A stretch of 64,000 nt of DNA from positions 496,001 through 560,000 of the forward strand of contig LYSY01000001.1 of NCBI GenBank assembly GCA_001657395.1, in the 5' to 3' direction. The DNA is from Rhodospirillales bacterium BBD 1991-14. Lineage in GTDB: Bacteria > Pseudomonadota > Alphaproteobacteria > Kiloniellales > Kiloniellaceae. How positions within the stretch are numbered: position 1 is the first letter of the stretch; every line of letters starts with the position of its first letter. Below the pieces are notes generated by a model. It had not been told where the DNA came from. It searched no databases and worked only from the letters and a program-made list of their open reading frames with translations. Positions 1 through 64,000 of the stretch are shown here, piece by piece. The translations under genes were made by a program, and so were the position numbers.

Positions 1-144
1 GACGGCGGCGGCTTCGGCGGCGGCGATCAGGGCGGCTACAGCGGCGGCGGGGGCGACTTCGGCGGCGGCTCGGGCGGCGGTTCCGGCGGCGGCTCTGGCG
101 GTCCGGGCCCGGCCGGCGACCTGGACGACGAGATCCCGTTCTAG
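1..144 (+). CDS. ssb: Single-stranded DNA-binding protein, C-terminal end (partial)
   Basis: The window opens inside a reading frame that encodes a glycine-rich, low-complexity tail and stops at the tag ending at 144. The last residues are DLDDEIPF, the acidic tip typical of bacterial SSB, which recruits RecQ, PriA, Exo I and other repair and replication proteins. The Gly/Ser/Asp linker just before it also fits SSB. The OB-fold domain lies upstream of the window, so the family call rests on the tail alone. Proximity of ssb to gyrA is common in alphaproteobacteria, which supports the assignment. Confidence 0.9.
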   Translation, partial: DGGGFGGGDQGGYSGGGGDFGGGSGGGSGGGSGGPGPAGDLDDEIPF

Positions 145-221
145 GCTCCTGTCCGGATGCTGCAGGGCCTGTCTCTAAAGGCGTGAATTCCCTGCTTCCA
201 CACAACCAAAACGCGGGTTCT

Positions 222-240
222 GCGGCGCTTTCGGCGCCGC
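222..240 (+). terminator. GC-rich hairpin downstream of ssb
   Basis: A perfect 7-bp stem (gcggcgc / gcgccgc) with a 5-base loop lies about 80 bases after the ssb stop. No T-run follows, so it is at best a factor-dependent stop or an mRNA 3'-end hairpin. The rest of the 400-base gap between ssb and gyrA holds only the promoter listed separately. Confidence 0.3.
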
Positions 241-339
241 CGCGCGCCCGCTGGCCTGTGTTTTACGTCGGTCGCTGAAGCCCCCTGATAAGTATCTGAA
301 ATAAAGGGATTTTTCGTCACCCTTTCGCAGGCGCGAGAG

Positions 340-368
340 TTGTCGCGCCGGGGCTGCATTGCTATAGT
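340..368 (+). promoter_or_regulatory. Predicted sigma-70 promoter of gyrA
   Basis: TTGTCG at 340-345 and TATAGT at 363-368 are separated by 17 bases, close to the housekeeping consensus. This would give a leader of roughly 170 bases before the gyrA start at 545. No other convincing promoter was seen in the gap. Confidence 0.6.
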
Positions 369-544
369 CTTACAAGCGACTCGCGGGGGCCCTCCCGGGC
401 TTCGGACCATCCTCGGTCAGAGACGTCGGGAGACAAGGGGATCGCCCGGCGTGTTGTGCGAATTTAGTCCCTTCGCGGCCTTCTCCGGCTGCCCGTTCTC
501 TACCCGGACACTGGGGTCCGGGACCGTCTCAAGGCCTTGATAAC

Positions 545-3304
<2,760 letters not shown>

Positions 3305-3319
<15 letters not shown>

Positions 3320-3335
3320 CCCAGAGACCTCATAG
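3305..3335. repeat. 15-bp direct duplication across the gyrA stop codon
   Basis: The 15-mer ccagagacctcatag occurs at 3305-3319 and again at 3321-3335, one base apart. The first copy contains the gyrA stop codon, so the last codons and the stop are duplicated just ahead of coaD. Confidence 0.9.
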
Positions 3336-3355
3336 AGAAGGGAGATCGAAGGACC

Positions 3356-3910
3356 ATGAAAAAGCCGCTGGTCGGTGTGTATCCCGGCACCTTCGATCCC
3401 ATTACCAACGGCCACCAGGACATCATCGGCCGTGCCTGCAAGATCCTGGACCGTTTGGTCATTGCGGTTGCGCGCAATGCCGGTAAGGGACCGCTTTTCA
3501 CCATCGACGAGCGGGTGGAGATGGTGCGCGACGAGATCGCGCAGATGAACCACTACGGCGCCGAGGTGGTGGTCCACAGCTTCGACAGCCTGCTGATCCA
3601 CTTCTGCCACGAGGTCGGCGCCCAGGTGCTGGTGCGCGGCCTGCGCGCCGTCTCCGACTTCGAGTACGAATTCCAGATGGCCAGCATGAACGCGCGCCTC
3701 GACGACGATATCGAGACCGTTTTCCTCATGGCCTCCGAGCGCCAGCAGTTCATCTCCTCGCGCTTCGTCAAGGAGATCGGCCGCCTCGGCGGCGACATCT
3801 CCAGCTTCGTCGGCCCCCAGGTGGCGGCCCGCCTGCGCGACCGCTTCCACCTCGAGCAGGAGGACGGCAAGGCCGCGGCCAAGCGCCTGCAGACCCTCAA
3901 GCAGGATTGA
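3356..3910 (+). CDS. coaD: Phosphopantetheine adenylyltransferase
   Basis: Transfers AMP from ATP to 4'-phosphopantetheine, the penultimate step of coenzyme A synthesis in the cytoplasm. At 184 aa it is slightly longer than the usual 160-170. The nucleotidyltransferase signature GTFDPITNGH (residues 11-20) supplies the T/HxGH motif, and ISSRFVKEIGRLGGD matches the ISSTxVRE region. A purine-rich site (gaagga) precedes the ATG. It follows gyrA closely and may be co-transcribed. The last 15 or so residues (EDGKAAAKRLQTLKQD) form a charged tail beyond the conserved fold. Confidence 0.96.
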   Translation: MKKPLVGVYPGTFDPITNGHQDIIGRACKILDRLVIAVARNAGKGPLFTIDERVEMVRDEIAQMNHYGAEVVVHSFDSLLIHFCHEVGAQVLVRGLRAVSDFEYEFQMASMNARLDDDIETVFLMASERQQFISSRFVKEIGRLGGDISSFVGPQVAARLRDRFHLEQEDGKAAAKRLQTLKQD

Positions 3911-3926
3911 ACGAGGATGGAAGACG

Positions 3927-3952
3927 GGGCCTGTTGACCGGGCCTGTTGACC
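3927..3952. repeat. Perfect 13-bp tandem duplication
   Basis: gggcctgttgacc occurs head-to-tail at 3927-3939 and 3940-3952. Each copy contains TTGACC, which is the likely -35 hexamer of the tRNA-Lys promoter, so the -35 element is duplicated. Confidence 0.9.
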
Positions 3953-3975
3953 GGGAAGGGGCGCGGCCTTATTGT
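3947..3975 (+). promoter_or_regulatory. Predicted promoter of tRNA-Lys
   Basis: TTGACC (3947-3952) and TATTGT (3970-3975) are 17 bases apart, about 75 bases upstream of the tRNA. The -35 lies in the second copy of the 13-bp tandem repeat. Confidence 0.55.
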
Positions 3976-4049
3976 GCGCGCGCCGTGCACCCGGGCCCGC
4001 TTCGCCAGATTCTGGCTGCGGCCGAAATGCAGGCGATCCCGTCTCTCGG

Positions 4050-4125
4050 GGGCCCGTAGCTCAGTTGGTAGAGCACCTGACTTTTAATCAGGTTGTCGTA
4101 GGTTCGATCCCTACCGGGCTCACCA
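4050..4125 (+). tRNA. tRNA-Lys (anticodon TTT)
   Basis: A 76-base cloverleaf. The acceptor arms gggcccg/cgggctc pair over 7 bp with one G-U. The anticodon stem is cctga/tcagg with loop cttttaa, giving TTT. The T-arm contains ggttcgatcc, and the CCA is encoded (4123-4125). Its 3' end marks the left edge of an AT-richer segment, which suggests use as an integration site. No second copy of the 3' end was found to the right. Confidence 0.97.
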
Positions 4126-4375
4126 TTAAATCAAATCTTTAGAGAGAAGATAGGTCAGGTGACGCGACCCTTTTGTGTCAACTGGCTAACGCTAGGCTAA
4201 CGTTTGGGCGAACAAATCGTCCCAGCAGCCCAAAGGCCTGTCTTTTCTACTTTTGGTTGCCTGTCCTCGACGGGCGTTAGCCCGCTGTTTGTAGTAAACT
4301 TAGGGTTGGCATCTTCTTCGATTCCCGTCACGCGGCGAAAGAAGGCGCTTGTAGCCTCGATCTGTCAATCATCTG

Positions 4376-4391
4376 ATAACAAAATTGTTAT
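4376..4391. promoter_or_regulatory. Palindromic operator candidate before the toxin-like operon
   Basis: ataacaa-aa-ttgttat is a perfect 7-bp-arm palindrome ending 4 bases before the proposed GTG start of the first gene. It is well placed for autorepression by the XRE protein encoded by the second gene. A pair of 8-mers, ggctaacg, at 4184-4191 and 4195-4202 lies further upstream. Confidence 0.5.
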
Positions 4392-4395
4392 AGTG

Positions 4396-4788
4396 GTGTG
4401 GTCATTCTACTGTTACGATGATGGTCAAGTGAATGACCTCTGGTCAGCTTGGTATCATGCCCAAGACGACGCGACGCGTGGCCAGCATACGCAAGTAATG
4501 GACATATTGGAGCAGTTGGAACCGAACGAATGGCGACTCTCTCCATTGGTCAGGCACCTCGGTGATGGCCTCATAGAAATCAAAGTAAAATCATCAGTTC
4601 AGTGGAGACTGTTTGCCTTCTATTGGCCAAGTGGACAGCAGAAGTCGGTGACAATTGTGCTAATTGGGAACCACAAAGGCCGTGTCTATAATCCACCTAA
4701 AGCCATAGACAGAGCCAAGAAGCGGATGAAAGAAATACAAGCTGGAAAAAAGGAGGTTCGCCCCTGTGCTAGACCTCAAGACCCTTAG
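4396..4788 (+). CDS. HigB/RelE-like toxin-family protein (phage Gp49-like)
   Basis: Predicted 130-aa protein. The frame is open back to 4204, but similarity to the RelE/HigB-like fold appears to start at VWSFYCYDDG, so GTG 4396 (or 4393) is preferred; no good Shine-Dalgarno is visible there. The segment GLIEIKVKSSVQWRLFAFYW followed by a V-rich strand and NPPKAIDRAKKRMKE matches the layout of Gp49/HigB-type ribosome-dependent mRNA interferases: central beta strands, then a basic C-terminal helix. The next gene, an XRE regulator, overlaps its 3' end by 23 bases. This is the toxin-first order of higBA-type modules. The family call is by pattern only, and toxicity is inferred. Confidence 0.6.
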   Translation: MWSFYCYDDGQVNDLWSAWYHAQDDATRGQHTQVMDILEQLEPNEWRLSPLVRHLGDGLIEIKVKSSVQWRLFAFYWPSGQQKSVTIVLIGNHKGRVYNPPKAIDRAKKRMKEIQAGKKEVRPCARPQDP

Positions 4789-5335
4789 AAAATACAAGAA
4801 GCGCGATTTCCGGCACGCGTATATCGCCGGTCGTGTTCATACATCCATCGCGATGCAGATTCGGTTGTTGCGTGAGAAGCTTGGTTTCACGCAGAGGGCA
4901 TTTGCCGAAAAACTGGGAAAGAAGCAAACAACGATCTCTCGATTGGAAAACTTGAGCTATGGGAGGGTGACAGTAAACACTCTGCTGGAGATCACGGAAG
5001 CTTTGGATATGGCGCTCGTCGTGCGGATTGTCTCTTTTGATGAGTTCTTGAGACAGCACGGGAGTGTCAAGCCACAGGACTTGTCTGCCGAGACATTCGA
5101 ACAGACGGTTTTCCGGCACGAGGCCGCTGAGCAGATCCAGAATCTATCGTCTGGTTACGAGGCACGAGAGCCCACAGCGCAAGGCCGCGTGTCTTACATC
5201 GCCGGCTATGAACGCGACCATCCGCATGTGGTGGCGAACGTCGGGCAGCCATCCAGCGGATCTGCCCTTCTAAAGGCGATGCAGGAGAAGGATCCCGTCC
5301 GCCGAAACATATCGGAGCGGGTCTTCGCATCATGA
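4766..5335 (+). CDS. XRE-family HTH regulator, probable antitoxin
   Basis: A 189-aa protein starting at GTG 4766, preceded by a strong aggagg at 4751-4756. A Cro/C1-type helix-turn-helix is clear at about residues 30-85 (MQIRLLREKLGFTQRAFAEK, then KKQTTISRLENL). The N-terminal 28 residues are basic. The C-terminal half (about 95-189) has no recognised domain and makes the protein about twice as long as ordinary HigA-type antitoxins. It overlaps the toxin-like gene upstream and shares an ATGA overlap with the gene downstream, so all three are probably translated as a coupled unit. It likely binds the palindrome at 4376-4391. Confidence 0.75.
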   Translation: MLDLKTLRKYKKRDFRHAYIAGRVHTSIAMQIRLLREKLGFTQRAFAEKLGKKQTTISRLENLSYGRVTVNTLLEITEALDMALVVRIVSFDEFLRQHGSVKPQDLSAETFEQTVFRHEAAEQIQNLSSGYEAREPTAQGRVSYIAGYERDHPHVVANVGQPSSGSALLKAMQEKDPVRRNISERVFAS

Positions 5336-6000
5336 AACTGATAGGCAAGGTACTGGGTCGGGTTATCCTTTTCTTCCCGCAGGAGGATCTTCGTCCTGAT
5401 CGTCGAACGCCTCTATTAAAGGCTGTCGATTTAGTCGCTAAACGCTATCAGTTCGCGAAGCTCCCAGCGTTGGATGATGTCACACGAATTGATCAAGAGG
5501 GGTACAAGTTCCAAGAAGGATCACTTCCGCTCGATGAAAAAGAGACGGGCATTGCTGAGTTTAGCATTTTTCCTGATGGGATCAGCGTTTCAGCTTCAGA
5601 CACGGCATATGCTGACGCCTTTCTCGAGGATTTCCTAATGTGGGGTGTTGAGACCTTGGGTCTCAAACGCTTTGTTCGGGAGCCGAAGAGGCACTACCTA
5701 AGCGCAGTTTCAGTTGAGTTCGACAAGGGTAGTGAGTCCTTCTTTAAGCAATATGAGCAGCTTGCGAATACTGTCCATCGTTACATGAAGAATGAGACGG
5801 GAATGGAGTATCCCGTGCACCTCAAACGAATGGACTTTGGTTTTGATCCCGATGAGATAGCAGGAATTAGGCCTGCGAACTTCATGCTGGAGCGCCGGGT
5901 TGGCGTGCCGTACGTGCAGAACCGCTTCTTTAGTGAAGCGCCAATTCGAACCGACACCCATTTAGAGCTTCTACAGGAGATCGAGAGCCTTCTCGTTTGA
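5332..6000 (+). CDS. Unknown protein, third gene of the XRE operon
   Basis: A 222-aa protein of no family I recognise. Its ATG overlaps the XRE stop (ATGA at 5332-5335), which implies translational coupling. It appears soluble: no signal peptide or membrane segment, mixed alpha/beta, with a hydrophobic N-terminal strand (LIGKVLGRVILFF) and several acidic stretches. Codon use is AT-richer than in the chromosomal genes on either side of the island. A strong hairpin follows, ending the operon. It could be an accessory partner (chaperone or effector) of the toxin-like/XRE pair, or simply cargo; nothing in the sequence decides. Confidence 0.7.
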   Translation: MKLIGKVLGRVILFFPQEDLRPDRRTPLLKAVDLVAKRYQFAKLPALDDVTRIDQEGYKFQEGSLPLDEKETGIAEFSIFPDGISVSASDTAYADAFLEDFLMWGVETLGLKRFVREPKRHYLSAVSVEFDKGSESFFKQYEQLANTVHRYMKNETGMEYPVHLKRMDFGFDPDEIAGIRPANFMLERRVGVPYVQNRFFSEAPIRTDTHLELLQEIESLLV

Positions 6001-6041
6001 GTGATTGCCCCGCGCTGTCAGAGTTAGCGGTGAATGAAGCG

Positions 6042-6077
6042 GTTAGTCCCGCCCTGGGAGACTGGGGCGGGACTAAC
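6042..6077. terminator. Strong bidirectional hairpin between convergent genes
   Basis: gttagtcccgccc and its exact complement gggcgggactaac form a 13-bp stem with a 10-base loop. It sits between the plus-strand operon ending at 6000 and the minus-strand gene ending at 6094. There is no long T-run on either side, so termination may be weak or factor-assisted. Its position suits a shared stop. Confidence 0.65.
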
Positions 6078-6093
6078 AACTGCATGTGTCTGG

Positions 6094-6423
6094 TCAGTAG
6101 CCGTAACCCTCCGGCTCCCTATCGAACTCAGGCTCGCAGGTAGCATCCGGCTCGCGATCGCTGCCCTCGGCTTCGAAGGCGGCTAGAGCTTCGAGGGCAT
6201 CGTCGCTGACTGGTGCCACAATGAAGCGCCGGCCGTCCACGGTGAAAAGATCGCCGTACTCCACGATCTCCCGCATGGCCCGACGCTCTGCCGGCCCGAG
6301 CTCATCACTCAGCCACAGCAAGGGATGGTCCAGCGGAAAAGGCTGATCGTGGTCAGGGTTCAGCCATTTCTGCTTCGGGATCAGGAGAGTGGAGCGGTCA
6401 GGCCCGCTAGACATGGGTTTCAT
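6094..6423 (-). CDS. Hypothetical acidic protein
   Basis: A 109-aa protein with no recognised domain. Its ATG at 6423 is preceded by aggag at 9-base spacing on the minus strand, which supports it as real. The middle (residues 45-85) is helical with a conserved-looking VDGRRFIVAPVSDDALEALAAFE segment. The C-terminal 25 residues are very rich in Glu/Asp/Pro and end in GYGY. It lies inside the AT-rich island, next to the repeat region at 6435-6616, which would be its 5' region. Confidence 0.55.
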   Translation of the reverse strand: MKPMSSGPDRSTLLIPKQKWLNPDHDQPFPLDHPLLWLSDELGPAERRAMREIVEYGDLFTVDGRRFIVAPVSDDALEALAAFEAEGSDREPDATCEPEFDREPEGYGY

Positions 6424-6434
6424 ATTGTCATGCT

Positions 6435-6616
6435 CCTAGAGCTCGGCTTATCAGGCCGGTCCCCGGTGCCGCCGGGTGTCGGGGGCTGATAACACGCTCT
6501 AGGACGTGCGGGCTTCTTCACCTTTCGGCTGTTGTATCCGCCGCACCCCCGACATAAGGGCATGACAAAGCGCCCTGTCGGGGGCGCCATCCGCCTAGAG
6601 ACATGGTGTTATCAGC
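6435..6616. repeat. Three-copy bipartite repeat in the gap between divergent small genes
   Basis: The pair of blocks cctagag and ttatcag occurs directly at 6435-6441/6448-6454 and at 6594-6600/6609-6615. It occurs in inverted orientation (ctgataa/ctctagg) at 6486-6492/6497-6503. Copies two and three give an exact 11-bp inverted repeat, gctgataacac (6485-6495) with gtgttatcagc (6606-6616). Between them, tgtcggggg (6477-6485 and 6576-6584) pairs with cccccgaca (6546-6554). The region could be a multi-site operator, a structured RNA or a decayed mobile-element end. No coding frame in it is convincing. Confidence 0.6.
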
Positions 6617-6725
6617 ACCATGGATGAACGTGCATTGGGGGTAGCTGGTGTGTCAACGGTTTCGCAGCCGGCTCCACACGCTGTGGTACAATTTGGATGT
6701 CGATTCGCTAGATGGGAGGGTAGAG

Positions 6726-6905
6726 ATGGCCGACAACACGGTAGTCCATATTGGAGAGAACTCGCCGGAAGAGGTAGCATTCAAGCTGATGCAGACGCTG
6801 CTTGTTAGCGTCGAGGGCAAGAGCTGGTCAGACTTGGACCGCAAGCAATACCTGACTGCTTATGCTGATTGCCTGCGCGTCGTACGGGGCGCGCGCCCAG
6901 ATTAG
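6726..6905 (+). CDS. Small conserved-looking protein, 59 aa
   Basis: Starts at ATG 6726 behind a ggaggg Shine-Dalgarno at a suitable distance. Longer in-frame starts exist upstream, but their sequence looks non-coding. The protein reads VVHIGENSPEEVAFKLM, then a helix ending in DRKQYLTAYADCLRVVRG. It is acidic and mostly helical, with no membrane segment. I recall similar short proteins in rhizobial and related genomes, often in accessory regions, but know no function. Confidence 0.6.
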   Translation: MADNTVVHIGENSPEEVAFKLMQTLLVSVEGKSWSDLDRKQYLTAYADCLRVVRGARPD

Positions 6906-7149
6906 GCATTGGATTGTCACGCGGCCGGCGGGATCGCTATGGTCTGCGCAACCGATCCTTCATTCTCGCTCAGAGCGAACTATCCGGGGGGTGTCGGATG
7001 TTGCGGCAAGCTGCCTCCGCGCCGGCCCGATTTCGGCGCCGTCGTTGGCACCAGTGGGATCTACGCAGTTTCGCAAGGTGACGGGCTATGCTTGCTGTCT
7101 AAGCGAATCCGACCTGTAGAGTCGATGCTGATAGAGTTGAGCTTGACCT

Positions 7150-8418
7150 ATGTCTTCCCTTCAGAAAGCTCTATACGAGGAAGTTGACAAGCTTCCAGAG
7201 ACCATTCTGCGCCGCATCCTCCAGCGTAAGCTATCCGAGGGTTCATTAGACATTCCAGCAGCCGCTTTCGACGCGCTGGTTGAACACATCTTGAATGGAG
7301 GCGACGAGACGTTCTCGTGGGAGGATCCTGAGGGCGAGGACTCATCCGACTTTCAGCATTTTGAGCTCTCGTTTGATGAGGAAGACACTGCAGAGGTGAA
7401 AGCGTCATACTCCGCTTTCGTTTCAGCTCTCCCGGATTTGATTAGGCGAGTGGTCAAGGAGTCCGGCGAGTTGATGTTCAAGGACTTGCAAGAGCGCTGG
7501 CATTTGGAGGGCGCAGTCCAGGAGGTTGAGGTTGGTGAGTTCTGTGAGAGACTGGAGGAACGCTGGGGCCGTGGATTGGACCTCTTGCGTATGTTGCTCA
7601 CCTGCTGTCGTGAACTTGGCGACGAGGCTCACAAGCGATATCGCCGATCCAAAGCCAAGAAGTACGCTTTCCGACGATTTGTCCTCACGCGTTTGCAGGC
7701 TCGCGCGTGTCAGGTAGCCGAAGAAGTAATCACTCTGATGGAGAATGGCCTAGCTGATGGTGCGATTGGGCGCTGGAGAACCCTGCACGAGATCTCCGTG
7801 GTGGCAACGCTTATCGAGGACGGCGACGAGTTGTTGGCCGAACGCTACATTGCGCACAATGCAGTGGCACTCAAGCGTCAGGCGGACGATTACGATGGTT
7901 CGCTGGTGCCGCTAGGTTATAAGCCAATCAGTAAACGAAATCGCCGGGATATAGAGAAAGAATATGAGGAGGCCATTAAACAGTATGGCTCTACGTTCGC
8001 TTCCCCTTATGGCTGGGCCTCAGAAAGACTGAACACCAAGAAGCCCACGTTTAAGGACATTCAAGAGGAAGCGGGCAAATCTGGCATGAGCTCTGAGTAC
8101 AAGGCGGCTAGCTTTAATGTACATGCTGGGCCACGTGCCATGTTCTACCGGTTAACTGACATGGGGAGGGATGACGTGATCTTCGCTGGTCGCTGCAATG
8201 CGGGTTTAGTGGAGCCGGGTCAGAACACCGCTTACAATCTAGTTGAGGTCACCAGTCTGCTTTTGGGCCGATCACCAAACCTGGATCGGCAGATAGAAAT
8301 CCAAACTCTGATCGAGATCAGGGACGCTATCCCTCCGGCCCTAGAACGGGCAGATCGAAGACTCCGAAGGGATGAGGCGACATATCAGCGAGGACGCGAG
8401 AAGCAAAAGCCCCGCTAG
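7150..8418 (+). CDS. DUF5677-family protein
   Basis: A 422-aa protein. The first 130 residues are acidic and helical without a known domain. From about residue 175 the sequence (ARACQVAEEVITLMENGLAD, then GRWRTLHEISVVATLI and AERYIAHNAVA) matches the DUF5677 pattern: helical proteins with conserved R-W-R-LHE and H residues. An F-N-V-HAG stretch near 325 and a basic C-terminus (RRLRRDEATYQRGREKQKPR) follow. No signal peptide or membrane helix is seen. The function is unknown; these proteins occur sporadically in accessory DNA, consistent with this AT-richer island. The ATG at 7150 has only a weak ribosome site. Confidence 0.75.
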   Translation: MSSLQKALYEEVDKLPETILRRILQRKLSEGSLDIPAAAFDALVEHILNGGDETFSWEDPEGEDSSDFQHFELSFDEEDTAEVKASYSAFVSALPDLIRRVVKESGELMFKDLQERWHLEGAVQEVEVGEFCERLEERWGRGLDLLRMLLTCCRELGDEAHKRYRRSKAKKYAFRRFVLTRLQARACQVAEEVITLMENGLADGAIGRWRTLHEISVVATLIEDGDELLAERYIAHNAVALKRQADDYDGSLVPLGYKPISKRNRRDIEKEYEEAIKQYGSTFASPYGWASERLNTKKPTFKDIQEEAGKSGMSSEYKAASFNVHAGPRAMFYRLTDMGRDDVIFAGRCNAGLVEPGQNTAYNLVEVTSLLLGRSPNLDRQIEIQTLIEIRDAIPPALERADRRLRRDEATYQRGREKQKPR

Positions 8419-8456
8419 GCATAGGCCATCAAGGGAAGCGCTGATCGAAGCTGCGC

Positions 8457-8738
8457 CTACCTCACGATCTCCGGCTCAGTGTTCCGCTCGCGCGTTTGCT
8501 TGAGATACTGGTAGGCTGGCAGGGGCGGATCTGCGATGATAGAACGGTCCCCGAAGTCGATAATGCAACGCGATTGGTCTGCATCGGTAATCATGACCAG
8601 TGCCCAGCCGCCACCCGGCAGGCCCCACCATTCAGGTGTGCCTTCTGCTTCTCCGCCGAGCCCGTTCTTGTCGCCTGTCATGCTTTGCGTCACAGCTATG
8701 CCATTGCTGTAGTCGCTCGCCATTTCGACGAGTGCCAT
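8457..8738 (-). CDS. Hypothetical protein
   Basis: A 93-aa frame on the minus strand starting at ATG 8738, with agga upstream (minus strand) as a possible ribosome site. It contains a Gly-rich turn region (GTPEWWGLPGGGWALVMITD) followed by a beta-strand-like CIIDFGDRSII. No known domain is recognised. It sits convergently 38 bases after the DUF5677 gene. It may be a real small protein; evidence is limited to its frame and position. Confidence 0.4.
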   Translation of the reverse strand: MALVEMASDYSNGIAVTQSMTGDKNGLGGEAEGTPEWWGLPGGGWALVMITDADQSRCIIDFGDRSIIADPPLPAYQYLKQTRERNTEPEIVR

Positions 8739-8790
8739 CCCGAACCCCCGTGCTCCTGAAGCAGGTGCACCGGAACCTGTCGGGCAGCAT

Positions 8791-9042
8791 CTAGGTGTCG
8801 ACCTCCGGCTTCCTCACGGCCACTCCTGGTCCGTGTCCATTGCCCGGCAGGAAGACGACCCCGGCAGCCTCCAACGCGCGCTGGACGCCATCTTGGGTCG
8901 CCGTGTTGGCGGCTATCGGCCCCGCCGTTTTTTCCAGGCGGATGATCGTCAGTTCTTTGACCCCGGCAGCCGCCGCAAGCTCCGCCTGGGTCATGCGCGC
9001 CATGGCCCGGCCAGCCCTGATTTGCTCGCCTGTCAACCGCAT
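8791..9042 (-). CDS. Small XRE-type transcriptional regulator
   Basis: An 83-aa protein that is almost entirely one Cro/C1-type helix-turn-helix: LTGEQIRAGRAMARMTQAEL, then AAAGVKELTIIRLEK. A short C-terminal part reads VQRALEAAGVVFLPGNG, a motif commonly seen after the HTH in single-domain prophage-type regulators. The ATG at 9042 has gtgagg about 8 bases upstream and is preferred over the GTG at 9054. A 9-bp-arm palindrome lies 30-50 bases upstream, so autorepression is likely. Confidence 0.8.
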   Translation of the reverse strand: MRLTGEQIRAGRAMARMTQAELAAAAGVKELTIIRLEKTAGPIAANTATQDGVQRALEAAGVVFLPGNGHGPGVAVRKPEVDT

Positions 9043-9070
9043 TAAATACCTCACATATTAGAAAACATAT

Positions 9071-9090
9071 CTGAGATATTGATATCTCAG
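9071..9090. promoter_or_regulatory. Palindromic operator candidate upstream of the small XRE gene
   Basis: ctgagatat-tg-atatctcag is a perfect 9-bp-arm palindrome, 28 bases ahead of the XRE start on the minus strand. A partial half-site (acctcacatat) lies closer to the gene. The surroundings are AT-rich, fitting a promoter-operator overlap. It may also control the plus-strand gene at 9251. Confidence 0.6.
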
Positions 9091-9250
9091 GTATGCACGT
9101 TTATAGTTAGCCTATGGCCGGAACGTGGACAACAGGCTGCCAGTAGCAGGCTGGGAACAACACGTGTGCAGCCATGTTCAAGCTGTAATTCAGAACCAAC
9201 ACTTTGCCTTTTACGAAAGGCTACCGCGAAGACAAGAGTAGGTGAGGGCG

Positions 9251-9469
9251 ATGCGGTTTGTGAAACTGACCGGCAAGGAAGCCAATGCGGTTGAAGACGG
9301 TATAGATGACCTACGCACACTGATGGAGATCTGGCAGCGCTGTGGATCGGGGAGCGTCGAGCAAAACCCGCAGATGAATGCGTTGATGGCACGCCTTATT
9401 GAAAACGCCATAGTTGCCCTGCATCGCGACTGGGATGGCGCGCTGCAGAACCAGGGCGATAGGGGTTAG
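9251..9469 (+). CDS. Small hypothetical protein, 72 aa
   Basis: The ATG at 9251 follows aggtgaggg; a GTG at 9242 is also possible. The protein is helical and acidic: FVKLTGKEANAVEDGIDDLR, then MNALMARLIENAIVALHRD. No domain was recognised. It is the last plausible gene of the island. The 270 bases after it contain no convincing coding frame and become AT-rich near 9605-9660, probably the promoter region of the histidine kinase. Confidence 0.45.
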   Translation: MRFVKLTGKEANAVEDGIDDLRTLMEIWQRCGSGSVEQNPQMNALMARLIENAIVALHRDWDGALQNQGDRG

Positions 9470-9741
9470 CTTTGGCGACTGCTTTAGCCGGCGCGAACAC
9501 ATAGCTTGCAGCGTTCCAGCGCGGACCTCTCGCCAAGTCGGCGAGCATCTTGTCATCGACCATAGAGGCGCCTGCTGCTTCTAGCTGCTTCGGCGCCCAG
9601 CTTCGTGACTACAGGGGTATGAAACTAGTCAATTCGTCTATTTTTGTTTACCAATCGTTATGAATGAAGACGCTAGGCTTGGAGCATGGTCTGTATTTTT
9701 AGCAAATACTGCAATGACTTGGCGGTCGCGAGGGGGCTCTC

Positions 9742-10833
9742 TTGGACTTCGTGATGCGGATCGGGCGTTATACGCTGCCCAATGCAGCCATCGACATCAT
9801 CTTCGCCACCCTCGGCTTCTTTCTTGCCTTCCTCGTGGCAGGTGCCTTCGATCTGGCGGAGCTGTGGCAGGACTTCGCCGAGGAGCACGAGGCCTGGGAG
9901 GTGGACGAGATCCCCATCGCGGTCATGCTGCTGACGGTATCTTTCGGCTGGTTTGCCTGGCGGCGCTGGTACGAGTTCAAGGCGGAGGCCCGCCGCAGGA
10001 AGGAGATGAACGCCCAGCTCGCAGAGGAGCTGCGCCGGCGCAAGGAGATCGAGGAAGGTCTGGTTAAGGCCCAGAAGAGGGCCGAGGCGGCCGACCTGGC
10101 CAAGACCCAGTTTCTCGCCAACATGAGCCACGAGCTGCGCACACCGCTGAACGCCACGATCGGCTTTGCGGAGCTGATGGAGCGGGAGGTGCACGGGCCC
10201 ATCGGCGTCGACGCCTACAAGGACTACATCGCCGATATCCGCGCATCGGGCCGCCACCTGCTCGGGATCATCAACGACATCCTCGACCTGACGAAGATCG
10301 AGGCCGGCAAGCTGGATCTCCATGAGGAGGAGTTTCTGCTGGAGCCGGTCGCCGAGTCCGCGGTCCGGCTGGTGACGCCGCTCGCCCAGGATTACGACAT
10401 CACTCTTCAGGTGGAGCCGGTGCCGGGCGCGCCCGGGCTCTGCGGCGATCCGCGGCTGGTCACGCAGATGCTGACCAACCTCTTGTCCAATGCCATACGC
10501 TTCAGCCATCCCGGCGGTCAGGTCCGGCTTCGCAGTCAGATGGATATGGCCGGGCGCTGCGTGATTTCCGTAAGCGACGAGGGTATTGGAATGAACGCCG
10601 AGGAAGTCGAGCTGGCGCTGAAGCCCTTTGGTCAGGTCGACAGCGTCTTTGCCCGCAAGCGCGGTGGGACCGGTCTCGGTCTGCCTTTGGTCAAGGCCTT
10701 GGCAGACTTGCACAATGGCGAGGTGCAGGTGGAAAGCACGCCCAGCCGCGGCACCACGGTCTCGGTTATTCTTCCGGCCGAGCGCTTCCGCGCCAACGCT
10801 GCTGCAGCGGCGTCCGCCAAAGCGGCGTCCTAG
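9742..10833 (+). CDS. Membrane sensor histidine kinase
   Basis: A 363-aa hybrid-lacking sensor kinase. Two membrane helices (about residues 14-36 and 57-73) flank a short acidic loop. A coiled coil (80-118) leads into HisKA with the phosphorylated histidine H130 in NMSHELRTPL. The HATPase domain follows, with the N-box in LTNLLSNAIRFS and G-boxes DEGIGM and GGTGLGLPLVKAL. It autophosphorylates and should pass phosphate to a separate response regulator, but none is adjacent, so it is an orphan here. The TTG at 9742, behind aggggg, was chosen; GTG 9751 or ATG 9754 are alternatives. The small periplasmic loop suggests membrane or cytoplasmic sensing. Confidence 0.92.
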   Translation: MDFVMRIGRYTLPNAAIDIIFATLGFFLAFLVAGAFDLAELWQDFAEEHEAWEVDEIPIAVMLLTVSFGWFAWRRWYEFKAEARRRKEMNAQLAEELRRRKEIEEGLVKAQKRAEAADLAKTQFLANMSHELRTPLNATIGFAELMEREVHGPIGVDAYKDYIADIRASGRHLLGIINDILDLTKIEAGKLDLHEEEFLLEPVAESAVRLVTPLAQDYDITLQVEPVPGAPGLCGDPRLVTQMLTNLLSNAIRFSHPGGQVRLRSQMDMAGRCVISVSDEGIGMNAEEVELALKPFGQVDSVFARKRGGTGLGLPLVKALADLHNGEVQVESTPSRGTTVSVILPAERFRANAAAAASAKAAS

Positions 10834-10947
10834 CCTCGGCAGGCATCAAGGATCTGTTTCAGGCTTTCCGGGCTGGGATTGGGCGGGGCAGCCGCAGCCC
10901 GGTCGGTGACTGCGGCCTGTTCCCCGCGTGATACCCCACGCAGTGTC

Positions 10948-11148
10948 TTAGTGCTTGGTCATCCCCGGCCGGCTCCAAGGCGAGCGCAGCGGACGGCGCA
11001 GGCTGCGTTCGAAGGCGGCCAGTTCCGACGAGGAGTGCTGCGTGCAGGGCAGGTGACGGCGATCGCGCGGGCCGCGGATCGGCGCATGGTTCTTACGGAT
11101 GGTCTCTTCCAGGCCGGTCGAGCGCCAAAACATCATGTGGTTTGCCAT
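10948..11148 (-). CDS. Possible small basic protein
   Basis: A 66-aa frame with an ATG at 11148 and agggaag about 8 bases upstream on the minus strand. The product is Arg-rich (RGPRDRRH, ERSLRRPLRSPWSRPG). No family is recognised, and composition of this kind also arises in spurious frames of GC-rich DNA. It is the only candidate in the 500-base gap after the histidine kinase. Confidence 0.3.
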   Translation of the reverse strand: MANHMMFWRSTGLEETIRKNHAPIRGPRDRRHLPCTQHSSSELAAFERSLRRPLRSPWSRPGMTKH

Positions 11149-11339
11149 TGCTGTCTTCCCTGGTTTTTGTCTCTTGCGCCCGGGCCAAAATCACCGGCCC
11201 GAACCCTTCGCTCCACCCGTAGTCGAAGGCTATCGACGCGCGGTTCACAGCGTTGTGGGTATTGTCACAGCCAGGGGTAAATATTGGGTTGCGCCCAATG
11301 CACCAATTGCGACTGTCGGTACCGATAAAGCGCGGCTGA

Positions 11340-11615
11340 TCAGTCGTCTTTTTTGCGCTGCAGCATCATCAGGTTCGCCGCCATCGAGACCGAGCCGAAG
11401 GTGATGAACAACCCGAAGAACAGCAGTGAAAGCGCCAGAACCGGGGTATCGCTTGAGAACGTCAGACGACGAAGGCCGGCGAAGTCGCTGGCCAGAATGG
11501 CGGCGCCGAACAGCGCGCCCGCGGCAATGCCGGTCGCCAGATGCCGGGCAAGAAACCCGAGAAAGGAACGTTCCTGAGGCGTCAAAGGCGGCGTCCTCAC
11601 CAGGGCCGCAATCAC
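11340..11615 (-). CDS. Two-helix membrane protein, unknown
   Basis: A 91-aa protein from GTG 11615. After a polar start (TPPLTPQERSFLGFLARHLA) come two hydrophobic helices: ATGIAAGALFGAAILASDFA (about 27-46) and TPVLALSLLFFGLFITFGSV (about 57-76). It ends in MMLQRKKDD, so the C-terminus is probably cytoplasmic. The stop and basic tail look natural, and similar small inner-membrane proteins are common in Rhodospirillales, but I cannot assign a function. The ribosome site is unclear. Confidence 0.6.
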   Translation of the reverse strand: MIAALVRTPPLTPQERSFLGFLARHLATGIAAGALFGAAILASDFAGLRRLTFSSDTPVLALSLLFFGLFITFGSVSMAANLMMLQRKKDD

Positions 11616-11850
11616 AAGCGGCAGCCGGGTCGGAGAAGGGGCGGGAAGATGCCTGCCTTCTCCCTCCGGCCTTCAGAATCGGCCTCCCGGCGGTGATCTT
11701 CAAGAAGCTTCTTCGTGGCCCATTGTCGCATCTGCGGAGGTGAGAAAACCCACAGTAATCGGCCATCCGCACGGCAATACTAAGTCAGGAGTTTTCGCCA
11801 AATCTCAGCGGCAATTTAGTAACCGAACGTTAAAACAAGAGGTGCAGGCT

Positions 11851-12102
11851 ATGTTGATGCTAGGCATGGGAGAGGTTGGAGCGATGAAGGCTCAGCAAGG
11901 CTTCGATCCGGCTCAATGGATCGCCGACGCCTTTCGGGCGGGCATCTTCGCACGCGTGAACGCCAACGGCGACCTGGCCCTTGACGTGGTCAACGCCTGT
12001 CCGCGCCAGACCGAGGAGCTTCTCGGACGCCTGAGCGGAAACTCGGAAGCCGTCATCCTGCAAATGCCCAAGCCCGACAGCGACGTCCTCTATCTGAACT
12101 GA
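11851..12102 (+). CDS. Small hypothetical protein
   Basis: An 83-aa frame from ATG 11851, with agaggtg 8 bases upstream. An internal ATG at 11884 behind ggag is another option. The core (FDPAQWIADAFRAGIFARVN to DLALDVVNACPRQTEELLGR) looks like a small alpha/beta protein. No membrane segment or known family. The upstream 200 bases contain an AT-rich stretch around 11780-11840 that could be its promoter. Confidence 0.55.
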   Translation: MLMLGMGEVGAMKAQQGFDPAQWIADAFRAGIFARVNANGDLALDVVNACPRQTEELLGRLSGNSEAVILQMPKPDSDVLYLN

Positions 12103-12150
12103 CGTCTTTGGCCCGCCCACCGGCGGCACGCGCTCACGGGAGGCCCCCCG

Positions 12151-12597
12151 TCAGTCGACGCCGATAACGTCGATGTCGTTGTCGAGCACCAGCTGCCTCA
12201 GCGTCTTGAGACCGATCTCCAGTTCCTCGTATTCCCGCCTCAGCAGAGCCACTTCCTCGACCGCCGTCTTGCGACTTGCCTGGCTGCGCGGCAGCTCCAT
12301 CAGAGCTGCGAGGTAGCGGCCCTTGGCGTGGGCCGCCCGCCGCACCAGGGCCCTGATCTCACTCTGGCGCAGATTGACCAGAACCGACATCACTTCGCGG
12401 CGGCCCTGCTCCTGGATGCTGTCGTCGATCTGCTCAACGAATTCGCCGGCGGAGACCTTCGGCCGTTCAGGCTCGGGCACCGCCAGGGTCTCTTCGAGCA
12501 TGCGCAGGGTTTCGCGGGGCTTTCCGCTGGTGCGATGGAACCACTGCAGCGCATCGTCCGTCCGGGAATCGGCTCGGGAGAGATCGGTAAAGGTCAT
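12151..12597 (-). CDS. Helical hypothetical protein
   Basis: A 148-aa protein if it starts at ATG 12597; the frame is open to 12684, but the extra N-terminus looks unnatural. It is strongly helical and charged, with likely coiled coils at RREVMSVLVNLRQSEIRALV and VALLRREYEELEIGLKTLRQ. It ends in an acidic-hydrophobic tail (LVLDNDIDVIGVD). No known domain or membrane helix. It stands alone, convergent with the small gene at 11851. Confidence 0.55.
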   Translation of the reverse strand: MTFTDLSRADSRTDDALQWFHRTSGKPRETLRMLEETLAVPEPERPKVSAGEFVEQIDDSIQEQGRREVMSVLVNLRQSEIRALVRRAAHAKGRYLAALMELPRSQASRKTAVEEVALLRREYEELEIGLKTLRQLVLDNDIDVIGVD

Positions 12598-12941
12598 TCC
12601 AGTTTCCCAGCTCCTGCCATTGGCATCTGCAAAGCGCCCGGCGGGCAGGGACTTGCCCGCAGATGGACAGACAGAGCTTTGCAATTGACGGGCCAGTTTT
12701 ATCGCCCACGGCGGGGCGGGGCAGCCTACGGACCGGGCGGGCGGGCGCAGGGCAGGGTGGCAGGGTTTCCCCGGAATGCGGCAAGTCTTGCCGGGTGGAA
12801 TCTGCCGCTCTCAACGCCAGCGCCACAAGGCCAGCACAGGGGCGGCCCTAGCGCGTCTGCGGGCAAGGGGGCGCCCGATACGCGGGCGCATCAACCGGGA
12901 AAACGGATCAGCGTGAGAGGCGTATCAATCGGGGAAGCGTG
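12598..12941. other. GC-rich gap without a supported gene
   Basis: Open frames exist on both strands here, but all are Arg/Pro/Gly-rich and lack ribosome sites. Nothing structured beyond general GC-rich sequence was seen. Confidence 0.4.
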
Positions 12942-13250
12942 TCAGTCGGCGGCCAGCCAGCGGCCGTTCAGGGCCGGATGGTCGTCATTGGCGGGCCCGG
13001 GGATCTCCAGGCTTCCGTCGGGCCCCTCGGCCAGGCGCAGAACGCGGCTGCGGACCCGCTTCAGGCCGGCCCTGTTCTGGCGGTTCCGCCGGAACCTCCG
13101 CAGGGCGCGCCAGCACACGACCGTCGCGATGATGCCCAGCCACATGTAGGGATACCACCACGGCATCAGGACAATGAAATCCTTGAGCAGGACGTAGTAG
13201 GGGTCGGCTTCCGCGCCGGGGCCGTAGATCCATTGCAGGACGTCCAACAT
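12942..13250 (-). CDS. Single-pass membrane protein, unknown
   Basis: A 102-aa protein starting at ATG 13250, with cggagg about 10 bases upstream on the minus strand; the frame is open to 13367 but the added part is AT-rich and unnatural. One strong hydrophobic segment (FIVLMPWWYPYMWLGIIATV, about 24-46) is followed by a very basic stretch (RALRRFRRNRQNRAGLKRVR), giving N-out/C-in topology. The tail contains GPDGSLEIPGPANDDHPALN. No family is recognised. Confidence 0.5.
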   Translation of the reverse strand: MLDVLQWIYGPGAEADPYYVLLKDFIVLMPWWYPYMWLGIIATVVCWRALRRFRRNRQNRAGLKRVRSRVLRLAEGPDGSLEIPGPANDDHPALNGRWLAAD

Positions 13251-13296
13251 GACGTCATCGCCTCCGCGGTTCGTTCCAATACCTGGACTGCGGCTA

Positions 13297-13412
13297 TTAT
13301 TTGACGATCTTAAGAAAAAATCAACTAAATTTTTAGATATCGTTAACCATGTTTCTTTGAAATCCAAGTAAATTTAAAATAAATCACAGATAAATACAGG
13401 TCGAATTTTATG
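13297..13412. promoter_or_regulatory. AT-rich upstream region
   Basis: A run of about 115 bases is strikingly A/T-rich against the GC-rich surroundings, with A-tracts and T-tracts (taagaaaaaa, aaatttttag, aatttaaaataaat). A ttgacg at 13297-13302 could serve as a -35 on the plus strand, but no plus-strand gene follows. It lies upstream of the minus-strand gene at 13250 and downstream of that ending at 13524. It may be intrinsically curved DNA or a binding platform for a nucleoid protein. Confidence 0.4.
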
Positions 13413-13523
13413 TAATCGCTGCGCTGGTGGGGCTGCTTGGGGGCTGTAGGATGCCGTCAGCGGGCAGCCGGCACCCGATGTCGGCTTCGGACTGTTGGGC
13501 TCGGTGCCGCTGTTCTGCTGGGG

Positions 13524-14063
13524 CTATTCGCCCAGGCCGCAGGCCCAGCGGTTGAAGTCTTCCTTGGCCGGAACGCCTGCGGGGGCGGGCTCGATGTGAC
13601 TGAGCCCAAGCGTCATGAAGTCGCCGGAGCCGTCGATGGAGGCCACCGTGTCGACGTAGTTCAACCGCCCGCGATAATAGAGCCGGGGGGTCTGCGGAAC
13701 GACCCGGATTGGCGGCAGTTCGGAGATATGGCCGCTGGCGCGGTCGAGCACGAAAAGCTCGACGGCTTGTCCGGCCTCCCACAGCGTCGGTCCCAGAGTG
13801 ACCAGCAGCATCTCCTCGCTCTTATAGGCCCGTGACTGACCGTCCAGGATGTAGCCCCAGCCGCGCCAGCACTCGGTCGCCTGGCCGGCGGAAAGGGTTT
13901 CCGGTGCGCTCTGCGCCAGCGCCGACGGCGCGGCTGCGCCACCGGCCGCCAGCAGCGCGCCGGCCAGCGCCAGAGCCGGCGCAGACAGGGAGCTTGCAGA
14001 CAGGGAGCTTATGGAAAACGCGGAAGACAAGGCTGGTCGTTTCTCATGGTTTGGGAAAGACAC
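13524..14063 (-). CDS. Secreted hypothetical protein
   Basis: A 179-aa protein from GTG 14063, chosen because it gives a short charged n-region (NHEKRP) before the hydrophobic core of a signal peptide. A TTG at 14030 is an alternative, and the frame is open to 14147. Cleavage is likely after PSALA. The mature part has two cysteines (ATECWRGWGY near the start and RWACGLGE at the end) that could form a disulfide, and reads as a beta-rich domain (MLLVTLGPTLWEAGQAVELF). The signal peptide contains a duplicated SSLSA unit caused by a 15-bp tandem repeat. Periplasmic location is likely; function unknown. Confidence 0.65.
   Translation of the reverse strand: MSFPNHEKRPALSSAFSISSLSASSLSAPALALAGALLAAGGAAAPSALAQSAPETLSAGQATECWRGWGYILDGQSRAYKSEEMLLVTLGPTLWEAGQAVELFVLDRASGHISELPPIRVVPQTPRLYYRGRLNYVDTVASIDGSGDFMTLGLSHIEPAPAGVPAKEDFNRWACGLGE
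13981..14010. repeat. Perfect 15-bp tandem duplication in a signal-peptide region
   Basis: gcagacagggagctt occurs at 13981-13995 and 13996-14010. In the minus-strand gene this duplicates five codons of the signal peptide without shifting frame. Confidence 0.9.
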
Positions 14064-14112
14064 GTTGGGGGAATGACACGTTGCTGTCGGCGGTTCCGAG
14101 GCTTGCAGACTC

Positions 14113-14472
14113 TCAATGCCCGCCCGCCTTGCCGGCACAGTCGACACAGGTCGGCAGGGTGGGGTCCAACTCCAGCCGGCGCAGCGGAATGCGCGCCCCG
14201 CAGGTCACGCAATAGCCGTAGTCTCCCGATTCGATCCGCTTCAGGCTTGCTTCGATGCGCTGCAGTTCCGCCTTCCGGCGGCGCTCAGCCTCCAGGGACA
14301 TTGCTTGACTTTGGAGCGCATCCATTCGCGACAGCCTGCCAACCCTGGTCTGATCCAGTTCGACCGGCTTGCGGCTGTCCGCAGAACTGGCAGCCAGATC
14401 CAGCAGCTCCTGGCGGCGTAGGATCAGGCGTTCGCGAAGAGCGGCGAGGTCCACCTGGATCGGTTCCTTCAT
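14113..14472 (-). CDS. DksA/TraR-type zinc-finger protein
   Basis: A 119-aa protein in which four cysteines (C88, C91, C109, C112; CVTCG ... CVDC) form the C4 zinc finger of the DksA/TraR family. The N-terminal 80 residues are a helical coiled coil (ALRERLILRRQELLDLA ... SLEAERRRKAELQRIEASLK). Family members enter the RNA polymerase secondary channel and modulate transcription, often with ppGpp. It is shorter than DksA (about 150 aa), so it is a DksA-like paralogue. The start ATG 14472 begins the conserved region; the frame extends to 14619. It precedes the secreted-protein gene on the same strand. Confidence 0.85.
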   Translation of the reverse strand: MKEPIQVDLAALRERLILRRQELLDLAASSADSRKPVELDQTRVGRLSRMDALQSQAMSLEAERRRKAELQRIEASLKRIESGDYGYCVTCGARIPLRRLELDPTLPTCVDCAGKAGGH

Positions 14473-14714
14473 CCCGTATGATGAACCCGGCTGTTTCGCA
14501 CGGCAAGGGGCTTTGCGCGGCGGCCGCGCCGCCGTCTGGTCGTGGAATCCGGTCTTTGGGAAGAGGAAGCCTGCAGGGATGTCTGGGGGCCCCGGCCGTC
14601 TTCGGGGGTTGGTAGACATGAAGTCGTACAGGGAGGCAGGGTCCCCATCCCTGCAGGCTTACCTATGAAAGCCTAGGGGGCAGCCGAAAGCTGCGGGGTG
14701 ATCTTTTTGTGTCA

Positions 14715-14739
14715 AGCCTTAGGGTTTCCACCCTAAAGG
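14715..14739. other. Imperfect hairpin in a 280-base gap
   Basis: agccttagggt and accctaaagg pair with one bulged base around a 4-base loop. It lies downstream of the minus-strand membrane-protein gene ending at 14751. No T-run follows on that strand, so terminator function is uncertain. The rest of 14473-14750 holds no supported feature. Confidence 0.35.
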
Positions 14740-14750
14740 GTTACGACTAC

Positions 14751-14984
14751 TCACATTTCCGGCCCGCGATGGTGGTCGTCGTCGTGGCCTCTGCGGCTCG
14801 AATAGAAGACCAGGAACATGAGGCCGCCGCCGAGCAGAAGCGAGACGAGGCAGCCGAGCGTAAGGGCGATCATGCCGTGCAGGCTGATGTCGACGTCGCC
14901 CAGGCTCCACCAGACGAAAAGTCCGCCGACAACGGACACGACAAGGAGCCCGCCGAGCACGGCGATCAAGAGGGCAGTCTTCAT
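14751..14984 (-). CDS. Two-helix membrane protein, unknown
   Basis: A 77-aa protein from ATG 14984. The first helix (MKTALLIAVLGGLLVVSVVG, reading on into GLFVWW) could be a membrane anchor; the second (IALTLGCLVSLLLGGGLMFL, about 43-62) is clearly membrane-spanning. The tail RRGHDDDHHRGPEM is rich in His and Asp and could bind metal. It is divergent from the tRNA-Leu pair. Short two-helix proteins of this kind are widespread in alphaproteobacteria, with no known role. Confidence 0.65.
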   Translation of the reverse strand: MKTALLIAVLGGLLVVSVVGGLFVWWSLGDVDISLHGMIALTLGCLVSLLLGGGLMFLVFYSSRRGHDDDHHRGPEM

Positions 14985-15095
14985 AATCTGGGACGCGGTC
15001 CAGGTTTGGGAATCAGCGGATTTACCGCGCGGCGCCCGGTATGGTGGACCCGGTCCCGGAGCCCCGTCCAGCCCTTTTTTCGGCACAGATTTCCG

Positions 15096-15123
15096 TTGCC
15101 CTTTTGGCGCAGAACGCTATAAC
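15096..15123 (+). promoter_or_regulatory. Predicted promoter of the tRNA-Leu pair
   Basis: TTGCCC at 15096-15101 and TATAAC at 15118-15123 with a 16-base spacer, ending 39 bases before the first tRNA. The spacing and AT-rich -10 are suitable for a strong stable-RNA promoter. Confidence 0.55.
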
Positions 15124-15162
15124 AGCCGCTCCGAGCCGGTGGCCAGGAGCCAGCGGAGACCT

Positions 15163-15249
15163 GCGGCTGTGGCGGAATCGGTAGACGCGCAGCGTTGAGG
15201 GCGCTGTGGGGGAAACCCCGTGGAGGTTCAAGTCCTCTCAGCCGCACCA
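15163..15249 (+). tRNA. tRNA-Leu (anticodon GAG)
   Basis: An 87-base class II tRNA. The acceptor arms gcggctg/cagccgc pair fully. The anticodon arm is cagcg/cgctg with loop ttgaggg, giving GAG. A long variable arm (tgggggaaacccc) is present and CCA is encoded at 15247-15249. It reads CUC/CUU codons. Confidence 0.96.
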
Positions 15250-15299
15250 ACCCGTTTCCAGGCTCGGTTCATGCGAAGGGAGAGCCCTTCATCAGCGTC

Positions 15300-15386
15300 G
15301 CGGCTGTGGCGGAATTGGTAGACGCGCTAGCTTCAGGTGCTAGTTTCCGTACGGAAGTGGAGGTTCGAGTCCTCTCAGCCGCACCA
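15300..15386 (+). tRNA. tRNA-Leu (anticodon CAG)
   Basis: An 87-base class II tRNA, 50 bases after the first. It has the same acceptor stem, nearly identical D- and T-arms and encoded CCA (15384-15386). The anticodon arm is ctagc/gctag with loop ttcaggt, giving CAG. The variable arm is tttccgtacggaa. It reads CUG, the dominant Leu codon in this GC-rich genome. The pair is probably co-transcribed and arose by duplication. The 327 bases to the next gene show no other feature. Confidence 0.96.
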
Positions 15387-15713
15387 AGCCCCAACAGGAT
15401 GATTCTGCGAGTGCAGGCCCGGTCCCGGCGCCTGCCGTCGGTGTCGTTCCTGCGCCGGCATTAGCCCTTCCTTAGGGCATTCCCGGCAAGTTGGCCCTCA
15501 AGAGGCCCAAGAGGTCCGTGAATCCGACCGGAAACGGTCTCTCTGGTACTTCCACCGACAATGCCCATATCATGAGCCAGGTGGGGATGTGGGTCATGAG
15601 GTTGTTTGCAAGCATTCAGATGACAGGGACTCCATCTGCCGGCGCCGCCTTGCGGTGCGGCTTTGCGGTGTCCGCACAGCGCCTTGGTCCAGGCCGGTCC
15701 GGGGGCCTTTGCC

Positions 15714-17138
15714 ATGTCCGATAAGGTGCAGCACAGCCTGGGTACGCGCCTGCGCAACTACTTTCTGGCCGGGATCCTGGTGACGGCTCCGGCCGGGATC
15801 ACCTTCTGGCTGACCTGGCGCGTCATCACCTTCATCGACGACCGCATCACCCCGATGATCCCGCCGGGCTGGAACCCGGAGAGCTATCTGCCGTTCGGTA
15901 TTCCGGGCCTGGGCCTGATCGTGGCCGTTCTTTTCCTCGTCCTTGTCGGGTTCCTGGCGGCCGGATACGTCGGACGCCTGGTCATGGGGATGGGCGAACG
16001 GCTGGTCGGCCAGGTGCCGGTCGTCCGTTCGGTCTACAGCTGGACCAAACAGGTCTTCGAGACCGTCCTGTCGCAGTCTTCCTCGGCGTTCCGCGAGGTG
16101 GTTCTGATCGAGTATCCGCGCCGCGGCTGCTGGGCGGTTGGTTTCATCACCGGCGAGACCGTGGGCGAGGTGCAGAACCTGACGGCGGACACCGTCTACA
16201 ACGTCTTCGTCCCGGCGACCCCGAACCCGACGACCGGCTTTCTGCTGTTCCTGCCGCGCGAGGAGGTCTATCACCTGGACCTGACGGTGGAAGAGGGGAT
16301 CAAACTGGTCATCTCCGGCGGCATCGTTGTGCCCGATCACGATCTTGAAACCACCGAAGAAGGGCAGCCGAGCGGCGCCGAGGCCGCCAAGGCCCAGGTC
16401 GAGGCCTACGCCAAGAAAACGATCCGGAGGCGGCGCAAGGAAGCGCCCCAGAAGACCCGCGCCGGCTTTGTCACCCGGCTGCGGAACTACTTCTTTGCCG
16501 GCATTCTGGTTACCGCACCACTCGCCATCACGGTCTGGCTGGCGTCGGAGTTTGTGTCCTTCGTCGACAGCAACGTGGTCCGCTACATTCCGGCGCGCTG
16601 GAACCCGGAAACCTATCTGCCTTTCAGCCTGCCGGGCCTGGGCGTGCTGGTCGTCGTGGTCGGGCTCATTCTGGTCGGTTTCCTGACCGCCGGCTTCGTC
16701 GGCCGGTCCCTGGTGGCAAGCAGCGAGCGGCTGCTGGCGCGCATGCCGGTGATCCGCAGCCTCTACAGCGGCGTGAAGCAGATCCTGGAGACGGTCTTCA
16801 AGGAGCAGTCCCAGGCGTTCCGCGAAGTGGTGCTGCTGGAGTATCCGCGTCCCGACTGCTGGGCCCTGGGGTTCATCACCGGGCCGGCCGAGGTCGGCAT
16901 CCAGGAACTGACGCCGGACGATACGGTCAACATCTTCCTGCCGACCACGCCCAACCCCACCTCGGGCTTCCTGCTGTTTCTGCCGCGCGGGGAGGTCAGG
17001 GCCCTCAGCATGACGGTGGAGGAAGGGATCAAGATGGTGGTCTCCGGCGGGATCGTCACACCGCCGGACCGCCGCCCCGCCGTGGTCGGCGAGGGCGAGG
17101 CGGACAGCCAGCATCCGCCGATTGCCCACAGTGGCTGA
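15714..17138 (+). CDS. Tandem-duplicated DUF502 membrane protein
   Basis: A 474-aa protein made of two complete DUF502 units in one chain: about residues 10-205 and 245-450. They are joined by a polar, basic linker (AEAAKAQVEAYAKKTIRRRR). Each unit repeats the same landmarks: RLRNYF(L/F)AGILVTAP, WNPE(S/T)YLPF, SLYSGVKQ or SVYSWTKQ, AFREVVL(I/L)EYPR, TPNPT(T/S)GFLLFLPR and EEGIK. Each has two membrane helices, so the whole should cross the membrane four times. Ordinary DUF502 proteins are single units of about 200-220 aa with an unknown role at the inner membrane. ATG 15714 begins the conserved region. It is convergent with recG. Confidence 0.9.
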   Translation: MSDKVQHSLGTRLRNYFLAGILVTAPAGITFWLTWRVITFIDDRITPMIPPGWNPESYLPFGIPGLGLIVAVLFLVLVGFLAAGYVGRLVMGMGERLVGQVPVVRSVYSWTKQVFETVLSQSSSAFREVVLIEYPRRGCWAVGFITGETVGEVQNLTADTVYNVFVPATPNPTTGFLLFLPREEVYHLDLTVEEGIKLVISGGIVVPDHDLETTEEGQPSGAEAAKAQVEAYAKKTIRRRRKEAPQKTRAGFVTRLRNYFFAGILVTAPLAITVWLASEFVSFVDSNVVRYIPARWNPETYLPFSLPGLGVLVVVVGLILVGFLTAGFVGRSLVASSERLLARMPVIRSLYSGVKQILETVFKEQSQAFREVVLLEYPRPDCWALGFITGPAEVGIQELTPDDTVNIFLPTTPNPTSGFLLFLPRGEVRALSMTVEEGIKMVVSGGIVTPPDRRPAVVGEGEADSQHPPIAHSG

Positions 17139-17162
17139 TCTTTGGGGCTGAACCAGAAGCGT

Positions 17163-19247
17163 CTAGCCTGATCGCAGATACCGGACCGCAGCGTCCCGCT
17201 CGAAGAGATAGAGCAGGATGCGCAGGGCCTGACCGCGCTCGCCGGAGAGCTCCGGGTCTTTGTCCAGAATCAGGCGGGCATCGTCGCGCGCCGTTGCCAG
17301 CAGATCGCCATGCAGCGCCAAATCGGCGAGGCGGAACGCGGGCAGGCCGCTCTGGCGCGTGCCCAACAGCTCTCCCGCGCCGCGCAGCCGCAGGTCTTCC
17401 TCGGCAATGCGAAAGCCGTCGTCGGTTTCCCGCAGGATGGTCAGGCGCGCCCGGGCCGTCTCGCCCAGCGGGCCCTGCCACAGCAGCAGGCAGGTCGACT
17501 TGCCGGACCCTCGCCCGACCCGCCCGCGCAACTGGTGCAGTTGGGCGAGGCCGAAGCGCTCGGCATGCTCGATGACCATGACGGTGGCCTTGGGCACGTC
17601 GACGCCGACCTCGACCACTGTGGTCGCGACCAGGACGCCGAGGTCGCCGGCGGCGAAGCGCTCCATGACCGCGTCCTTCTCCGCCGCCTTCATGCGGCCG
17701 TGGACCAGGCCCACCTGCGTGCCGAAGTGTTCCGTGAGGGCGCCGTAGCGCGCCTCGGCCGCCGCCAGATCGCTGTGCTCGGAATCCTCCACCAGCGGGC
17801 AGATCCAATAGACCTGTGCGCCCTGGGCGAGCGCTCGCTCCACGGCGGCGATCACCTGCGGCAGGCGGTCGAGCGAAAGCGCCACGGTCTCGATCGGCTG
17901 CCGGCCCGGCGGCCGCTCCGTCAGGCGGGAGGAGTCCATGTCGCCGTAGGCGGTCAGCATCAGCGTGCGCGGGATCGGCGTTGCCGTCATCACCAGGACG
18001 TCCACGGCCTGGCCTTTGCCGGTCAGGGTCAGCCGTTGATGCACGCCGAAGCGGTGCTGCTCGTCGATCACCGCCATGGCCAGGTCGCGGAAGGCCACAT
18101 CCTCCTGAAAAAGCGCGTGGGTACCGACGATGATGTCGATCGTGCCGTCGGCGAGTTCGGCGAGCAGGGCCTGACGGGCCTTACCCTTGTCGCGGCCGGT
18201 GAGGAGCGCCAGCTTCACCCCGGCCGCCTCGGCCAGCGGCGCAATGGTCTGATGGTGCTGACGGGCGAGGATCTCCGTCGGCGCCATCAGCGCCGCCTGG
18301 CTGCCGCTTTCCACCGCCGCCAGCATGGCCAGCAGGGCGACCACCGTCTTGCCGCTGCCGACGTCGCCCTGCAGCAGCCGCAGCATGCGGTGGGATGCGG
18401 CCATGTCGGCCGTGATCTCAGCCACGGCCTGGCGCTGGGAGCCGGTGAGCGCGAAAGGGAGGCTTTCCAGAACGCGCTGCTGCAGGTGGCCGCTGCCCTT
18501 TAGCGATCGGCCCTTCTGCCGCTGCTGGCGGTCGCGCACCAGGGCGATGGCCAGTTGGTTGGCCAGGAGTTCGTCGTAGGCCAGACGGCGCCGCGGGAGG
18601 CTGAGCGGGGAGAGGTCGGCCTCGTCCCGGGGGGCGTGGGCCTGGCGCAGCGCGCCGTCCCAGGCCGGCCAGGCTTCCCGCTGGCGCTGCGCCGGGTCGA
18701 GCCAGTCCGGCAGTGCCGGCAGGCGCTCAAGGGCCGCATGGACCGCCTTGCTGACGACCTTGAGGCTGAGGCCGGCGGTCAGGGGATAGACCGGCTCCAC
18801 GGCCTTCACGCGCTCGGCCTCGGCCGGTTCGGCAATGTGGTCGGGATGGGTCATCTGCAGGCGGTCGTTGAAGACCTCGACCTTGCCGCTGACCAGCCGG
18901 GTCTGCCCGGGTGGCAGGACCTTAGCCAGGTAGTCGCGGTGCGCGTGGAAGAAGACCAGTTCCAATTCCCCGGTATCGTCATGGCAGAACACCCGGTAGG
19001 GTTGGCGGCGGTTGGGCGGCGCGCGGTGCTCGCCCACCTGGACCGTCAGGGTGGCGATGCGCCCGGGCTGGACCTCCGCCAGGGGCGGGCCGTAGCGCCG
19101 GTCGATGATGCCGCTTGGCAGGTGCCAGCAGAGGTCGATCACCGCAGGTCCCCCCACCAGACCCTCGAAAAGCGCGGCGAAGCGCGGGCCGACGCCCGAC
19201 AGGCTTGTGGCAGGGGCGAAGAGGGGAAAGAGGATTTCGGGGCGCAC
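17163..19247 (-). CDS. recG: ATP-dependent DNA helicase RecG
   Basis: A 694-aa SF2 translocase that reverses stalled replication forks and branch-migrates recombination intermediates. It has an N-terminal wedge/OB domain, then the helicase core: Walker A GDVGSGKT (about residue 300), Walker B box DEQH, motif III TATPIPRT, and the C-terminal motif RGRVGRGSGKS followed by the TRG region (ETDDGFRIAEEDLRLRGAGE). The length matches the family. It is transcribed away from sdhE-mfd across a 104-base divergent gap. recG/sdhE/mfd is a common alphaproteobacterial neighbourhood. Confidence 0.97.
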   Translation of the reverse strand: MRPEILFPLFAPATSLSGVGPRFAALFEGLVGGPAVIDLCWHLPSGIIDRRYGPPLAEVQPGRIATLTVQVGEHRAPPNRRQPYRVFCHDDTGELELVFFHAHRDYLAKVLPPGQTRLVSGKVEVFNDRLQMTHPDHIAEPAEAERVKAVEPVYPLTAGLSLKVVSKAVHAALERLPALPDWLDPAQRQREAWPAWDGALRQAHAPRDEADLSPLSLPRRRLAYDELLANQLAIALVRDRQQRQKGRSLKGSGHLQQRVLESLPFALTGSQRQAVAEITADMAASHRMLRLLQGDVGSGKTVVALLAMLAAVESGSQAALMAPTEILARQHHQTIAPLAEAAGVKLALLTGRDKGKARQALLAELADGTIDIIVGTHALFQEDVAFRDLAMAVIDEQHRFGVHQRLTLTGKGQAVDVLVMTATPIPRTLMLTAYGDMDSSRLTERPPGRQPIETVALSLDRLPQVIAAVERALAQGAQVYWICPLVEDSEHSDLAAAEARYGALTEHFGTQVGLVHGRMKAAEKDAVMERFAAGDLGVLVATTVVEVGVDVPKATVMVIEHAERFGLAQLHQLRGRVGRGSGKSTCLLLWQGPLGETARARLTILRETDDGFRIAEEDLRLRGAGELLGTRQSGLPAFRLADLALHGDLLATARDDARLILDKDPELSGERGQALRILLYLFERDAAVRYLRSG

Positions 19248-19351
19248 GGGGTGACGGGAGAGGTCTGAGTTACGGGAGCGGTTTGAACAGGGGGAAGCCT
19301 GACAAAGCGACGGGATCGCTCTATATCCTATGCCAATTCCCGGGCCACGCC

Positions 19352-19639
19352 ATGACAGAAAGCACCATGACCGAATCCCTTGAAAACCGCCGCAAGCGGC
19401 TGCGGTTCCGCAGCTGGCACCGCGGTACCCAGGAGATGGACCTGCTCATCGGCAGCTTCGCCGATGCCCATCTCGACAGCTTCGATGCCGCCCAACTGGG
19501 GCGGTTCGAGGCCCTGCTGGACGTGCCCGAACCGGTCGTCTATGACTGGATTCTCGGCCGTAGCCAGCCGCCCGCCGAATTCGATCACGATGTCTTGCGG
19601 CTGCTTCTGGACTTCGAGTACAAGCCCCCGACGCGGTAG
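19352..19639 (+). CDS. sdhE: FAD assembly factor SdhE
   Basis: A 95-aa protein of the SdhE/Sdh5 (DUF339) family, which helps attach FAD covalently to the succinate dehydrogenase flavoprotein. The signature RGTQE (R24-E28; family RGxxE) is present, followed by the five-helix bundle with LLDVPEPVVYDWILGR. ATG 19352 was used; an in-frame ATG at 19367 (a repeated MTES) is also possible. It precedes mfd by 101 bases on the same strand. Confidence 0.95.
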   Translation: MTESTMTESLENRRKRLRFRSWHRGTQEMDLLIGSFADAHLDSFDAAQLGRFEALLDVPEPVVYDWILGRSQPPAEFDHDVLRLLLDFEYKPPTR

Positions 19640-19740
19640 CCCGGTGCCACGCGGCAGATAACAGCGCAACGGCCCGGGCAAGACACCGAGTAGAAGCCCG
19701 AGCAGAAAACCGACCAGAAGACCGGAACGACAGACTCCTG

Positions 19741-23232
<3,492 letters not shown>

Positions 23233-23407
23233 GATTGAAGCTGTTTGCGGCCCGCATCGTCTTGAGATCGCAAACCTTTTCCGTTTCCAGATGAGCGCTG
23301 GACCACAGTAAATCAGTGGTTAATATTGTCGGGCGCTGCTGGAGAGAGCTCAAGGGGCCCCCAGGCAGCACCGTTGCCCGCGCGGGCATCATCTAGGGAG
23401 ACGTATC

Positions 23408-24994
23408 GTGAGGAAGCTATTCGCCTGTGTCGTGGCGGCCACGATGGCTGTGACGGCGGCACCGACCGTTGCGGAGACGCCCCGTGACACCCTTGTCATG
23501 GCGTTCCAGATTGACGACATCATCACGCTGGATCCGGCCGAGATCTTCGAGTTCTCCGGCGCCGAATATGCCGGCAACACCTATGACCGGCTGATCGGCT
23601 ACGACCCCAAGGACGTGTCGAACGTCTTCGGCGTGGCCGCCGAGTCCTGGACGATTTCGGACGACGGCAAGACCTATACCTTCAAGATGCGCGAAGGCGT
23701 AAAGTTCGCCTCCGGCAACCCCATGACCGCCGAAGACGCGGCCTTCTCGCTGCAGCGGGCCATCATCCTTGACAAGTCGCCGGCCTTCATTCTCACCCAG
23801 TTCGGCTTCACGCCGGACAATGTGGCGGACAAGATCCGCGCGACCGACGAGATGACGCTGGTCATCGAGACGGACCAGGCTTACGCGCCGACCTTCCTGC
23901 TTTACTGCCTGACCGCCACCATCAGCTCCATCGTCGACAAGAAGACGGTGATGGCGAACGCGAAGGACGGCGATATGGGCCACGAGTGGCTGCGCACCAA
24001 CTATGCCGGCGTCGGGCCCTTCAAGCTGCGTCAGTGGAAGCCGAACGAATCTCTGGTTCTCGACCGCAACGACGACTACTGGGGCGGCGCTCCGGCCATG
24101 AAGCGGGTGTTTATCCGTCACATCGTCGAGCCTTCGGCCCAGCAACTGCTGCTTGAGAAGGGCGACATCGACATCGCCCGCAACCTGGGGCCGGACCAGC
24201 TCGAGAGCGTGCGCAACAACAGCGATCTCAATGTGCAGGTGGGCGTCAAGGGCGCCATCTACTATCTGGGCCTCAGCCAGAAGCACGAGGCGCTCTCCAA
24301 CCCCAAGGTGCGGCAGGCTTTGAAGTATCTGGTCGACTACAAGGGGATGGAGGGCACAATCGTCCGCGACCTGATGTCCGTGCATCAGGCCTTTCTGCCC
24401 CGCGGGTTCCTGGGCGCGCTCGAAGACACGCCCTTCACGCTGGATGTGTCCAAGGCCAAGCAGTTGCTGGCGGAGGCCGGCTATCCGGACGGCTTCAAGG
24501 TGACCATGGACACGCGGAACACCTCGCCGATCATGGATATGGCCCAGTCCATCCAGGCCACCTTCGCCCAGGGCGGGGTCGATCTGGAGATCATCCCGGG
24601 CGACGGCAAGCAGACCCTGACCAAGTACCGGGCGCGCAACCACGACATCTACATCGGCCGTTGGGGCCCGGATTATCAGGACCCGCACACCAACGCCGAT
24701 ACCTTCGCGCGCAACCCGGACAATTCAGACGAGGCCAAGTCCAAGCCCCTGGCGTGGCGGAACTCCTGGAACATTCCCGACATGACCCAGATGGCCAATG
24801 CGGCGATTCTGGAGCGGGACCCTGCCAAGCGGGCCGAGATGTACCTGGATATCCAGAAGGCACACCAGGCGACCTCGCCCTTCGTCATCATGTTCCAGCA
24901 GGCCGAGGTCGCCGGCGTGCGCGCCGATACCAAGGGCTTCATCATCGGCCCGGCCTTTGACGACAACAGGTACCACGACGTCACCAAGGACTAG
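23408..24994 (+). CDS. Peptide/nickel-type ABC transporter substrate-binding protein
   Basis: A 528-aa family 5 solute-binding protein with a signal peptide (KLFACVVAATMAVTAAPTVA, cleaved near AETPRD). The N-terminal ETPRDTLVMAFQIDDIITLD is typical of Dpp/Opp binding proteins, as are WTISDDGKTYTFKMREGVKF and the RVLW-type central region. It is periplasmic and presents peptides or related solutes to the permeases encoded next. It is the first gene of a five-gene importer operon; the 175-base gap before it, with an AT-rich patch near 23310-23330, is the likely promoter region. The substrate cannot be read from the sequence. Confidence 0.93.
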   Translation: MRKLFACVVAATMAVTAAPTVAETPRDTLVMAFQIDDIITLDPAEIFEFSGAEYAGNTYDRLIGYDPKDVSNVFGVAAESWTISDDGKTYTFKMREGVKFASGNPMTAEDAAFSLQRAIILDKSPAFILTQFGFTPDNVADKIRATDEMTLVIETDQAYAPTFLLYCLTATISSIVDKKTVMANAKDGDMGHEWLRTNYAGVGPFKLRQWKPNESLVLDRNDDYWGGAPAMKRVFIRHIVEPSAQQLLLEKGDIDIARNLGPDQLESVRNNSDLNVQVGVKGAIYYLGLSQKHEALSNPKVRQALKYLVDYKGMEGTIVRDLMSVHQAFLPRGFLGALEDTPFTLDVSKAKQLLAEAGYPDGFKVTMDTRNTSPIMDMAQSIQATFAQGGVDLEIIPGDGKQTLTKYRARNHDIYIGRWGPDYQDPHTNADTFARNPDNSDEAKSKPLAWRNSWNIPDMTQMANAAILERDPAKRAEMYLDIQKAHQATSPFVIMFQQAEVAGVRADTKGFIIGPAFDDNRYHDVTKD

Positions 24995-25021
24995 GCCCGG
25001 GCCGGTTTGGGTACGGAATAG

Positions 25022-26101
25022 GTGACCATAAAAGTCGATCGAGAAAGCGGGGCAGGGGCAGGCCTGAGCGGCCTGTCCCTGCCGCGTCCTTTACGGGTGG
25101 CCCTCAGTGTCGTCGTTACGGTGGGGCTGACATTCCTGGGGTTGCTCTTCGTAACCTTCATCATCGGACGGGTGGTGCCCATCGACCCGGTGCTGGCCAT
25201 CGTCGGTGACCGGGCGCCGGAACACGTCGTCGAGCGGGTGCGCCAGGAACTGGGCCTCGACCTTCCGCTCTACGAGCAGTTTGCCATCTATGTGTGGAAC
25301 GTCCTTCAGGGCGACCTGGGCAATTCGGTTCTGACCGCCAATCCGGTGCTTGAGGACATCAAGCGGGTCTTTCCGGCGACCCTGGAACTGGCCACCGTGG
25401 CAACGCTGCTGGGCGTCTTTCTCGGCGTGCCCATGGGCGTCCTGGCCGCTGTCTATAAGGGGCGCTGGCCCGACCAGGTGATTCGCGTGGTCGGCCTGCT
25501 CGGATACTCGATCCCGGTCTTCTGGCTGGGCCTTATGGGGCTGCTCTTGTTCTACGCCCGTTGGCCTTGGGGTACGCTGGTGCCGGGTCCTGGGCGCATC
25601 GATGTTTTCTATGATGGTCTCGTCGACCCGGTAACCGGCGTAATGTTGATCGACGCGGCCATGGCCGGCGCGTGGGACGTTTTTTGGAATGCCGCTTGGC
25701 ACCTCGTGCTGCCGGCCTCCATCCTCGGCTACTTCAGCCTCGCCTACATCAGCCGCATGACCCGTTCCTTCATGCTGGAACAGCTCAGCCAGGAATACAT
25801 CACCACGGCGCGGGTGAAGGGCGTGAAGGAGTGGCGGGTGATCTGGGTGCATGCCCTGGGTAACGTCCGGGTGCCGCTGGTCACGGTGATCGCGCTCAGC
25901 TACGCCAACCTGCTGGAGGGCTCGGTGCTGACCGAGATCGTCTTCGCCTGGCCCGGCCTCGGCTTCTATCTGACCCAGTCGCTGCTCAACGCCGACATGA
26001 ACGCGGTGCTGGGCGCCACCATGGTGGTGGGTGCCGTCTTTATCGGCATCAATCTTCTCTCTGACGTGCTTTACAGGGTTCTGGACCCAAGGGCGCGATG
26101 A
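25022..26101 (+). CDS. ABC transporter permease, DppB/OppB type
   Basis: A 359-aa inner-membrane permease from GTG 25022. It has six predicted helices and the EAA loop near SQEYITTARVKGVKEWRVIW (about residue 258), which docks on the ATPase. The periplasmic region after the first helix (PIDPVLAIVGDRAPEHVVER) is typical of DppB. Its stop overlaps the ATG of the next permease (ATGA at 26098), indicating coupling. It forms the heterodimeric channel with the next gene product. Confidence 0.93.
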   Translation: MTIKVDRESGAGAGLSGLSLPRPLRVALSVVVTVGLTFLGLLFVTFIIGRVVPIDPVLAIVGDRAPEHVVERVRQELGLDLPLYEQFAIYVWNVLQGDLGNSVLTANPVLEDIKRVFPATLELATVATLLGVFLGVPMGVLAAVYKGRWPDQVIRVVGLLGYSIPVFWLGLMGLLLFYARWPWGTLVPGPGRIDVFYDGLVDPVTGVMLIDAAMAGAWDVFWNAAWHLVLPASILGYFSLAYISRMTRSFMLEQLSQEYITTARVKGVKEWRVIWVHALGNVRVPLVTVIALSYANLLEGSVLTEIVFAWPGLGFYLTQSLLNADMNAVLGATMVVGAVFIGINLLSDVLYRVLDPRAR

Positions 26102-27030
26102 CCAGTCAGGCCCAAGAGGTGGAAAGCGGGGGGCTGCGGCCCTGGCTGCTGAGCAGCACGCCGAAGTCCCGCGGCCAGGCGCGGCTGGGGCGGGCCTACA
26201 TCGGTTGGCTCGCTTTCCGCTCCAATGCCCTGGCGATGATCGGCCTGGGCATCGTGGTGACGCTGGTCGTCGTCGCCATCTTTGCGCCGCTGATTGCGCC
26301 CTACGATCCGAATGCGCAGATCCTGGCCGACCGCCTGCAGTTCTTTTCTGCCCAGCACTGGTTCGGAACCGACGAACTGGGCCGCGACATTCTCTCGCGC
26401 ATCATCCACGGCGCCCGGCTGACGCTCTACATCGTCGTGCTGGTGGCGGTGATCGCCGCGCCCATCGGGCTGCTGGTCGGGACGACGGCCGGCTACCTCG
26501 GCGGCTGGGTCGACGCCGTGCTCATGCGCATCACCGACATCTTTCTGGCCTTCCCCAAGCTGGTGCTGGCCCTGGCCCTGGTCTCCGCCCTGGGACCGGG
26601 CATCGAGAACGCCATCATCGCCATCGCCATCACCTCCTGGCCGCCCTATGCGCGCATCGCCCGGGCGGAGACCATCACCATCCGCAACTCGGACTTCATC
26701 TCCGCCGTGCGCCTGCAGGGGGCCGGGCGCCTGCGGATCATCTGGTCCCACATCGTGCCGCTCTGCACCTCCTCGCTGATCGTGCGGGTGACCCTCGACA
26801 TGGCCGGGATCATCCTGATCGCCGCCGGACTCGGTTTCCTCGGCCTCGGCGCCCAGCCGCCGCTGCCGGAATGGGGCGCCATGATCTCCAGCGGCCGCAA
26901 GGTGCTGCTCGATCAGTGGTGGGTGGCGACCGTTCCCGGCATCGCCATCTTCATCGTCAGCCTTGGTTTCAATCTGCTCGGCGATGGCCTGCGCGACGTG
27001 CTGGACCCGAAGTCCGGAGGGCAGGGCTGA
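26098..27030 (+). CDS. ABC transporter permease, DppC/OppC type
   Basis: A 310-aa inner-membrane permease. The N-terminal cytoplasmic stretch and first helix (AMIGLGIVVTLVVVAIFAPL) are followed by HWFGTDELGRDILSRIIHGA, a DppC hallmark. The EAA-type loop (NSDFISAVRLQGAGRLRIIW) lies near residue 200. It overlaps dppB-like upstream (ATGA) and its TGA overlaps the ATG of the ATPase gene downstream. Confidence 0.94.
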   Translation: MTSQAQEVESGGLRPWLLSSTPKSRGQARLGRAYIGWLAFRSNALAMIGLGIVVTLVVVAIFAPLIAPYDPNAQILADRLQFFSAQHWFGTDELGRDILSRIIHGARLTLYIVVLVAVIAAPIGLLVGTTAGYLGGWVDAVLMRITDIFLAFPKLVLALALVSALGPGIENAIIAIAITSWPPYARIARAETITIRNSDFISAVRLQGAGRLRIIWSHIVPLCTSSLIVRVTLDMAGIILIAAGLGFLGLGAQPPLPEWGAMISSGRKVLLDQWWVATVPGIAIFIVSLGFNLLGDGLRDVLDPKSGGQG

Positions 27031-27875
27031 TGGCCGCGCCCCTGCTGACCGTGGAGGACCTGCGGGTCGACTTTCCGACCCGCAAGGGCCTTGTACAGGC
27101 GGTGCGCGGCATCAGCTTTTCGCTGGGCCGAGAGAAGCTGGGGATCGTCGGCGAGTCCGGCTCCGGCAAGTCGATGACCGGGCGTTCCATTCTGCGCCTG
27201 GTCTCCGCCCCCGGGCAGGTCACGGCCAAACGCCTGGAGTTCGACGGCATCGACCTGCAGCGGGCCAGCGAAGCCCAGATGCGCGACATCCGCGGCCAGC
27301 GCATCTCCATGGTCATGCAGGACCCCAAGTTCTCCCTGAACCCTGTGATGCGGGTCGGCGAACAAATCGCCGAGGCCTACCGCACCCACCAGAAGGTGCC
27401 GCGCGACGAAGCCCGGCGCCGCGCGCTGGATATGCTGGCCGCGGTGCGCATCCGCGATCCGGAGCGGGTCTACCGCGCCTATCCGCACGAGGTCTCCGGC
27501 GGTATGGGCCAGCGCATCATGATCGCGATGATGCTGATCCCCGATCCCGATCTGCTGATCGCCGATGAACCCACCTCGGCGCTCGACGTGACGGTCCAGC
27601 TCCAGGTGCTGGCGATCCTGGACGACCTGGTGACCCAGCGCGGGATGGGGCTGATCTTTATCAGCCACGATCTCAGTCTCGTCGCCTCCTTCTGCGACCG
27701 GGTCGTGATCATGTACGCCGGGCGGATCATGGAAATCTGCGATGCGAAGAACCTGGCCGCCGCCCAGCACCCCTATACGCGGGGCCTCTTGAGCTGCCTG
27801 CCCAAGATCGACGGCGACGGCAGCGACCTGCCGGTGCTGCGCCGCGATCCCGAGTGGCTGGAGCACGGCTTGTGA
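27030..27875 (+). CDS. ABC transporter ATPase, DppD/OppD type
   Basis: A 281-aa ATPase starting at ATG 27030 (TGATG junction with the permease). Walker A GESGSGKS (about residue 44), signature VSGGMGQR, Walker [13 protein letters not shown] and the H-loop ISHD are all intact. The C-terminal oligopeptide-transporter extension is short: it ends soon after HPYTRGLLSCLPKIDG, so the protein is about 40 residues shorter than E. coli DppD. It forms a heterodimer with the next ATPase. Confidence 0.94.
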   Translation: MAAPLLTVEDLRVDFPTRKGLVQAVRGISFSLGREKLGIVGESGSGKSMTGRSILRLVSAPGQVTAKRLEFDGIDLQRASEAQMRDIRGQRISMVMQDPKFSLNPVMRVGEQIAEAYRTHQKVPRDEARRRALDMLAAVRIRDPERVYRAYPHEVSGGMGQRIMIAMMLIPDPDLLIADEPTSALDVTVQLQVLAILDDLVTQRGMGLIFISHDLSLVASFCDRVVIMYAGRIMEICDAKNLAAAQHPYTRGLLSCLPKIDGDGSDLPVLRRDPEWLEHGL

Positions 27876-28681
27876 GTGCGCCTGCTTCCGAGGCCATGAT
27901 CGATATCCAGGACCTGAACGTGATCTTCGGCAAGGGCGCCGACCGGGTGCATGCAGTTCGCGACGTCTCCTTCGCGGTGGCCGAGGGGGCGACCTACGGC
28001 CTGGTCGGCGAGTCCGGTTCCGGCAAGTCCACGGTGCTGCGGGCGCTCAGCGGCCTGAACCCGGACTGGAGCGGGGCGGTCACCATCGCCGGCCAGCCTC
28101 AGACTCCGCGCCGCGGCAAGGCCTTCTATAAGCTGGTCCAGATGGTCTTTCAGGACCCCTACGGCTCCCTGCACCCGCGCCACACGGTCGACCGTATCCT
28201 CATGGAGCCGCTGGCCATTCATGGCCTGAGCGACCCGGAACGGCGGATCGAGCAGGTGCTGGAGGAGGTCGGGCTGGGGCCGCAGTTCCGCTTCCGCTAT
28301 CCGCACCAGCTTTCCGGCGGCCAGCGCCAGCGGGTCGCCATCGGCCGCGCCCTGATCCTGGAGCCCCGCATTCTGCTGCTGGACGAGCCGACCTCCGCCC
28401 TAGACGTCTCGGTGCAGGCGGAGGTTCTGAACCTGCTGCAGCGGCTGAAGCAGGAGCGGGGCCTGACCTACGTTCTGGTCAGCCACAACCTCTCGGTGGT
28501 TGCCCACATGTGCAACGAACTGGCGGTGATGAACCACGGCGCCGTGGTCGAGCGCCTGGATGTCGAGCGGCTGAAGCGCCACGAGCCCCAGCACCCCTAC
28601 ACGCGCCAGCTTGTGACCGCGAGCCTCGGCTACGACCGCGCCGCCATCGACCGCTTCGAGGACTTCGGCAGCGGCAGTTGA
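27872..28681 (+). CDS. ABC transporter ATPase, DppF/OppF type
   Basis: A 269-aa ATPase. GTG 27872 overlaps the stop of the previous gene (GTGA); ATG 27896 is another possible start. Walker A GESGSGKS, signature LSGGQRQR, Walker [13 protein letters not shown] and SHN in place of SHD at the H-loop are visible. The C-terminus [20 protein letters not shown] is the truncated oligopeptide extension. It completes the five-gene importer; the next gene is convergent. Confidence 0.93.
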
Positions 28682-28704
28682 GTTCGGAGTGCAGCCGGCG
28701 AAGC

Positions 28705-29355
28705 CTACTCCGCGGGCGCGGCAGCGGCGTCCTGTTGGGCGAGGTCCAGCATCTCGGCCAGGGCCTTGGGCGGCTGGGCGCCGGCGAGGGCGTGGCGGCC
28801 GTTGAAGATGAAGCAGGGCACGCCGTCGATGCCCAGCGCGCGGGCCTGGCGGTCCTCGTCGCTGACCTCGGCGCGGTACGCATCTCCGGACAGGAACTGC
28901 TCGCTCTCCCCGCGGTCCAGGCCGGCGGCCACGGCGGCTTCGACCAGGACGGCCCGCGCACCGATGTTCTCGCCGCGGAAGAAGTAGGCCTGGAACAGGG
29001 CCTCGACGACCTCGGTCTGGCGGCCAGCATCGGTCGCCCAGCGGATCAAGCGGTGCGACTCCAGGGTGTTGGGCGTGTGCTGGATGGCCTCGAAGGCGAA
29101 ATCGATGCCGTCACCGGCCCCGGCGGCACGGATGCGGTCGTAGATCATCGTGGCGTTGTCGGCTCCGCCGAACTTCAGGCTGAGGTAGGCCTGCCGCTCC
29201 ATGCCCTCCGCGGGCATGTTGGGATTGAGCTGAAAGGCGCGCCAGCGAATCCGCACCGGCAGCTCCGGGCGCAGCTTCAGGGCGGCTTCGAGCCGGCGCT
29301 TGCCGATCAGGCACCAGGGGCAGATGGTGTCGGAGAAGATATCGATCTGGATCAT
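28705..29355 (-). CDS. DsbA-family oxidoreductase (FrnE-like)
   Basis: A 216-aa thioredoxin-fold protein with the active site CPWC (C12-C15) and cis-proline P180 in GVPCFIF. The helical insert and the motif LNPNMPAEGM...Y match the FrnE/2-hydroxychromene-2-carboxylate-isomerase-like subgroup. There is no signal peptide, so it is cytoplasmic and probably acts as a dithiol-disulfide oxidoreductase or glutathione-dependent enzyme. ATG 29355 gives the conserved N-terminus MIQIDIFSDT. It is divergent from the acyl-CoA ligase operon across 186 bases. Confidence 0.92.
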   Translation of the reverse strand: MIQIDIFSDTICPWCLIGKRRLEAALKLRPELPVRIRWRAFQLNPNMPAEGMERQAYLSLKFGGADNATMIYDRIRAAGAGDGIDFAFEAIQHTPNTLESHRLIRWATDAGRQTEVVEALFQAYFFRGENIGARAVLVEAAVAAGLDRGESEQFLSGDAYRAEVSDEDRQARALGIDGVPCFIFNGRHALAGAQPPKALAEMLDLAQQDAAAAPAE

Positions 29356-29541
29356 GGCCCAACTCCCGTGGCTCTCTGCCTTTGCTCTTTGCGCGCTCTT
29401 CCTGCGTCCATCGGTCCAAGCCGGAGGTTCTGGGCTTGACCGAGGGGCTGCGGAGCTTCCACCATAATGGAAGTCCTCCCGGAAGCCAAAGAAGGGGGGA
29501 CCGGTGTTAGGGGCCGGGGAACGAAAACAGGGAGAGTGCCG

Positions 29542-31182
29542 ATGGCCGACTCCGGCGTGCAGCCAGGGGCCTTCGAGCTGGGGTTGGACCGCAATGCGGC
29601 GAACACGGCGCCGCTGACGCCGGTAAGCTTTCTGCGGCGGGCCGCCGCCGTCTATCCGGACAAGACAGCGGTCGTCTATGGCGGCCAGCGCCTCACTTAC
29701 AGGGAGTTCTACCGCCGCGCCTGCCGCTTGGCCTCGGCCTTGCGCGGGCGCGGGCTGGGGCGCGGCGACTGCATTGCGGTCATGGCCGCGAACACGCCGC
29801 CGATGCTGGAGGCCCACTACGCCGTGCCGATGATGGGGGGCGTGCTGAACTCCCTCAATGTGCGCCTGGATGCGCGGGCCATCGCCTTCATCCTGGAGCA
29901 CGGCGAGGCGAAAGTCTTGATCACCGACCGGGAGTTCTCGCCGGTGATCAAGGAGGCCCTGGCGCTCAGCAGCCGCAGTCCCGTGGTCATCGATATCGAC
30001 GATCCCCTGGCCGAAGGCGGCGAGCTGCTCGGCAGCCTGGACTATGAGGCCCTGCTGGCCGAGGGCAGCCCCGAAGATGTCTTCAGCGAGCCGGAAGACG
30101 AATGGCAGTCGCTGTCGCTGCTCTACACTTCGGGTACGACCGGCAATCCCAAGGGCGTGGTCTACCATCACCGCGGCGCCTACCTGAACGCCCTGGGGAA
30201 CATGATCACCTTCGGGCTGGGCCGGGACTCGGTCTATCTCTGGACCCTGCCGATGTTCCACTGTGACGGCTGGACCTTCACCTGGGCGGTGACCGCGGCC
30301 TGCGGAACCCATGTCTGCCTGCGCCGCGTCGATCCAGCCGTGATCTTTCCGCTGATCCGTGACGAGGGCGTGACCCATATGTGCGGCGCCCCCATCGTCC
30401 TCACCCTGCTGGCCCATGCACCGGACAGCGTGAAACTGCGCTTCGATCATGTCGTGGACTGTGCGACCGGCGGCGCGGCGCCCCCCAGCGCCGTCATCGA
30501 GGCCATGGAGGCCCTGGGGTTCCGCATCATCCACCTTTACGGCCTGACCGAGAGCTACGGCCCCGCCACGGTCTGTGCCTGGCAGGACGACTGGGCCGCG
30601 CTGGATCTGCAGGCGCGCTCAGCGAAGATGGCCCGGCAGGGCGTGAACTACCTGACCCTGGAAGGGGCCGTGGTGATGAACCCCGATACCATGACGCCGG
30701 TCCCGCGGGACGGCGAGACCATGGGCGAGATCATGCTGCGCGGCAACACGGTGATGAAAGGGTATCTCAAGAACCCGAGCGCCACCGCCGCCGCCTTCGA
30801 GGGCGACTGGTTTCATACCGGCGACCTCGCCGTCGCCCATCCCGACGGCTACATCGAGGTCAAGGACCGCTCCAAGGACATCATCATCTCCGGCGGCGAA
30901 AACATCTCCAGCCTGGAGGTGGAGGAGGCGCTCTATCGCCACCCGAAGGTGATGGAGGCCGCCGTCGTCGCGCGGCCCGACGAGAAGTGGGGTGAGCATC
31001 CTTGCGCCTTTGTGACCCTGAAAGAAGGGGTGGAGGCGGACAGCGAGGAGATCGTCACCTTCTGCCGGGAAATGCTGGCCGGCTTCAAGGTGCCCCGGAC
31101 GGTGGTCTTCGGGCCGCTGCCCAAAACCTCCACCGGCAAGATCCAAAAGTATGTCCTGCGCGAACGGGCCGTGACGCTGTGA
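29542..31182 (+). CDS. Acyl-CoA synthetase, LvaE-like candidate
   Basis: A 546-aa ANL-superfamily ligase that activates a carboxylic acid with ATP and CoA. The phosphate-binding loop YTSGTTGNPKG (about 195-205), YGLTES (about 334), DRSKDIIISGGENIS and the C-terminal catalytic lysine in STGKIQK (about 530) are intact. It resembles medium-chain and methylmercaptopropionate-type ligases. ATG 29542 follows gggagag; the frame is open to 29467. It heads a five-gene operon, overlapping the SDR gene by 4 bases. By context it may activate levulinate or another 4-oxo/4-hydroxy acid; the substrate is an inference. Confidence 0.92.
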   Translation: MADSGVQPGAFELGLDRNAANTAPLTPVSFLRRAAAVYPDKTAVVYGGQRLTYREFYRRACRLASALRGRGLGRGDCIAVMAANTPPMLEAHYAVPMMGGVLNSLNVRLDARAIAFILEHGEAKVLITDREFSPVIKEALALSSRSPVVIDIDDPLAEGGELLGSLDYEALLAEGSPEDVFSEPEDEWQSLSLLYTSGTTGNPKGVVYHHRGAYLNALGNMITFGLGRDSVYLWTLPMFHCDGWTFTWAVTAACGTHVCLRRVDPAVIFPLIRDEGVTHMCGAPIVLTLLAHAPDSVKLRFDHVVDCATGGAAPPSAVIEAMEALGFRIIHLYGLTESYGPATVCAWQDDWAALDLQARSAKMARQGVNYLTLEGAVVMNPDTMTPVPRDGETMGEIMLRGNTVMKGYLKNPSATAAAFEGDWFHTGDLAVAHPDGYIEVKDRSKDIIISGGENISSLEVEEALYRHPKVMEAAVVARPDEKWGEHPCAFVTLKEGVEADSEEIVTFCREMLAGFKVPRTVVFGPLPKTSTGKIQKYVLRERAVTL

Positions 31183-31952
31183 GCGCGGCGGCGGGTCCCT
31201 TCAGTCTCGAGGGCAAGGCAGCCCTGGTCACCGGTGCGTCCAGCGGCCTCGGCCGCCATGCCGCTCTGCTGCTCTCGGCGGCCGGTGCCAAGGTCGGCCT
31301 CGCCGCCCGGCGCCTGGAGCCCTTGGTCGAACTGGAACGCCAGATCGAGGCCAAGGACGGCCGCGCCATTCCGCTGCGCCTGGACGTCACCGACCCGGCT
31401 TCGGTGGCCGACTGCGTCAGCACGGCGGAGACCGAACTCGGCCCCATCTCGATCCTGATCAACAACGCCGGTGTTGCGGACACCAAGCCCGCTTTCGAGG
31501 TGAGCGAGGAGGACTGGGACCGCGTCGTCGACACCAACCTCAAGGGCGCCTGGCTGGTCGCGCAGGAAGTGGCGCAGCACATGGCGAACCTGGGCCACGG
31601 CGGCAGCATTGTGAACATGGCCTCCGTCCTCGGCCTGGTCGCCGGTCAACAGGTTCCGGCCTACGTCGCCTCAAAGGGCGGTCTGATCGCCCTGACCAAG
31701 GCCTTGGCGGCGGAGTGGGCGCGCCACGACATCCGTGTAAACGCCCTGGCGCCCGGATACATCGAAACCGATATCAACCGCGGCTTCCTGGCCAGTGAGG
31801 CGGGCGAGCGTCTGCGCAGGCGCATCCCCCTGCGCCGCTTCGGGCGGCCCGAAGACCTCGACGGTGCGCTCCTGCTTCTGGCATCGGACAGCGCGCGCTA
31901 CATCTCCGGCACGGTGATTGTCGTCGATGGCGCCCAATCAGTAACGCTCTAG
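31179..31952 (+). CDS. SDR-family oxidoreductase, LvaD-like candidate
   Basis: A 257-aa short-chain dehydrogenase. GTG 31179 overlaps the ligase stop (GTGA). The NAD(P) motif TGASSGLG, NNAG, the catalytic Ser of NMASVLG and YVASKGG (Tyr/Lys) are present, as is the family C-terminus GTVIVVDGAQSV. In the Pseudomonas levulinate pathway an SDR (LvaD) reduces levulinyl-CoA to 4-hydroxyvaleryl-CoA; position and partners here suggest a matching role. A generic 3-hydroxyacyl dehydrogenase remains possible. Confidence 0.9.
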   Translation: MSAAAGPFSLEGKAALVTGASSGLGRHAALLLSAAGAKVGLAARRLEPLVELERQIEAKDGRAIPLRLDVTDPASVADCVSTAETELGPISILINNAGVADTKPAFEVSEEDWDRVVDTNLKGAWLVAQEVAQHMANLGHGGSIVNMASVLGLVAGQQVPAYVASKGGLIALTKALAAEWARHDIRVNALAPGYIETDINRGFLASEAGERLRRRIPLRRFGRPEDLDGALLLLASDSARYISGTVIVVDGAQSVTL

Positions 31953-31973
31953 GCCGTCATAAAAGGACCAAGT

Positions 31974-33173
31974 ATGGACTTCTCGCTTTCCCCTGACGTG
32001 GAGGCTCTCCGGCAGCGCATACGCGCCTTCGTCGAGGCCGAGATCATGCCATTGGAAGCCGACCCGGCGAGTTTCGACGACCACGAGAACATCAGGCTCC
32101 CGGTCCTGGAGCCGCTGCGCGCGAAGGCCAGGGATGCCGGCCTCTGGGCGTTGCAGATGCCGAAGGAAAGGGGCGGGCAGGGGTTGCCGGTGGCGGCCAT
32201 GGCCGCCTGCTATGAGGAGATGGGCCGCTCGATTTTCGGGCCCGTCGTCTTCAACTCGGCGGCGCCGGACGACGGCAACATGATCGTCCTGGAAAAGGTG
32301 GCGACGGAGGCCCAGAAGGCGCGCTGGCTGCAGCCGATTGTCGACGGCAAGGTGCGCTCGGCCTTCGCCATGACGGAGCCCGCGCCCGGCGCCGGGTCGG
32401 ACCCGGGCCTGATGCTGAGCCGGGCCGAACGGCAGGGCAATGCCTGGATCCTGAACGGCCACAAGTGGTTCATCACCGGAGCGGGGGTTGCCGAGCACTT
32501 CATCATCGTCGCCCGCACCTCCGAGGACCAGCGCAAGGGCCTGACGGCCTTTCTTGTCCATCGCGATGCACCGGGGCTCACAATCGACCGCCGCATTCCA
32601 ATCATGGGGCCGGAGGAGCACGGCGGCCATTGCGAGGTGCTCCTGGAAAACCTTCAGGTCCCGGATGACGACCGCCTGATGGAGGTCGGCGACGGCTTGA
32701 AGGTGACGCAGATCCGCCTGGGCACCGCGCGGCTGACCCACTGCATGCGTTGGCTCGGCATGGCCAGGCGCGCGCTGGAGATCGCGGCGCCGCATGTCGC
32801 GGAGCGCCAGAGCTTCGGCCAGCCGCTGGCGGAGCATGAAGGGGTTCAGTGGCTGCTGGGCGAAGCGGCCATGGCGATCGAGGTCGGGCGTCTCCTGACC
32901 ATGCGTGCGGCGGTCAAACTGGACGGGGGCGACTTTGCCCGCAAAGAGATCTCGATGGCCAAGATCCAGGTGTCGGAGACGCTGCACAAGGCCATCGACA
33001 CGGCGATCCAGCTGCTGGGCGCCCGGGGATACTCCAAGGACACGCCGCTGGAGTGGATGTACCGCTACGCGCGCCAGGCGCGCCTGGTCGACGGTGCGTC
33101 CGAAGTGCACAAGATGGTGCTGGCGCGGAGCTTCCTGATGGACGGCACCGACTTCTGGAGTTGGGAGCGGTGA
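31974..33173 (+). CDS. Acyl-CoA dehydrogenase (ACAD10/11-like), LvaC-like candidate
   Basis: A 399-aa flavoprotein with the acyl-CoA dehydrogenase layout: an N-terminal helical domain, a beta domain with AMTEPAPGAGSDP and GHKWFITGAGVAEH, and a C-terminal domain with RQSFGQPLAEHEGVQWLL and YRYARQARLVDGASEVHKMV. The ACAD10/11-like subgroup is typically encoded beside an APH-fold kinase. In the lva pathway LvaC converts the 4-phospho-acyl-CoA to an enoyl-CoA and on to the 3-hydroxy isomer. Its stop overlaps the next gene (GTGA). Confidence 0.92.
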   Translation: MDFSLSPDVEALRQRIRAFVEAEIMPLEADPASFDDHENIRLPVLEPLRAKARDAGLWALQMPKERGGQGLPVAAMAACYEEMGRSIFGPVVFNSAAPDDGNMIVLEKVATEAQKARWLQPIVDGKVRSAFAMTEPAPGAGSDPGLMLSRAERQGNAWILNGHKWFITGAGVAEHFIIVARTSEDQRKGLTAFLVHRDAPGLTIDRRIPIMGPEEHGGHCEVLLENLQVPDDDRLMEVGDGLKVTQIRLGTARLTHCMRWLGMARRALEIAAPHVAERQSFGQPLAEHEGVQWLLGEAAMAIEVGRLLTMRAAVKLDGGDFARKEISMAKIQVSETLHKAIDTAIQLLGARGYSKDTPLEWMYRYARQARLVDGASEVHKMVLARSFLMDGTDFWSWER

Positions 33174-34222
33174 TCAGCCCCGCCGAAAGTGCCCTGGCGG
33201 TCCGCAAAGAGGCCTTGGAGGCCTTCCTTGCGACCGCGGTCGGTGCGGATGCCGTCGATCTGGACGACGTGGTGCCGCTGACCGGCGGTGCGATTCAGGA
33301 GAACTGGCTGCTGGATATCCGCGTGCATGGTGGACCGCAGCCGGGCCAGCGCCAACTGGTGCTGCGCACCGATGCCTCCTCCGGTGTAGCCGTCAGCCGC
33401 AGCCGGGCGGAGGAGTTCGCTCTGCTGCAGGCGGCCCGGGATGCCGGCGTCAAGGTGCCGGAGCCGCTCTGGCTCTGCGAGGACCCTGCTGTCCTGGGCA
33501 AGAGCTTCTACATCATGGCTTGTGCCGAAGGGACGGCGGCGCCGCACCGGCTGATGAAGGAACCCGGACTGGGCGGGGACCGGGAGCGGCTGGCGGCCGA
33601 TCTCGGACGCGAGCTTGCGAAGATTCACAGCATCGCGCCGCCGCGCAGCGACCTGGCTTTCCTTGGCGAGCCGGCCGCGCAGCCCGCCCTGGCGGCCGTT
33701 GTGCGCTACCGGGACTATCTGGACAGTCTGGGGGCGCTTTCGCTGCCGTTGGAATGGGGGCTGCGATGGTGCGAACGGCACGCGCCTTCCAGCACGGCCG
33801 CGGTGCTGGTTCATCAGGACTTCCGGACCGGCAACTATATGGTCGACGCAAAGGGCCTGACCGCGGTGCTGGATTGGGAGTTCTGCGACTGGGGCGACCG
33901 CCTCAGTGATATCGGCTGGTTCTGCGCGAAGTGCTGGCGCTATGCGCATCCGGAACTGGAGGCCGGGGGGATCGGCTCGCGGCGTGCCTTCTACAAAGGC
34001 TACGAAGAGGTCTGGGGACAGGCGATCGATCCCGAGGCGGTGGCTTACTGGGAGGTTATGGCCCACCTGCGCTGGGCGGTCATCGCTTTGCAGCAGGGCG
34101 AGCGGACGCTGTCAGGAGATCAGGCCTCGCTGGAACTGGCGCTGACGGGGCGCATCCATCCGCCCCGGCTGGAGCAGGAGGTTCTGGGCCGCACTGCGCC
34201 GGCGCAGTGGAGGGCGGTTTGA
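33170..34222 (+). CDS. APH-fold phosphotransferase, LvaA-like candidate
   Basis: A 350-aa kinase of the aminoglycoside/choline phosphotransferase fold, starting at GTG 33170 in a GTGA overlap. The nucleotide region (about 35-110, LTGGAIQENWLLD, VLRTD), Brenner's motif HQDFRTGN (about 215) and the metal motif LDWEFCDWGD are intact. Antibiotic resistance is unlikely: it lies between an acyl-CoA dehydrogenase and a DUF6285 gene. LvaA and ACAD10/11 kinase domains in that setting phosphorylate the 4-hydroxyl of acyl-CoAs. Its stop overlaps the ATG of the next gene by one base. Confidence 0.9.
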   Translation: MISPAESALAVRKEALEAFLATAVGADAVDLDDVVPLTGGAIQENWLLDIRVHGGPQPGQRQLVLRTDASSGVAVSRSRAEEFALLQAARDAGVKVPEPLWLCEDPAVLGKSFYIMACAEGTAAPHRLMKEPGLGGDRERLAADLGRELAKIHSIAPPRSDLAFLGEPAAQPALAAVVRYRDYLDSLGALSLPLEWGLRWCERHAPSSTAAVLVHQDFRTGNYMVDAKGLTAVLDWEFCDWGDRLSDIGWFCAKCWRYAHPELEAGGIGSRRAFYKGYEEVWGQAIDPEAVAYWEVMAHLRWAVIALQQGERTLSGDQASLELALTGRIHPPRLEQEVLGRTAPAQWRAV

Positions 34223-34572
34223 TGAACGGTGGTGAAGCCGATGGCGCGCGCCTGCTGAGCCTCGCACGCCGTGAGATCGAAGAACAGGTTCTGCCGCTGC
34301 TCTCAGGCGACGCCCGCTACAGTGCGCGTCTGGTCCTGAACGCTTTGACGCTCGCCGAGGCGGAGCTTCGGCATGATCATCGGGCAGAGGCGGAAACCGG
34401 CAGACGGCTTTCGGAACTCTCGACATTTGAGGCAAAGGCCGATGGATCGGAGCCCCAGGATATCGAGCGGCAGATCCAGTCGGAGATCCGTCAAGGGCTG
34501 AGAGACGGCGATGCCGCTCTTCACGAAGCGCTTCTTGCCATCACGGAAGGCCGTCTGAAGGCTCTGGGATGA
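34222..34572 (+). CDS. DUF6285 protein, LvaB-like candidate
   Basis: A 116-aa helical protein (LLSLARREIEEQVLPLLSGD, then YSARLVLNALTLAEAEL) matching the DUF6285 family found next to APH-fold kinase/acyl-CoA dehydrogenase pairs. Its size equals LvaB, the small partner required with LvaA for kinase activity in Pseudomonas. Its ATG overlaps the kinase stop (TGATG), which implies 1:1 coupled translation and fits a complex. It is the last gene of the operon. Confidence 0.85.
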   Translation: MNGGEADGARLLSLARREIEEQVLPLLSGDARYSARLVLNALTLAEAELRHDHRAEAETGRRLSELSTFEAKADGSEPQDIERQIQSEIRQGLRDGDAALHEALLAITEGRLKALG

Positions 34573-34648
34573 CCCCTGCGGTCCCGCGCCAAGGACCCGG
34601 AATACGATGGTGGCGGGGAACCGACGGTAGAAATGACTTCCTTGGCTA

Positions 34649-34987
34649 TTGAGCCATAAGGGGGAATTTGAGTTACCCCCAAGTTCCACAGGGCGCTCGA
34701 TTGACAGGGTCCGGGTCTGGTGCGAGCATCGCTCGCAACCACCAGATCTTGTGGACAAATCCGGGAATAACCCTGTGGATAAACCTGGCGCCGGGAACCG
34801 TGCTACCTTCATCAGCCCCTATCTTCGGCGGCCTATCCGGCCCCTGAAAACGGTGCTGAGCGACCGTGAACAGGAGGCGCTTGCGCCGGCGCACACCGCG
34901 CCTGCGAACGACTTCCTGACCGAGCGCGTTGTGGTCGAACCGGCGGGGTGGTCGGGCAAGTCCAAGCGGGCGTCGTTGCCGAAGTAG
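34649..34987 (+). CDS. Possible small hypothetical protein
   Basis: A frame of up to 112 aa with an uncertain start: TTG 34649 gives the longest form, GTG 34775 a shorter one. The C-terminal half (FISPYLRRPIRPLKTVLSDR and NDFLTERVVVEPAG) reads like real protein; the first 40 residues do not. The N-terminal part coincides with two DnaA-box-like sequences. Together with a nearly empty 34988-35123 it fills the 550-base gap after the lva-type operon. Confidence 0.35.
   Translation: MSHKGEFELPPSSTGRSIDRVRVWCEHRSQPPDLVDKSGNNPVDKPGAGNRATFISPYLRRPIRPLKTVLSDREQEALAPAHTAPANDFLTERVVVEPAGWSGKSKRASLPK
34750..34782 (-). promoter_or_regulatory. Pair of DnaA-box-like 9-mers
   Basis: tgtggacaa at 34750-34758 and tgtggataa at 34774-34782 are the complements of ttgtccaca and ttatccaca. 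The second is an exact consensus DnaA box. They have the same orientation and lie 24 bases apart. They may be chance, coding or a DnaA-binding regulatory site; no AT-rich unwinding region is next to them. Confidence 0.35.
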
Positions 34988-35123
34988 GCGTGGTGCAGGG
35001 CGCCTGCGGAGCACCCGGCTGGGCGGGCCAGGCCCACTCTCAGCCTCGCGCGGAAGTAATTTCACGCACAGACTGATATTTCGGAGTCCGTCGGAAACGC
35101 GGTGGTCCGGTGCGGATCGGCGA

Positions 35124-35504
35124 TCAGGTATCGGCCTGCGCGTCGTGGTCGACGATGTTACGCACGCAGATTGAGATCAGCCCGAGCGACTCTTCAGAGA
35201 AATCGAACTGAATCCCGAGTTCGCGCGGGGCCCGCCAAATTGTCTCGCAGATCACCGGCTCCGCTTCGGGGTGCTGAAGTTCGACGCGACCGTCGCTGCC
35301 GGTGCCGGTTGGCAGATCCTCTTCAAAGATCAGCCGGGCACCGCCGAGAGAAACGTCCGCGACGGTGCAGAGGTAGGCTTTGCCGTCCAGGCTGGCCGAG
35401 AGCGTAAGGACGCGGTCGGCACTGTAGCGCGGCCATTCGCGGTGCTCATGCACCCGGGTCGCGGAAACGACACTCCGTGAGCCTGCTGTTGCCGTTTGAG
35501 CCAA
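35124..35504 (-). CDS. PilZ-domain c-di-GMP-binding protein
   Basis: A 126-aa protein that is essentially one PilZ domain. The ligand motifs REWPR (R22-R26, RxxxR) and DVSLGG (D50-G55, DxSxxG) are both present, so c-di-GMP binding is expected. Cytoplasmic, with a disordered 18-residue N-terminus. PilZ proteins often regulate polysaccharide output and motility, and the exopolysaccharide locus starts about 1 kb away. It follows the PAS-domain gene on the same strand after 161 bases. Confidence 0.88.
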   Translation of the reverse strand: MAQTATAGSRSVVSATRVHEHREWPRYSADRVLTLSASLDGKAYLCTVADVSLGGARLIFEEDLPTGTGSDGRVELQHPEAEPVICETIWRAPRELGIQFDFSEESLGLISICVRNIVDHDAQADT

Positions 35505-35665
35505 GTCCGCTGCCTTCTCTCTGTTTCGATCCTGCCCGCGTCACGGGGAGAATCGCCGCTGATATAAGCGTGACGGTCGAATGTTAACAAATCGTTAGGA
35601 TATGGCGCCAGCCGGAAGGGGGCGCTTCTATGCCCATAAAGGCGCGGCGTTTTCGGTGTGCGGCT

Positions 35666-36118
35666 TCAGGCGGACGGCTCGATTCGAAGACTTGCACCAA
35701 GCAACATGTCCGTTTCCCGGCCGTCGCTCGACAGCGGAAGCACAAGGCGTTCGTAACGGATCTGGCGCCCGTCCTGCTTTACGTAGTCGCCCATCATGTG
35801 GGCCGGCGTCATGGTCGCGACCACGTGGTCGAGGATCGCGAAAACCGGCGCCGGATCGGGGCCCAGATCGATCTCATCCAGATACCGCCCGGTGACGTCG
35901 CAGCCGTACCATGCGACCACCTCCGTTCCCATGATGCGAACCCGGTAGCGTCTGGGATTGTTGACGACGTCGAAGAGACCCAGGTGCGGCAGGATCTGGG
36001 TCATCGCCATCGGATCGACCTGGCTGCGTGCAGGGGCCGGCTTTTCGCCACGGAGCGAAAGCCAGTAGTCGTAGAGCTCCCGTAAAGGCTCCGAGCGGAA
36101 GCGCTCTTCGATGTTCAC
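35666..36118 (-). CDS. PAS-like sensory domain protein
   Basis: A 150-aa protein from GTG 36118, where the conserved N-terminus (VNIEERFRSEPLRELYDYWL) begins; the frame extends to 36178. The pattern DYWLSLRG...PARSQVDPMAM...ILPHLGLFDVV, then YRVRIMGTEVVAWYG, is that of the single-domain PAS_5-type proteins common in Rhodospirillales, which usually occur beside PilZ genes. It has no output domain, so it probably signals through a partner. Ligand unknown. Confidence 0.82.
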   Translation of the reverse strand: MNIEERFRSEPLRELYDYWLSLRGEKPAPARSQVDPMAMTQILPHLGLFDVVNNPRRYRVRIMGTEVVAWYGCDVTGRYLDEIDLGPDPAPVFAILDHVVATMTPAHMMGDYVKQDGRQIRYERLVLPLSSDGRETDMLLGASLRIEPSA

Positions 36119-36582
36119 GTCCCTGCGTCTCCGGCCCGGATGCGAACGTCTTGTCCGCCGCGGGCACCTTGGATGCACACAATCATCCCGTCGCTTGCCT
36201 GCTGATTGATGACTATCTCATGTTTTTCGCGACACGGCCATGGGAGTGGCGCTTCGGTCGGTGGCCTGGGCGACATTTCTGTCCACCGGGGAAGCCCTAA
36301 TTGTGACCGATATTTGCTACATGCGCTGGCCGATGCGGCAGACTAAGAATGACCTGCCATTGGAACTGGAACTACAAGCGCCTGGGTAAACTGGGCCGCG
36401 ATTGGTGCGGTGGCGTGGTGCGGCTCTGGCGGCTGAGCCCTGGCGACCCAGGCGGCCACGAAGCAAGCGCGGCGTCCGTCGTCACACCGCAAATCGGCAA
36501 ATCGGGGGGAGGGGTGAAGCGTCCATGACGGCGGCCGCCGTCTTTTGTCCGATCTGTTGCACCATGGTGGAGTGGTCCGGCG
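36119..36582. other. Upstream region of the polysaccharide locus, no gene seen
   Basis: 464 bases between the divergent PAS gene and galE. Short open frames exist but lack ribosome sites and natural composition. An AT-richer patch (36200-36235 and 36300-36320) probably holds promoters for both directions. No confident hexamer pair was identified. Confidence 0.4.
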
Positions 36583-37605
36583 ATGGCATCCGAAAAGGCA
36601 ACACTGATTACCGGCGGGGCCGGTTACATCGGCAGTCATACCGTTCTTGCCTTGCTGCAGGCCGGCCGGCGGCTGGTGGTGCTCGACGATCTTTCCGCCG
36701 GCAACCGCACGGTGGTCCCGGAGGGCGTTCCCTTCGTCCAGGGAAACGCCGGCGACCAGGGACTGGTCGGCAGCGTGCTGGAAGACTTCGACGTCGATTC
36801 GGTGATCCATTTCGCCGGCAGCATCCTGGTCGAGCGTTCGGTGAGCGAGCCGCTTGCCTACTACGAGAACAACGTCGCGGTGAGCCGCAACCTCCTTGAG
36901 GCCTGCGTCGCCCACAAGGTCAATCGCTTCATTTTTTCATCGACCGCTGCCGTCTACGGCGCCGTTGAAGTCTCGCCGATCCCCGAGCATACGGAAACCC
37001 GGCCGATCAATCCCTACGGTTCCTCCAAGCTGGTGACCGAGTGGATGCTGCGCGACCTGGCAGCCGCGGCCGGCCTTCGTTTCGTTGCCTTGCGCTACTT
37101 CAATGTCGCAGGGGCCGATCCGCAGGGGCGCAGCGGACAACTGGGACCGGTCGCGACGCATCTCGTGAAGATCGCCAGCCAGGTGGTGGCAGGCACGCGG
37201 GACTCCATCGCCATCTTCGGCGACGACTACGACACGCCCGACGGCACCTGCGTGCGGGACTACATCCATGTTTCGGATCTGGCCTCGGCCCATATGGCGG
37301 CGCTGGATTATCTCGATGCGGGTGGCGAAAGCCAGATTCTCAACTGTGGTTATGGGCACGGCTATTCCGTGCGCGAGGTCCTTCAGGCCGTCGAGCGCTG
37401 TGCCGGCCGGCCGCTCAACCCGGGCAAGGCGCCGCGGCGCCCCGGCGACCCACCGATTCTCGTCGCCGATACCAGCGCGCTGCAGCAAACCCTGAGCTGG
37501 CGGCCGCGCTATGACGACATCGACAAGATCATCAGCTCCGCCATCGACTGGGAGCTCTCCATAAGTCGCGGCCCAACCGCCGGCGGGGTGCGCGCCCATG
37601 CCTGA
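36583..37605 (+). CDS. galE: UDP-glucose 4-epimerase
   Basis: A 340-aa extended SDR that interconverts UDP-glucose and UDP-galactose (ExoB role in rhizobia). The Rossmann motif GGAGYIGS (11-18), the catalytic Tyr/Lys in NPYGSSK (about 145-150), FSSTAAVYG and the terminal DYIHVSDLA and YGHGYSV motifs are all normal. It supplies UDP-galactose for the polysaccharide and opens the locus. Its stop lies 8 bases inside the next gene. Confidence 0.94.
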   Translation: MASEKATLITGGAGYIGSHTVLALLQAGRRLVVLDDLSAGNRTVVPEGVPFVQGNAGDQGLVGSVLEDFDVDSVIHFAGSILVERSVSEPLAYYENNVAVSRNLLEACVAHKVNRFIFSSTAAVYGAVEVSPIPEHTETRPINPYGSSKLVTEWMLRDLAAAAGLRFVALRYFNVAGADPQGRSGQLGPVATHLVKIASQVVAGTRDSIAIFGDDYDTPDGTCVRDYIHVSDLASAHMAALDYLDAGGESQILNCGYGHGYSVREVLQAVERCAGRPLNPGKAPRRPGDPPILVADTSALQQTLSWRPRYDDIDKIISSAIDWELSISRGPTAGGVRAHA

Positions 37606-38923
37606 TCATCACCCCATGCCTGACCACCAAAGCGAGAGCCTTGCGGCCGAGTTGCCTCATGACCTCGGACTGTCGGGCGGCGTTGCGTTCTTTGGGCACG
37701 ACTGGGCGGAAAGCACAGTCATCAAACGCGCCCGCGCCTTCACGGCCCTTGGCCTCAAGGTGACCGGCTTCTGCTTTCGGCGCGAGAAATTCAATCAGGC
37801 CTTCGTTCCGTTCTGGGAGAACCATCACCTGGGGACGACGGAAGACCGCTCCTACGGAAAGCGGCTGCTGAAGCTGCTGGCGGCAATTCCGGTGTTGTTT
37901 CGTCAGCGCGTGAGTCTGCGCCGCGCAGGCTTCTTCTACGCCCGCAATATAGACATGTACGCCCTTGCCTGGCTGGGGCGCCTGCTTTCCGGGTCATCCG
38001 CACCGCTCGTCTATGAGGTGCTGGACATTCAGCGCGTCTTCACAAACCGCGGGCCGGTCGGGATAGCCTTCCGCTGGCTCGAACGCCGTCTGCTCAATCG
38101 TTGCGACCTGCTGGTGGTCTCCTCGCCGGGTTTTGTGAGCGAGTATTTCAAGCCGGTTCAGGGCTACCGCGGTCGGGTGTTTCTGCTGGAGAACAAGATC
38201 AGCTTCGCACAGGCCAGCCAGGTCCGGCGGCCGGTGCTGGAGGCCAAGTGCGCGCCGGCAGGCGAAGACCCTTTGCGCGCCGGCGGCCGGTGGGTCATTG
38301 GCTGGTTCGGAACGCTGCGCTGCCCGAAAAGCCTCGATATCCTCTGCCGGCTGGCGGAAAGCCTGCCGGACCGGGTGGAAATCTACATGCGCGGCTACCC
38401 CACGGAGACCGGCCTGGAGTACTTCGAGCAGGCCATCGCCAAGCATCCCAACATCATTTATGAAGGCGAGTACCGCAACCCGGAGGACATGGCCGACATC
38501 TACGGCAGGGTTCACCTGACCTGGGCCTTTGACTTCCTGGACGAAGGCACCAACTCCGAGTGGCTGCTGCCGAATCGCGTTTACGAAGGCGGCTACTTCG
38601 GCAGCGTTGCCTTGGCCAGCAAGAACACGCAGACGGGGCAGAAGGTTCGCGAGCTGGGTCTCGGCTACACCTTCGATGGCCCGCTCCTGGAGAACCTTGC
38701 AGCTTTCCTGAAGTGGTATTCCTGGGATGAGCACCTGGCGCGCCGTGCCCACATCCTTTCGCTTCCCCTGCATGAGTTCTGCGACCTTCACGACACGCAC
38801 GACCTCTGCGACACAGTGGCCGGTATCGACAAGCATAAGCGCGGCCTTGGCCGCCTGCGCCGCGTAAAGCGGACTGCCGGTCCTCCGCTCGGAGCCGGAG
38901 CAAAAGAGAGCGGCGGGGACTGA
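37598..38923 (+). CDS. ExoL-like glycosyltransferase
   Basis: A 441-aa protein with a GT4-like two-domain layout: the N-terminal GHDWAESTVIKRARAFTALG, the sugar-nucleotide half with WVIGWFGTLRCPKSLDIL, and FLDEGTNSEWLLPNRVYEGG near the active site. It resembles the succinoglycan protein ExoL. The first residues are an imperfect repeat (MPDHHPMPDHQ), so ATG 37617 is also a possible start. It overlaps galE by 8 bases and is followed after 2 bases by the membrane GT2 gene. Sugar specificity cannot be read. Confidence 0.75.
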   Translation: MPDHHPMPDHQSESLAAELPHDLGLSGGVAFFGHDWAESTVIKRARAFTALGLKVTGFCFRREKFNQAFVPFWENHHLGTTEDRSYGKRLLKLLAAIPVLFRQRVSLRRAGFFYARNIDMYALAWLGRLLSGSSAPLVYEVLDIQRVFTNRGPVGIAFRWLERRLLNRCDLLVVSSPGFVSEYFKPVQGYRGRVFLLENKISFAQASQVRRPVLEAKCAPAGEDPLRAGGRWVIGWFGTLRCPKSLDILCRLAESLPDRVEIYMRGYPTETGLEYFEQAIAKHPNIIYEGEYRNPEDMADIYGRVHLTWAFDFLDEGTNSEWLLPNRVYEGGYFGSVALASKNTQTGQKVRELGLGYTFDGPLLENLAAFLKWYSWDEHLARRAHILSLPLHEFCDLHDTHDLCDTVAGIDKHKRGLGRLRRVKRTAGPPLGAGAKESGGD

Positions 38924-38925
38924 AC

Positions 38926-40089
38926 GTGCTGGACAGCCTGTCCCTTTGGGCGCTGGCGGTGCTGGTGGTCTGCGTCCTGGCGGTTGTGTATCCCTACCTG
39001 ATTTACCCTTTGCTGCTGAGCCTTCTTCCGCGGCGCGGTATCAGCCGGACAGGTCCTGCGGATAGCGGCGATAGTGCCGCATTGTCGATTGCGTTCTGCG
39101 CCTACAACGAAGCTGCGACGCTGCCGGAGAAGATCGAGAACCTGCGGCGCCTGCGCGAGGCGGCACCCGGCCTGGAGGTCCTGGCGTATTCCGACGGCAG
39201 CTCTGACGATACGGCGCGGTTACTCGAGGCCGAGGGGGACTGGATGCGTGTCTTCGCGTCGGACCAGCGGTTGGGTAAGAGCCATGGCATGAACACCCTC
39301 GTTCAGGCAGCGCGCGGCGATCTGATCATGTTCACCGACGCCAACGTGCTGGTCGAACCCGCCGCCCTGCAGGCGGTGCGTCAGAGTTTCGGCGACCCCG
39401 AGGTCGGCTGCGTCTGCGGGCGCCTCGTCTACACCAACCCGGACGAGGGCGCGACGGCATCGACGGGTGCGCTCTATTGGCGCCTGGAAGAGTGGATCAA
39501 GGCGCTTGAGAGCAGGACCGGCTCCACCATGGGGGCCGACGGTGCTCTTTTCGCCGTCAGGCGCAGGCTCTATCCCATGGTGCCCCCCGACATCATCGAC
39601 GACATGTTCGTTTCCCTGTCGATCCTTTGCGACGGCCATCGGGTCATCCGGGACCCCGGGCTTCTTGCTTTCGAGCGCTCGGCCACAGACAGCGGCGACG
39701 AGTTCCGCCGCAAGGTGCGGATCGCCTGCCAGGCCTTCAACTGCCATCGCCTGCTGTGGCCGCGGTTGCGGCGGCTCCGGCGTCTCGATGTTTTCAAATA
39801 TGTCTCGCACAAGCTGCTGCGCTGGTTCGGGATCTACTTCGTGCTGCTCGGCATCGCCGCGGCGGTGGTTGCGCTTTGGGGATTGGGCTTTGGGCCTGTC
39901 GCTGCGGGCCTGCCCTTGGCGCTTGGACTCTTCTATTGGCTGGGCCGGCGCGCGGAGAGCGGACCTCTTGCACAGGTTGTCGAGATTCTTCGCGCGATGG
40001 CGGCCACGGGGATTGGTCTCCTGAAGTCCCGGCAGGGCGAGCGTTTCCAGACCTGGGAGCTGCCCCAGAGCAGCCGGAAGACAGGATGA
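38926..40089 (+). CDS. Membrane-bound family 2 glycosyltransferase
   Basis: A 387-aa protein from GTG 38926. An N-terminal helix (about 4-28) precedes a GT2 domain with IAFCAYNEAATLPEKIENLR, YSDGSSDDT and the DxD-type FTDANVLV. The product-binding region includes MGADGALFAVRR, DDMFVSL and a QAFNCHRLLWPRL (QxxRW-like) segment. Two C-terminal helices (about 298-345) complete the processive-type topology. It uses a nucleotide sugar on the cytoplasmic face of the inner membrane, probably to extend the lipid-linked repeat unit. Confidence 0.88.
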   Translation: MLDSLSLWALAVLVVCVLAVVYPYLIYPLLLSLLPRRGISRTGPADSGDSAALSIAFCAYNEAATLPEKIENLRRLREAAPGLEVLAYSDGSSDDTARLLEAEGDWMRVFASDQRLGKSHGMNTLVQAARGDLIMFTDANVLVEPAALQAVRQSFGDPEVGCVCGRLVYTNPDEGATASTGALYWRLEEWIKALESRTGSTMGADGALFAVRRRLYPMVPPDIIDDMFVSLSILCDGHRVIRDPGLLAFERSATDSGDEFRRKVRIACQAFNCHRLLWPRLRRLRRLDVFKYVSHKLLRWFGIYFVLLGIAAAVVALWGLGFGPVAAGLPLALGLFYWLGRRAESGPLAQVVEILRAMAATGIGLLKSRQGERFQTWELPQSSRKTG

Positions 40090-40142
40090 GAGAACGACAG
40101 CATCGCTTGCCGCGGCAGCGCCCCCGGCAATTCGGTACCCGG

Positions 40143-40967
40143 TCACTCCTCGCAGGTGGGGCCGTCCCGGTCCAGAGGCCGGAAGGCGACGCAGGACACC
40201 TGCGCCGTCAGCGGCCTTCCGGGATAGACGAAGTCCCCCAGCCACTCGGTCAGGTCCTTTCCGGCCCAGAGGTGGAAATAGATCTTGCCCGGCACGGCGG
40301 GCAGCGGGCCACGGGCGCCGGTCTCCTCGTGGACTTGTACTCCATTTACGAACCATCGGATGGAGTCCGGGCGCCACTCGAAGGCGTAGGTGTTGAAGTC
40401 CTGGGAGGAGTCGAAGCCGAGGTCGATGAGGGTCTCGTGCCCGCCGACACCATCGGTGAAGTAATTCAGCTGGACCTGCCGCGGCTTGTCGCCGAGGAAT
40501 TCGAAGTCGATCTCGTGATGGGGATCGCCGTTGAAGGTCGGCCCGGTGTAGGTGAAGAACGCGGTCACGACGCCGGGATAGGAAACGGCGCGGATCCGTG
40601 CCTCGAAACGGCCGTAGTGGTAGAAGGCGCGGGACTGGTACTCGCCGCCGGCGTAGGGCGTTCCGGCGGTCGGCCGGCGGGTGAGGTCGAGGTTCATTGT
40701 GCCGCCGGTGAAGCGGACGTTCTCCCGGCGCCACCCGGTGTTGTTCTTCTCGTATCCGTTCTTCCAGTTGTGCGACTTGATCCAATGGGACTTGTTGTGC
40801 GCGCCCAGCGGATCGATGAACGCCACCCCCGCGGCATAGCCCAGACCGGTGGCGACAACGGTGGCCGAAAAGGCGATGCCGATTGCGCTTCCGGTGAAGA
40901 GGAACTGCCTGGAGTGGTTCCCTTCTTCGGATGCGTCTTTGCCGAACAGAGTCGAGGTTTCCATCAT
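40143..40967 (-). CDS. Family 16 glycoside hydrolase (ExoK-like)
   Basis: A 274-aa beta-glucanase-type enzyme. The GH16 active site HEIDFEFLG is intact: nucleophile E152, D154 and acid/base E156. Substrate-cleft residues NTGWRRENV and GEYQSRAFYHYGRFEARIR are also visible. A single N-terminal helix (about 22-50) serves as signal-anchor or uncleaved signal. In rhizobia, ExoK cuts nascent succinoglycan to set its size; a similar trimming role is likely. It is antiparallel within the polysaccharide locus, with its 5' end near the next GT2 gene. Confidence 0.9.
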   Translation of the reverse strand: MMETSTLFGKDASEEGNHSRQFLFTGSAIGIAFSATVVATGLGYAAGVAFIDPLGAHNKSHWIKSHNWKNGYEKNNTGWRRENVRFTGGTMNLDLTRRPTAGTPYAGGEYQSRAFYHYGRFEARIRAVSYPGVVTAFFTYTGPTFNGDPHHEIDFEFLGDKPRQVQLNYFTDGVGGHETLIDLGFDSSQDFNTYAFEWRPDSIRWFVNGVQVHEETGARGPLPAVPGKIYFHLWAGKDLTEWLGDFVYPGRPLTAQVSCVAFRPLDRDGPTCEE

Positions 40968-41032
40968 GCGGAAGCTCCGATTGCCGTTGCCGGGAGGGCA
41001 GCTTACCCGCCGGGTCCGGGAGGCGCTGTGTC

Positions 41033-41977
41033 ATGCGTGTAACGCTCTGTGCCGCCACCTACAACCGCCCGCAGGGGCTGGAGCGCCTGCTAAACGCGGT
41101 CGCCGCGCTGGACCCGGTCGAAGGGGAGGGAACGGCCCTCCGCGTCCTAATCGTCGACAACAGTCCGGAGGCGAATGCGCGCAGGATTGTGGAGGGCTTT
41201 CGCGAAGCCTACCCCTGGCCGCTGCATTACGAGAGCGAGCCACGGCGCGGCATCACCTATGCCCGAAACGCTGCCCTCGGCAAAGCGGAAGCGCTCGGGA
41301 CGGATGTTGTCGTCTTTATTGACGATGACGAGTATCCCGCCTCGAGCTGGCTGAACCGGCTCTTGGCGCGGCGGCGGAGCAGCGTGGCGGCTGCGGTGCT
41401 GGGCGCCGTTCGTCCGGTTTTCCCGGCGGGCACGCCCGATTGGATTATCGACGGAGGTTTCTTCGACACCCACAGCTTCCCCGACGGGGCCGATCTGGAC
41501 GATGCCCATACCGGCAACGTGCTGATCGACATGGCAACGGTTCGTCGTCTCGGCCTCAGCTTCGATCATCGCTACGCGCTGAGCGGCGGTGAAGACACCA
41601 TCTTCTTCCGGCAGATGCTGGAGGCCGGCGAGCGCATTGTCTATGCCGCCGATGCCATCGTCTTTGAAACGGTGCCTGCGAGCCGGGCGCGCCTTGGCTG
41701 GCTGATGCGGCGTTGGTACCGGACCGGCAATATCGACGCGGCGCTGTTCCTGCGCGGTCCGCGTGCCGCGTCCTGGCGCCCGTTGGGCAACCTGTTCCGC
41801 GGTGCCCTGCGGATCGCCGCCGGCAGCGCCCTGTTCGTTGCAAACCTGGCGGTCCTCGGACTGGGCCGGCGTGAGAGGATTGTCCGGCCGCTGTTCACGC
41901 TTTGCCGGGGTTGCGGCATTCTCGCCAGCACTCTGGGCCGGGATTATCTGGAGTACCGGGAGGTCCATGGGGCATGA
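41033..41977 (+). CDS. Family 2 glycosyltransferase (ExoM-like)
   Basis: A 314-aa protein from ATG 41033 behind gggagg. The GT2 domain has VTLCAATYNRPQGLERLLNA, IVDNSPEANARRIV and the metal motif FIDDDEYP. A C-terminal half reads FDHRYALSGGEDTIFFRQML, then RRWYRTGNIDA and a weak hydrophobic helix. It resembles ExoM-type beta-glucosyltransferases. The divergent GH16 gene starts 65 bases upstream, so the two may share a regulatory region. Confidence 0.85.
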   Translation: MRVTLCAATYNRPQGLERLLNAVAALDPVEGEGTALRVLIVDNSPEANARRIVEGFREAYPWPLHYESEPRRGITYARNAALGKAEALGTDVVVFIDDDEYPASSWLNRLLARRRSSVAAAVLGAVRPVFPAGTPDWIIDGGFFDTHSFPDGADLDDAHTGNVLIDMATVRRLGLSFDHRYALSGGEDTIFFRQMLEAGERIVYAADAIVFETVPASRARLGWLMRRWYRTGNIDAALFLRGPRAASWRPLGNLFRGALRIAAGSALFVANLAVLGLGRRERIVRPLFTLCRGCGILASTLGRDYLEYREVHGA

Positions 41978-42191
41978 CGATCTTTCCGCTCCCGACGGCG
42001 GCCGGAAGGGCCCACTGTGTCTTTTGTCGGACATTGACCAGGGGCCGAGAAAACTCCGCCAGCCCTCTGATAAGCTTCCCGGAATTGCTGTTCGCCGCGG
42101 TCGCAAAAATGCTGGGCAACGCCAGCGAATTCGATCTTCGTCCAGCGCCGCCGAGGGCTATCGGGCCATGGGGCCCAGGTAGGTACGCAGT

Positions 42192-44468
42192 ATGCAGAAC
42201 CCGGGGCAAGGGGAAGCCATGACCACCCTTCGACAGCAGCTGAGCCGTACCCAGGGGGACTTCATGAGTCTGACGATCCCCCAGCTCATCGGTGTGTTCT
42301 GGCGCCGCAAGTGGATCATCGGCACGACGCTCTTTGTTGCACTCTGCGTCGCCGTGATCGCCAACGGGGTGATCACGCCGCGTTACACCGCCACCGCATC
42401 GGTGATCGTCGAGCCGCGTCAGCAGAACGTGATCGAGATCGAGTCGGTGATGTCCAGTCTTCCGGTCAGTCTGGAGACGATGCAGAGCGAGGTTCAGATC
42501 ATCCAGTCGCCGACCTTGGCGCGCCAGGTGATCGATGGCCTGGGGCTGGCCGCCCTGGCGGAGTTCAATCCGGCTCTCCTGCCCAGGGAGCGCAGTGTCG
42601 TCGACGAGGTGAAGTCCGGGATCAAAGGGGTCTTTCGGCCGGTCATCGCCTGGTTGAAGGAGGAACCTGCGCAGCCCCGGGCGGTGGAGCTTGCCGAGGC
42701 GCCGGGTACCTGGGACCTCAACACCGAGCAGGTTCAGCAGGACTGGGGACAGACACGCATCGTCAACCGCTTCCTGGGCAGGCTCAATCTCGCCATTCAG
42801 GGCTCTTCGCGCGTGATCTCCATTTCCTACACCACCGGCGATCCGGCCCTTTCGCAGCAGATCGCCAATGCCGTCGCGGAGGAGTACATTCGCGACCAGG
42901 TGAGGCTGAAGAACGACGCCTTGGCGGGTGCCAACACCTTTCTCAGCGGGCGCATCGCGGCGCTCCGCGCCGATGTCCAGAAAGCCGAGAACGCCGTCGA
43001 GGAATTCCGCGCCACCACGCCGATCATCTCGGAACGCGACGGCGAGCTGATGGCCGAGCAGATCTTTTCCCTCAGCCGCCAGGAACTGGATGCACAGCTT
43101 GAGCTCGACACGGTGAACGAGCGCCTTGACCGCGTGCGCCTGGCGGTGGCCAGCCGCGGCCAAATGGCCGCCTTCGAGGGGGTGGAATCGACGGTCATCA
43201 ACTCCCTGCGGCTGGAGGAGATGCGGCTGCGTCAGGAGGAGTCGGAGCTGCTCACCACCCTGGGTGACAGGCATCCCTCGGTGGTCGCCGTGCGCTCCCA
43301 GCTCGACAAGCGGCGCCAGCAGATGGTCGAGGAAGCGCGGAGCCTGGTATCGAGTCTGCAGAACGAGAAGGACCTCGCCCAACAGCGCGTGGGCTCCATT
43401 CAGGCCTCGCTGCGCCGGCTGCAGGGTGACTCGGATATCTTGAGCTCGGCGCAGATCGAACTGCGGGCGCTGCAGCGGGAGGCCGAGGCGACACGCGAGG
43501 TCTTCGAATCCTTCCTGAACCGCTACAAGGAAACGGAGCAGATCGACTATGATCAGGCGCAGTCGCGGATTCTGGCACTCGCCAGCATCCCGACCAGCCC
43601 GTCCTTTCCCCGGACGCGCCTGAACTACGCCCTTGCCGTGGTGCTCGGCTGCGGGCTGGGTGCCCTCATCATTCTGCTGCTTGAGCTTTCCGTGCGCGGT
43701 TACCGCGATGCGGAGGAGGTGCAGACGGCGCTGGGCCTGCCGGTTCTGGCGGTCATACCGAGGGTTCGCGGGCGCAGTCTAGCCGGCAAGGGTTTGGACC
43801 GGTTCCTGAGCGCCGAGCCCAACTCGGCCTTCGCAGAGGCCCATAAAAGCGTTTATGCCGCCTTGCGGGTCGACCGCCGGGTCCTCAATCTCGGCAACGT
43901 TCTGCTGGTTACATCTTCAGTGCCGAACGAAGGCAAATCCGTCTTCTCGCGCACCCTCACTGCGTCGCTTGCGCGGGCCGGAATGAACGTGTTGCTGATC
44001 GACGCCGACCTCCGGGCTTCCGAGCAGGAACCCCGGCTGGGCCTTTCGGATTTCGTCCTTACCGACTGTCCGCTTGAACAGGCAATCGAGATCGACGAAG
44101 GCTCCACGCTGTCCGTCATACCGCCCGGTACCCAGACGGTGGACCCGCTGATGGTGCTGCGCTCCCAGAAGCTGACGCGCTTTGTGCGGGCAGCTGGCGA
44201 GCAGTACGACCTCGTCTGCATCGACGCGCCGCCGACGCTGGCGGTTTCGGACGCCGCGACCCTGGCGGAGCTTGCCGATCAGGTGGTCATGGTGGTGCGC
44301 TGGAGCCGGACGCCAAAGCAGTTCGTCCAGGCGGCCCTGGAGCGGCTGCGCAAGTGCAAGGCCCATGTCGCGGGGACCGTCATGACCCAGGCCCAGCTCT
44401 CGCGCAGCGCGAAGCTCAATCCTTATACCGTCGGCTATGCCGACCGCAGCTTCCGCAAGTACTACTAG
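42192..44468 (+). CDS. Wzc/ExoP-type polysaccharide co-polymerase and tyrosine kinase
   Basis: A 758-aa inner-membrane protein. A Wzz domain with the first helix at about 40-60 and a long periplasmic coiled-coil arm precedes the second helix (about 480-500). A cytoplasmic BY-kinase domain follows, with Walker A SVPNEGKS (about 577), Walker A' LLIDADLR and Walker B LVCIDAPP. The C-terminus (NPYTVGYADRSFRKYY) has four tyrosines for autophosphorylation. It sets chain length and couples polymerisation to export through the Wza-type lipoprotein. Starts at 42192, 42219 (best ribosome site, aagggg) and 42264 are possible. Confidence 0.93.
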   Translation: MQNPGQGEAMTTLRQQLSRTQGDFMSLTIPQLIGVFWRRKWIIGTTLFVALCVAVIANGVITPRYTATASVIVEPRQQNVIEIESVMSSLPVSLETMQSEVQIIQSPTLARQVIDGLGLAALAEFNPALLPRERSVVDEVKSGIKGVFRPVIAWLKEEPAQPRAVELAEAPGTWDLNTEQVQQDWGQTRIVNRFLGRLNLAIQGSSRVISISYTTGDPALSQQIANAVAEEYIRDQVRLKNDALAGANTFLSGRIAALRADVQKAENAVEEFRATTPIISERDGELMAEQIFSLSRQELDAQLELDTVNERLDRVRLAVASRGQMAAFEGVESTVINSLRLEEMRLRQEESELLTTLGDRHPSVVAVRSQLDKRRQQMVEEARSLVSSLQNEKDLAQQRVGSIQASLRRLQGDSDILSSAQIELRALQREAEATREVFESFLNRYKETEQIDYDQAQSRILALASIPTSPSFPRTRLNYALAVVLGCGLGALIILLLELSVRGYRDAEEVQTALGLPVLAVIPRVRGRSLAGKGLDRFLSAEPNSAFAEAHKSVYAALRVDRRVLNLGNVLLVTSSVPNEGKSVFSRTLTASLARAGMNVLLIDADLRASEQEPRLGLSDFVLTDCPLEQAIEIDEGSTLSVIPPGTQTVDPLMVLRSQKLTRFVRAAGEQYDLVCIDAPPTLAVSDAATLAELADQVVMVVRWSRTPKQFVQAALERLRKCKAHVAGTVMTQAQLSRSAKLNPYTVGYADRSFRKYY

Positions 44469-44490
44469 CCTTCGGGGGGACGACAGTCGC

Positions 44491-45450
44491 ATGACGCCGA
44501 CCGTCTCGGTCATTCTTCCCGCATACAACGCGGCAGAGACCGTTCCACGCGCTCTCGATTCCTTGCTGGTGCAGAGCCTGCGATCCTTCGAGGTCCTGGT
44601 GGTGGACGATGCCTCCACCGACGCCACCGCCGACCGGGTTGGCAGCTATGCGCGGGTCGACCCCCGTGTCGTGCTTCTTCGGCGCGCCGAGAATGCAGGC
44701 GCCGCTGCAGCCCGTAACTTGGGCTTCGCCCACGCGAAGGGAAAGTGGGTCGCTTTGCTGGATGCGGACGACTCCTACACGACGGAGCGCCTTGAAACCC
44801 TGGTCGAATTCGCTGAGAGCCGAGAGGCCGACATCGTTGCCGACAACCTGCGCTTTGTCAGCCATCTTGGCGAGACGGCGCAGCGCTCGGCGCTGCCGGC
44901 CGGGCATTCTCTGTTTCAGAAGCCGCTTTCTGCCGCAGCATATGTACGCGGCAACCTCTTCCTCACCCGCGGGTTCAAGCTGGGCTATCTGAAGCCGGTG
45001 TTTCGCAGGCGCTTTCTTGAGCGGCACGGTCTGCTGCAGAACGAAGCGCTGCGAATCGCCGAAGACTATCACTTCTGCCTCGACGCCCTGCTTTGCGGCG
45101 CGCGCTTCCTGGTGCTTCCGGAGGCCGGTTATCTCTACACCCAGCGGCCGGGATCGCTGTCCCGCAGTTTGACCCTTGAAGACCTGCGCCAGTTGAGCAC
45201 AGCCAACCGGCTCGATCTTCTCAGAGCCACACCCCAGGGCGGCGCCGATCTGCGTGCCGCGCTGAGCAAGCGGCAGATCTCCGTCGATCTGAACGTGAAG
45301 TTCGTGCAGTTCATTGAGGCTGTTAAGGGCAGGCGGGTAGGGGACGCAGGCGCCATCTTCGCCAGTAACCCGGACCTGACGCCTTACCTTGCGTTTTACG
45401 GGCTGCAGAGCCTTCGCAAGCGCCTACCGGGGGGCAATCGCATTGTTTGA
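44491..45450 (+). CDS. Family 2 glycosyltransferase
   Basis: A 319-aa GT-A enzyme from ATG 44491 behind ggggga. Nucleotide-sugar motifs are SVILPAYNAAETVPRALDSL, VVDDAST and LLDADDSYTTERL. The C-terminal half contains LKPVFRRRFLERHGL and the acceptor-site IAEDYHFCLDALL. It is clearly related to the GT2 at 51924, sharing the same blocks in the same order, so the two look like duplicates with different acceptors. It follows the co-polymerase gene after 22 bases. Confidence 0.87.
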   Translation: MTPTVSVILPAYNAAETVPRALDSLLVQSLRSFEVLVVDDASTDATADRVGSYARVDPRVVLLRRAENAGAAAARNLGFAHAKGKWVALLDADDSYTTERLETLVEFAESREADIVADNLRFVSHLGETAQRSALPAGHSLFQKPLSAAAYVRGNLFLTRGFKLGYLKPVFRRRFLERHGLLQNEALRIAEDYHFCLDALLCGARFLVLPEAGYLYTQRPGSLSRSLTLEDLRQLSTANRLDLLRATPQGGADLRAALSKRQISVDLNVKFVQFIEAVKGRRVGDAGAIFASNPDLTPYLAFYGLQSLRKRLPGGNRIV

Positions 45451-45493
45451 AGGGAGCGCAGGTGTCTGGGCCGGGCCCTGGCCGGCGGCGGCT

Positions 45494-46927
45494 TCAGTCC
45501 GTCGTGGTCGTTGGCGCTGTCTCTGGCAAGGCGGCTTCGCCCGCAGCGTGCGGCGACCAGACGGGCATGCGGGCGCTGCGGCCGCGCAACTCGGCATCCT
45601 CGATGCGGTCGAAGCGCTTCACGAGGGCTTTTTCGGTGTCGCTTTCCGCCTGTGCCTCGGCCATCTCAATCGCCGCGCCGCTGACAATGATGGACCGGTT
45701 CCTCTGCCGTGTCAGCCGCTCCAGCCGGCTGGCCACATTCACCGAGTCACCGATGACCGTGAACTCCAGGCAGCGGGAGTCGCCGACAGCGCCGACAACC
45801 ACCGGCCCGAAGTGCAGGCCCATGCCGGCCCGCAGGGTCGGTTCTCCGGCCGCTTCCCGCTCCCGGTTCCAGGCATCGAGAGTATCGCGCAGGGCGCAGG
45901 CGCAGTGCAGGGCCGCGAGCGCGTCCTTGGCACCAGGGGTCGGGGTCCCGAAGGTCGCCATGATGCCGTCGCCCAGGTACTTGTCGATGGTGCCGCCGTG
46001 TTCGAAGATGACCTTCGCGGTTCTCTGGTGGAAAGTGCGCAGCAACTCGATGACCGCCACGGGTTCCAAGGTCTCTGCAAAGCGCGTAAAGCCGACGAGA
46101 TCGATGAAGAGGACCGCAACCTCCTGGGTTCGCACCTCGGCCAGCGCATCGTCGCTGTCGGCGAGCTGCTCGACGACATTGGGCGAGAAGAAGCGCGCCA
46201 GGTTGCCGCGCGCCCGCTCGGCGCGGGCCTGGCGGATCAGCAGCTTGCGCGATCGCCAGACGGCTGCCGCCACCAGACTGGTGGCAATCAGGAAAAGCAC
46301 CACCTGGTTTGCCCATCCCGTGATGCTGACGAAGTAGGGGTCGAAGATCAGGCCGAAGTTCTGGTCGACCCAAAGCGGGTCGGCGGCGGTCGCCAAGTGC
46401 TGATTGGTCTCGGTGATCGTGCTGGGCAGCGAAATCACCCACCAGACCGCCAGGCTCCAGGCCACCATCGTCGTGATGCCGGTCCAGATCACCAGGATCG
46501 GCGAATAGCTGATCGCCGCCAGTGCCAGCCAGATATAAAGATAGAGGTCATTGTGGATTTTCAGGTTGCCCTGGATCGGCCAGGGGGCGTCGGAGAGCGG
46601 ATTGGGAAAGATCAGGGCGACGGCCAGGAGCGCGGAATCCAAGGCGATGAAGAGCGCGGTCCAGGCGGTCGGATGGTCCGTGCGCGTGCGAGTAACATAG
46701 TGTGCAGCCCCCAGGAGCAGGAACAGTCCGATGATGCCCAGATAATAGCTGGCCCGCGGCATCGGGACCTCGATGATGAGCCAGGCGCCGACCACGATCA
46801 GCGCCAGAGTGCGCGCACCCAGGGCAAAGACCAGGCCCGCGTCCTCCTCGCCGCGCAGCGCATGGCGGACACGCGCCTGCGTTGTTTCATCCCATACCAT
46901 CGAGGTAACGCTCGACGTAAGGCTCAT
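45494..46927 (-). CDS. Membrane class III adenylate/guanylate cyclase
   Basis: A 477-aa protein from ATG 46927 behind gaggga. About six N-terminal membrane helices (residues 35-250) precede a class III catalytic domain (about 270-440). The two metal aspartates lie in VLFIDLVGFTRFA and KYLGDGIMATFG. The adenine-side position reads FTVIGDSVNVASRL, with Thr where class IIIa enzymes have Asp, as in class IIIb cyclases. It makes cAMP (GMP activity cannot be excluded). It is antiparallel inside the polysaccharide locus, so regulation of that locus by cAMP is possible but unproven. Confidence 0.88.
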   Translation of the reverse strand: MSLTSSVTSMVWDETTQARVRHALRGEEDAGLVFALGARTLALIVVGAWLIIEVPMPRASYYLGIIGLFLLLGAAHYVTRTRTDHPTAWTALFIALDSALLAVALIFPNPLSDAPWPIQGNLKIHNDLYLYIWLALAAISYSPILVIWTGITTMVAWSLAVWWVISLPSTITETNQHLATAADPLWVDQNFGLIFDPYFVSITGWANQVVLFLIATSLVAAAVWRSRKLLIRQARAERARGNLARFFSPNVVEQLADSDDALAEVRTQEVAVLFIDLVGFTRFAETLEPVAVIELLRTFHQRTAKVIFEHGGTIDKYLGDGIMATFGTPTPGAKDALAALHCACALRDTLDAWNREREAAGEPTLRAGMGLHFGPVVVGAVGDSRCLEFTVIGDSVNVASRLERLTRQRNRSIIVSGAAIEMAEAQAESDTEKALVKRFDRIEDAELRGRSARMPVWSPHAAGEAALPETAPTTTTD

Positions 46928-47118
46928 GCTCTTCCCTCGCAGATCTTTGCTTTCCCCAATCAATCGGTCCCCTGTGGACCGGATGCCGGGCGCCCAAACC
47001 AGCAGGCCGCCGCGCAGCCTTCCGCCAATCCACACTGCGTCGGAATTTTGGACAGATTGTGGCAAGGACACAAGAAATCGGATGCTCCGGTTCCTGCCCG
47101 CAGCCGGGAGGCTGGCGC

Positions 47119-48294
47119 ATGAAGATCCTCTTCGCGACCGGCCATGGATACCTGCCCCAGCGGGTCGGCGGGTCTGAGTCCAGCAGCCATGAACTGATCC
47201 TGGCGTTGCGCGAGGCGGGCCACCACTGCGAAGTGCTGGCGCAGCTTCAAGGCAACGGCTGGCTCGCTTTCCGCAATCGGGTGGTGATGAAGCTGACCCG
47301 GCGGCCCTTGCTGGCAGACGCCATGCCGGGCTATCGGGTGTTCCGAGCCTGGATGCCGGCGGCCCAGGTGGACCGCCTGCTCGGCCGCTGGCGCCCTGAT
47401 GTGGTGCTGGTCCAGTCCGGCGAATCCCTGCGGATGGCCGAGGGCTTTGTCCGGGCCGGCGTCCCCACGGTCGTCTATCTGCGCGATGTCGAGTTCCACG
47501 AACTGGGCGGCGACCCGGCCGCGCTGCCGTCACTCGGCTATATCGCGAATTCGCAGTTTGTGGCGGATCGTTTCGAGACGGCCTATGGGCCCAAGGCGAC
47601 GGTGATCCGGCCGCTGTTTCGCGCCGCCCGCTACCGGACCCAGGTTGAGCCGAAGCAGGTCACCTTCATCAATCCGCACCCTGTCAAAGGGGCCGACCTG
47701 GCCTTTGAAGTCGCCAAACGCTGCCCGGAGATCCCCTTCTGCTTCGTGGAAGGCTGGCCGATGAACGCGCAGGAGAAGAGCGCTCTGGATTCCCGTGTCG
47801 CGGCCCATCCAAACATCCGCCTCCAGCCGCGGACCCACGACATGCGCAGCGTCTATGGCGCAACCCGTTGCCTTCTGGTGCCGAGCCAATGGGAGGAGGC
47901 CTGGGGACGCGTGGTGACCGAGGCCCAGTTCAGCGGCATCCCGACCATTGGCAGCAATCGGGGCGGGCTGCCGGAAGCGATCGGCCCGGCCGGCCGGATC
48001 CTGCCGCACGATGCGCCCGCCGAAGTCTGGGCGGATGCGGTCCGGGAATTCTGGGCCGATTCCCCGGTCTATAGAGAAGCCTCGGAGGCGGCCTGGAGCT
48101 ATGGGAAGCGGCCGGAAATCGATCCGCAGAAACAGATTGAGAGCCTGATCATGACGTTGAACGCCTTTGTCACCGCCCGCCAGATGGCAGGTCAGGCGAT
48201 GTCGGCGGCGAAGGAGAACCGCTTTCTGCCGGGTGCGCAACCCGACGTGCAACCCGGTGCACAGAGCGGTGCGGGCAGGAGCGGTGCCCTATGA
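47119..48294 (+). CDS. Family 4 glycosyltransferase
   Basis: A 391-aa GT-B enzyme from ATG 47119 behind gggagg. The N-terminal glycine-rich region GYLPQRVGGSESSSHELILA and the C-terminal nucleotide-sugar site LLVPSQWEEAWGRVVTEAQF (EX7E type: E...E in WEEAWGRVVTEA) identify GT4. The last 30 residues are a Pro/Gly/Ala-rich tail. It is the first of three genes joined by ATGA overlaps (next starts 48291 and 49268). The divergent cyclase gene begins 191 bases upstream. Confidence 0.88.
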   Translation: MKILFATGHGYLPQRVGGSESSSHELILALREAGHHCEVLAQLQGNGWLAFRNRVVMKLTRRPLLADAMPGYRVFRAWMPAAQVDRLLGRWRPDVVLVQSGESLRMAEGFVRAGVPTVVYLRDVEFHELGGDPAALPSLGYIANSQFVADRFETAYGPKATVIRPLFRAARYRTQVEPKQVTFINPHPVKGADLAFEVAKRCPEIPFCFVEGWPMNAQEKSALDSRVAAHPNIRLQPRTHDMRSVYGATRCLLVPSQWEEAWGRVVTEAQFSGIPTIGSNRGGLPEAIGPAGRILPHDAPAEVWADAVREFWADSPVYREASEAAWSYGKRPEIDPQKQIESLIMTLNAFVTARQMAGQAMSAAKENRFLPGAQPDVQPGAQSGAGRSGAL

Positions 48295-49271
48295 CGACCG
48301 CGCCCATCAAGCTCGTCTTCGGCGTTGACGGCAGCTACAGCCAGCATCTGGCCGTTACGCTCGTTTCTCTGTTGGAGAACAACCCGGGCAACGCCTTCGA
48401 CATTGTGGCGATCACCTTGAACATGGGGGCCGAGGATCAGGCGAAGCTGCGCGGCATCGTCGAAGGCAACGCTCGGGTCAGCCTCAGATTCCAGCCCTTC
48501 AACATCGATCGCTACAGCCATTTCCGCACCGACAACCACATCTCCCATGCGTCTTACCTCAGGATCTTCATTCCCGAGATCCTGGAAGATGTGGAGCGGG
48601 TGCTTTATCTGGACTGCGATATGGTGGTCCAGACCGACCTGGCGTCGCTCTGGGCAAGCGATCTCTGCGGCCGGACCATCGGCGCGGTTCACAATCCGTT
48701 TTTCGTCCGCCACGGCGACCTCCAGATGGCGCCCGGCGCAGATTACTTCAATGCGGGCGTGCTTCTGCTGGACCTCGGGCGCTGGCGCCGGCTGAACGCC
48801 ACCGAGCATCTGATCCGCTTCATCGAAGCCCACCACGCTCATCTCTACGCGCACGATCAGGACGCCTTGAACGCGGTCTTCGAGGGCGACATCACCGAGT
48901 TGCCGGCGCATTGGAACTTCCAGACCTCGATGCTGTGGTGCGAGCCGGAGGGTCTTTCCATGAGCTACCGCGCGTTTCGGAGCCTGTTGCTGAACCCCGG
49001 CATCATCCACTACACGACGCCGTCGAAGCCCTGGCACTTCCAGAACACGCATCCTCACAAAGATATTTACTATCAATATCTTGCGAAGACGCCTTACCAC
49101 GGTTTCCGGCCCCGGGACGTGTCCCTCGGCGGCGTCCTGCGGCGGGCAGTGCAGTGGCCGCTGGTGGCGTTCCGCGACCGGCTTCCCGCTGCGTATTATC
49201 CGACACGCCGGGCCTTTCGTCAGCTTAAGGGCGGCCGTCTGGCATTGACGGCCCAGGAAAGCAGGCCATGA
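48291..49271 (+). CDS. Family 8 glycosyltransferase
   Basis: A 326-aa GT-A enzyme like the LPS galactosyl/glucosyltransferases RfaJ/WaaJ. The metal-binding DxD is LDCDMVV (D108, D110), and GAVHNPFFVRH, YFNAGVLLLDLGRWR and HDQDALNAVF are typical GT8 blocks. The His of HYTTPSKPWHF near the C-terminus completes the site. UDP-galactose from GalE is a plausible donor. It starts in an ATGA overlap with the GT4 gene and ends in one with the following GT2. Confidence 0.9.
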   Translation: MTTAPIKLVFGVDGSYSQHLAVTLVSLLENNPGNAFDIVAITLNMGAEDQAKLRGIVEGNARVSLRFQPFNIDRYSHFRTDNHISHASYLRIFIPEILEDVERVLYLDCDMVVQTDLASLWASDLCGRTIGAVHNPFFVRHGDLQMAPGADYFNAGVLLLDLGRWRRLNATEHLIRFIEAHHAHLYAHDQDALNAVFEGDITELPAHWNFQTSMLWCEPEGLSMSYRAFRSLLLNPGIIHYTTPSKPWHFQNTHPHKDIYYQYLAKTPYHGFRPRDVSLGGVLRRAVQWPLVAFRDRLPAAYYPTRRAFRQLKGGRLALTAQESRP

Positions 49272-50218
49272 CGGAGAAGGCCGCCATGACTGGGCCGCTG
49301 GTGAGTGTGGTCATCCCGACCTACAACCGCCGCGCCGAGCTGCAGCGCGCAATCGATTCTGTGCTGGCGCAGGACTACGAGCCCTACGAGATCATCGTCG
49401 TCGACGATGCCTCGACGATCGATGTCTCGCTCGCGCTGCCGAAGGCGGCGGAAAGCCTCTTGCGCTGGATCACGCTGGAGCGCAACCGCGGCGGCGCGAC
49501 CGCCCGCAATGCGGGCCTCGATGCGGCCGGCGGAGAGATTGTCGCGCTGCTGGATTCCGACGACGTCTGGACCTCCGACAAGCTGTCGCGCCAGGTCGCA
49601 ACCTATCTCGAGGACGGGCGGCCGCAAGACTCTGTTTATTTCAGCCAGGTGGTGCTCGACCGCGGCGTGGAGCGCCTCATCCTGCCGGAACGGGGCCTCG
49701 CAGAGGACGAGAGCGTCGGCGACTATCTCTTTCCCTGGCGGGGCAATCTCATCCATACCTCATCGTTGTTCATGAGCCGGGACCTGGCCCGCAGGGTCCG
49801 CTTCACCGACGATCTGAGAATTCATCAGGACGTGGACTTTTGCCTGCGGCTCCAGCAGGCGGGGGCTGTGTTTCGATTTCATTCGGAGCCGCTCAGCCGC
49901 TGGCATGCCGAAGATCGGAAGGACCGCATGAGCTACCGCCCGAAGTTCCTACTGTCCCTGGATTGGCTGGCAACGACCCACGAGCTGATGCCGCTGGAGA
50001 CCCGCCGCAAGTTCGCGGCCCAGCTGGCCTCCAAGATGCCGGCGCATGTCTGGCGGAACCCGGGCGCCGTGCTGATGGGCCTCTGGCGCTGCTGGCGCGA
50101 AGGCTACATCTCCTGGCGCTATGTGCTCCGCCTGCTCAGCCAGTTTGTCCTGCCGTCGCGCTGGAGCAACGGCCTGGCGCGCGCACTCAAGACGACCAAG
50201 CCCGCGGCCAGCGGCTGA
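49268..50218 (+). CDS. Family 2 glycosyltransferase
   Basis: A 316-aa GT-A enzyme. VSVVIPTYNRRAELQRAIDS, VVDDASTIDV, ARNAGLDAAGGEIVALLDSD and the DxD DSDDVW are in order; the acceptor region has IHQDVDFCLRLQQAG. The protein ends in a short basic segment. It is the last of the three ATGA-coupled transferases and is convergent with the phosphatase-fold gene 20 bases on. Confidence 0.88.
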   Translation: MTEKAAMTGPLVSVVIPTYNRRAELQRAIDSVLAQDYEPYEIIVVDDASTIDVSLALPKAAESLLRWITLERNRGGATARNAGLDAAGGEIVALLDSDDVWTSDKLSRQVATYLEDGRPQDSVYFSQVVLDRGVERLILPERGLAEDESVGDYLFPWRGNLIHTSSLFMSRDLARRVRFTDDLRIHQDVDFCLRLQQAGAVFRFHSEPLSRWHAEDRKDRMSYRPKFLLSLDWLATTHELMPLETRRKFAAQLASKMPAHVWRNPGAVLMGLWRCWREGYISWRYVLRLLSQFVLPSRWSNGLARALKTTKPAASG

Positions 50219-50238
50219 AGCAGAACCCCCTGTTTGGT

Positions 50239-51609
50239 TCAGGCTACTTTGCGGAGCGGTTGACGCCCGGACAGGATGTTCATCGTCATTTCCGTCGCCG
50301 TTTCCAGCGGCAGCTTGCCGGTCGCCACACGATGCGGCCTGCCCGGACTCATGATCCAGAACGCGCCGTCCCGGTGGTGCTGGCTGTTGTTTACGTAGCC
50401 GACCGGTGCGAAGAAGGCGGAGAAGGGCACCTTCGCGCCGTTGCCGCGGTGCATCTGAGCGGCTTCATCCAGCGGCTGGATATAATTGCACCAGAACATC
50501 ACCCGCGCGGCGTCGCGGCGCCAGGCGAAGACCGGCTCGCTGGCGGCCGTCACCTGCCCGAGAACGGCTTCGAAGCGGCGGGCATCCGCCTCGTCCTCGA
50601 AGCTGGCCCAGGCCTGATGCGTCATCACCGGCTCCACCGTGGCGCTCGCCGGGGCGTCCAGCCAGTCCAACAGCTTGCGGAAGTCGCGCGGGCGGTGCAC
50701 GAACTTGCCGCCGATGTCCTCGTACTTCAGGTTCGCCTCCTGGCTCAACGCGGTCACGAGGATCACGGCGCCATCATTCCCAACCAGCCGCAAGGCGTCT
50801 CCGACCAGCAGGTCGAGGCCGCGGTAGCCGGTCTCGATGGCATCGCCGTAGGACGCGAGCTCCGCGCCGCTGGGCTTCACGCTGTATTCCTCAGCGGCCA
50901 TGTGCCGCCAGTAGCGGTGCTGGTAGAAGGCCACCGAGTTGGCGAAGAAAAAGGCGACGTCGGGGCGGCGCTTGCGGTAGCTGTGCTTGAAGACATCCCA
51001 GGAGAGTTGATCGAGGATCGTCGCGCGATGCCAGCGCCGGTCGCGCTTGCCGAAACGCTCGGCCAACAGTTGTGAGGCGGTGCGCCTTGCGGTTCTCAGG
51101 CTGAGCCCATGGCCGAGAAGGAACTTCCCGAAAGCCAGTGCGTCACGCGCCCCGTCATCGGCATCCGGGTTTGCATGCTCGGTCACCTTGTGGGCCACGA
51201 AACGATGGAACACCCGGAAGGCGTCATCGGAGGGCGGCACGTGCCGCGACCAGGGGTCGGGCACCACGGTGACCCGGTCGCTTTTCGACGGGCTCACGTT
51301 CATGGAGCCAAAGACAAGAGCGCTCTTGCCCTCTTCGGCGAAGCGGTCCCAGAGCTGGTGCAGCGTGATGCAATGCCCCTGGTCGAGCTCGGTGATTCCG
51401 TGCACCGTCTGCGGCTGGCCGGTGTGATAGCTCACCCACTGAACCCAGGGCTCCAGGCTTTCGTCTTTGGTGGTGGAAACGAAAACCTCCGAACGGTCGT
51501 GCAGGCGCCGGAAGTTCGGCAGCACGCCCTTGCCCATCAGGCGGTTCAGGATCGGCGGGCAGAGTTCGTTGAACTCCAGAACGATCAGGGACTTCGGCGT
51601 CTCGGACAT
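50239..51609 (-). CDS. Alkaline-phosphatase-superfamily protein with altered metal motifs
   Basis: A 456-aa protein with the fold landmarks of type I phosphodiesterases/sulfatases: an N-terminal strand then ELCPPILNRLM, LPNFRRL, and PWVQWVSYHTGQPQTVHGI, which corresponds to the nucleophile region. The usual metal ligands are changed. The first Asp is replaced in LEFNELCP, and the normal SDHG reads TALSQE. A late QHHRDGAFWI could supply the last His. I recall related EFNE/ELNE proteins in other polysaccharide loci, so this may be a conserved variant rather than decay. Role unknown; no signal peptide is seen. Confidence 0.7.
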   Translation of the reverse strand: MSETPKSLIVLEFNELCPPILNRLMGKGVLPNFRRLHDRSEVFVSTTKDESLEPWVQWVSYHTGQPQTVHGITELDQGHCITLHQLWDRFAEEGKSALVFGSMNVSPSKSDRVTVVPDPWSRHVPPSDDAFRVFHRFVAHKVTEHANPDADDGARDALAFGKFLLGHGLSLRTARRTASQLLAERFGKRDRRWHRATILDQLSWDVFKHSYRKRRPDVAFFFANSVAFYQHRYWRHMAAEEYSVKPSGAELASYGDAIETGYRGLDLLVGDALRLVGNDGAVILVTALSQEANLKYEDIGGKFVHRPRDFRKLLDWLDAPASATVEPVMTHQAWASFEDEADARRFEAVLGQVTAASEPVFAWRRDAARVMFWCNYIQPLDEAAQMHRGNGAKVPFSAFFAPVGYVNNSQHHRDGAFWIMSPGRPHRVATGKLPLETATEMTMNILSGRQPLRKVA

Positions 51610-51632
51610 GGTGCAGCGCTTCCCAGTGTCAT

Positions 51633-51660
51633 CTTAAGCCAAGTGTCTTAAGCCAAGTGT
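51633..51660. repeat. Perfect 14-bp tandem duplication
   Basis: cttaagccaagtgt occurs at 51633-51646 and 51647-51660, starting 24 bases upstream of the minus-strand gene start at 51609. The rest of the 314-base divergent gap (51610-51923) shows no further clear element. Confidence 0.9.
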
Positions 51661-51923
51661 CGGCGCATTCCCTCCAGGGCCGGCTGCGGTGCCTCTTGCC
51701 GGGACTTCCGCCGCGTCCGCGACTTGGCCGGCACCTTGGTGGGCGGGCCAGGAAAGGACGTTGGGGTGCGATCCACTTTACCCTTGTTTCCCAATAGTAT
51801 GGGCAGGATGACGAAGGCAAGCATGCCACAAAGTTGTTCTAGCCAGGAGGGCTCCGAGGAAGGCTACTCTGCCGCGCAACGACCCAGTCGTTCGCTCACC
51901 TACGACAAAGGCCCGCAGACCAC

Positions 51924-52937
51924 GTGTCAGAAACGTCAATGCCAGAGACGCCGCGCGGCGACACCGGGAAGCGGCCGCCCCGCGTCTCTGTGATCGTGCC
52001 CGCCTATAACGCGGCGGTGTTCCTGGAGCGCACGGTTGCTTCGGTCCAGGCGCAGAGCCTTTCGGACTTCGAGATCCTCATCATCGACGATTGCTCGCAG
52101 GACTCTACGCTTGCGGTTGCCCGGTCGCTGGCGGCGACCGACGACCGTGTTCGTGTCATCGCGGCGGAGCGCAACGCCGGCCCCGCCGCCGCCCGTAACC
52201 TCGGGCTTGATCATGCAAGAGGCGAGTGGATCGCGCTCCTCGATGCGGATGACGCCTTCGAGCCCGGACGTCTTGCGCGCCTGACCGCACTGGCGCGCGA
52301 CTGCAATGCCGATCTTCTGGCGGACAATCTGCTCCTGGAGGATGAAACGGGTGGCCTTGAGCCCATGCTGCCGGCCGGGGAGGTGGCAAGCTGTGCACCC
52401 ATCACCGCGGCGGACTTCTTGCGTGGCAACTTACCGGATGCGCAACGCCCCCGGCGCAGCTACGGCTTCCTGAAGCCGCTGATTTCCCGGCGGTTTCTCC
52501 AAAGCCAGGGTCTGCGCTACGAAGAGAGCCTGCGCTTTGCCGAGGACTTCGCCTTCTACATGGCCTGCTTCGCCGCCGGTGCGCGCTTCTTCCTCTGTCA
52601 GGAGGCGCTCTACCGCTATCGCTTGCGCTCGGACTCTCTGACCGCCCGTCACAGCACCGAGGATCTGCGGCAGTTCCTCGCAGTCAACCTTCGCTTCCTG
52701 GAGCACCCGGCGCTGGCCTCTCCCGGGTTTCGCGCGGCAATGCAGGACCTCCGGCGGAGCCTCGAACAAAGGCTGCAGTGGCGTGTCTTTGTCGACGAGG
52801 CCCGCGAGCGCAGCTGGCACCGGGCGGTCCTGGCCAGTCTCAAGGGCTGGCACGTCTTCAGCTATGTCTCCAGCCAGTTGATTGCGGAGGTCTGGCGCCG
52901 CCTCTCCCAAGGGCGTTTAGGGTCGACTCCAGCCTAG
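51924..52937 (+). CDS. Family 2 glycosyltransferase
   Basis: A 337-aa GT-A enzyme from GTG 51924 (ATG 51939 is an alternative; neither has a strong ribosome site). VSVIVPAYNAAVFLERTVAS, IIDDCSQDSTL, ARNLGLDHARGEWIALLDAD and DADDAFEPGRL are present. The acceptor half (LKPLISRRFLQSQGL, FAEDFAFYMACF, LYRYRLRSDSL) parallels that of the GT2 at 44491. Its last 80 bases overlap, antisense, the 3' end of the polymerase gene on the other strand. Confidence 0.87.
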   Translation: MSETSMPETPRGDTGKRPPRVSVIVPAYNAAVFLERTVASVQAQSLSDFEILIIDDCSQDSTLAVARSLAATDDRVRVIAAERNAGPAAARNLGLDHARGEWIALLDADDAFEPGRLARLTALARDCNADLLADNLLLEDETGGLEPMLPAGEVASCAPITAADFLRGNLPDAQRPRRSYGFLKPLISRRFLQSQGLRYEESLRFAEDFAFYMACFAAGARFFLCQEALYRYRLRSDSLTARHSTEDLRQFLAVNLRFLEHPALASPGFRAAMQDLRRSLEQRLQWRVFVDEARERSWHRAVLASLKGWHVFSYVSSQLIAEVWRRLSQGRLGSTPA

Positions 52938-54216
52938 CGTCGGAAAGCTCCGCTGCCTGCCGGATGCTGGCGACCAGGATGGCCCCCAGCAGGATCTGGA
53001 TCAGTGAATGCTGGCGGAACAGGGCGTATTCGCTGAGCGAGTAGACCGCAACGAAGGCGAGGAAGAAGGCGGGCAGGGCGGCGGTCGCATCGCTGCCGTG
53101 GCGCAGCACCCTCAAGGCGACGATTCCAAACCAGACGCCCGTCGCAAGCGTCACGGAGAGGCCCACGAAGCCCATCTGAACGGTGATGTCCAGGTAGGAG
53201 TTGTGGAAGTTCACCAGGTTCTGCTGCATCACATACTGGATGTAGCTGCTGAATGAGCCGGCGTTGCCGTCCCAGAAGGCGTTGTAGCCGACGCCTAGGA
53301 CAGGACGCTGCTCGATCAGTCCGGTGGCGAAGTCCCAAAGCACGGAGCGGCCCGTCAGGGTGCGCTCCTTGCCCAGGGCGTCCAGCGCCAGGCCGGTGGG
53401 GTCGATGCCGTAGGAGAGCACAAACCACGCACCGGACGCAGCCACCATTGCCGCAACGAGGTAGGCCAGCAGGCGCATTGGGCCGGGCGACCGCCAGGAC
53501 AGCAGCACCGGTGCAAGGGCGCAGAGGCCGAACATCATGACGATGGAGGTTGCCGAGCGGCTGAAGGCGGTCAGGACCAGGCACAACCCTGCGGCAAACA
53601 GAACCAGCGGCCGGTTCCAGCCCACCGCGAACAGCAGAATCGAGCAGATCAGCAGGAGCACCATGCGGCCGCCGAGCACGTTCTTGTGCGGAAAGATGCC
53701 CCGTGCGATTCCGTTGTGATCGTAGGCAATTCCCAACTTTGCGAGGATCGCCAGCAGCGAGACCAGCCCGCAGGCCAGCATCACCCAAAACAGGCCGCGG
53801 CAGATGTCAAAGATCGAGAACCGTCCGCCGATGTAGGATGCGATCAGCACCGTCATCGTGAGCTGAATGGTTGCCCGCAGGGTCTGGCTTGGCGTCTCCG
53901 ACCAGAAGTAGGACGTCGCTGCCAGAACCGGCCAGAGCAACAGCGGGCCGGCGAGCCAGACCGCCGAGAGAAAGGTCCCGTACCGCAGGACGAAGAGGCC
54001 GACCGCGGTCAGGTAGATGAGATACCAGCTCAGTGTTTCGACCGGGCGCTGCAGCGCAAAGGCGTAGGACGCCGCCAGCATTGCGAACAGCATGAACGCC
54101 CACTCCAGCGCCCGCATCAGGGTCAGGGGCTCGCTGTCCATGGCTTCCGGCGCCGCCTGGCGCTCTGCCATAGGTGCGCTTGGCGGGCTGGTCTGTGGTT
54201 GCGGTTCGGCGGACAT
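52858..54216 (-). CDS. O-antigen ligase/polymerase family protein (ExoQ/Wzy-like)
   Basis: A 452-aa inner-membrane protein with about ten to twelve helices and one large periplasmic loop. The conserved blocks RGIFPHKNVLGG, RSATS and ERTLTGRSVLWDFATGLIEQ, RPVLGVGYNAFWDG and NFHNSYLDITVQMGFVG are those of the Wzy_C family. It should join lipid-linked repeat units at the periplasmic face, like ExoQ. The N-terminus (about 30 residues) is Pro/Ala-rich and cytoplasmic. It lies 7 bases after the sulfotransferase gene on the same strand and overlaps the convergent GT2 gene by 80 bases at its 3' end. Confidence 0.9.
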   Translation of the reverse strand: MSAEPQPQTSPPSAPMAERQAAPEAMDSEPLTLMRALEWAFMLFAMLAASYAFALQRPVETLSWYLIYLTAVGLFVLRYGTFLSAVWLAGPLLLWPVLAATSYFWSETPSQTLRATIQLTMTVLIASYIGGRFSIFDICRGLFWVMLACGLVSLLAILAKLGIAYDHNGIARGIFPHKNVLGGRMVLLLICSILLFAVGWNRPLVLFAAGLCLVLTAFSRSATSIVMMFGLCALAPVLLSWRSPGPMRLLAYLVAAMVAASGAWFVLSYGIDPTGLALDALGKERTLTGRSVLWDFATGLIEQRPVLGVGYNAFWDGNAGSFSSYIQYVMQQNLVNFHNSYLDITVQMGFVGLSVTLATGVWFGIVALRVLRHGSDATAALPAFFLAFVAVYSLSEYALFRQHSLIQILLGAILVASIRQAAELSDARLESTLNALGRGGARPPQSTGWRHS

Positions 54217-54223
54217 CGGGCTT

Positions 54224-55057
54224 CTACAGCGACCAGTTCGCGAACGGCATGCCGGTGAAGTCGCGGAAGCGCATGGCGTCGTCCTTTAGCAAGACCTTCA
54301 GTTCGGCGCGCAAACCCTCGTCGATCCGTGGCAGCTCACCCTGTGGCGCGCGCCGCAGCCGGTTCAGGATAGCTTCGTAGAGGGGTTGGGGAAGGCGTCC
54401 TTTTATGGCCTTCAGGAATGGGGACCGCCGGGCCCGGAAGTACCACTGCGGCAGCCCTTGGAGACTGCTGCGTTGGTTGTGAGCCCGATCGAGGCCATCG
54501 ACCGTAACCGCGCTGTCGACCTCAAGGAATTCGAAGACCTGGCGCACGAGGTTGTGCGGGTGCTCACGCAGCTCGTCGAAACTGGCCACGAAGATCTGGT
54601 CGCGCGGGAAAAAGTCCAGGTATCGGCTGAGTTGCTTGAAATAGCGGCTGCATTCCAGGTAGTTGCGCCCGGCTCTGGTGTTCAGGACATGCCCCGGGTC
54701 TGGGTTCGCTTCGCCCGCTATGGCGTGATGATGGTACTGGGACAGAAAGCGGTCGACCGGGTCACGCACGATGTAAATCAGCTTCACGCCCGGCGCCGTA
54801 TCGAAGATGCGCTCCGGTACGCCCGGAAACTCCGTGTGCTTGGTGTAGTTGGGCGAGGCCTCGCCGTTGATCCGGGCGCCGCTGGCGAACTGCGCTCGAT
54901 ACCAGTCCAAGCCCTGCGCGTAATTCTGCCTGGCCAGGAAGAAGTCGGTTTCCTTTTCACGCGAAAGCCCGATATCCGGATGTGCTCCGAGGTAGCGGTA
55001 CAGGCTGGTGGTACCGCACTTCATGGCACCAATGATGATGAAATCCGGCGCCATCAT
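54224..55057 (-). CDS. PAPS-dependent sulfotransferase
   Basis: A 277-aa cytosolic-type sulfotransferase. The 5'-phosphosulfate loop GAMKCGTTSLYRYL (residues 10-23, catalytic-region Lys13) and the 3'-phosphate motif IVRDPVDRFLSQYHHH (about 95-110) are intact. It resembles bacterial relatives of heparan sulfate sulfotransferases. Being in an operon with the polymerase gene, it most likely sulfates the polysaccharide repeat unit using 3'-phosphoadenosine-5'-phosphosulfate; the target sugar is unknown. Confidence 0.9.
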   Translation of the reverse strand: MMAPDFIIIGAMKCGTTSLYRYLGAHPDIGLSREKETDFFLARQNYAQGLDWYRAQFASGARINGEASPNYTKHTEFPGVPERIFDTAPGVKLIYIVRDPVDRFLSQYHHHAIAGEANPDPGHVLNTRAGRNYLECSRYFKQLSRYLDFFPRDQIFVASFDELREHPHNLVRQVFEFLEVDSAVTVDGLDRAHNQRSSLQGLPQWYFRARRSPFLKAIKGRLPQPLYEAILNRLRRAPQGELPRIDEGLRAELKVLLKDDAMRFRDFTGMPFANWSL

Positions 55058-55445
55058 GGCTTCCCGCTTGCAGTCGTCGTGAACGTGGTTCCGTCTTCAG
55101 GTTTCAGCCCTGCGATCACAAAGACGCCAAGGGGCCCTCGGCTACTGCGATCGGCCAATTCTGTGGCCGTCTTTTCGCGGTCGCACAAAGGCCTGAAAGA
55201 TGCCAGTGATTTTCCTATGACAGAGAAGAAAGTCACAACAAAGCCCACAGTTAGACCACGCGAAATCACACTTTCGCATGTTCGGAAATGGCTATTGTTT
55301 TGCGGTGCAGTAGAGAGGGGTGTCTCGTTCGGCTTCGGTGTTCGAGACCTGCGTCGTTAAACAGGATCGCGCGACAGAACGATCACAGACGCGACGGGTA
55401 TGCCTAGGAACGCAGTGCCGCTGAGTATGACAGGGGGATTGTGTA
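55058..55445. promoter_or_regulatory. Divergent control region of the export/initiation genes
   Basis: 388 bases between the sulfotransferase-polymerase operon (minus) and the initiating transferase gene (plus). It is AT-richer than its flanks in 55195-55300. It contains gtctcg and cgagac arms (55321-55347) around a 15-base loop and a gggggatt ribosome site just before 55446. No protein-coding frame is convincing. Promoters in both directions are expected. Confidence 0.4.
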
Positions 55446-56903
55446 ATGGATGCTGCGCTGGCGGCAGTGGACGGAAAACGGGCTAGTCGGGACGTCAGGC
55501 CGATCTCTCGCATCGCCGTCGATGTCGGTTTTCGCATTTGCGATCTTATGATTATCGGCATCCTGGGCCTGGCGGTGTTTTTCCTCCGGCAGGCAGAAGA
55601 CCCAAGCCTGTATTACCCCAAGTATCTCGGCGCGATCGTCGTTGCCATGGTGGTTGCCACGATGATGCTCCACCGCTTCGACGTGTATCGGGACGACTTT
55701 CTCTTCGCCAGGCGCATCCCTTACGGAAACATCATCACGGCCTGGACGGTGACCTTCTGCGTCTTGCTGGCCCTGGCCTTTCTCATGAAGGTGTCCGACA
55801 CCTATTCGCGCATCTGGGCGCTTTCGTGGTTCTTCGGCACCTGTGCCGGCCTGGTTGGCGGCCGCCTGCTGCTGCGGCGCTGGGTGCGCGGGCTTGCTGC
55901 GGCGGGCCGTTTCGCCAATCGCACGGTTATCGTCGGGGCGGGGGAACAGGGGCGCCGATTGGCTGCCTACCTCCAAACCCACGGCGATCTGAGCACCAAG
56001 ATCATCGGCTTTGCGGATGACCGGCGTTCCCGCGTTCTGCGGGAAAGCAACGGCGTGCCGCTCCTGGGCACGGTGGGAGACCTGATCGGGATGATCCGCC
56101 GGGACGAGGTGGATCAGGTCGTTGTCGCGCTGCCCTGGACGGCCGACCAGAGGCTGAGGGAGGTCGTTGGCCAGCTCGAGCGCACACCGGTTCCGATCAG
56201 GCTGGCGCCGGACCTTGCCGCTTTCAGCTTTCCCGACCGCACCTTCACCCGGCTGGCCAGGTTGCCCGTGATGCAGCTCTTCGACCGGCCGATCTCGGGC
56301 TGGTCTTTCATCCTGAAGACGATCGAGGACCGCAGCATCGCTGCCCTGCTGCTGCTTCTGCTCTCGCCCCTGTTTCTGCTTGTTGCTCTTGCGATCAAGT
56401 TCGATTCGCCCGGGCCGGTCTTCTTTCGACAGAAGCGCTACGGCTTCAATCACAATCTCTTCGATTGCTGGAAGTTCCGGACCATGCACCACCACATGAC
56501 CGACGCCAATGCCGAGGTCCTGACGCGCCGCAACGACGGGCGCGTTACGCGTGTTGGCCGCTTTCTGCGCAAGACCAGCCTCGACGAGCTGCCGCAGCTC
56601 ATCAACGTCCTCAAGGGCGACATGTCCCTGGTCGGGCCGCGGCCCCATGCCACCTCCGCCAAGGCCGGCGGTCATCTCTATGAAGATGCGGTCGATGCCT
56701 ATGCCGCGCGTCACCGCGTCAAGCCGGGCATCACCGGCTGGGCCCAGGTGAACGGCTGGCGCGGGGAGACCGACACGGTCGAGAAGATCGAGCGGCGGGT
56801 CGAGCACGATCTCTTCTACATCGAGAACTGGTCGCTGGCGTTCGACCTGCAGATCCTCATCAGAACCGCCTTCGTCGTCCTCGGCGATCGCGAAGCCTAC
56901 TAG
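55446..56903 (+). CDS. Undecaprenyl-phosphate sugar phosphotransferase (ExoY/WcaJ-like)
   Basis: A 485-aa polyprenyl glycosylphosphotransferase that starts the repeat unit by moving sugar-1-phosphate (glucose or galactose) from UDP-sugar to undecaprenyl phosphate. About four N-terminal helices precede a nucleotide-binding-like domain ([20 protein letters not shown], about 160-180). A further helix follows near 300, then the catalytic bacterial sugar transferase domain with [29 protein letters not shown] and VGPRPHA. It is the full-length long form, unlike the short ExoY. It opens the plus-strand group running to the outer-membrane barrel. Confidence 0.94.
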
Positions 56904-56919
56904 AAGGGAGCCTGATATC

Positions 56920-57675
56920 TTGCCGGACACCATAAAGGTCCCCCCTCTTCGCAAGGCCATCATCCCTCTGGGTGTGAGGCCTCTCGGGCTCCAGCCGACC
57001 ACCGGAGCGCCGGGACAGGCGCCTTCCTTTGCCGGAGAAGACCGCGATCTGCGTGCGGTCGTGGAGGAAGCGCGGGCCTGCGGACTGAGCGAGTTGGTCC
57101 TGGTGACGGAAGATGGCGTGACGGTCGTGGACGATCGCCGCGGCGGACGTCACGTCCACGTTTTGGGCTGGCCTTCCGCTGCGGACCAGCAGAGCGGCGA
57201 CGCGCCCCGCCCGCGCCAGATCAGGATCGGCCGCCAGAGCGGCCGGCGCAGCCTTGCGACCGCGCTGCTCGCGGCCGGCAAGGTCGTTGGGCAGGAGCCG
57301 GTGGCCGTGCTCGTGCCGGCCCGGCCACAGACCGGCGGTGCCATGGCGATGCTGCGTCTGGCGGCACGCTATCGGCAGGCAGGCGGGAATGTGGTTGCCG
57401 TGCTGGATGACGGTCTGAGAGAGCGGGATGGCTGCTTCGCCGCGGTCGCGGCGGCGTCCTTGGGCCGCTACATCCTGCAACCGCAAGTCTTCGAGGCGCT
57501 TGAGAGTCAGGCTGTTCCTGACCTTCATGCCGCCATTCTTTCAACAGCCGAGGCCTGGCCTCTGAACGTGGTTGCTATGCGCATTGAGTCGGAACCCGGA
57601 CAGAAGCGCGCCAATCGGCTGCGCCAACCGGCGGAGGTCTGGGCGGGCAGCCGCTTGTCCGAAGCCGGCGACTGA
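56920..57675 (+). CDS. Degenerate GalU/ExoN-like nucleotidyltransferase
   Basis: A 251-aa protein from TTG 56920 behind gaaggga. It aligns by eye with UTP-glucose-1-phosphate uridylyltransferase: LRKAIIPLG near the start, VVEEARACGLSELVLVTEDG, VVGQEPVAVLVPA and LGRYILQPQVFEAL. However, the glycine-rich nucleotide loop (GxGTRxxP) reads GVRPLGLQP, the KEMLP lysine is missing, and the metal Asp of the LPD motif is Ala. It is also about 40-50 residues short. It is therefore probably not catalytic. It has been kept as an intact frame between the initiating transferase and the export lipoprotein, where exoN sits in some clusters, suggesting a regulatory or scaffold role. Confidence 0.75.
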   Translation: MPDTIKVPPLRKAIIPLGVRPLGLQPTTGAPGQAPSFAGEDRDLRAVVEEARACGLSELVLVTEDGVTVVDDRRGGRHVHVLGWPSAADQQSGDAPRPRQIRIGRQSGRRSLATALLAAGKVVGQEPVAVLVPARPQTGGAMAMLRLAARYRQAGGNVVAVLDDGLRERDGCFAAVAAASLGRYILQPQVFEALESQAVPDLHAAILSTAEAWPLNVVAMRIESEPGQKRANRLRQPAEVWAGSRLSEAGD

Positions 57676-57743
57676 TCGTGATCGACGCACTGCCGACCGG
57701 GGAGCGGCAGGCGATGTTTGTGAGGTGAGTAAAGGAGGAGGAG

Positions 57744-58316
57744 ATGCACGTCGGGGGAAGCTTTGCCGTCAGGTCTCTGGCGGCGGCCATGCTTTCGATT
57801 CTCATTGCCGGATGCACCGGGGCAGGGTCCCTGCCGCCGCTTCCGGCCAAGGCGGAAGGACCATACAAGTTGGGCGCCGGCGACCGGGTCCGCCTGGTGG
57901 TGTTCGGTCAGGAGGAACTGACCGGAGAATACCTTGTCAGCGATTCCGGGTTCGTGACGGTGCCCTTGATCGGGGCGGTCGATGCGGAAGGCATGAGCGT
58001 TCAGGAGCTAGAGGACGCCGTTGCCGAGAAGCTCGCGCAGGGCATTCTGGTCTCTCCGAACACCACGGTCGAAATTGCGACCTACCGGCCCTTCTACATT
58101 CTTGGCGAGACCAGAGCGCCGGGACAATACGCCTTTGTGCCGCGGATGACCGTGCTCACGGCGGTCTCGATCAGCGGGGGGTTCACCTTCAGGGCGGATC
58201 AGGACACTGTTTCGATCACCCGCGAGGTTGACGGCGAGCTTGCGGAGTTCCGGGCCGATCCGCTGGCTCTCGTGCAGCCGGGCGACGTGATCAACGTTTA
58301 CGAACGCTACTTCTAG
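57744..58316 (+). CDS. Polysaccharide export lipoprotein (Wza/ExoF-type)
   Basis: A 190-aa protein with a lipoprotein signal (LIAGC, lipidated Cys24). The Poly_export domain (YKLGAGDRVRLVVFGQEELT, about 42-125) and a SLBB-like region (YILGETRAPGQYAFVPRMTV) follow, ending in VQPGDVINVYERYF. It is the short form without the C-terminal helix that makes the outer-membrane pore in E. coli Wza, so it probably works with the barrel protein encoded next. A very strong ribosome site (aggaggag) precedes ATG 57744. Confidence 0.93.
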   Translation: MHVGGSFAVRSLAAAMLSILIAGCTGAGSLPPLPAKAEGPYKLGAGDRVRLVVFGQEELTGEYLVSDSGFVTVPLIGAVDAEGMSVQELEDAVAEKLAQGILVSPNTTVEIATYRPFYILGETRAPGQYAFVPRMTVLTAVSISGGFTFRADQDTVSITREVDGELAEFRADPLALVQPGDVINVYERYF

Positions 58317-58364
58317 GCGGTTCCCATTTCTGATTCCGTTGATCGTGTCGCGGTTCCGCCGCCG

Positions 58365-59645
58365 ATGACCGCTTCGCCACGCCCTGACTCTTCGGCCCAA
58401 GGGATGCGCGGTGTGCGGCAGATGGCCTGTGCCGTGCTGGCAGGGGGGCTGGCAGGAGGACTGACAGTTCCCCTGGCGGTCGCTCCGGCGGCGGCGCAGG
58501 AAAGCGGCGAGCCGGTTGCCGTCTTTGAACGGCCGCGCGAAGCTTTTGATGCAAAAGGGCTCGACCTGGGCGGCTTTCGCCTGTTTCCGCGCCTCAGCGT
58601 GAGCGAGACCTATGACGACAACGTCTTCGCCGATGAGAGCGGGGAGGAGGACGATTTCATCACCTCGGTCGCGGCATCCCTGGTTGCGCGGAGCGAGTGG
58701 TCGCGCCACAGCCTGCGCGTGGTCGGCCAGATCCGGGATCAGACCTTCCTGGACAATTCAAGCCAGGACCGCACCGAATACCTCTTTCGTCCGCAGCTTC
58801 GGCTGGATTTGGCGGAGCGGAACCAAGCCGATCTCAGCGCCGAGTACAGCCGGCAGGTCATCGGCCGCGACGACCCGGAGGACACCGGGGAAGAGGACCC
58901 GACGGAGTTCGACCGTTTTCAGGTGAATAGCGGCTATACCCACCGCTTCAACAGGGTTTTCGTGGGCGGGCAGGTGCAGGTGCGCCGGGACGACTACATT
59001 TCCACCGGCGATGACGATCGCGACCGCATCGAGTATCGTTTCAGCCTGCCGATCGGCTACGAGATCTCCGAAATCACCGACGTGACCTTGGAGCCCTTTT
59101 TTCGCATCCGGGATTTCGACGAACTGGACGAGACCGGCGCGGATCGGGACGCGCGGGCGGGCGGCGCCACCATCGGCGTCGAGACAGAGCTGAGCCGCCT
59201 CGTGCATGTCGCCCTGGATGTCGGTTTCATTGCCAACGACTTCGAGGATCCCGACTTCGACGACGATGTCGATTTCATCGTCGACGGGGACTTCACCTGG
59301 TATGTCACAGGGCTGACGACCGTGAAAGGACGCCTGGCGCGGCGGGACAATGCGACCAACACGCCCGGGTCCTCGTCAAAGACCCAGTCGACGGTTTCCG
59401 GCGAGGTCCAGCACGAGCTGATGCGCAACGTTCTGCTGGTGGCCGAGGCGCGTTACGTTCAGGACGACTTTCGGGAAGTGGACCGTGTCGACGACCGGGC
59501 TATCTTTTCCTTCGGCGGCGAGTACCTGATCAACCGCTACGTCTCGATCGGTGCGGACTACCGCTATGTGCAGCGCTGGTCGGATGACGAAGACAGGGAC
59601 TTCTCCCGCAATCTCGTGACGCTTGGGCTGCGCACCAAGTTCTAG
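58365..59645 (+). CDS. Outer-membrane beta-barrel protein of the polysaccharide locus
   Basis: A 426-aa protein with a signal sequence (MACAVLAGGLAGGLTVPLAV, cleaved near APAAAQESG). From residue 65 it shows repeated amphipathic strands alternating with acidic turns (SVSETYDDNVFADESGEEDD, QVQVRRDDYISTGDDDRDRI) and ends in VTLGLRTKF with a terminal Phe, the outer-membrane insertion signature. It fits the beta-barrel porin 2-like family commonly found with Wza-type proteins. It may form the secretion pore or anchor the exporter. ATG 58365 or 58404 could start it. Confidence 0.88.
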   Translation: MTASPRPDSSAQGMRGVRQMACAVLAGGLAGGLTVPLAVAPAAAQESGEPVAVFERPREAFDAKGLDLGGFRLFPRLSVSETYDDNVFADESGEEDDFITSVAASLVARSEWSRHSLRVVGQIRDQTFLDNSSQDRTEYLFRPQLRLDLAERNQADLSAEYSRQVIGRDDPEDTGEEDPTEFDRFQVNSGYTHRFNRVFVGGQVQVRRDDYISTGDDDRDRIEYRFSLPIGYEISEITDVTLEPFFRIRDFDELDETGADRDARAGGATIGVETELSRLVHVALDVGFIANDFEDPDFDDDVDFIVDGDFTWYVTGLTTVKGRLARRDNATNTPGSSSKTQSTVSGEVQHELMRNVLLVAEARYVQDDFREVDRVDDRAIFSFGGEYLINRYVSIGADYRYVQRWSDDEDRDFSRNLVTLGLRTKF

Positions 59646-59670
59646 GGCGTTGCCTGCAGGCGACCGGCGC

Positions 59671-61086
59671 TCAGGGCCACGTTGGCGGGTGACTGCCCAG
59701 AGGAACGCTCGGGCGCACAAAGGCCGGCGGCGTTTCTGACATCTGCGCCGCATGCCTGATGGTGCTGAGACGCCCGAAACCGGAGTCCTGGGTTTCCATC
59801 AGGCTTTCCAGATAGCGCTCCTGCGGCTCGGGGCAATCGTGTCCGCCGGCAATCCGGCCAAGGCTCTGCAGCCAGCGGCCGCTGCGCGCCAGGGAAACCC
59901 GGACATGCCAGCTCCCCCCTTCCTCGGCACGGCGGATCAGGGCGGCAATGGCCCCGAGAGCCATGAGGTAGCCGGAGGCGTGGTCGAGCGCCTGGCAGGG
60001 CAGCTCCTTCGGGCCCTCGACCCCGGCGGCCTGTGCTTCCGCATGATTGATCCCGCTGGCGGTCTGGACCAGGGAATCGAAGCCGCGCCGACCGGCCCAG
60101 GGCCCCTCGTAGCCATAGGCGTTGAGGGAAACGTAGACGACGCCGGGCCGCAGGGCGGCGGCCTCGCCGGGACCGAAGCCATGGCCGGCCACTGCGCCCG
60201 GGCGGTAACCCTGGACGAAAATGTCGGCTGCGCGCAGGAGCCGGGCAAGGCCCGCGCGGCCGTCCGCCTGGCGCAGGTCCAGGTGTGCTGAAAGCTTGCC
60301 GCGGCCGCTGTCAATCACCAGAGGTTCGATGAACGGCAGGTGCGGCCCGGCGATCCGCATGACCTCGGCACCATGGGCGGCCAGGGCGCGGCCGGCGACG
60401 GGGCCGGCGATGATGCGGGTGAGGTCGAGAACGCGAAGGCCGGCGAGGGGACGGGGTGCAGCATTTGGCGGCTCCGGCGCGCTCTCGCCGATGCGCTCTA
60501 TCGACAGGACGGGTTGTGCGGCAAGCGCTGCCCCCTGGGGGCTGTCCAGCCAGTCCTCTGCGCTCCGCATCATCGTCGCCACCAGGCCGCGCCCGGCCAC
60601 CGCGTCCTCGAAGTCCGCGGCCTGCCAGCCCTCCAGGGCCTGCTGCACCGCGTCCCGCTCGTAGGCGCAGCCCAGCAGGGCCAGAATGCCGTCGCGGTGG
60701 TGCGGGAAGTTGGTGTGCAGGCGCACCCAGCCGCCATCGCCGGTGCGGTAGACGCCGGCAATGGGGTCCCAAAGGCGGTTCGGTGCCTCACCGTCGACCC
60801 GGAACAGCCGTTCGCTGCGGAACTCGCAGGCCGCGTGCCGCATGTCGACGGCGACCTCCTGGGCACTCCCGCCGCGCAGGCGCCAGTAGGCCGCTGCAGC
60901 CAGCGCGGTGGCCGCAACTGTGGTCTGGGCGACTGTTCCGACCGCGAAGGAGGAGGGGAGAACCGGCTCGCTGCCGGTGAGGCCAGCCGTGTCGGCCAGC
61001 CCTTCGTCCAGGCCCGAGAGGGCCAGCAGGTCGCCCAGAACCGCCCGCGGGGCCGGCGGTGGCGCCGCCGGAAAGGGGGCCGTCAC
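59671..61086 (-). CDS. CaiB/BaiF-type CoA-transferase
   Basis: A 471-aa family III CoA-transferase. After a divergent N-terminal part (1-205) the typical core begins: LAGLRVLDLTRIIAGPVAGR and YRPGAVAGHGFGP. The usual catalytic Asp appears in the LDLRQADGRAGL region and GPWAGRRGFDSLVQTASGI follows. It moves CoA between acyl-CoA and an acid. GTG 61086 overlaps the DUF2783 stop (GTGA), so it is coupled to the upstream genes. Substrates are unknown; the operon suggests an aromatic or related acid. Confidence 0.85.
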   Translation of the reverse strand: MTAPFPAAPPPAPRAVLGDLLALSGLDEGLADTAGLTGSEPVLPSSFAVGTVAQTTVAATALAAAAYWRLRGGSAQEVAVDMRHAACEFRSERLFRVDGEAPNRLWDPIAGVYRTGDGGWVRLHTNFPHHRDGILALLGCAYERDAVQQALEGWQAADFEDAVAGRGLVATMMRSAEDWLDSPQGAALAAQPVLSIERIGESAPEPPNAAPRPLAGLRVLDLTRIIAGPVAGRALAAHGAEVMRIAGPHLPFIEPLVIDSGRGKLSAHLDLRQADGRAGLARLLRAADIFVQGYRPGAVAGHGFGPGEAAALRPGVVYVSLNAYGYEGPWAGRRGFDSLVQTASGINHAEAQAAGVEGPKELPCQALDHASGYLMALGAIAALIRRAEEGGSWHVRVSLARSGRWLQSLGRIAGGHDCPEPQERYLESLMETQDSGFGRLSTIRHAAQMSETPPAFVRPSVPLGSHPPTWP

Positions 61087-61280
61087 GGTTTCGGCCGGGC
61101 GGCGTCGATGGCCTCGCGCAGAACCTGCATGTCGCCGATGTGGTTGGCGAGCAGCAGGACCAGCTTGGCGTTGACCTTGGTGCTGTCCTCCGGGGCGAGA
61201 TCCCGGTGCAGCTCCATCAAGGCCGCATAGAAGTCGTCGGGGGCGGCAAGGCCCGGATCCGTTCTCAGGTGTTCCGGCAT
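61083..61280 (-). CDS. DUF2783 protein
   Basis: A 65-aa protein from ATG 61280. APDDFYAALMELHRDLAPED and KVNAKLVLLLANHIGDMQVL match DUF2783, a short helical family usually encoded next to FAD-dependent hydroxylases in proteobacteria. It starts 7 bases after the hydroxylase stop and overlaps the CoA-transferase start, so it is translationally embedded in the operon. It may be a small subunit or chaperone of the hydroxylase. Confidence 0.85.
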   Translation of the reverse strand: MPEHLRTDPGLAAPDDFYAALMELHRDLAPEDSTKVNAKLVLLLANHIGDMQVLREAIDAARPKP

Positions 61281-61287
61281 AGGAGAC

Positions 61288-62952
61288 TCACACAAGCGAA
61301 AGAGATTTGGCCATGGCTGTGCTGACGCTGTCGGCCTGAAGCGCGGACCAGCGCCCGGCCAGGTGCTGGTCGGGACGGACCAGGTAGAAGCTTCCGGGCC
61401 TGGCGCCATAACGTTCGGCGAAAAGGCCCTCGCTGTCCACCCAGGCGGGCCCGGGCCCTCCTGCGGCGGCATCGGGGGGGTGGATGGTCAGCACCGGAAG
61501 CCTCGGCTGGGCCTCCGCGAGCCGGGCGACGTGGTCTTCACCTTCGGGCGTGGCGTCCGCGCCGCGATAGTGCAGCCCGAAGAACCCCCCTGACAGGAGT
61601 TGCAGCAGCCAGGTTCTCTCGTTGCCGCGGGTCAGGGGGGCATCGGTACAGGGCGCGCCAACGGGAAGGCCCGGCTGCGCCGATCCGGGCATCGTGAAGA
61701 ACGCCGATCCGGCCAGGGTTGCCGGCCGCGAAAGGCGACCGGAGTTCACCAGTTTCCGGGCAAAGGGGTAATCCGCCGCCAGCTCCAGGGTGGCGTCGCG
61801 AAAAGTCTGGCTGATCGCGTTCTTCGGCGTGATGAAGTCGGTGCTGCGGGTGGAGTTCAGGATGTTCTCGTCGGCCGCCGGTATGCGCTCGGCGTCATAA
61901 CTGTGCAGCAGCCGCTCCGGCGCTTCGCCCTTCAGCACGGCGGCGAGTTTCCAGCAGAGATTGTCGCCGTCCTGCAGGCCGCCGTTGCCGCCGCGGGCGC
62001 CAAAGGGTGAGACCTGGTGGGCGGAATCACCGATGAAGAAGATGCGGCCGTGACGGAAGCGCTCCAGCCGGCGGCACTGGAAGGTGTAGACGGAGACCCA
62101 GTCGATCTCGAAGTCGACGTCTTCGCCCAGCATGGCCTTCAGGCGCGGGATCACGCGCTCCGGACGCTTTTCCTCTTCCGGATCGGCGTCCCAGCCGAGC
62201 TGCAGGTCGATCCGCCAGACGTTGTCCGGCTGGCGGTGCAGCAGCGCCGACTGGCCGGGGTGAAAGGGCGGGTCGAACCAGAACCAGCGTTCGCTGGGAA
62301 AGTCCGCTTTCATGACCACGTCGCAGATCAGGAAGCGGTCGCGGAAGACCTGGCCGGTGAAGTCGAGGCCCAAGGCCCGGCGCACCGTGCTCCTGGCCCC
62401 GTCGGCCGCCAGCAGGTAGTCGCAGGTCAGCCTGTAGGGTCCATCGGGCGTTTCAATCTCCAGCGCCGCTCCGGTTTCGCTCCGGTCCACGGCGACGACG
62501 CGGTTCTTCCAGCGCAGATCCACAAGCCCCGTCGCCATGGCCCGCTCCACAAGCCACTCTTCCGCGTAGTACTGCTGCAAATTGATGAAGGCGGGCCAGC
62601 GGTGGCCGCCTTCCGGCAGCAGATCGAAGTCGTAGATCATGCTTTCGCGCCAGAAGACCTTCCCCTTGTTCCAGGTCACGCCCTTGGCCTGGAGTTGCGC
62701 GCCCAGGCCCAGACGGTCGAGGATTTCCAGGCTACGTTTGGCAAAGCAGATGGCGCGGGAGCCGAAACTGACGGTGTCGTCGTCGTCCAGGACCACCGTG
62801 GCGATCCCCTGCTGTGCCAGATCCACTGCCGCCGCGAGGCCCACGAGGCCGGCGCCGACAATGACCACGGGGTGGCGGGCGGCGCCCGCACCGGCGTCCT
62901 GATCGGCACTGCGGCGATAGGGATAGTGTGGGTTCTTGTAGGTCTTCGGCAT
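61288..62952 (-). CDS. FAD-dependent aromatic hydroxylase (MhpA/PheA-type)
   Basis: A 554-aa group A flavoprotein monooxygenase. The FAD-binding GAGLVGLAAAVDLAQQG (about 33-49), the central DG motif DYLLAADGARSTVRRALG and the GD motif FFIGDSAHQVSPFGARGGNG are intact. A thioredoxin-like C-terminal domain (from about 435) is present, as in phenol and 3-hydroxyphenylpropionate hydroxylases. It inserts one oxygen into an aromatic ring using NAD(P)H. ATG 62952 was chosen; the frame extends to 63078. It follows the MBL gene by 22 bases. Confidence 0.9.
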   Translation of the reverse strand: MPKTYKNPHYPYRRSADQDAGAGAARHPVVIVGAGLVGLAAAVDLAQQGIATVVLDDDDTVSFGSRAICFAKRSLEILDRLGLGAQLQAKGVTWNKGKVFWRESMIYDFDLLPEGGHRWPAFINLQQYYAEEWLVERAMATGLVDLRWKNRVVAVDRSETGAALEIETPDGPYRLTCDYLLAADGARSTVRRALGLDFTGQVFRDRFLICDVVMKADFPSERWFWFDPPFHPGQSALLHRQPDNVWRIDLQLGWDADPEEEKRPERVIPRLKAMLGEDVDFEIDWVSVYTFQCRRLERFRHGRIFFIGDSAHQVSPFGARGGNGGLQDGDNLCWKLAAVLKGEAPERLLHSYDAERIPAADENILNSTRSTDFITPKNAISQTFRDATLELAADYPFARKLVNSGRLSRPATLAGSAFFTMPGSAQPGLPVGAPCTDAPLTRGNERTWLLQLLSGGFFGLHYRGADATPEGEDHVARLAEAQPRLPVLTIHPPDAAAGGPGPAWVDSEGLFAERYGARPGSFYLVRPDQHLAGRWSALQADSVSTAMAKSLSLV

Positions 62953-62974
62953 GCCCGCGGCGTTTCGTCTTCGA

Positions 62975-63931
62975 CTAGTCCTGTTCCAGGGCGCGCCACA
63001 TCTCCACGTCGCGCTCGGCAGTCCAGATCCGGGGGTCGGCGATGCCGGAGGCTTCGTCATAGGCCCGGGTGACGTCAAACGGCATGCAGTGCTCGAAGAT
63101 CACCCAGCCGCCGAACTTGGGTTCCAGCCGCTCGAAGGTCTCGCCGTAGATGTCCTTCAGCGCCTTACCCTCCGCCACGCCTTTGGCCACCGACTGATAC
63201 ATCTCGGTCAGGAAAGCCTGGGTGCCGGCGATGCCGTCCTCCACGGCTTCAGGAGTCTTCAGGGCGGCGCCACGCCCGGGCACCAGCTTCTCGGCCCCGA
63301 GGTCGCGCAGGCGGCCCAGCGTCTCGGGCCAGTCCTTCAGATAGGCATCGCCGGTATAGGGCGTCGCGCCGAACTCCACCAGATCGCCGGCGAAGAGCAC
63401 CTTCTCCTTCGGCAGCCAGACCACGGTGTCACCCTTGGTATGGCCGCGGCCGAGCTGCAGGATCTGCACCTCGCGCCGGCCCAGATGAAGGGTGAGGGAC
63501 TTCTCGAAGATCACATTCGGCCAGGTGAGGCCGGGCACCGTTTCCACCGACTGGAAGAGCCGCGGAAAGCGCCCGACCTCGGAGTCGTAGTCCTGCTGGC
63601 CACGCTCGACGATCAGGTCGTGGGTATCGCGGCTGGCAATGATCTGTCGGGCGCCGTAGGCCGAAGCGCCGAGCACGCGCACGGCGTGATAGTGACTGAG
63701 TACGACATAGTCGATGGGCTTGTCGGTCACCTCGCGGATGCGGTCGATTACGCCCTGGGCCATGACCGGCGTCGCCTGGGTGTCGACCACCATGACCGAG
63801 TCATCGCCGATGATGATGCCCGAATTGGGGTCGCCCTCCGCCGTGTAGGCATAGAGCCCCTCGGCCAGTTCCTCGAAGGTGATCGTCTTTTCCTCCAGGT
63901 CGCCCTGGGATGCGAAGGCCTTGCCCGCCAT
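62975..63931 (-). CDS. MBL-fold protein with modified zinc motif
   Basis: A 318-aa metallo-beta-lactamase-fold protein. The second-shell residues H164 and D168 (GRGHTKGDTVVWLP) and D183 (LFAGDLVEF) are normal. The first motif, usually HxHxDH, reads H80-Y-H82-A-V84-R85, so the Asp and third His that bind the second metal are missing. It may bind one metal or act on an unusual substrate. It opens the operon with the FAD hydroxylase. No signal peptide is seen. The last 69 bases of the window upstream of it contain only the possible promoter region. Confidence 0.85.
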   Translation of the reverse strand: MAGKAFASQGDLEEKTITFEELAEGLYAYTAEGDPNSGIIIGDDSVMVVDTQATPVMAQGVIDRIREVTDKPIDYVVLSHYHAVRVLGASAYGARQIIASRDTHDLIVERGQQDYDSEVGRFPRLFQSVETVPGLTWPNVIFEKSLTLHLGRREVQILQLGRGHTKGDTVVWLPKEKVLFAGDLVEFGATPYTGDAYLKDWPETLGRLRDLGAEKLVPGRGAALKTPEAVEDGIAGTQAFLTEMYQSVAKGVAEGKALKDIYGETFERLEPKFGGWVIFEHCMPFDVTRAYDEASGIADPRIWTAERDVEMWRALEQD

Positions 63932-64000
63932 CCTGCCGTCCTCTCCTCACTGTCTGCCGGGCCCGCTCTGTGGCGTTGCCCGGCGTGTTTACCCTGCCGG

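Follow-up and report, generated by a model that had tools for sequence, protein, structure and literature searches.

A degenerate GalU homologue conserved between the initiating phosphotransferase and Wza-type export genes of an alphaproteobacterial polysaccharide operon

Genes at the locus

The window analyzed in this study is a stretch of 64,000 nucleotides from Rhodospirillales bacterium BBD 1991-14 (contig LYSY01000001.1, positions 496,001 to 560,000 of the forward strand). Within it, the frame of a degenerate GalU homologue, referred to together with its orthologues as X, follows the gene for an initiating phosphotransferase (PHPT) and precedes genes for a Wza-type export protein and a beta-barrel protein (Table 1). 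The initial annotation of this DNA had placed X between the initiating phosphotransferase and a Wza-type lipoprotein, and this arrangement was confirmed, with both neighbors scoring above the family cut-offs (WcaJ model TIGR03023, 512.7 bits against 410.75; Poly_export PF02563, 76.8 bits against 28) and with a lipobox-like IAGC in the Wza-type protein, read by eye. Its description of an intact frame preceded by a ribosome site was likewise borne out, as the frame is open over 251 aa with aagggag ~9 nt before the TTG.

Table 1. Features at the X locus and in the same polysaccharide region (window coordinates)
Feature	Position	Strand	Remarks
Wzc-like chain-length/tyrosine kinase	42192..44468	+	Same polysaccharide region
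WcaJ-type undecaprenyl-phosphate glucose phosphotransferase (PHPT)	55446..56903	+	Directly upstream of X
Shine-Dalgarno-like aagggag in 16-nt gap	56904..56919	+	~9 nt 5' of X start
X, degenerate GalU homologue	56920..57675	+	251 aa, TTG start, TGA stop
Former GxGTR...K...K catalytic-loop codons	56965..57036	+	~residues 16-39, ~22% identity between lineages
Well-kept C-terminal block	57415..57564	+	~residues 166-215; X-specific invariants R169, G171, E211, W213
Wza-type polysaccharide export protein (Poly_export/SLBB)	57744..58316	+	
BBP2_2 beta-barrel outer-membrane protein (EpsL-like)	58365..59645	+	

A Wzc-like protein and glycosyltransferases are encoded within ~20 kb of X, from which we infer a polysaccharide locus of the Wzy type. 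Across the orthologues, the gap between PHPT and X ranges from -1 to 84 nt, and that between X and the downstream gene from 14 to 88 nt. In genome G007, the PHPT stop codon overlaps the X start codon (TGATG, L064:9165-9170), suggesting coupled translation. Other features of the region were also observed. At 45494-47533 on the minus strand, inside the polysaccharide region, lies a gene whose product has a catalytic domain of the adenylate/guanylate cyclase type (PF00211, E 1.1e-20), and a 240-aa protein whose gene adjoins it has no Pfam or NCBIfam match. Two minus-strand genes, one at 54224-55057, which we take from its motif to be sulfotransferase-like, and one at 50239-51609, have homologues in the stretches from G001, G002, and G006, with none in those from G003, G005, and G007; given this patchy occurrence, the polymer probably differs between species.

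Descent and active-site residues of X

Comparison with family models and structures indicates that X descends from GalU, alongside which ExoN is named as a UDP-glucose pyrophosphorylase. X matches the NCBIfam galU model TIGR01099 (E 4.7e-7, 29.6 bits, against an equivalog cut-off of 326.8 bits) as well as the GalU of PDB entry 2ux8 (E 1.8e-11), and profile-profile comparison of the X orthologues with GalU gave E 1.9e-47 over 235 columns. At E<=1, the window protein has no Pfam match, and PF00483 matched two of the seven orthologues. X is 25-31% identical to the aligned GalUs. An AlphaFold2 model of X, built with low confidence (mean pLDDT 62.8; pTM 0.67), has GalU as its best structure matches (2ux8_B, Z 15.9 over 175 residues, rmsd 4.3), with whole-model TM-scores of only ~0.5. 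The overall fold and homology of GalU are thus found in X by sequence, profile, and structure model, in agreement with the GalU pattern noted initially, and the likeness points to GalU descent beyond chance.

Active-site residues, numbered as in E. coli GalU, were compared with a GalU reference set of 84 distinct rows, derived from 102 loci by dropping 18 near-copies and with no filter on the loop motif. G17, G19, R21, K31, Q109, D137, the YG pair, E201, K202, and Y218 are invariant in all 84 rows, and T20 and K27 are each present in 83. One GalU, that of Rhodospirillaceae bacterium SYSU D60014 (L036:5989-6885), has GLGVR for GLGTR, with the other catalytic residues that were checked intact. 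In the window X, G17, G19, T20, R21, K27, K31, and D137 are replaced by V, P, L, G, G, Q, and A, respectively. The GxG(T/S)R loop is gone, with G17, G19, and T20 changed or missing in all seven X, as are K27, K31, D137, the YG pair, K202, E238, and D243. R21 is changed in six of the seven, the single Arg, in G005, falling where the alignment is uncertain. At the metal-binding position D137, the seven carry A, A, S, S, S, E, and E, and the lysine of the VEKP motif, K202, is Arg in every one, in an alignment that is less sure near a deletion. X is also without the ~20-30-residue stretch that carries the YG pair, and D265 is kept in G002 and G006 only. Residues retained more widely are Q109 on the uracil side (5/7), E201 (4/7), and Y218 (7/7). 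All seven X retain 16 of the 96 GalU columns with a conservation of 92% or more, and none retains a further 35. The loss of the nucleotide loop, the loop lysine, and a metal Asp had been reported initially for the window protein; it recurs in all seven orthologues when set against the GalU reference set, and this conservation supports the view that X is catalytically disabled. By the residues that define the family, X would not be a GalU enzyme.

Residues of the oligomer interface were compared as well. K27, K65, D73, and R108 are essential for the Klebsiella GalU tetramer, and K10 contributes to it, according to PMC11796359. In all seven X, K27, K65, and D73 are lost and K10 and R108 are kept; on these residues, a GalU-type homotetramer of X is unlikely. 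The retention of K10 and R108 was considered as evidence for docking on GalU and rejected, since two of five kept is not above background (P 0.19). With K27, K65, and D73 gone and this P value, nothing points specifically to GalU as a partner.

Conservation and selection

The former catalytic loop has an identity of 22% across six X lineages, compared to 94% in seven GalUs, while the core of X is 53-67% identical in four blocks. The first strand is 67% identical and the C-terminal GRYxLQP...AEAWP block 54%, with values of 23% for the tail and 24% for a variable stretch. In these alignments, conservation is inverted, in that the best-kept part of GalU, the catalytic loop, is the worst-kept part of X. 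Invariant residues of X that are unlike GalU include L116, A143, R169, G171, L207, E211, and W213, and a new signature, R-x-G...E-x-W, is apparent. In five of the seven (G000, G001, G002, G006, and G005), the C-terminus of X (~57655-57675 in the window) is Gly-Asp, preceded by a tail that can hardly be aligned.

Random decay with stop codons in the orthologues, which the initial annotation had raised as the outcome contrary to its proposal, was sought and not seen in the seven: every frame is open, with neither stops nor frameshifts. Length varies from 222 to 294 aa across lineages and the C-terminal helices or region are gone in several. For the closest pair, the dN/dS of X is 0.219 (0.115-0.372). 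Values for PHPT, Wza, and the barrel are 0.062, 0.053, and 0.082, respectively, and seven other genes reach at most 0.124, placing X at ~2 to 4 times its neighbors. Beyond this pair, synonymous divergence exceeds 1, and identity to the orthologues (blastp) is 35-47% for X compared to 58-81% for PHPT, Wza, and the barrel. In a simulation of neutral drift, X remained open in 256, 52, 13, and 3 of 2000 runs at divergences of 0.17, 0.5, 1.0, and 1.5, respectively, and as the simulation was run without insertions or deletions, this open-frame estimate is conservative. Purifying selection on X is real, and it is looser than that on the adjoining genes. Given that X evolves faster than its neighbors and has lost its C-terminal region in several lineages, this selection may be weak. 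Together with the seven orthologues and the fixed synteny, it bears out the earlier statement that X is kept, and the alignments show the pattern expected where the body of a protein, rather than its active site, is what has been preserved.

Distribution and origin

X was found in seven of eight genomes of the genus that were covered (its own and seven relatives), always between the PHPT and Wza genes. In the eighth, G004, no X, Wza, barrel, or PHPT was found at the thresholds used, and the four are thus jointly present in seven genomes of the genus and jointly absent in one. An intact GalU is encoded elsewhere in the genome that harbors the window. In a tree with 80 GalU rows picked by loop motif (L024, L055, L119, and L130 being left out), the seven X form one side of a branch with an SH-aLRT of 100, and on this tree X is of single origin, with an exact root that is unsure owing to the long X branches. 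Recent duplication of the GalU of its own genus was considered as the source of X and is not supported, as X forms a long-branched clade with no special link to that GalU. The least changed X are those of G002 and G006, which share ~40-42% identity with GalUs along almost the entire protein.

X proteins score 249.8-396.0 bits, and the best non-X match scores 156.0 bits in the order sample (61 genomes) and 144.5 bits among the matches listed for the class sample (385 genomes). Outside the genus, X was not found in these order and class samples, among the matches listed in the case of the class; scoring covered no more than 43 and 6 candidates per genome, respectively, and a very diverged X could escape such searches. 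Five of the best non-X matches were inspected and have intact motifs. No X was seen beside PHPT at 20 loci of the order (L143-L162, ~1.5 kb of flank each). At L156 (G040, of another family of the order), a GalU-like stretch (30.8% identity to own GalU) lies ~1 kb upstream of PHPT, and could be RmlA-type. The PHPT relative of G008 (L163) also has no X beside it in the 841 nt downstream that were covered. As far as the samples reach, X appears to be a genus-level feature tied to the operon.

Discussion

The analysis established that X descends from GalU, has lost its catalytic residues across the orthologues, is under purifying selection, and occurs only where the PHPT/Wza/barrel block does. On balance, we lean toward the interpretation that X, once a GalU, has stopped making UDP-glucose and now serves the UDP-glucose/initiation step as a non-catalytic regulator or scaffold. 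That the protein is conserved suggests another role, perhaps in regulating or organizing the sugar supply. X would be made together with the WcaJ-type PHPT, which should use UDP-glucose, and would modulate or organize this step. It could do so by binding the real GalU, as has been proposed for GalF, or by binding PHPT and thereby coupling UDP-glucose supply to chain initiation. GalU is a possible, if tentative, partner, and PHPT a somewhat more doubtful one; the fold, which comes from a tetrameric enzyme, and the precedent of GalF place GalU slightly ahead. Tethering of the initiating enzyme, one of two roles proposed initially, is a candidate role from the gene order and the stop/start overlap in G007. 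A specific form of binding to GalU, in which X acts as a one-sided cap, appears rather unlikely. The loose-interface residues K10 and R108 would then dock on the D73 side of GalU, while X, lacking D73, K27, and K65 itself, would cap or split the tetramers and, being made with PHPT, couple UDP-glucose synthesis to initiation; if this is true, bacteria would have evolved a GalF-like pseudoenzyme a second time, independently.

Several other explanations were weighed. A reshaped pocket in X might accommodate UDP, a UDP-sugar, or a sugar phosphate, with X serving as a sensor or catalyzing a different reaction. This would fit the retention of Y218 and the uniform replacement of K202 by Arg in all seven orthologues, as well as the uracil-side Q109 kept in five, but the phosphate-binding loop, the metal Asp, and the Tyr-Gly segment are lost throughout, and no part of the protein is less conserved than the loop. 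While such a pocket is unlikely in general, the initial proposal that X senses UDP-sugars has specifically been weakened, as most nucleotide and sugar-phosphate contacts are gone in all seven, with Y218 and the uniform Arg left in its favor, and it is the less likely of the two roles proposed at the time. It is also conceivable that X is in the course of being lost, having arisen as a GalU duplicate that became non-functional and survives, in a young genus, through weak selection or by chance. The elevated dN/dS, the variable length, and the loss of C-terminal helices would be expected of a remnant, yet no stop or frameshift has arisen although synonymous divergence exceeds 1 beyond the closest pair, where neutral drift would leave the frame open in at most 13 of 2000 runs, and all seven have lost an identical set of 35 out of 96 conserved GalU columns while keeping a specific core. 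We regard a remnant as improbable.

Two explanations are more remote still. Should the frame mainly carry translation from PHPT to the export gene, the protein itself would matter little, and the short gaps on either side and the overlap in G007 are consistent with this; these gaps, however, vary in length, and conservation of residues is uneven and fold-like, of which a mere spacer has no need, making such a relay highly improbable. It seems equally far-fetched that X is a still-working pyrophosphorylase with unusual residues. The model has a GalU fold, and PMC4643126 describes UDP-glucose pyrophosphorylases without the loop Arg, as in Leishmania, but every X has altered or lost G17, G19, T20, K31, D137, the YG pair, K202, E238, and D243, and an intact GalU is present in the genome.

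Comparison with known systems

The galF gene sits by polysaccharide gene clusters. Like X, the GalF of Escherichia coli and Klebsiella is a GalU descendant that has a broken GxGTR loop, is accompanied by an intact galU elsewhere, and evolves faster (PMC4643126), and the combination of broken loop and intact GalU that marks GalF is found in X. In the same text, GalF is 57% identical to GalU and retains the equivalents of E201, K202, Y218, and D265, most of which X has lost; its Vmax falls short of that of GalU by roughly four orders of magnitude, and interaction with and regulation of GalU are proposed. X further differs in lying mid-operon, after a phosphotransferase, in an alphaproteobacterial clade. 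The galF model matches five of the seven X orthologues (best E 2.4e-26) and the galU model all seven (best E 2.8e-38), and judging by these model scores, X is probably not a galF descendant. The second gene galF is called 'uniquely' enterobacterial (PMC11796359), GalU/GalF pairs are said to be reported so far for Enterobacteria only, and the actual function of GalF is described as still unclear (PMC6888414). By analogy, X resembles enterobacterial GalF in a more degenerate form and may well work like it. X shares the fold and overall sequence order of GalU itself but lacks its catalytic residues, as well as K27, K65, and D73 of the four key tetramer contacts.

The same logic is seen in GMPPA, a non-catalytic nucleotidyltransferase paralogue that binds product and its active paralogue and regulates GMPPB (PMC11228364), although GMPPA is eukaryotic and belongs to a GDP-mannose system; a GMPPA/GMPPB complex entry (7d73_F) ranks 50 in the fold list of the X model, with a Z of 12.1. 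In the open-licence papers searched, neither a pseudoenzyme nucleotidyltransferase nor a catalytically inactive UDP-glucose pyrophosphorylase homologue was found described with exopolysaccharide, and among open-licence papers on Pelagibius exopolysaccharide, no title concerns such a protein. X would represent an independent alphaproteobacterial case, more extreme than GalF and fixed in one operon position, and its comparison with GalF could tell what purpose a pseudo-GalU serves. With the X of G002 and G006 as intermediates, the order in which the losses took place can be followed.
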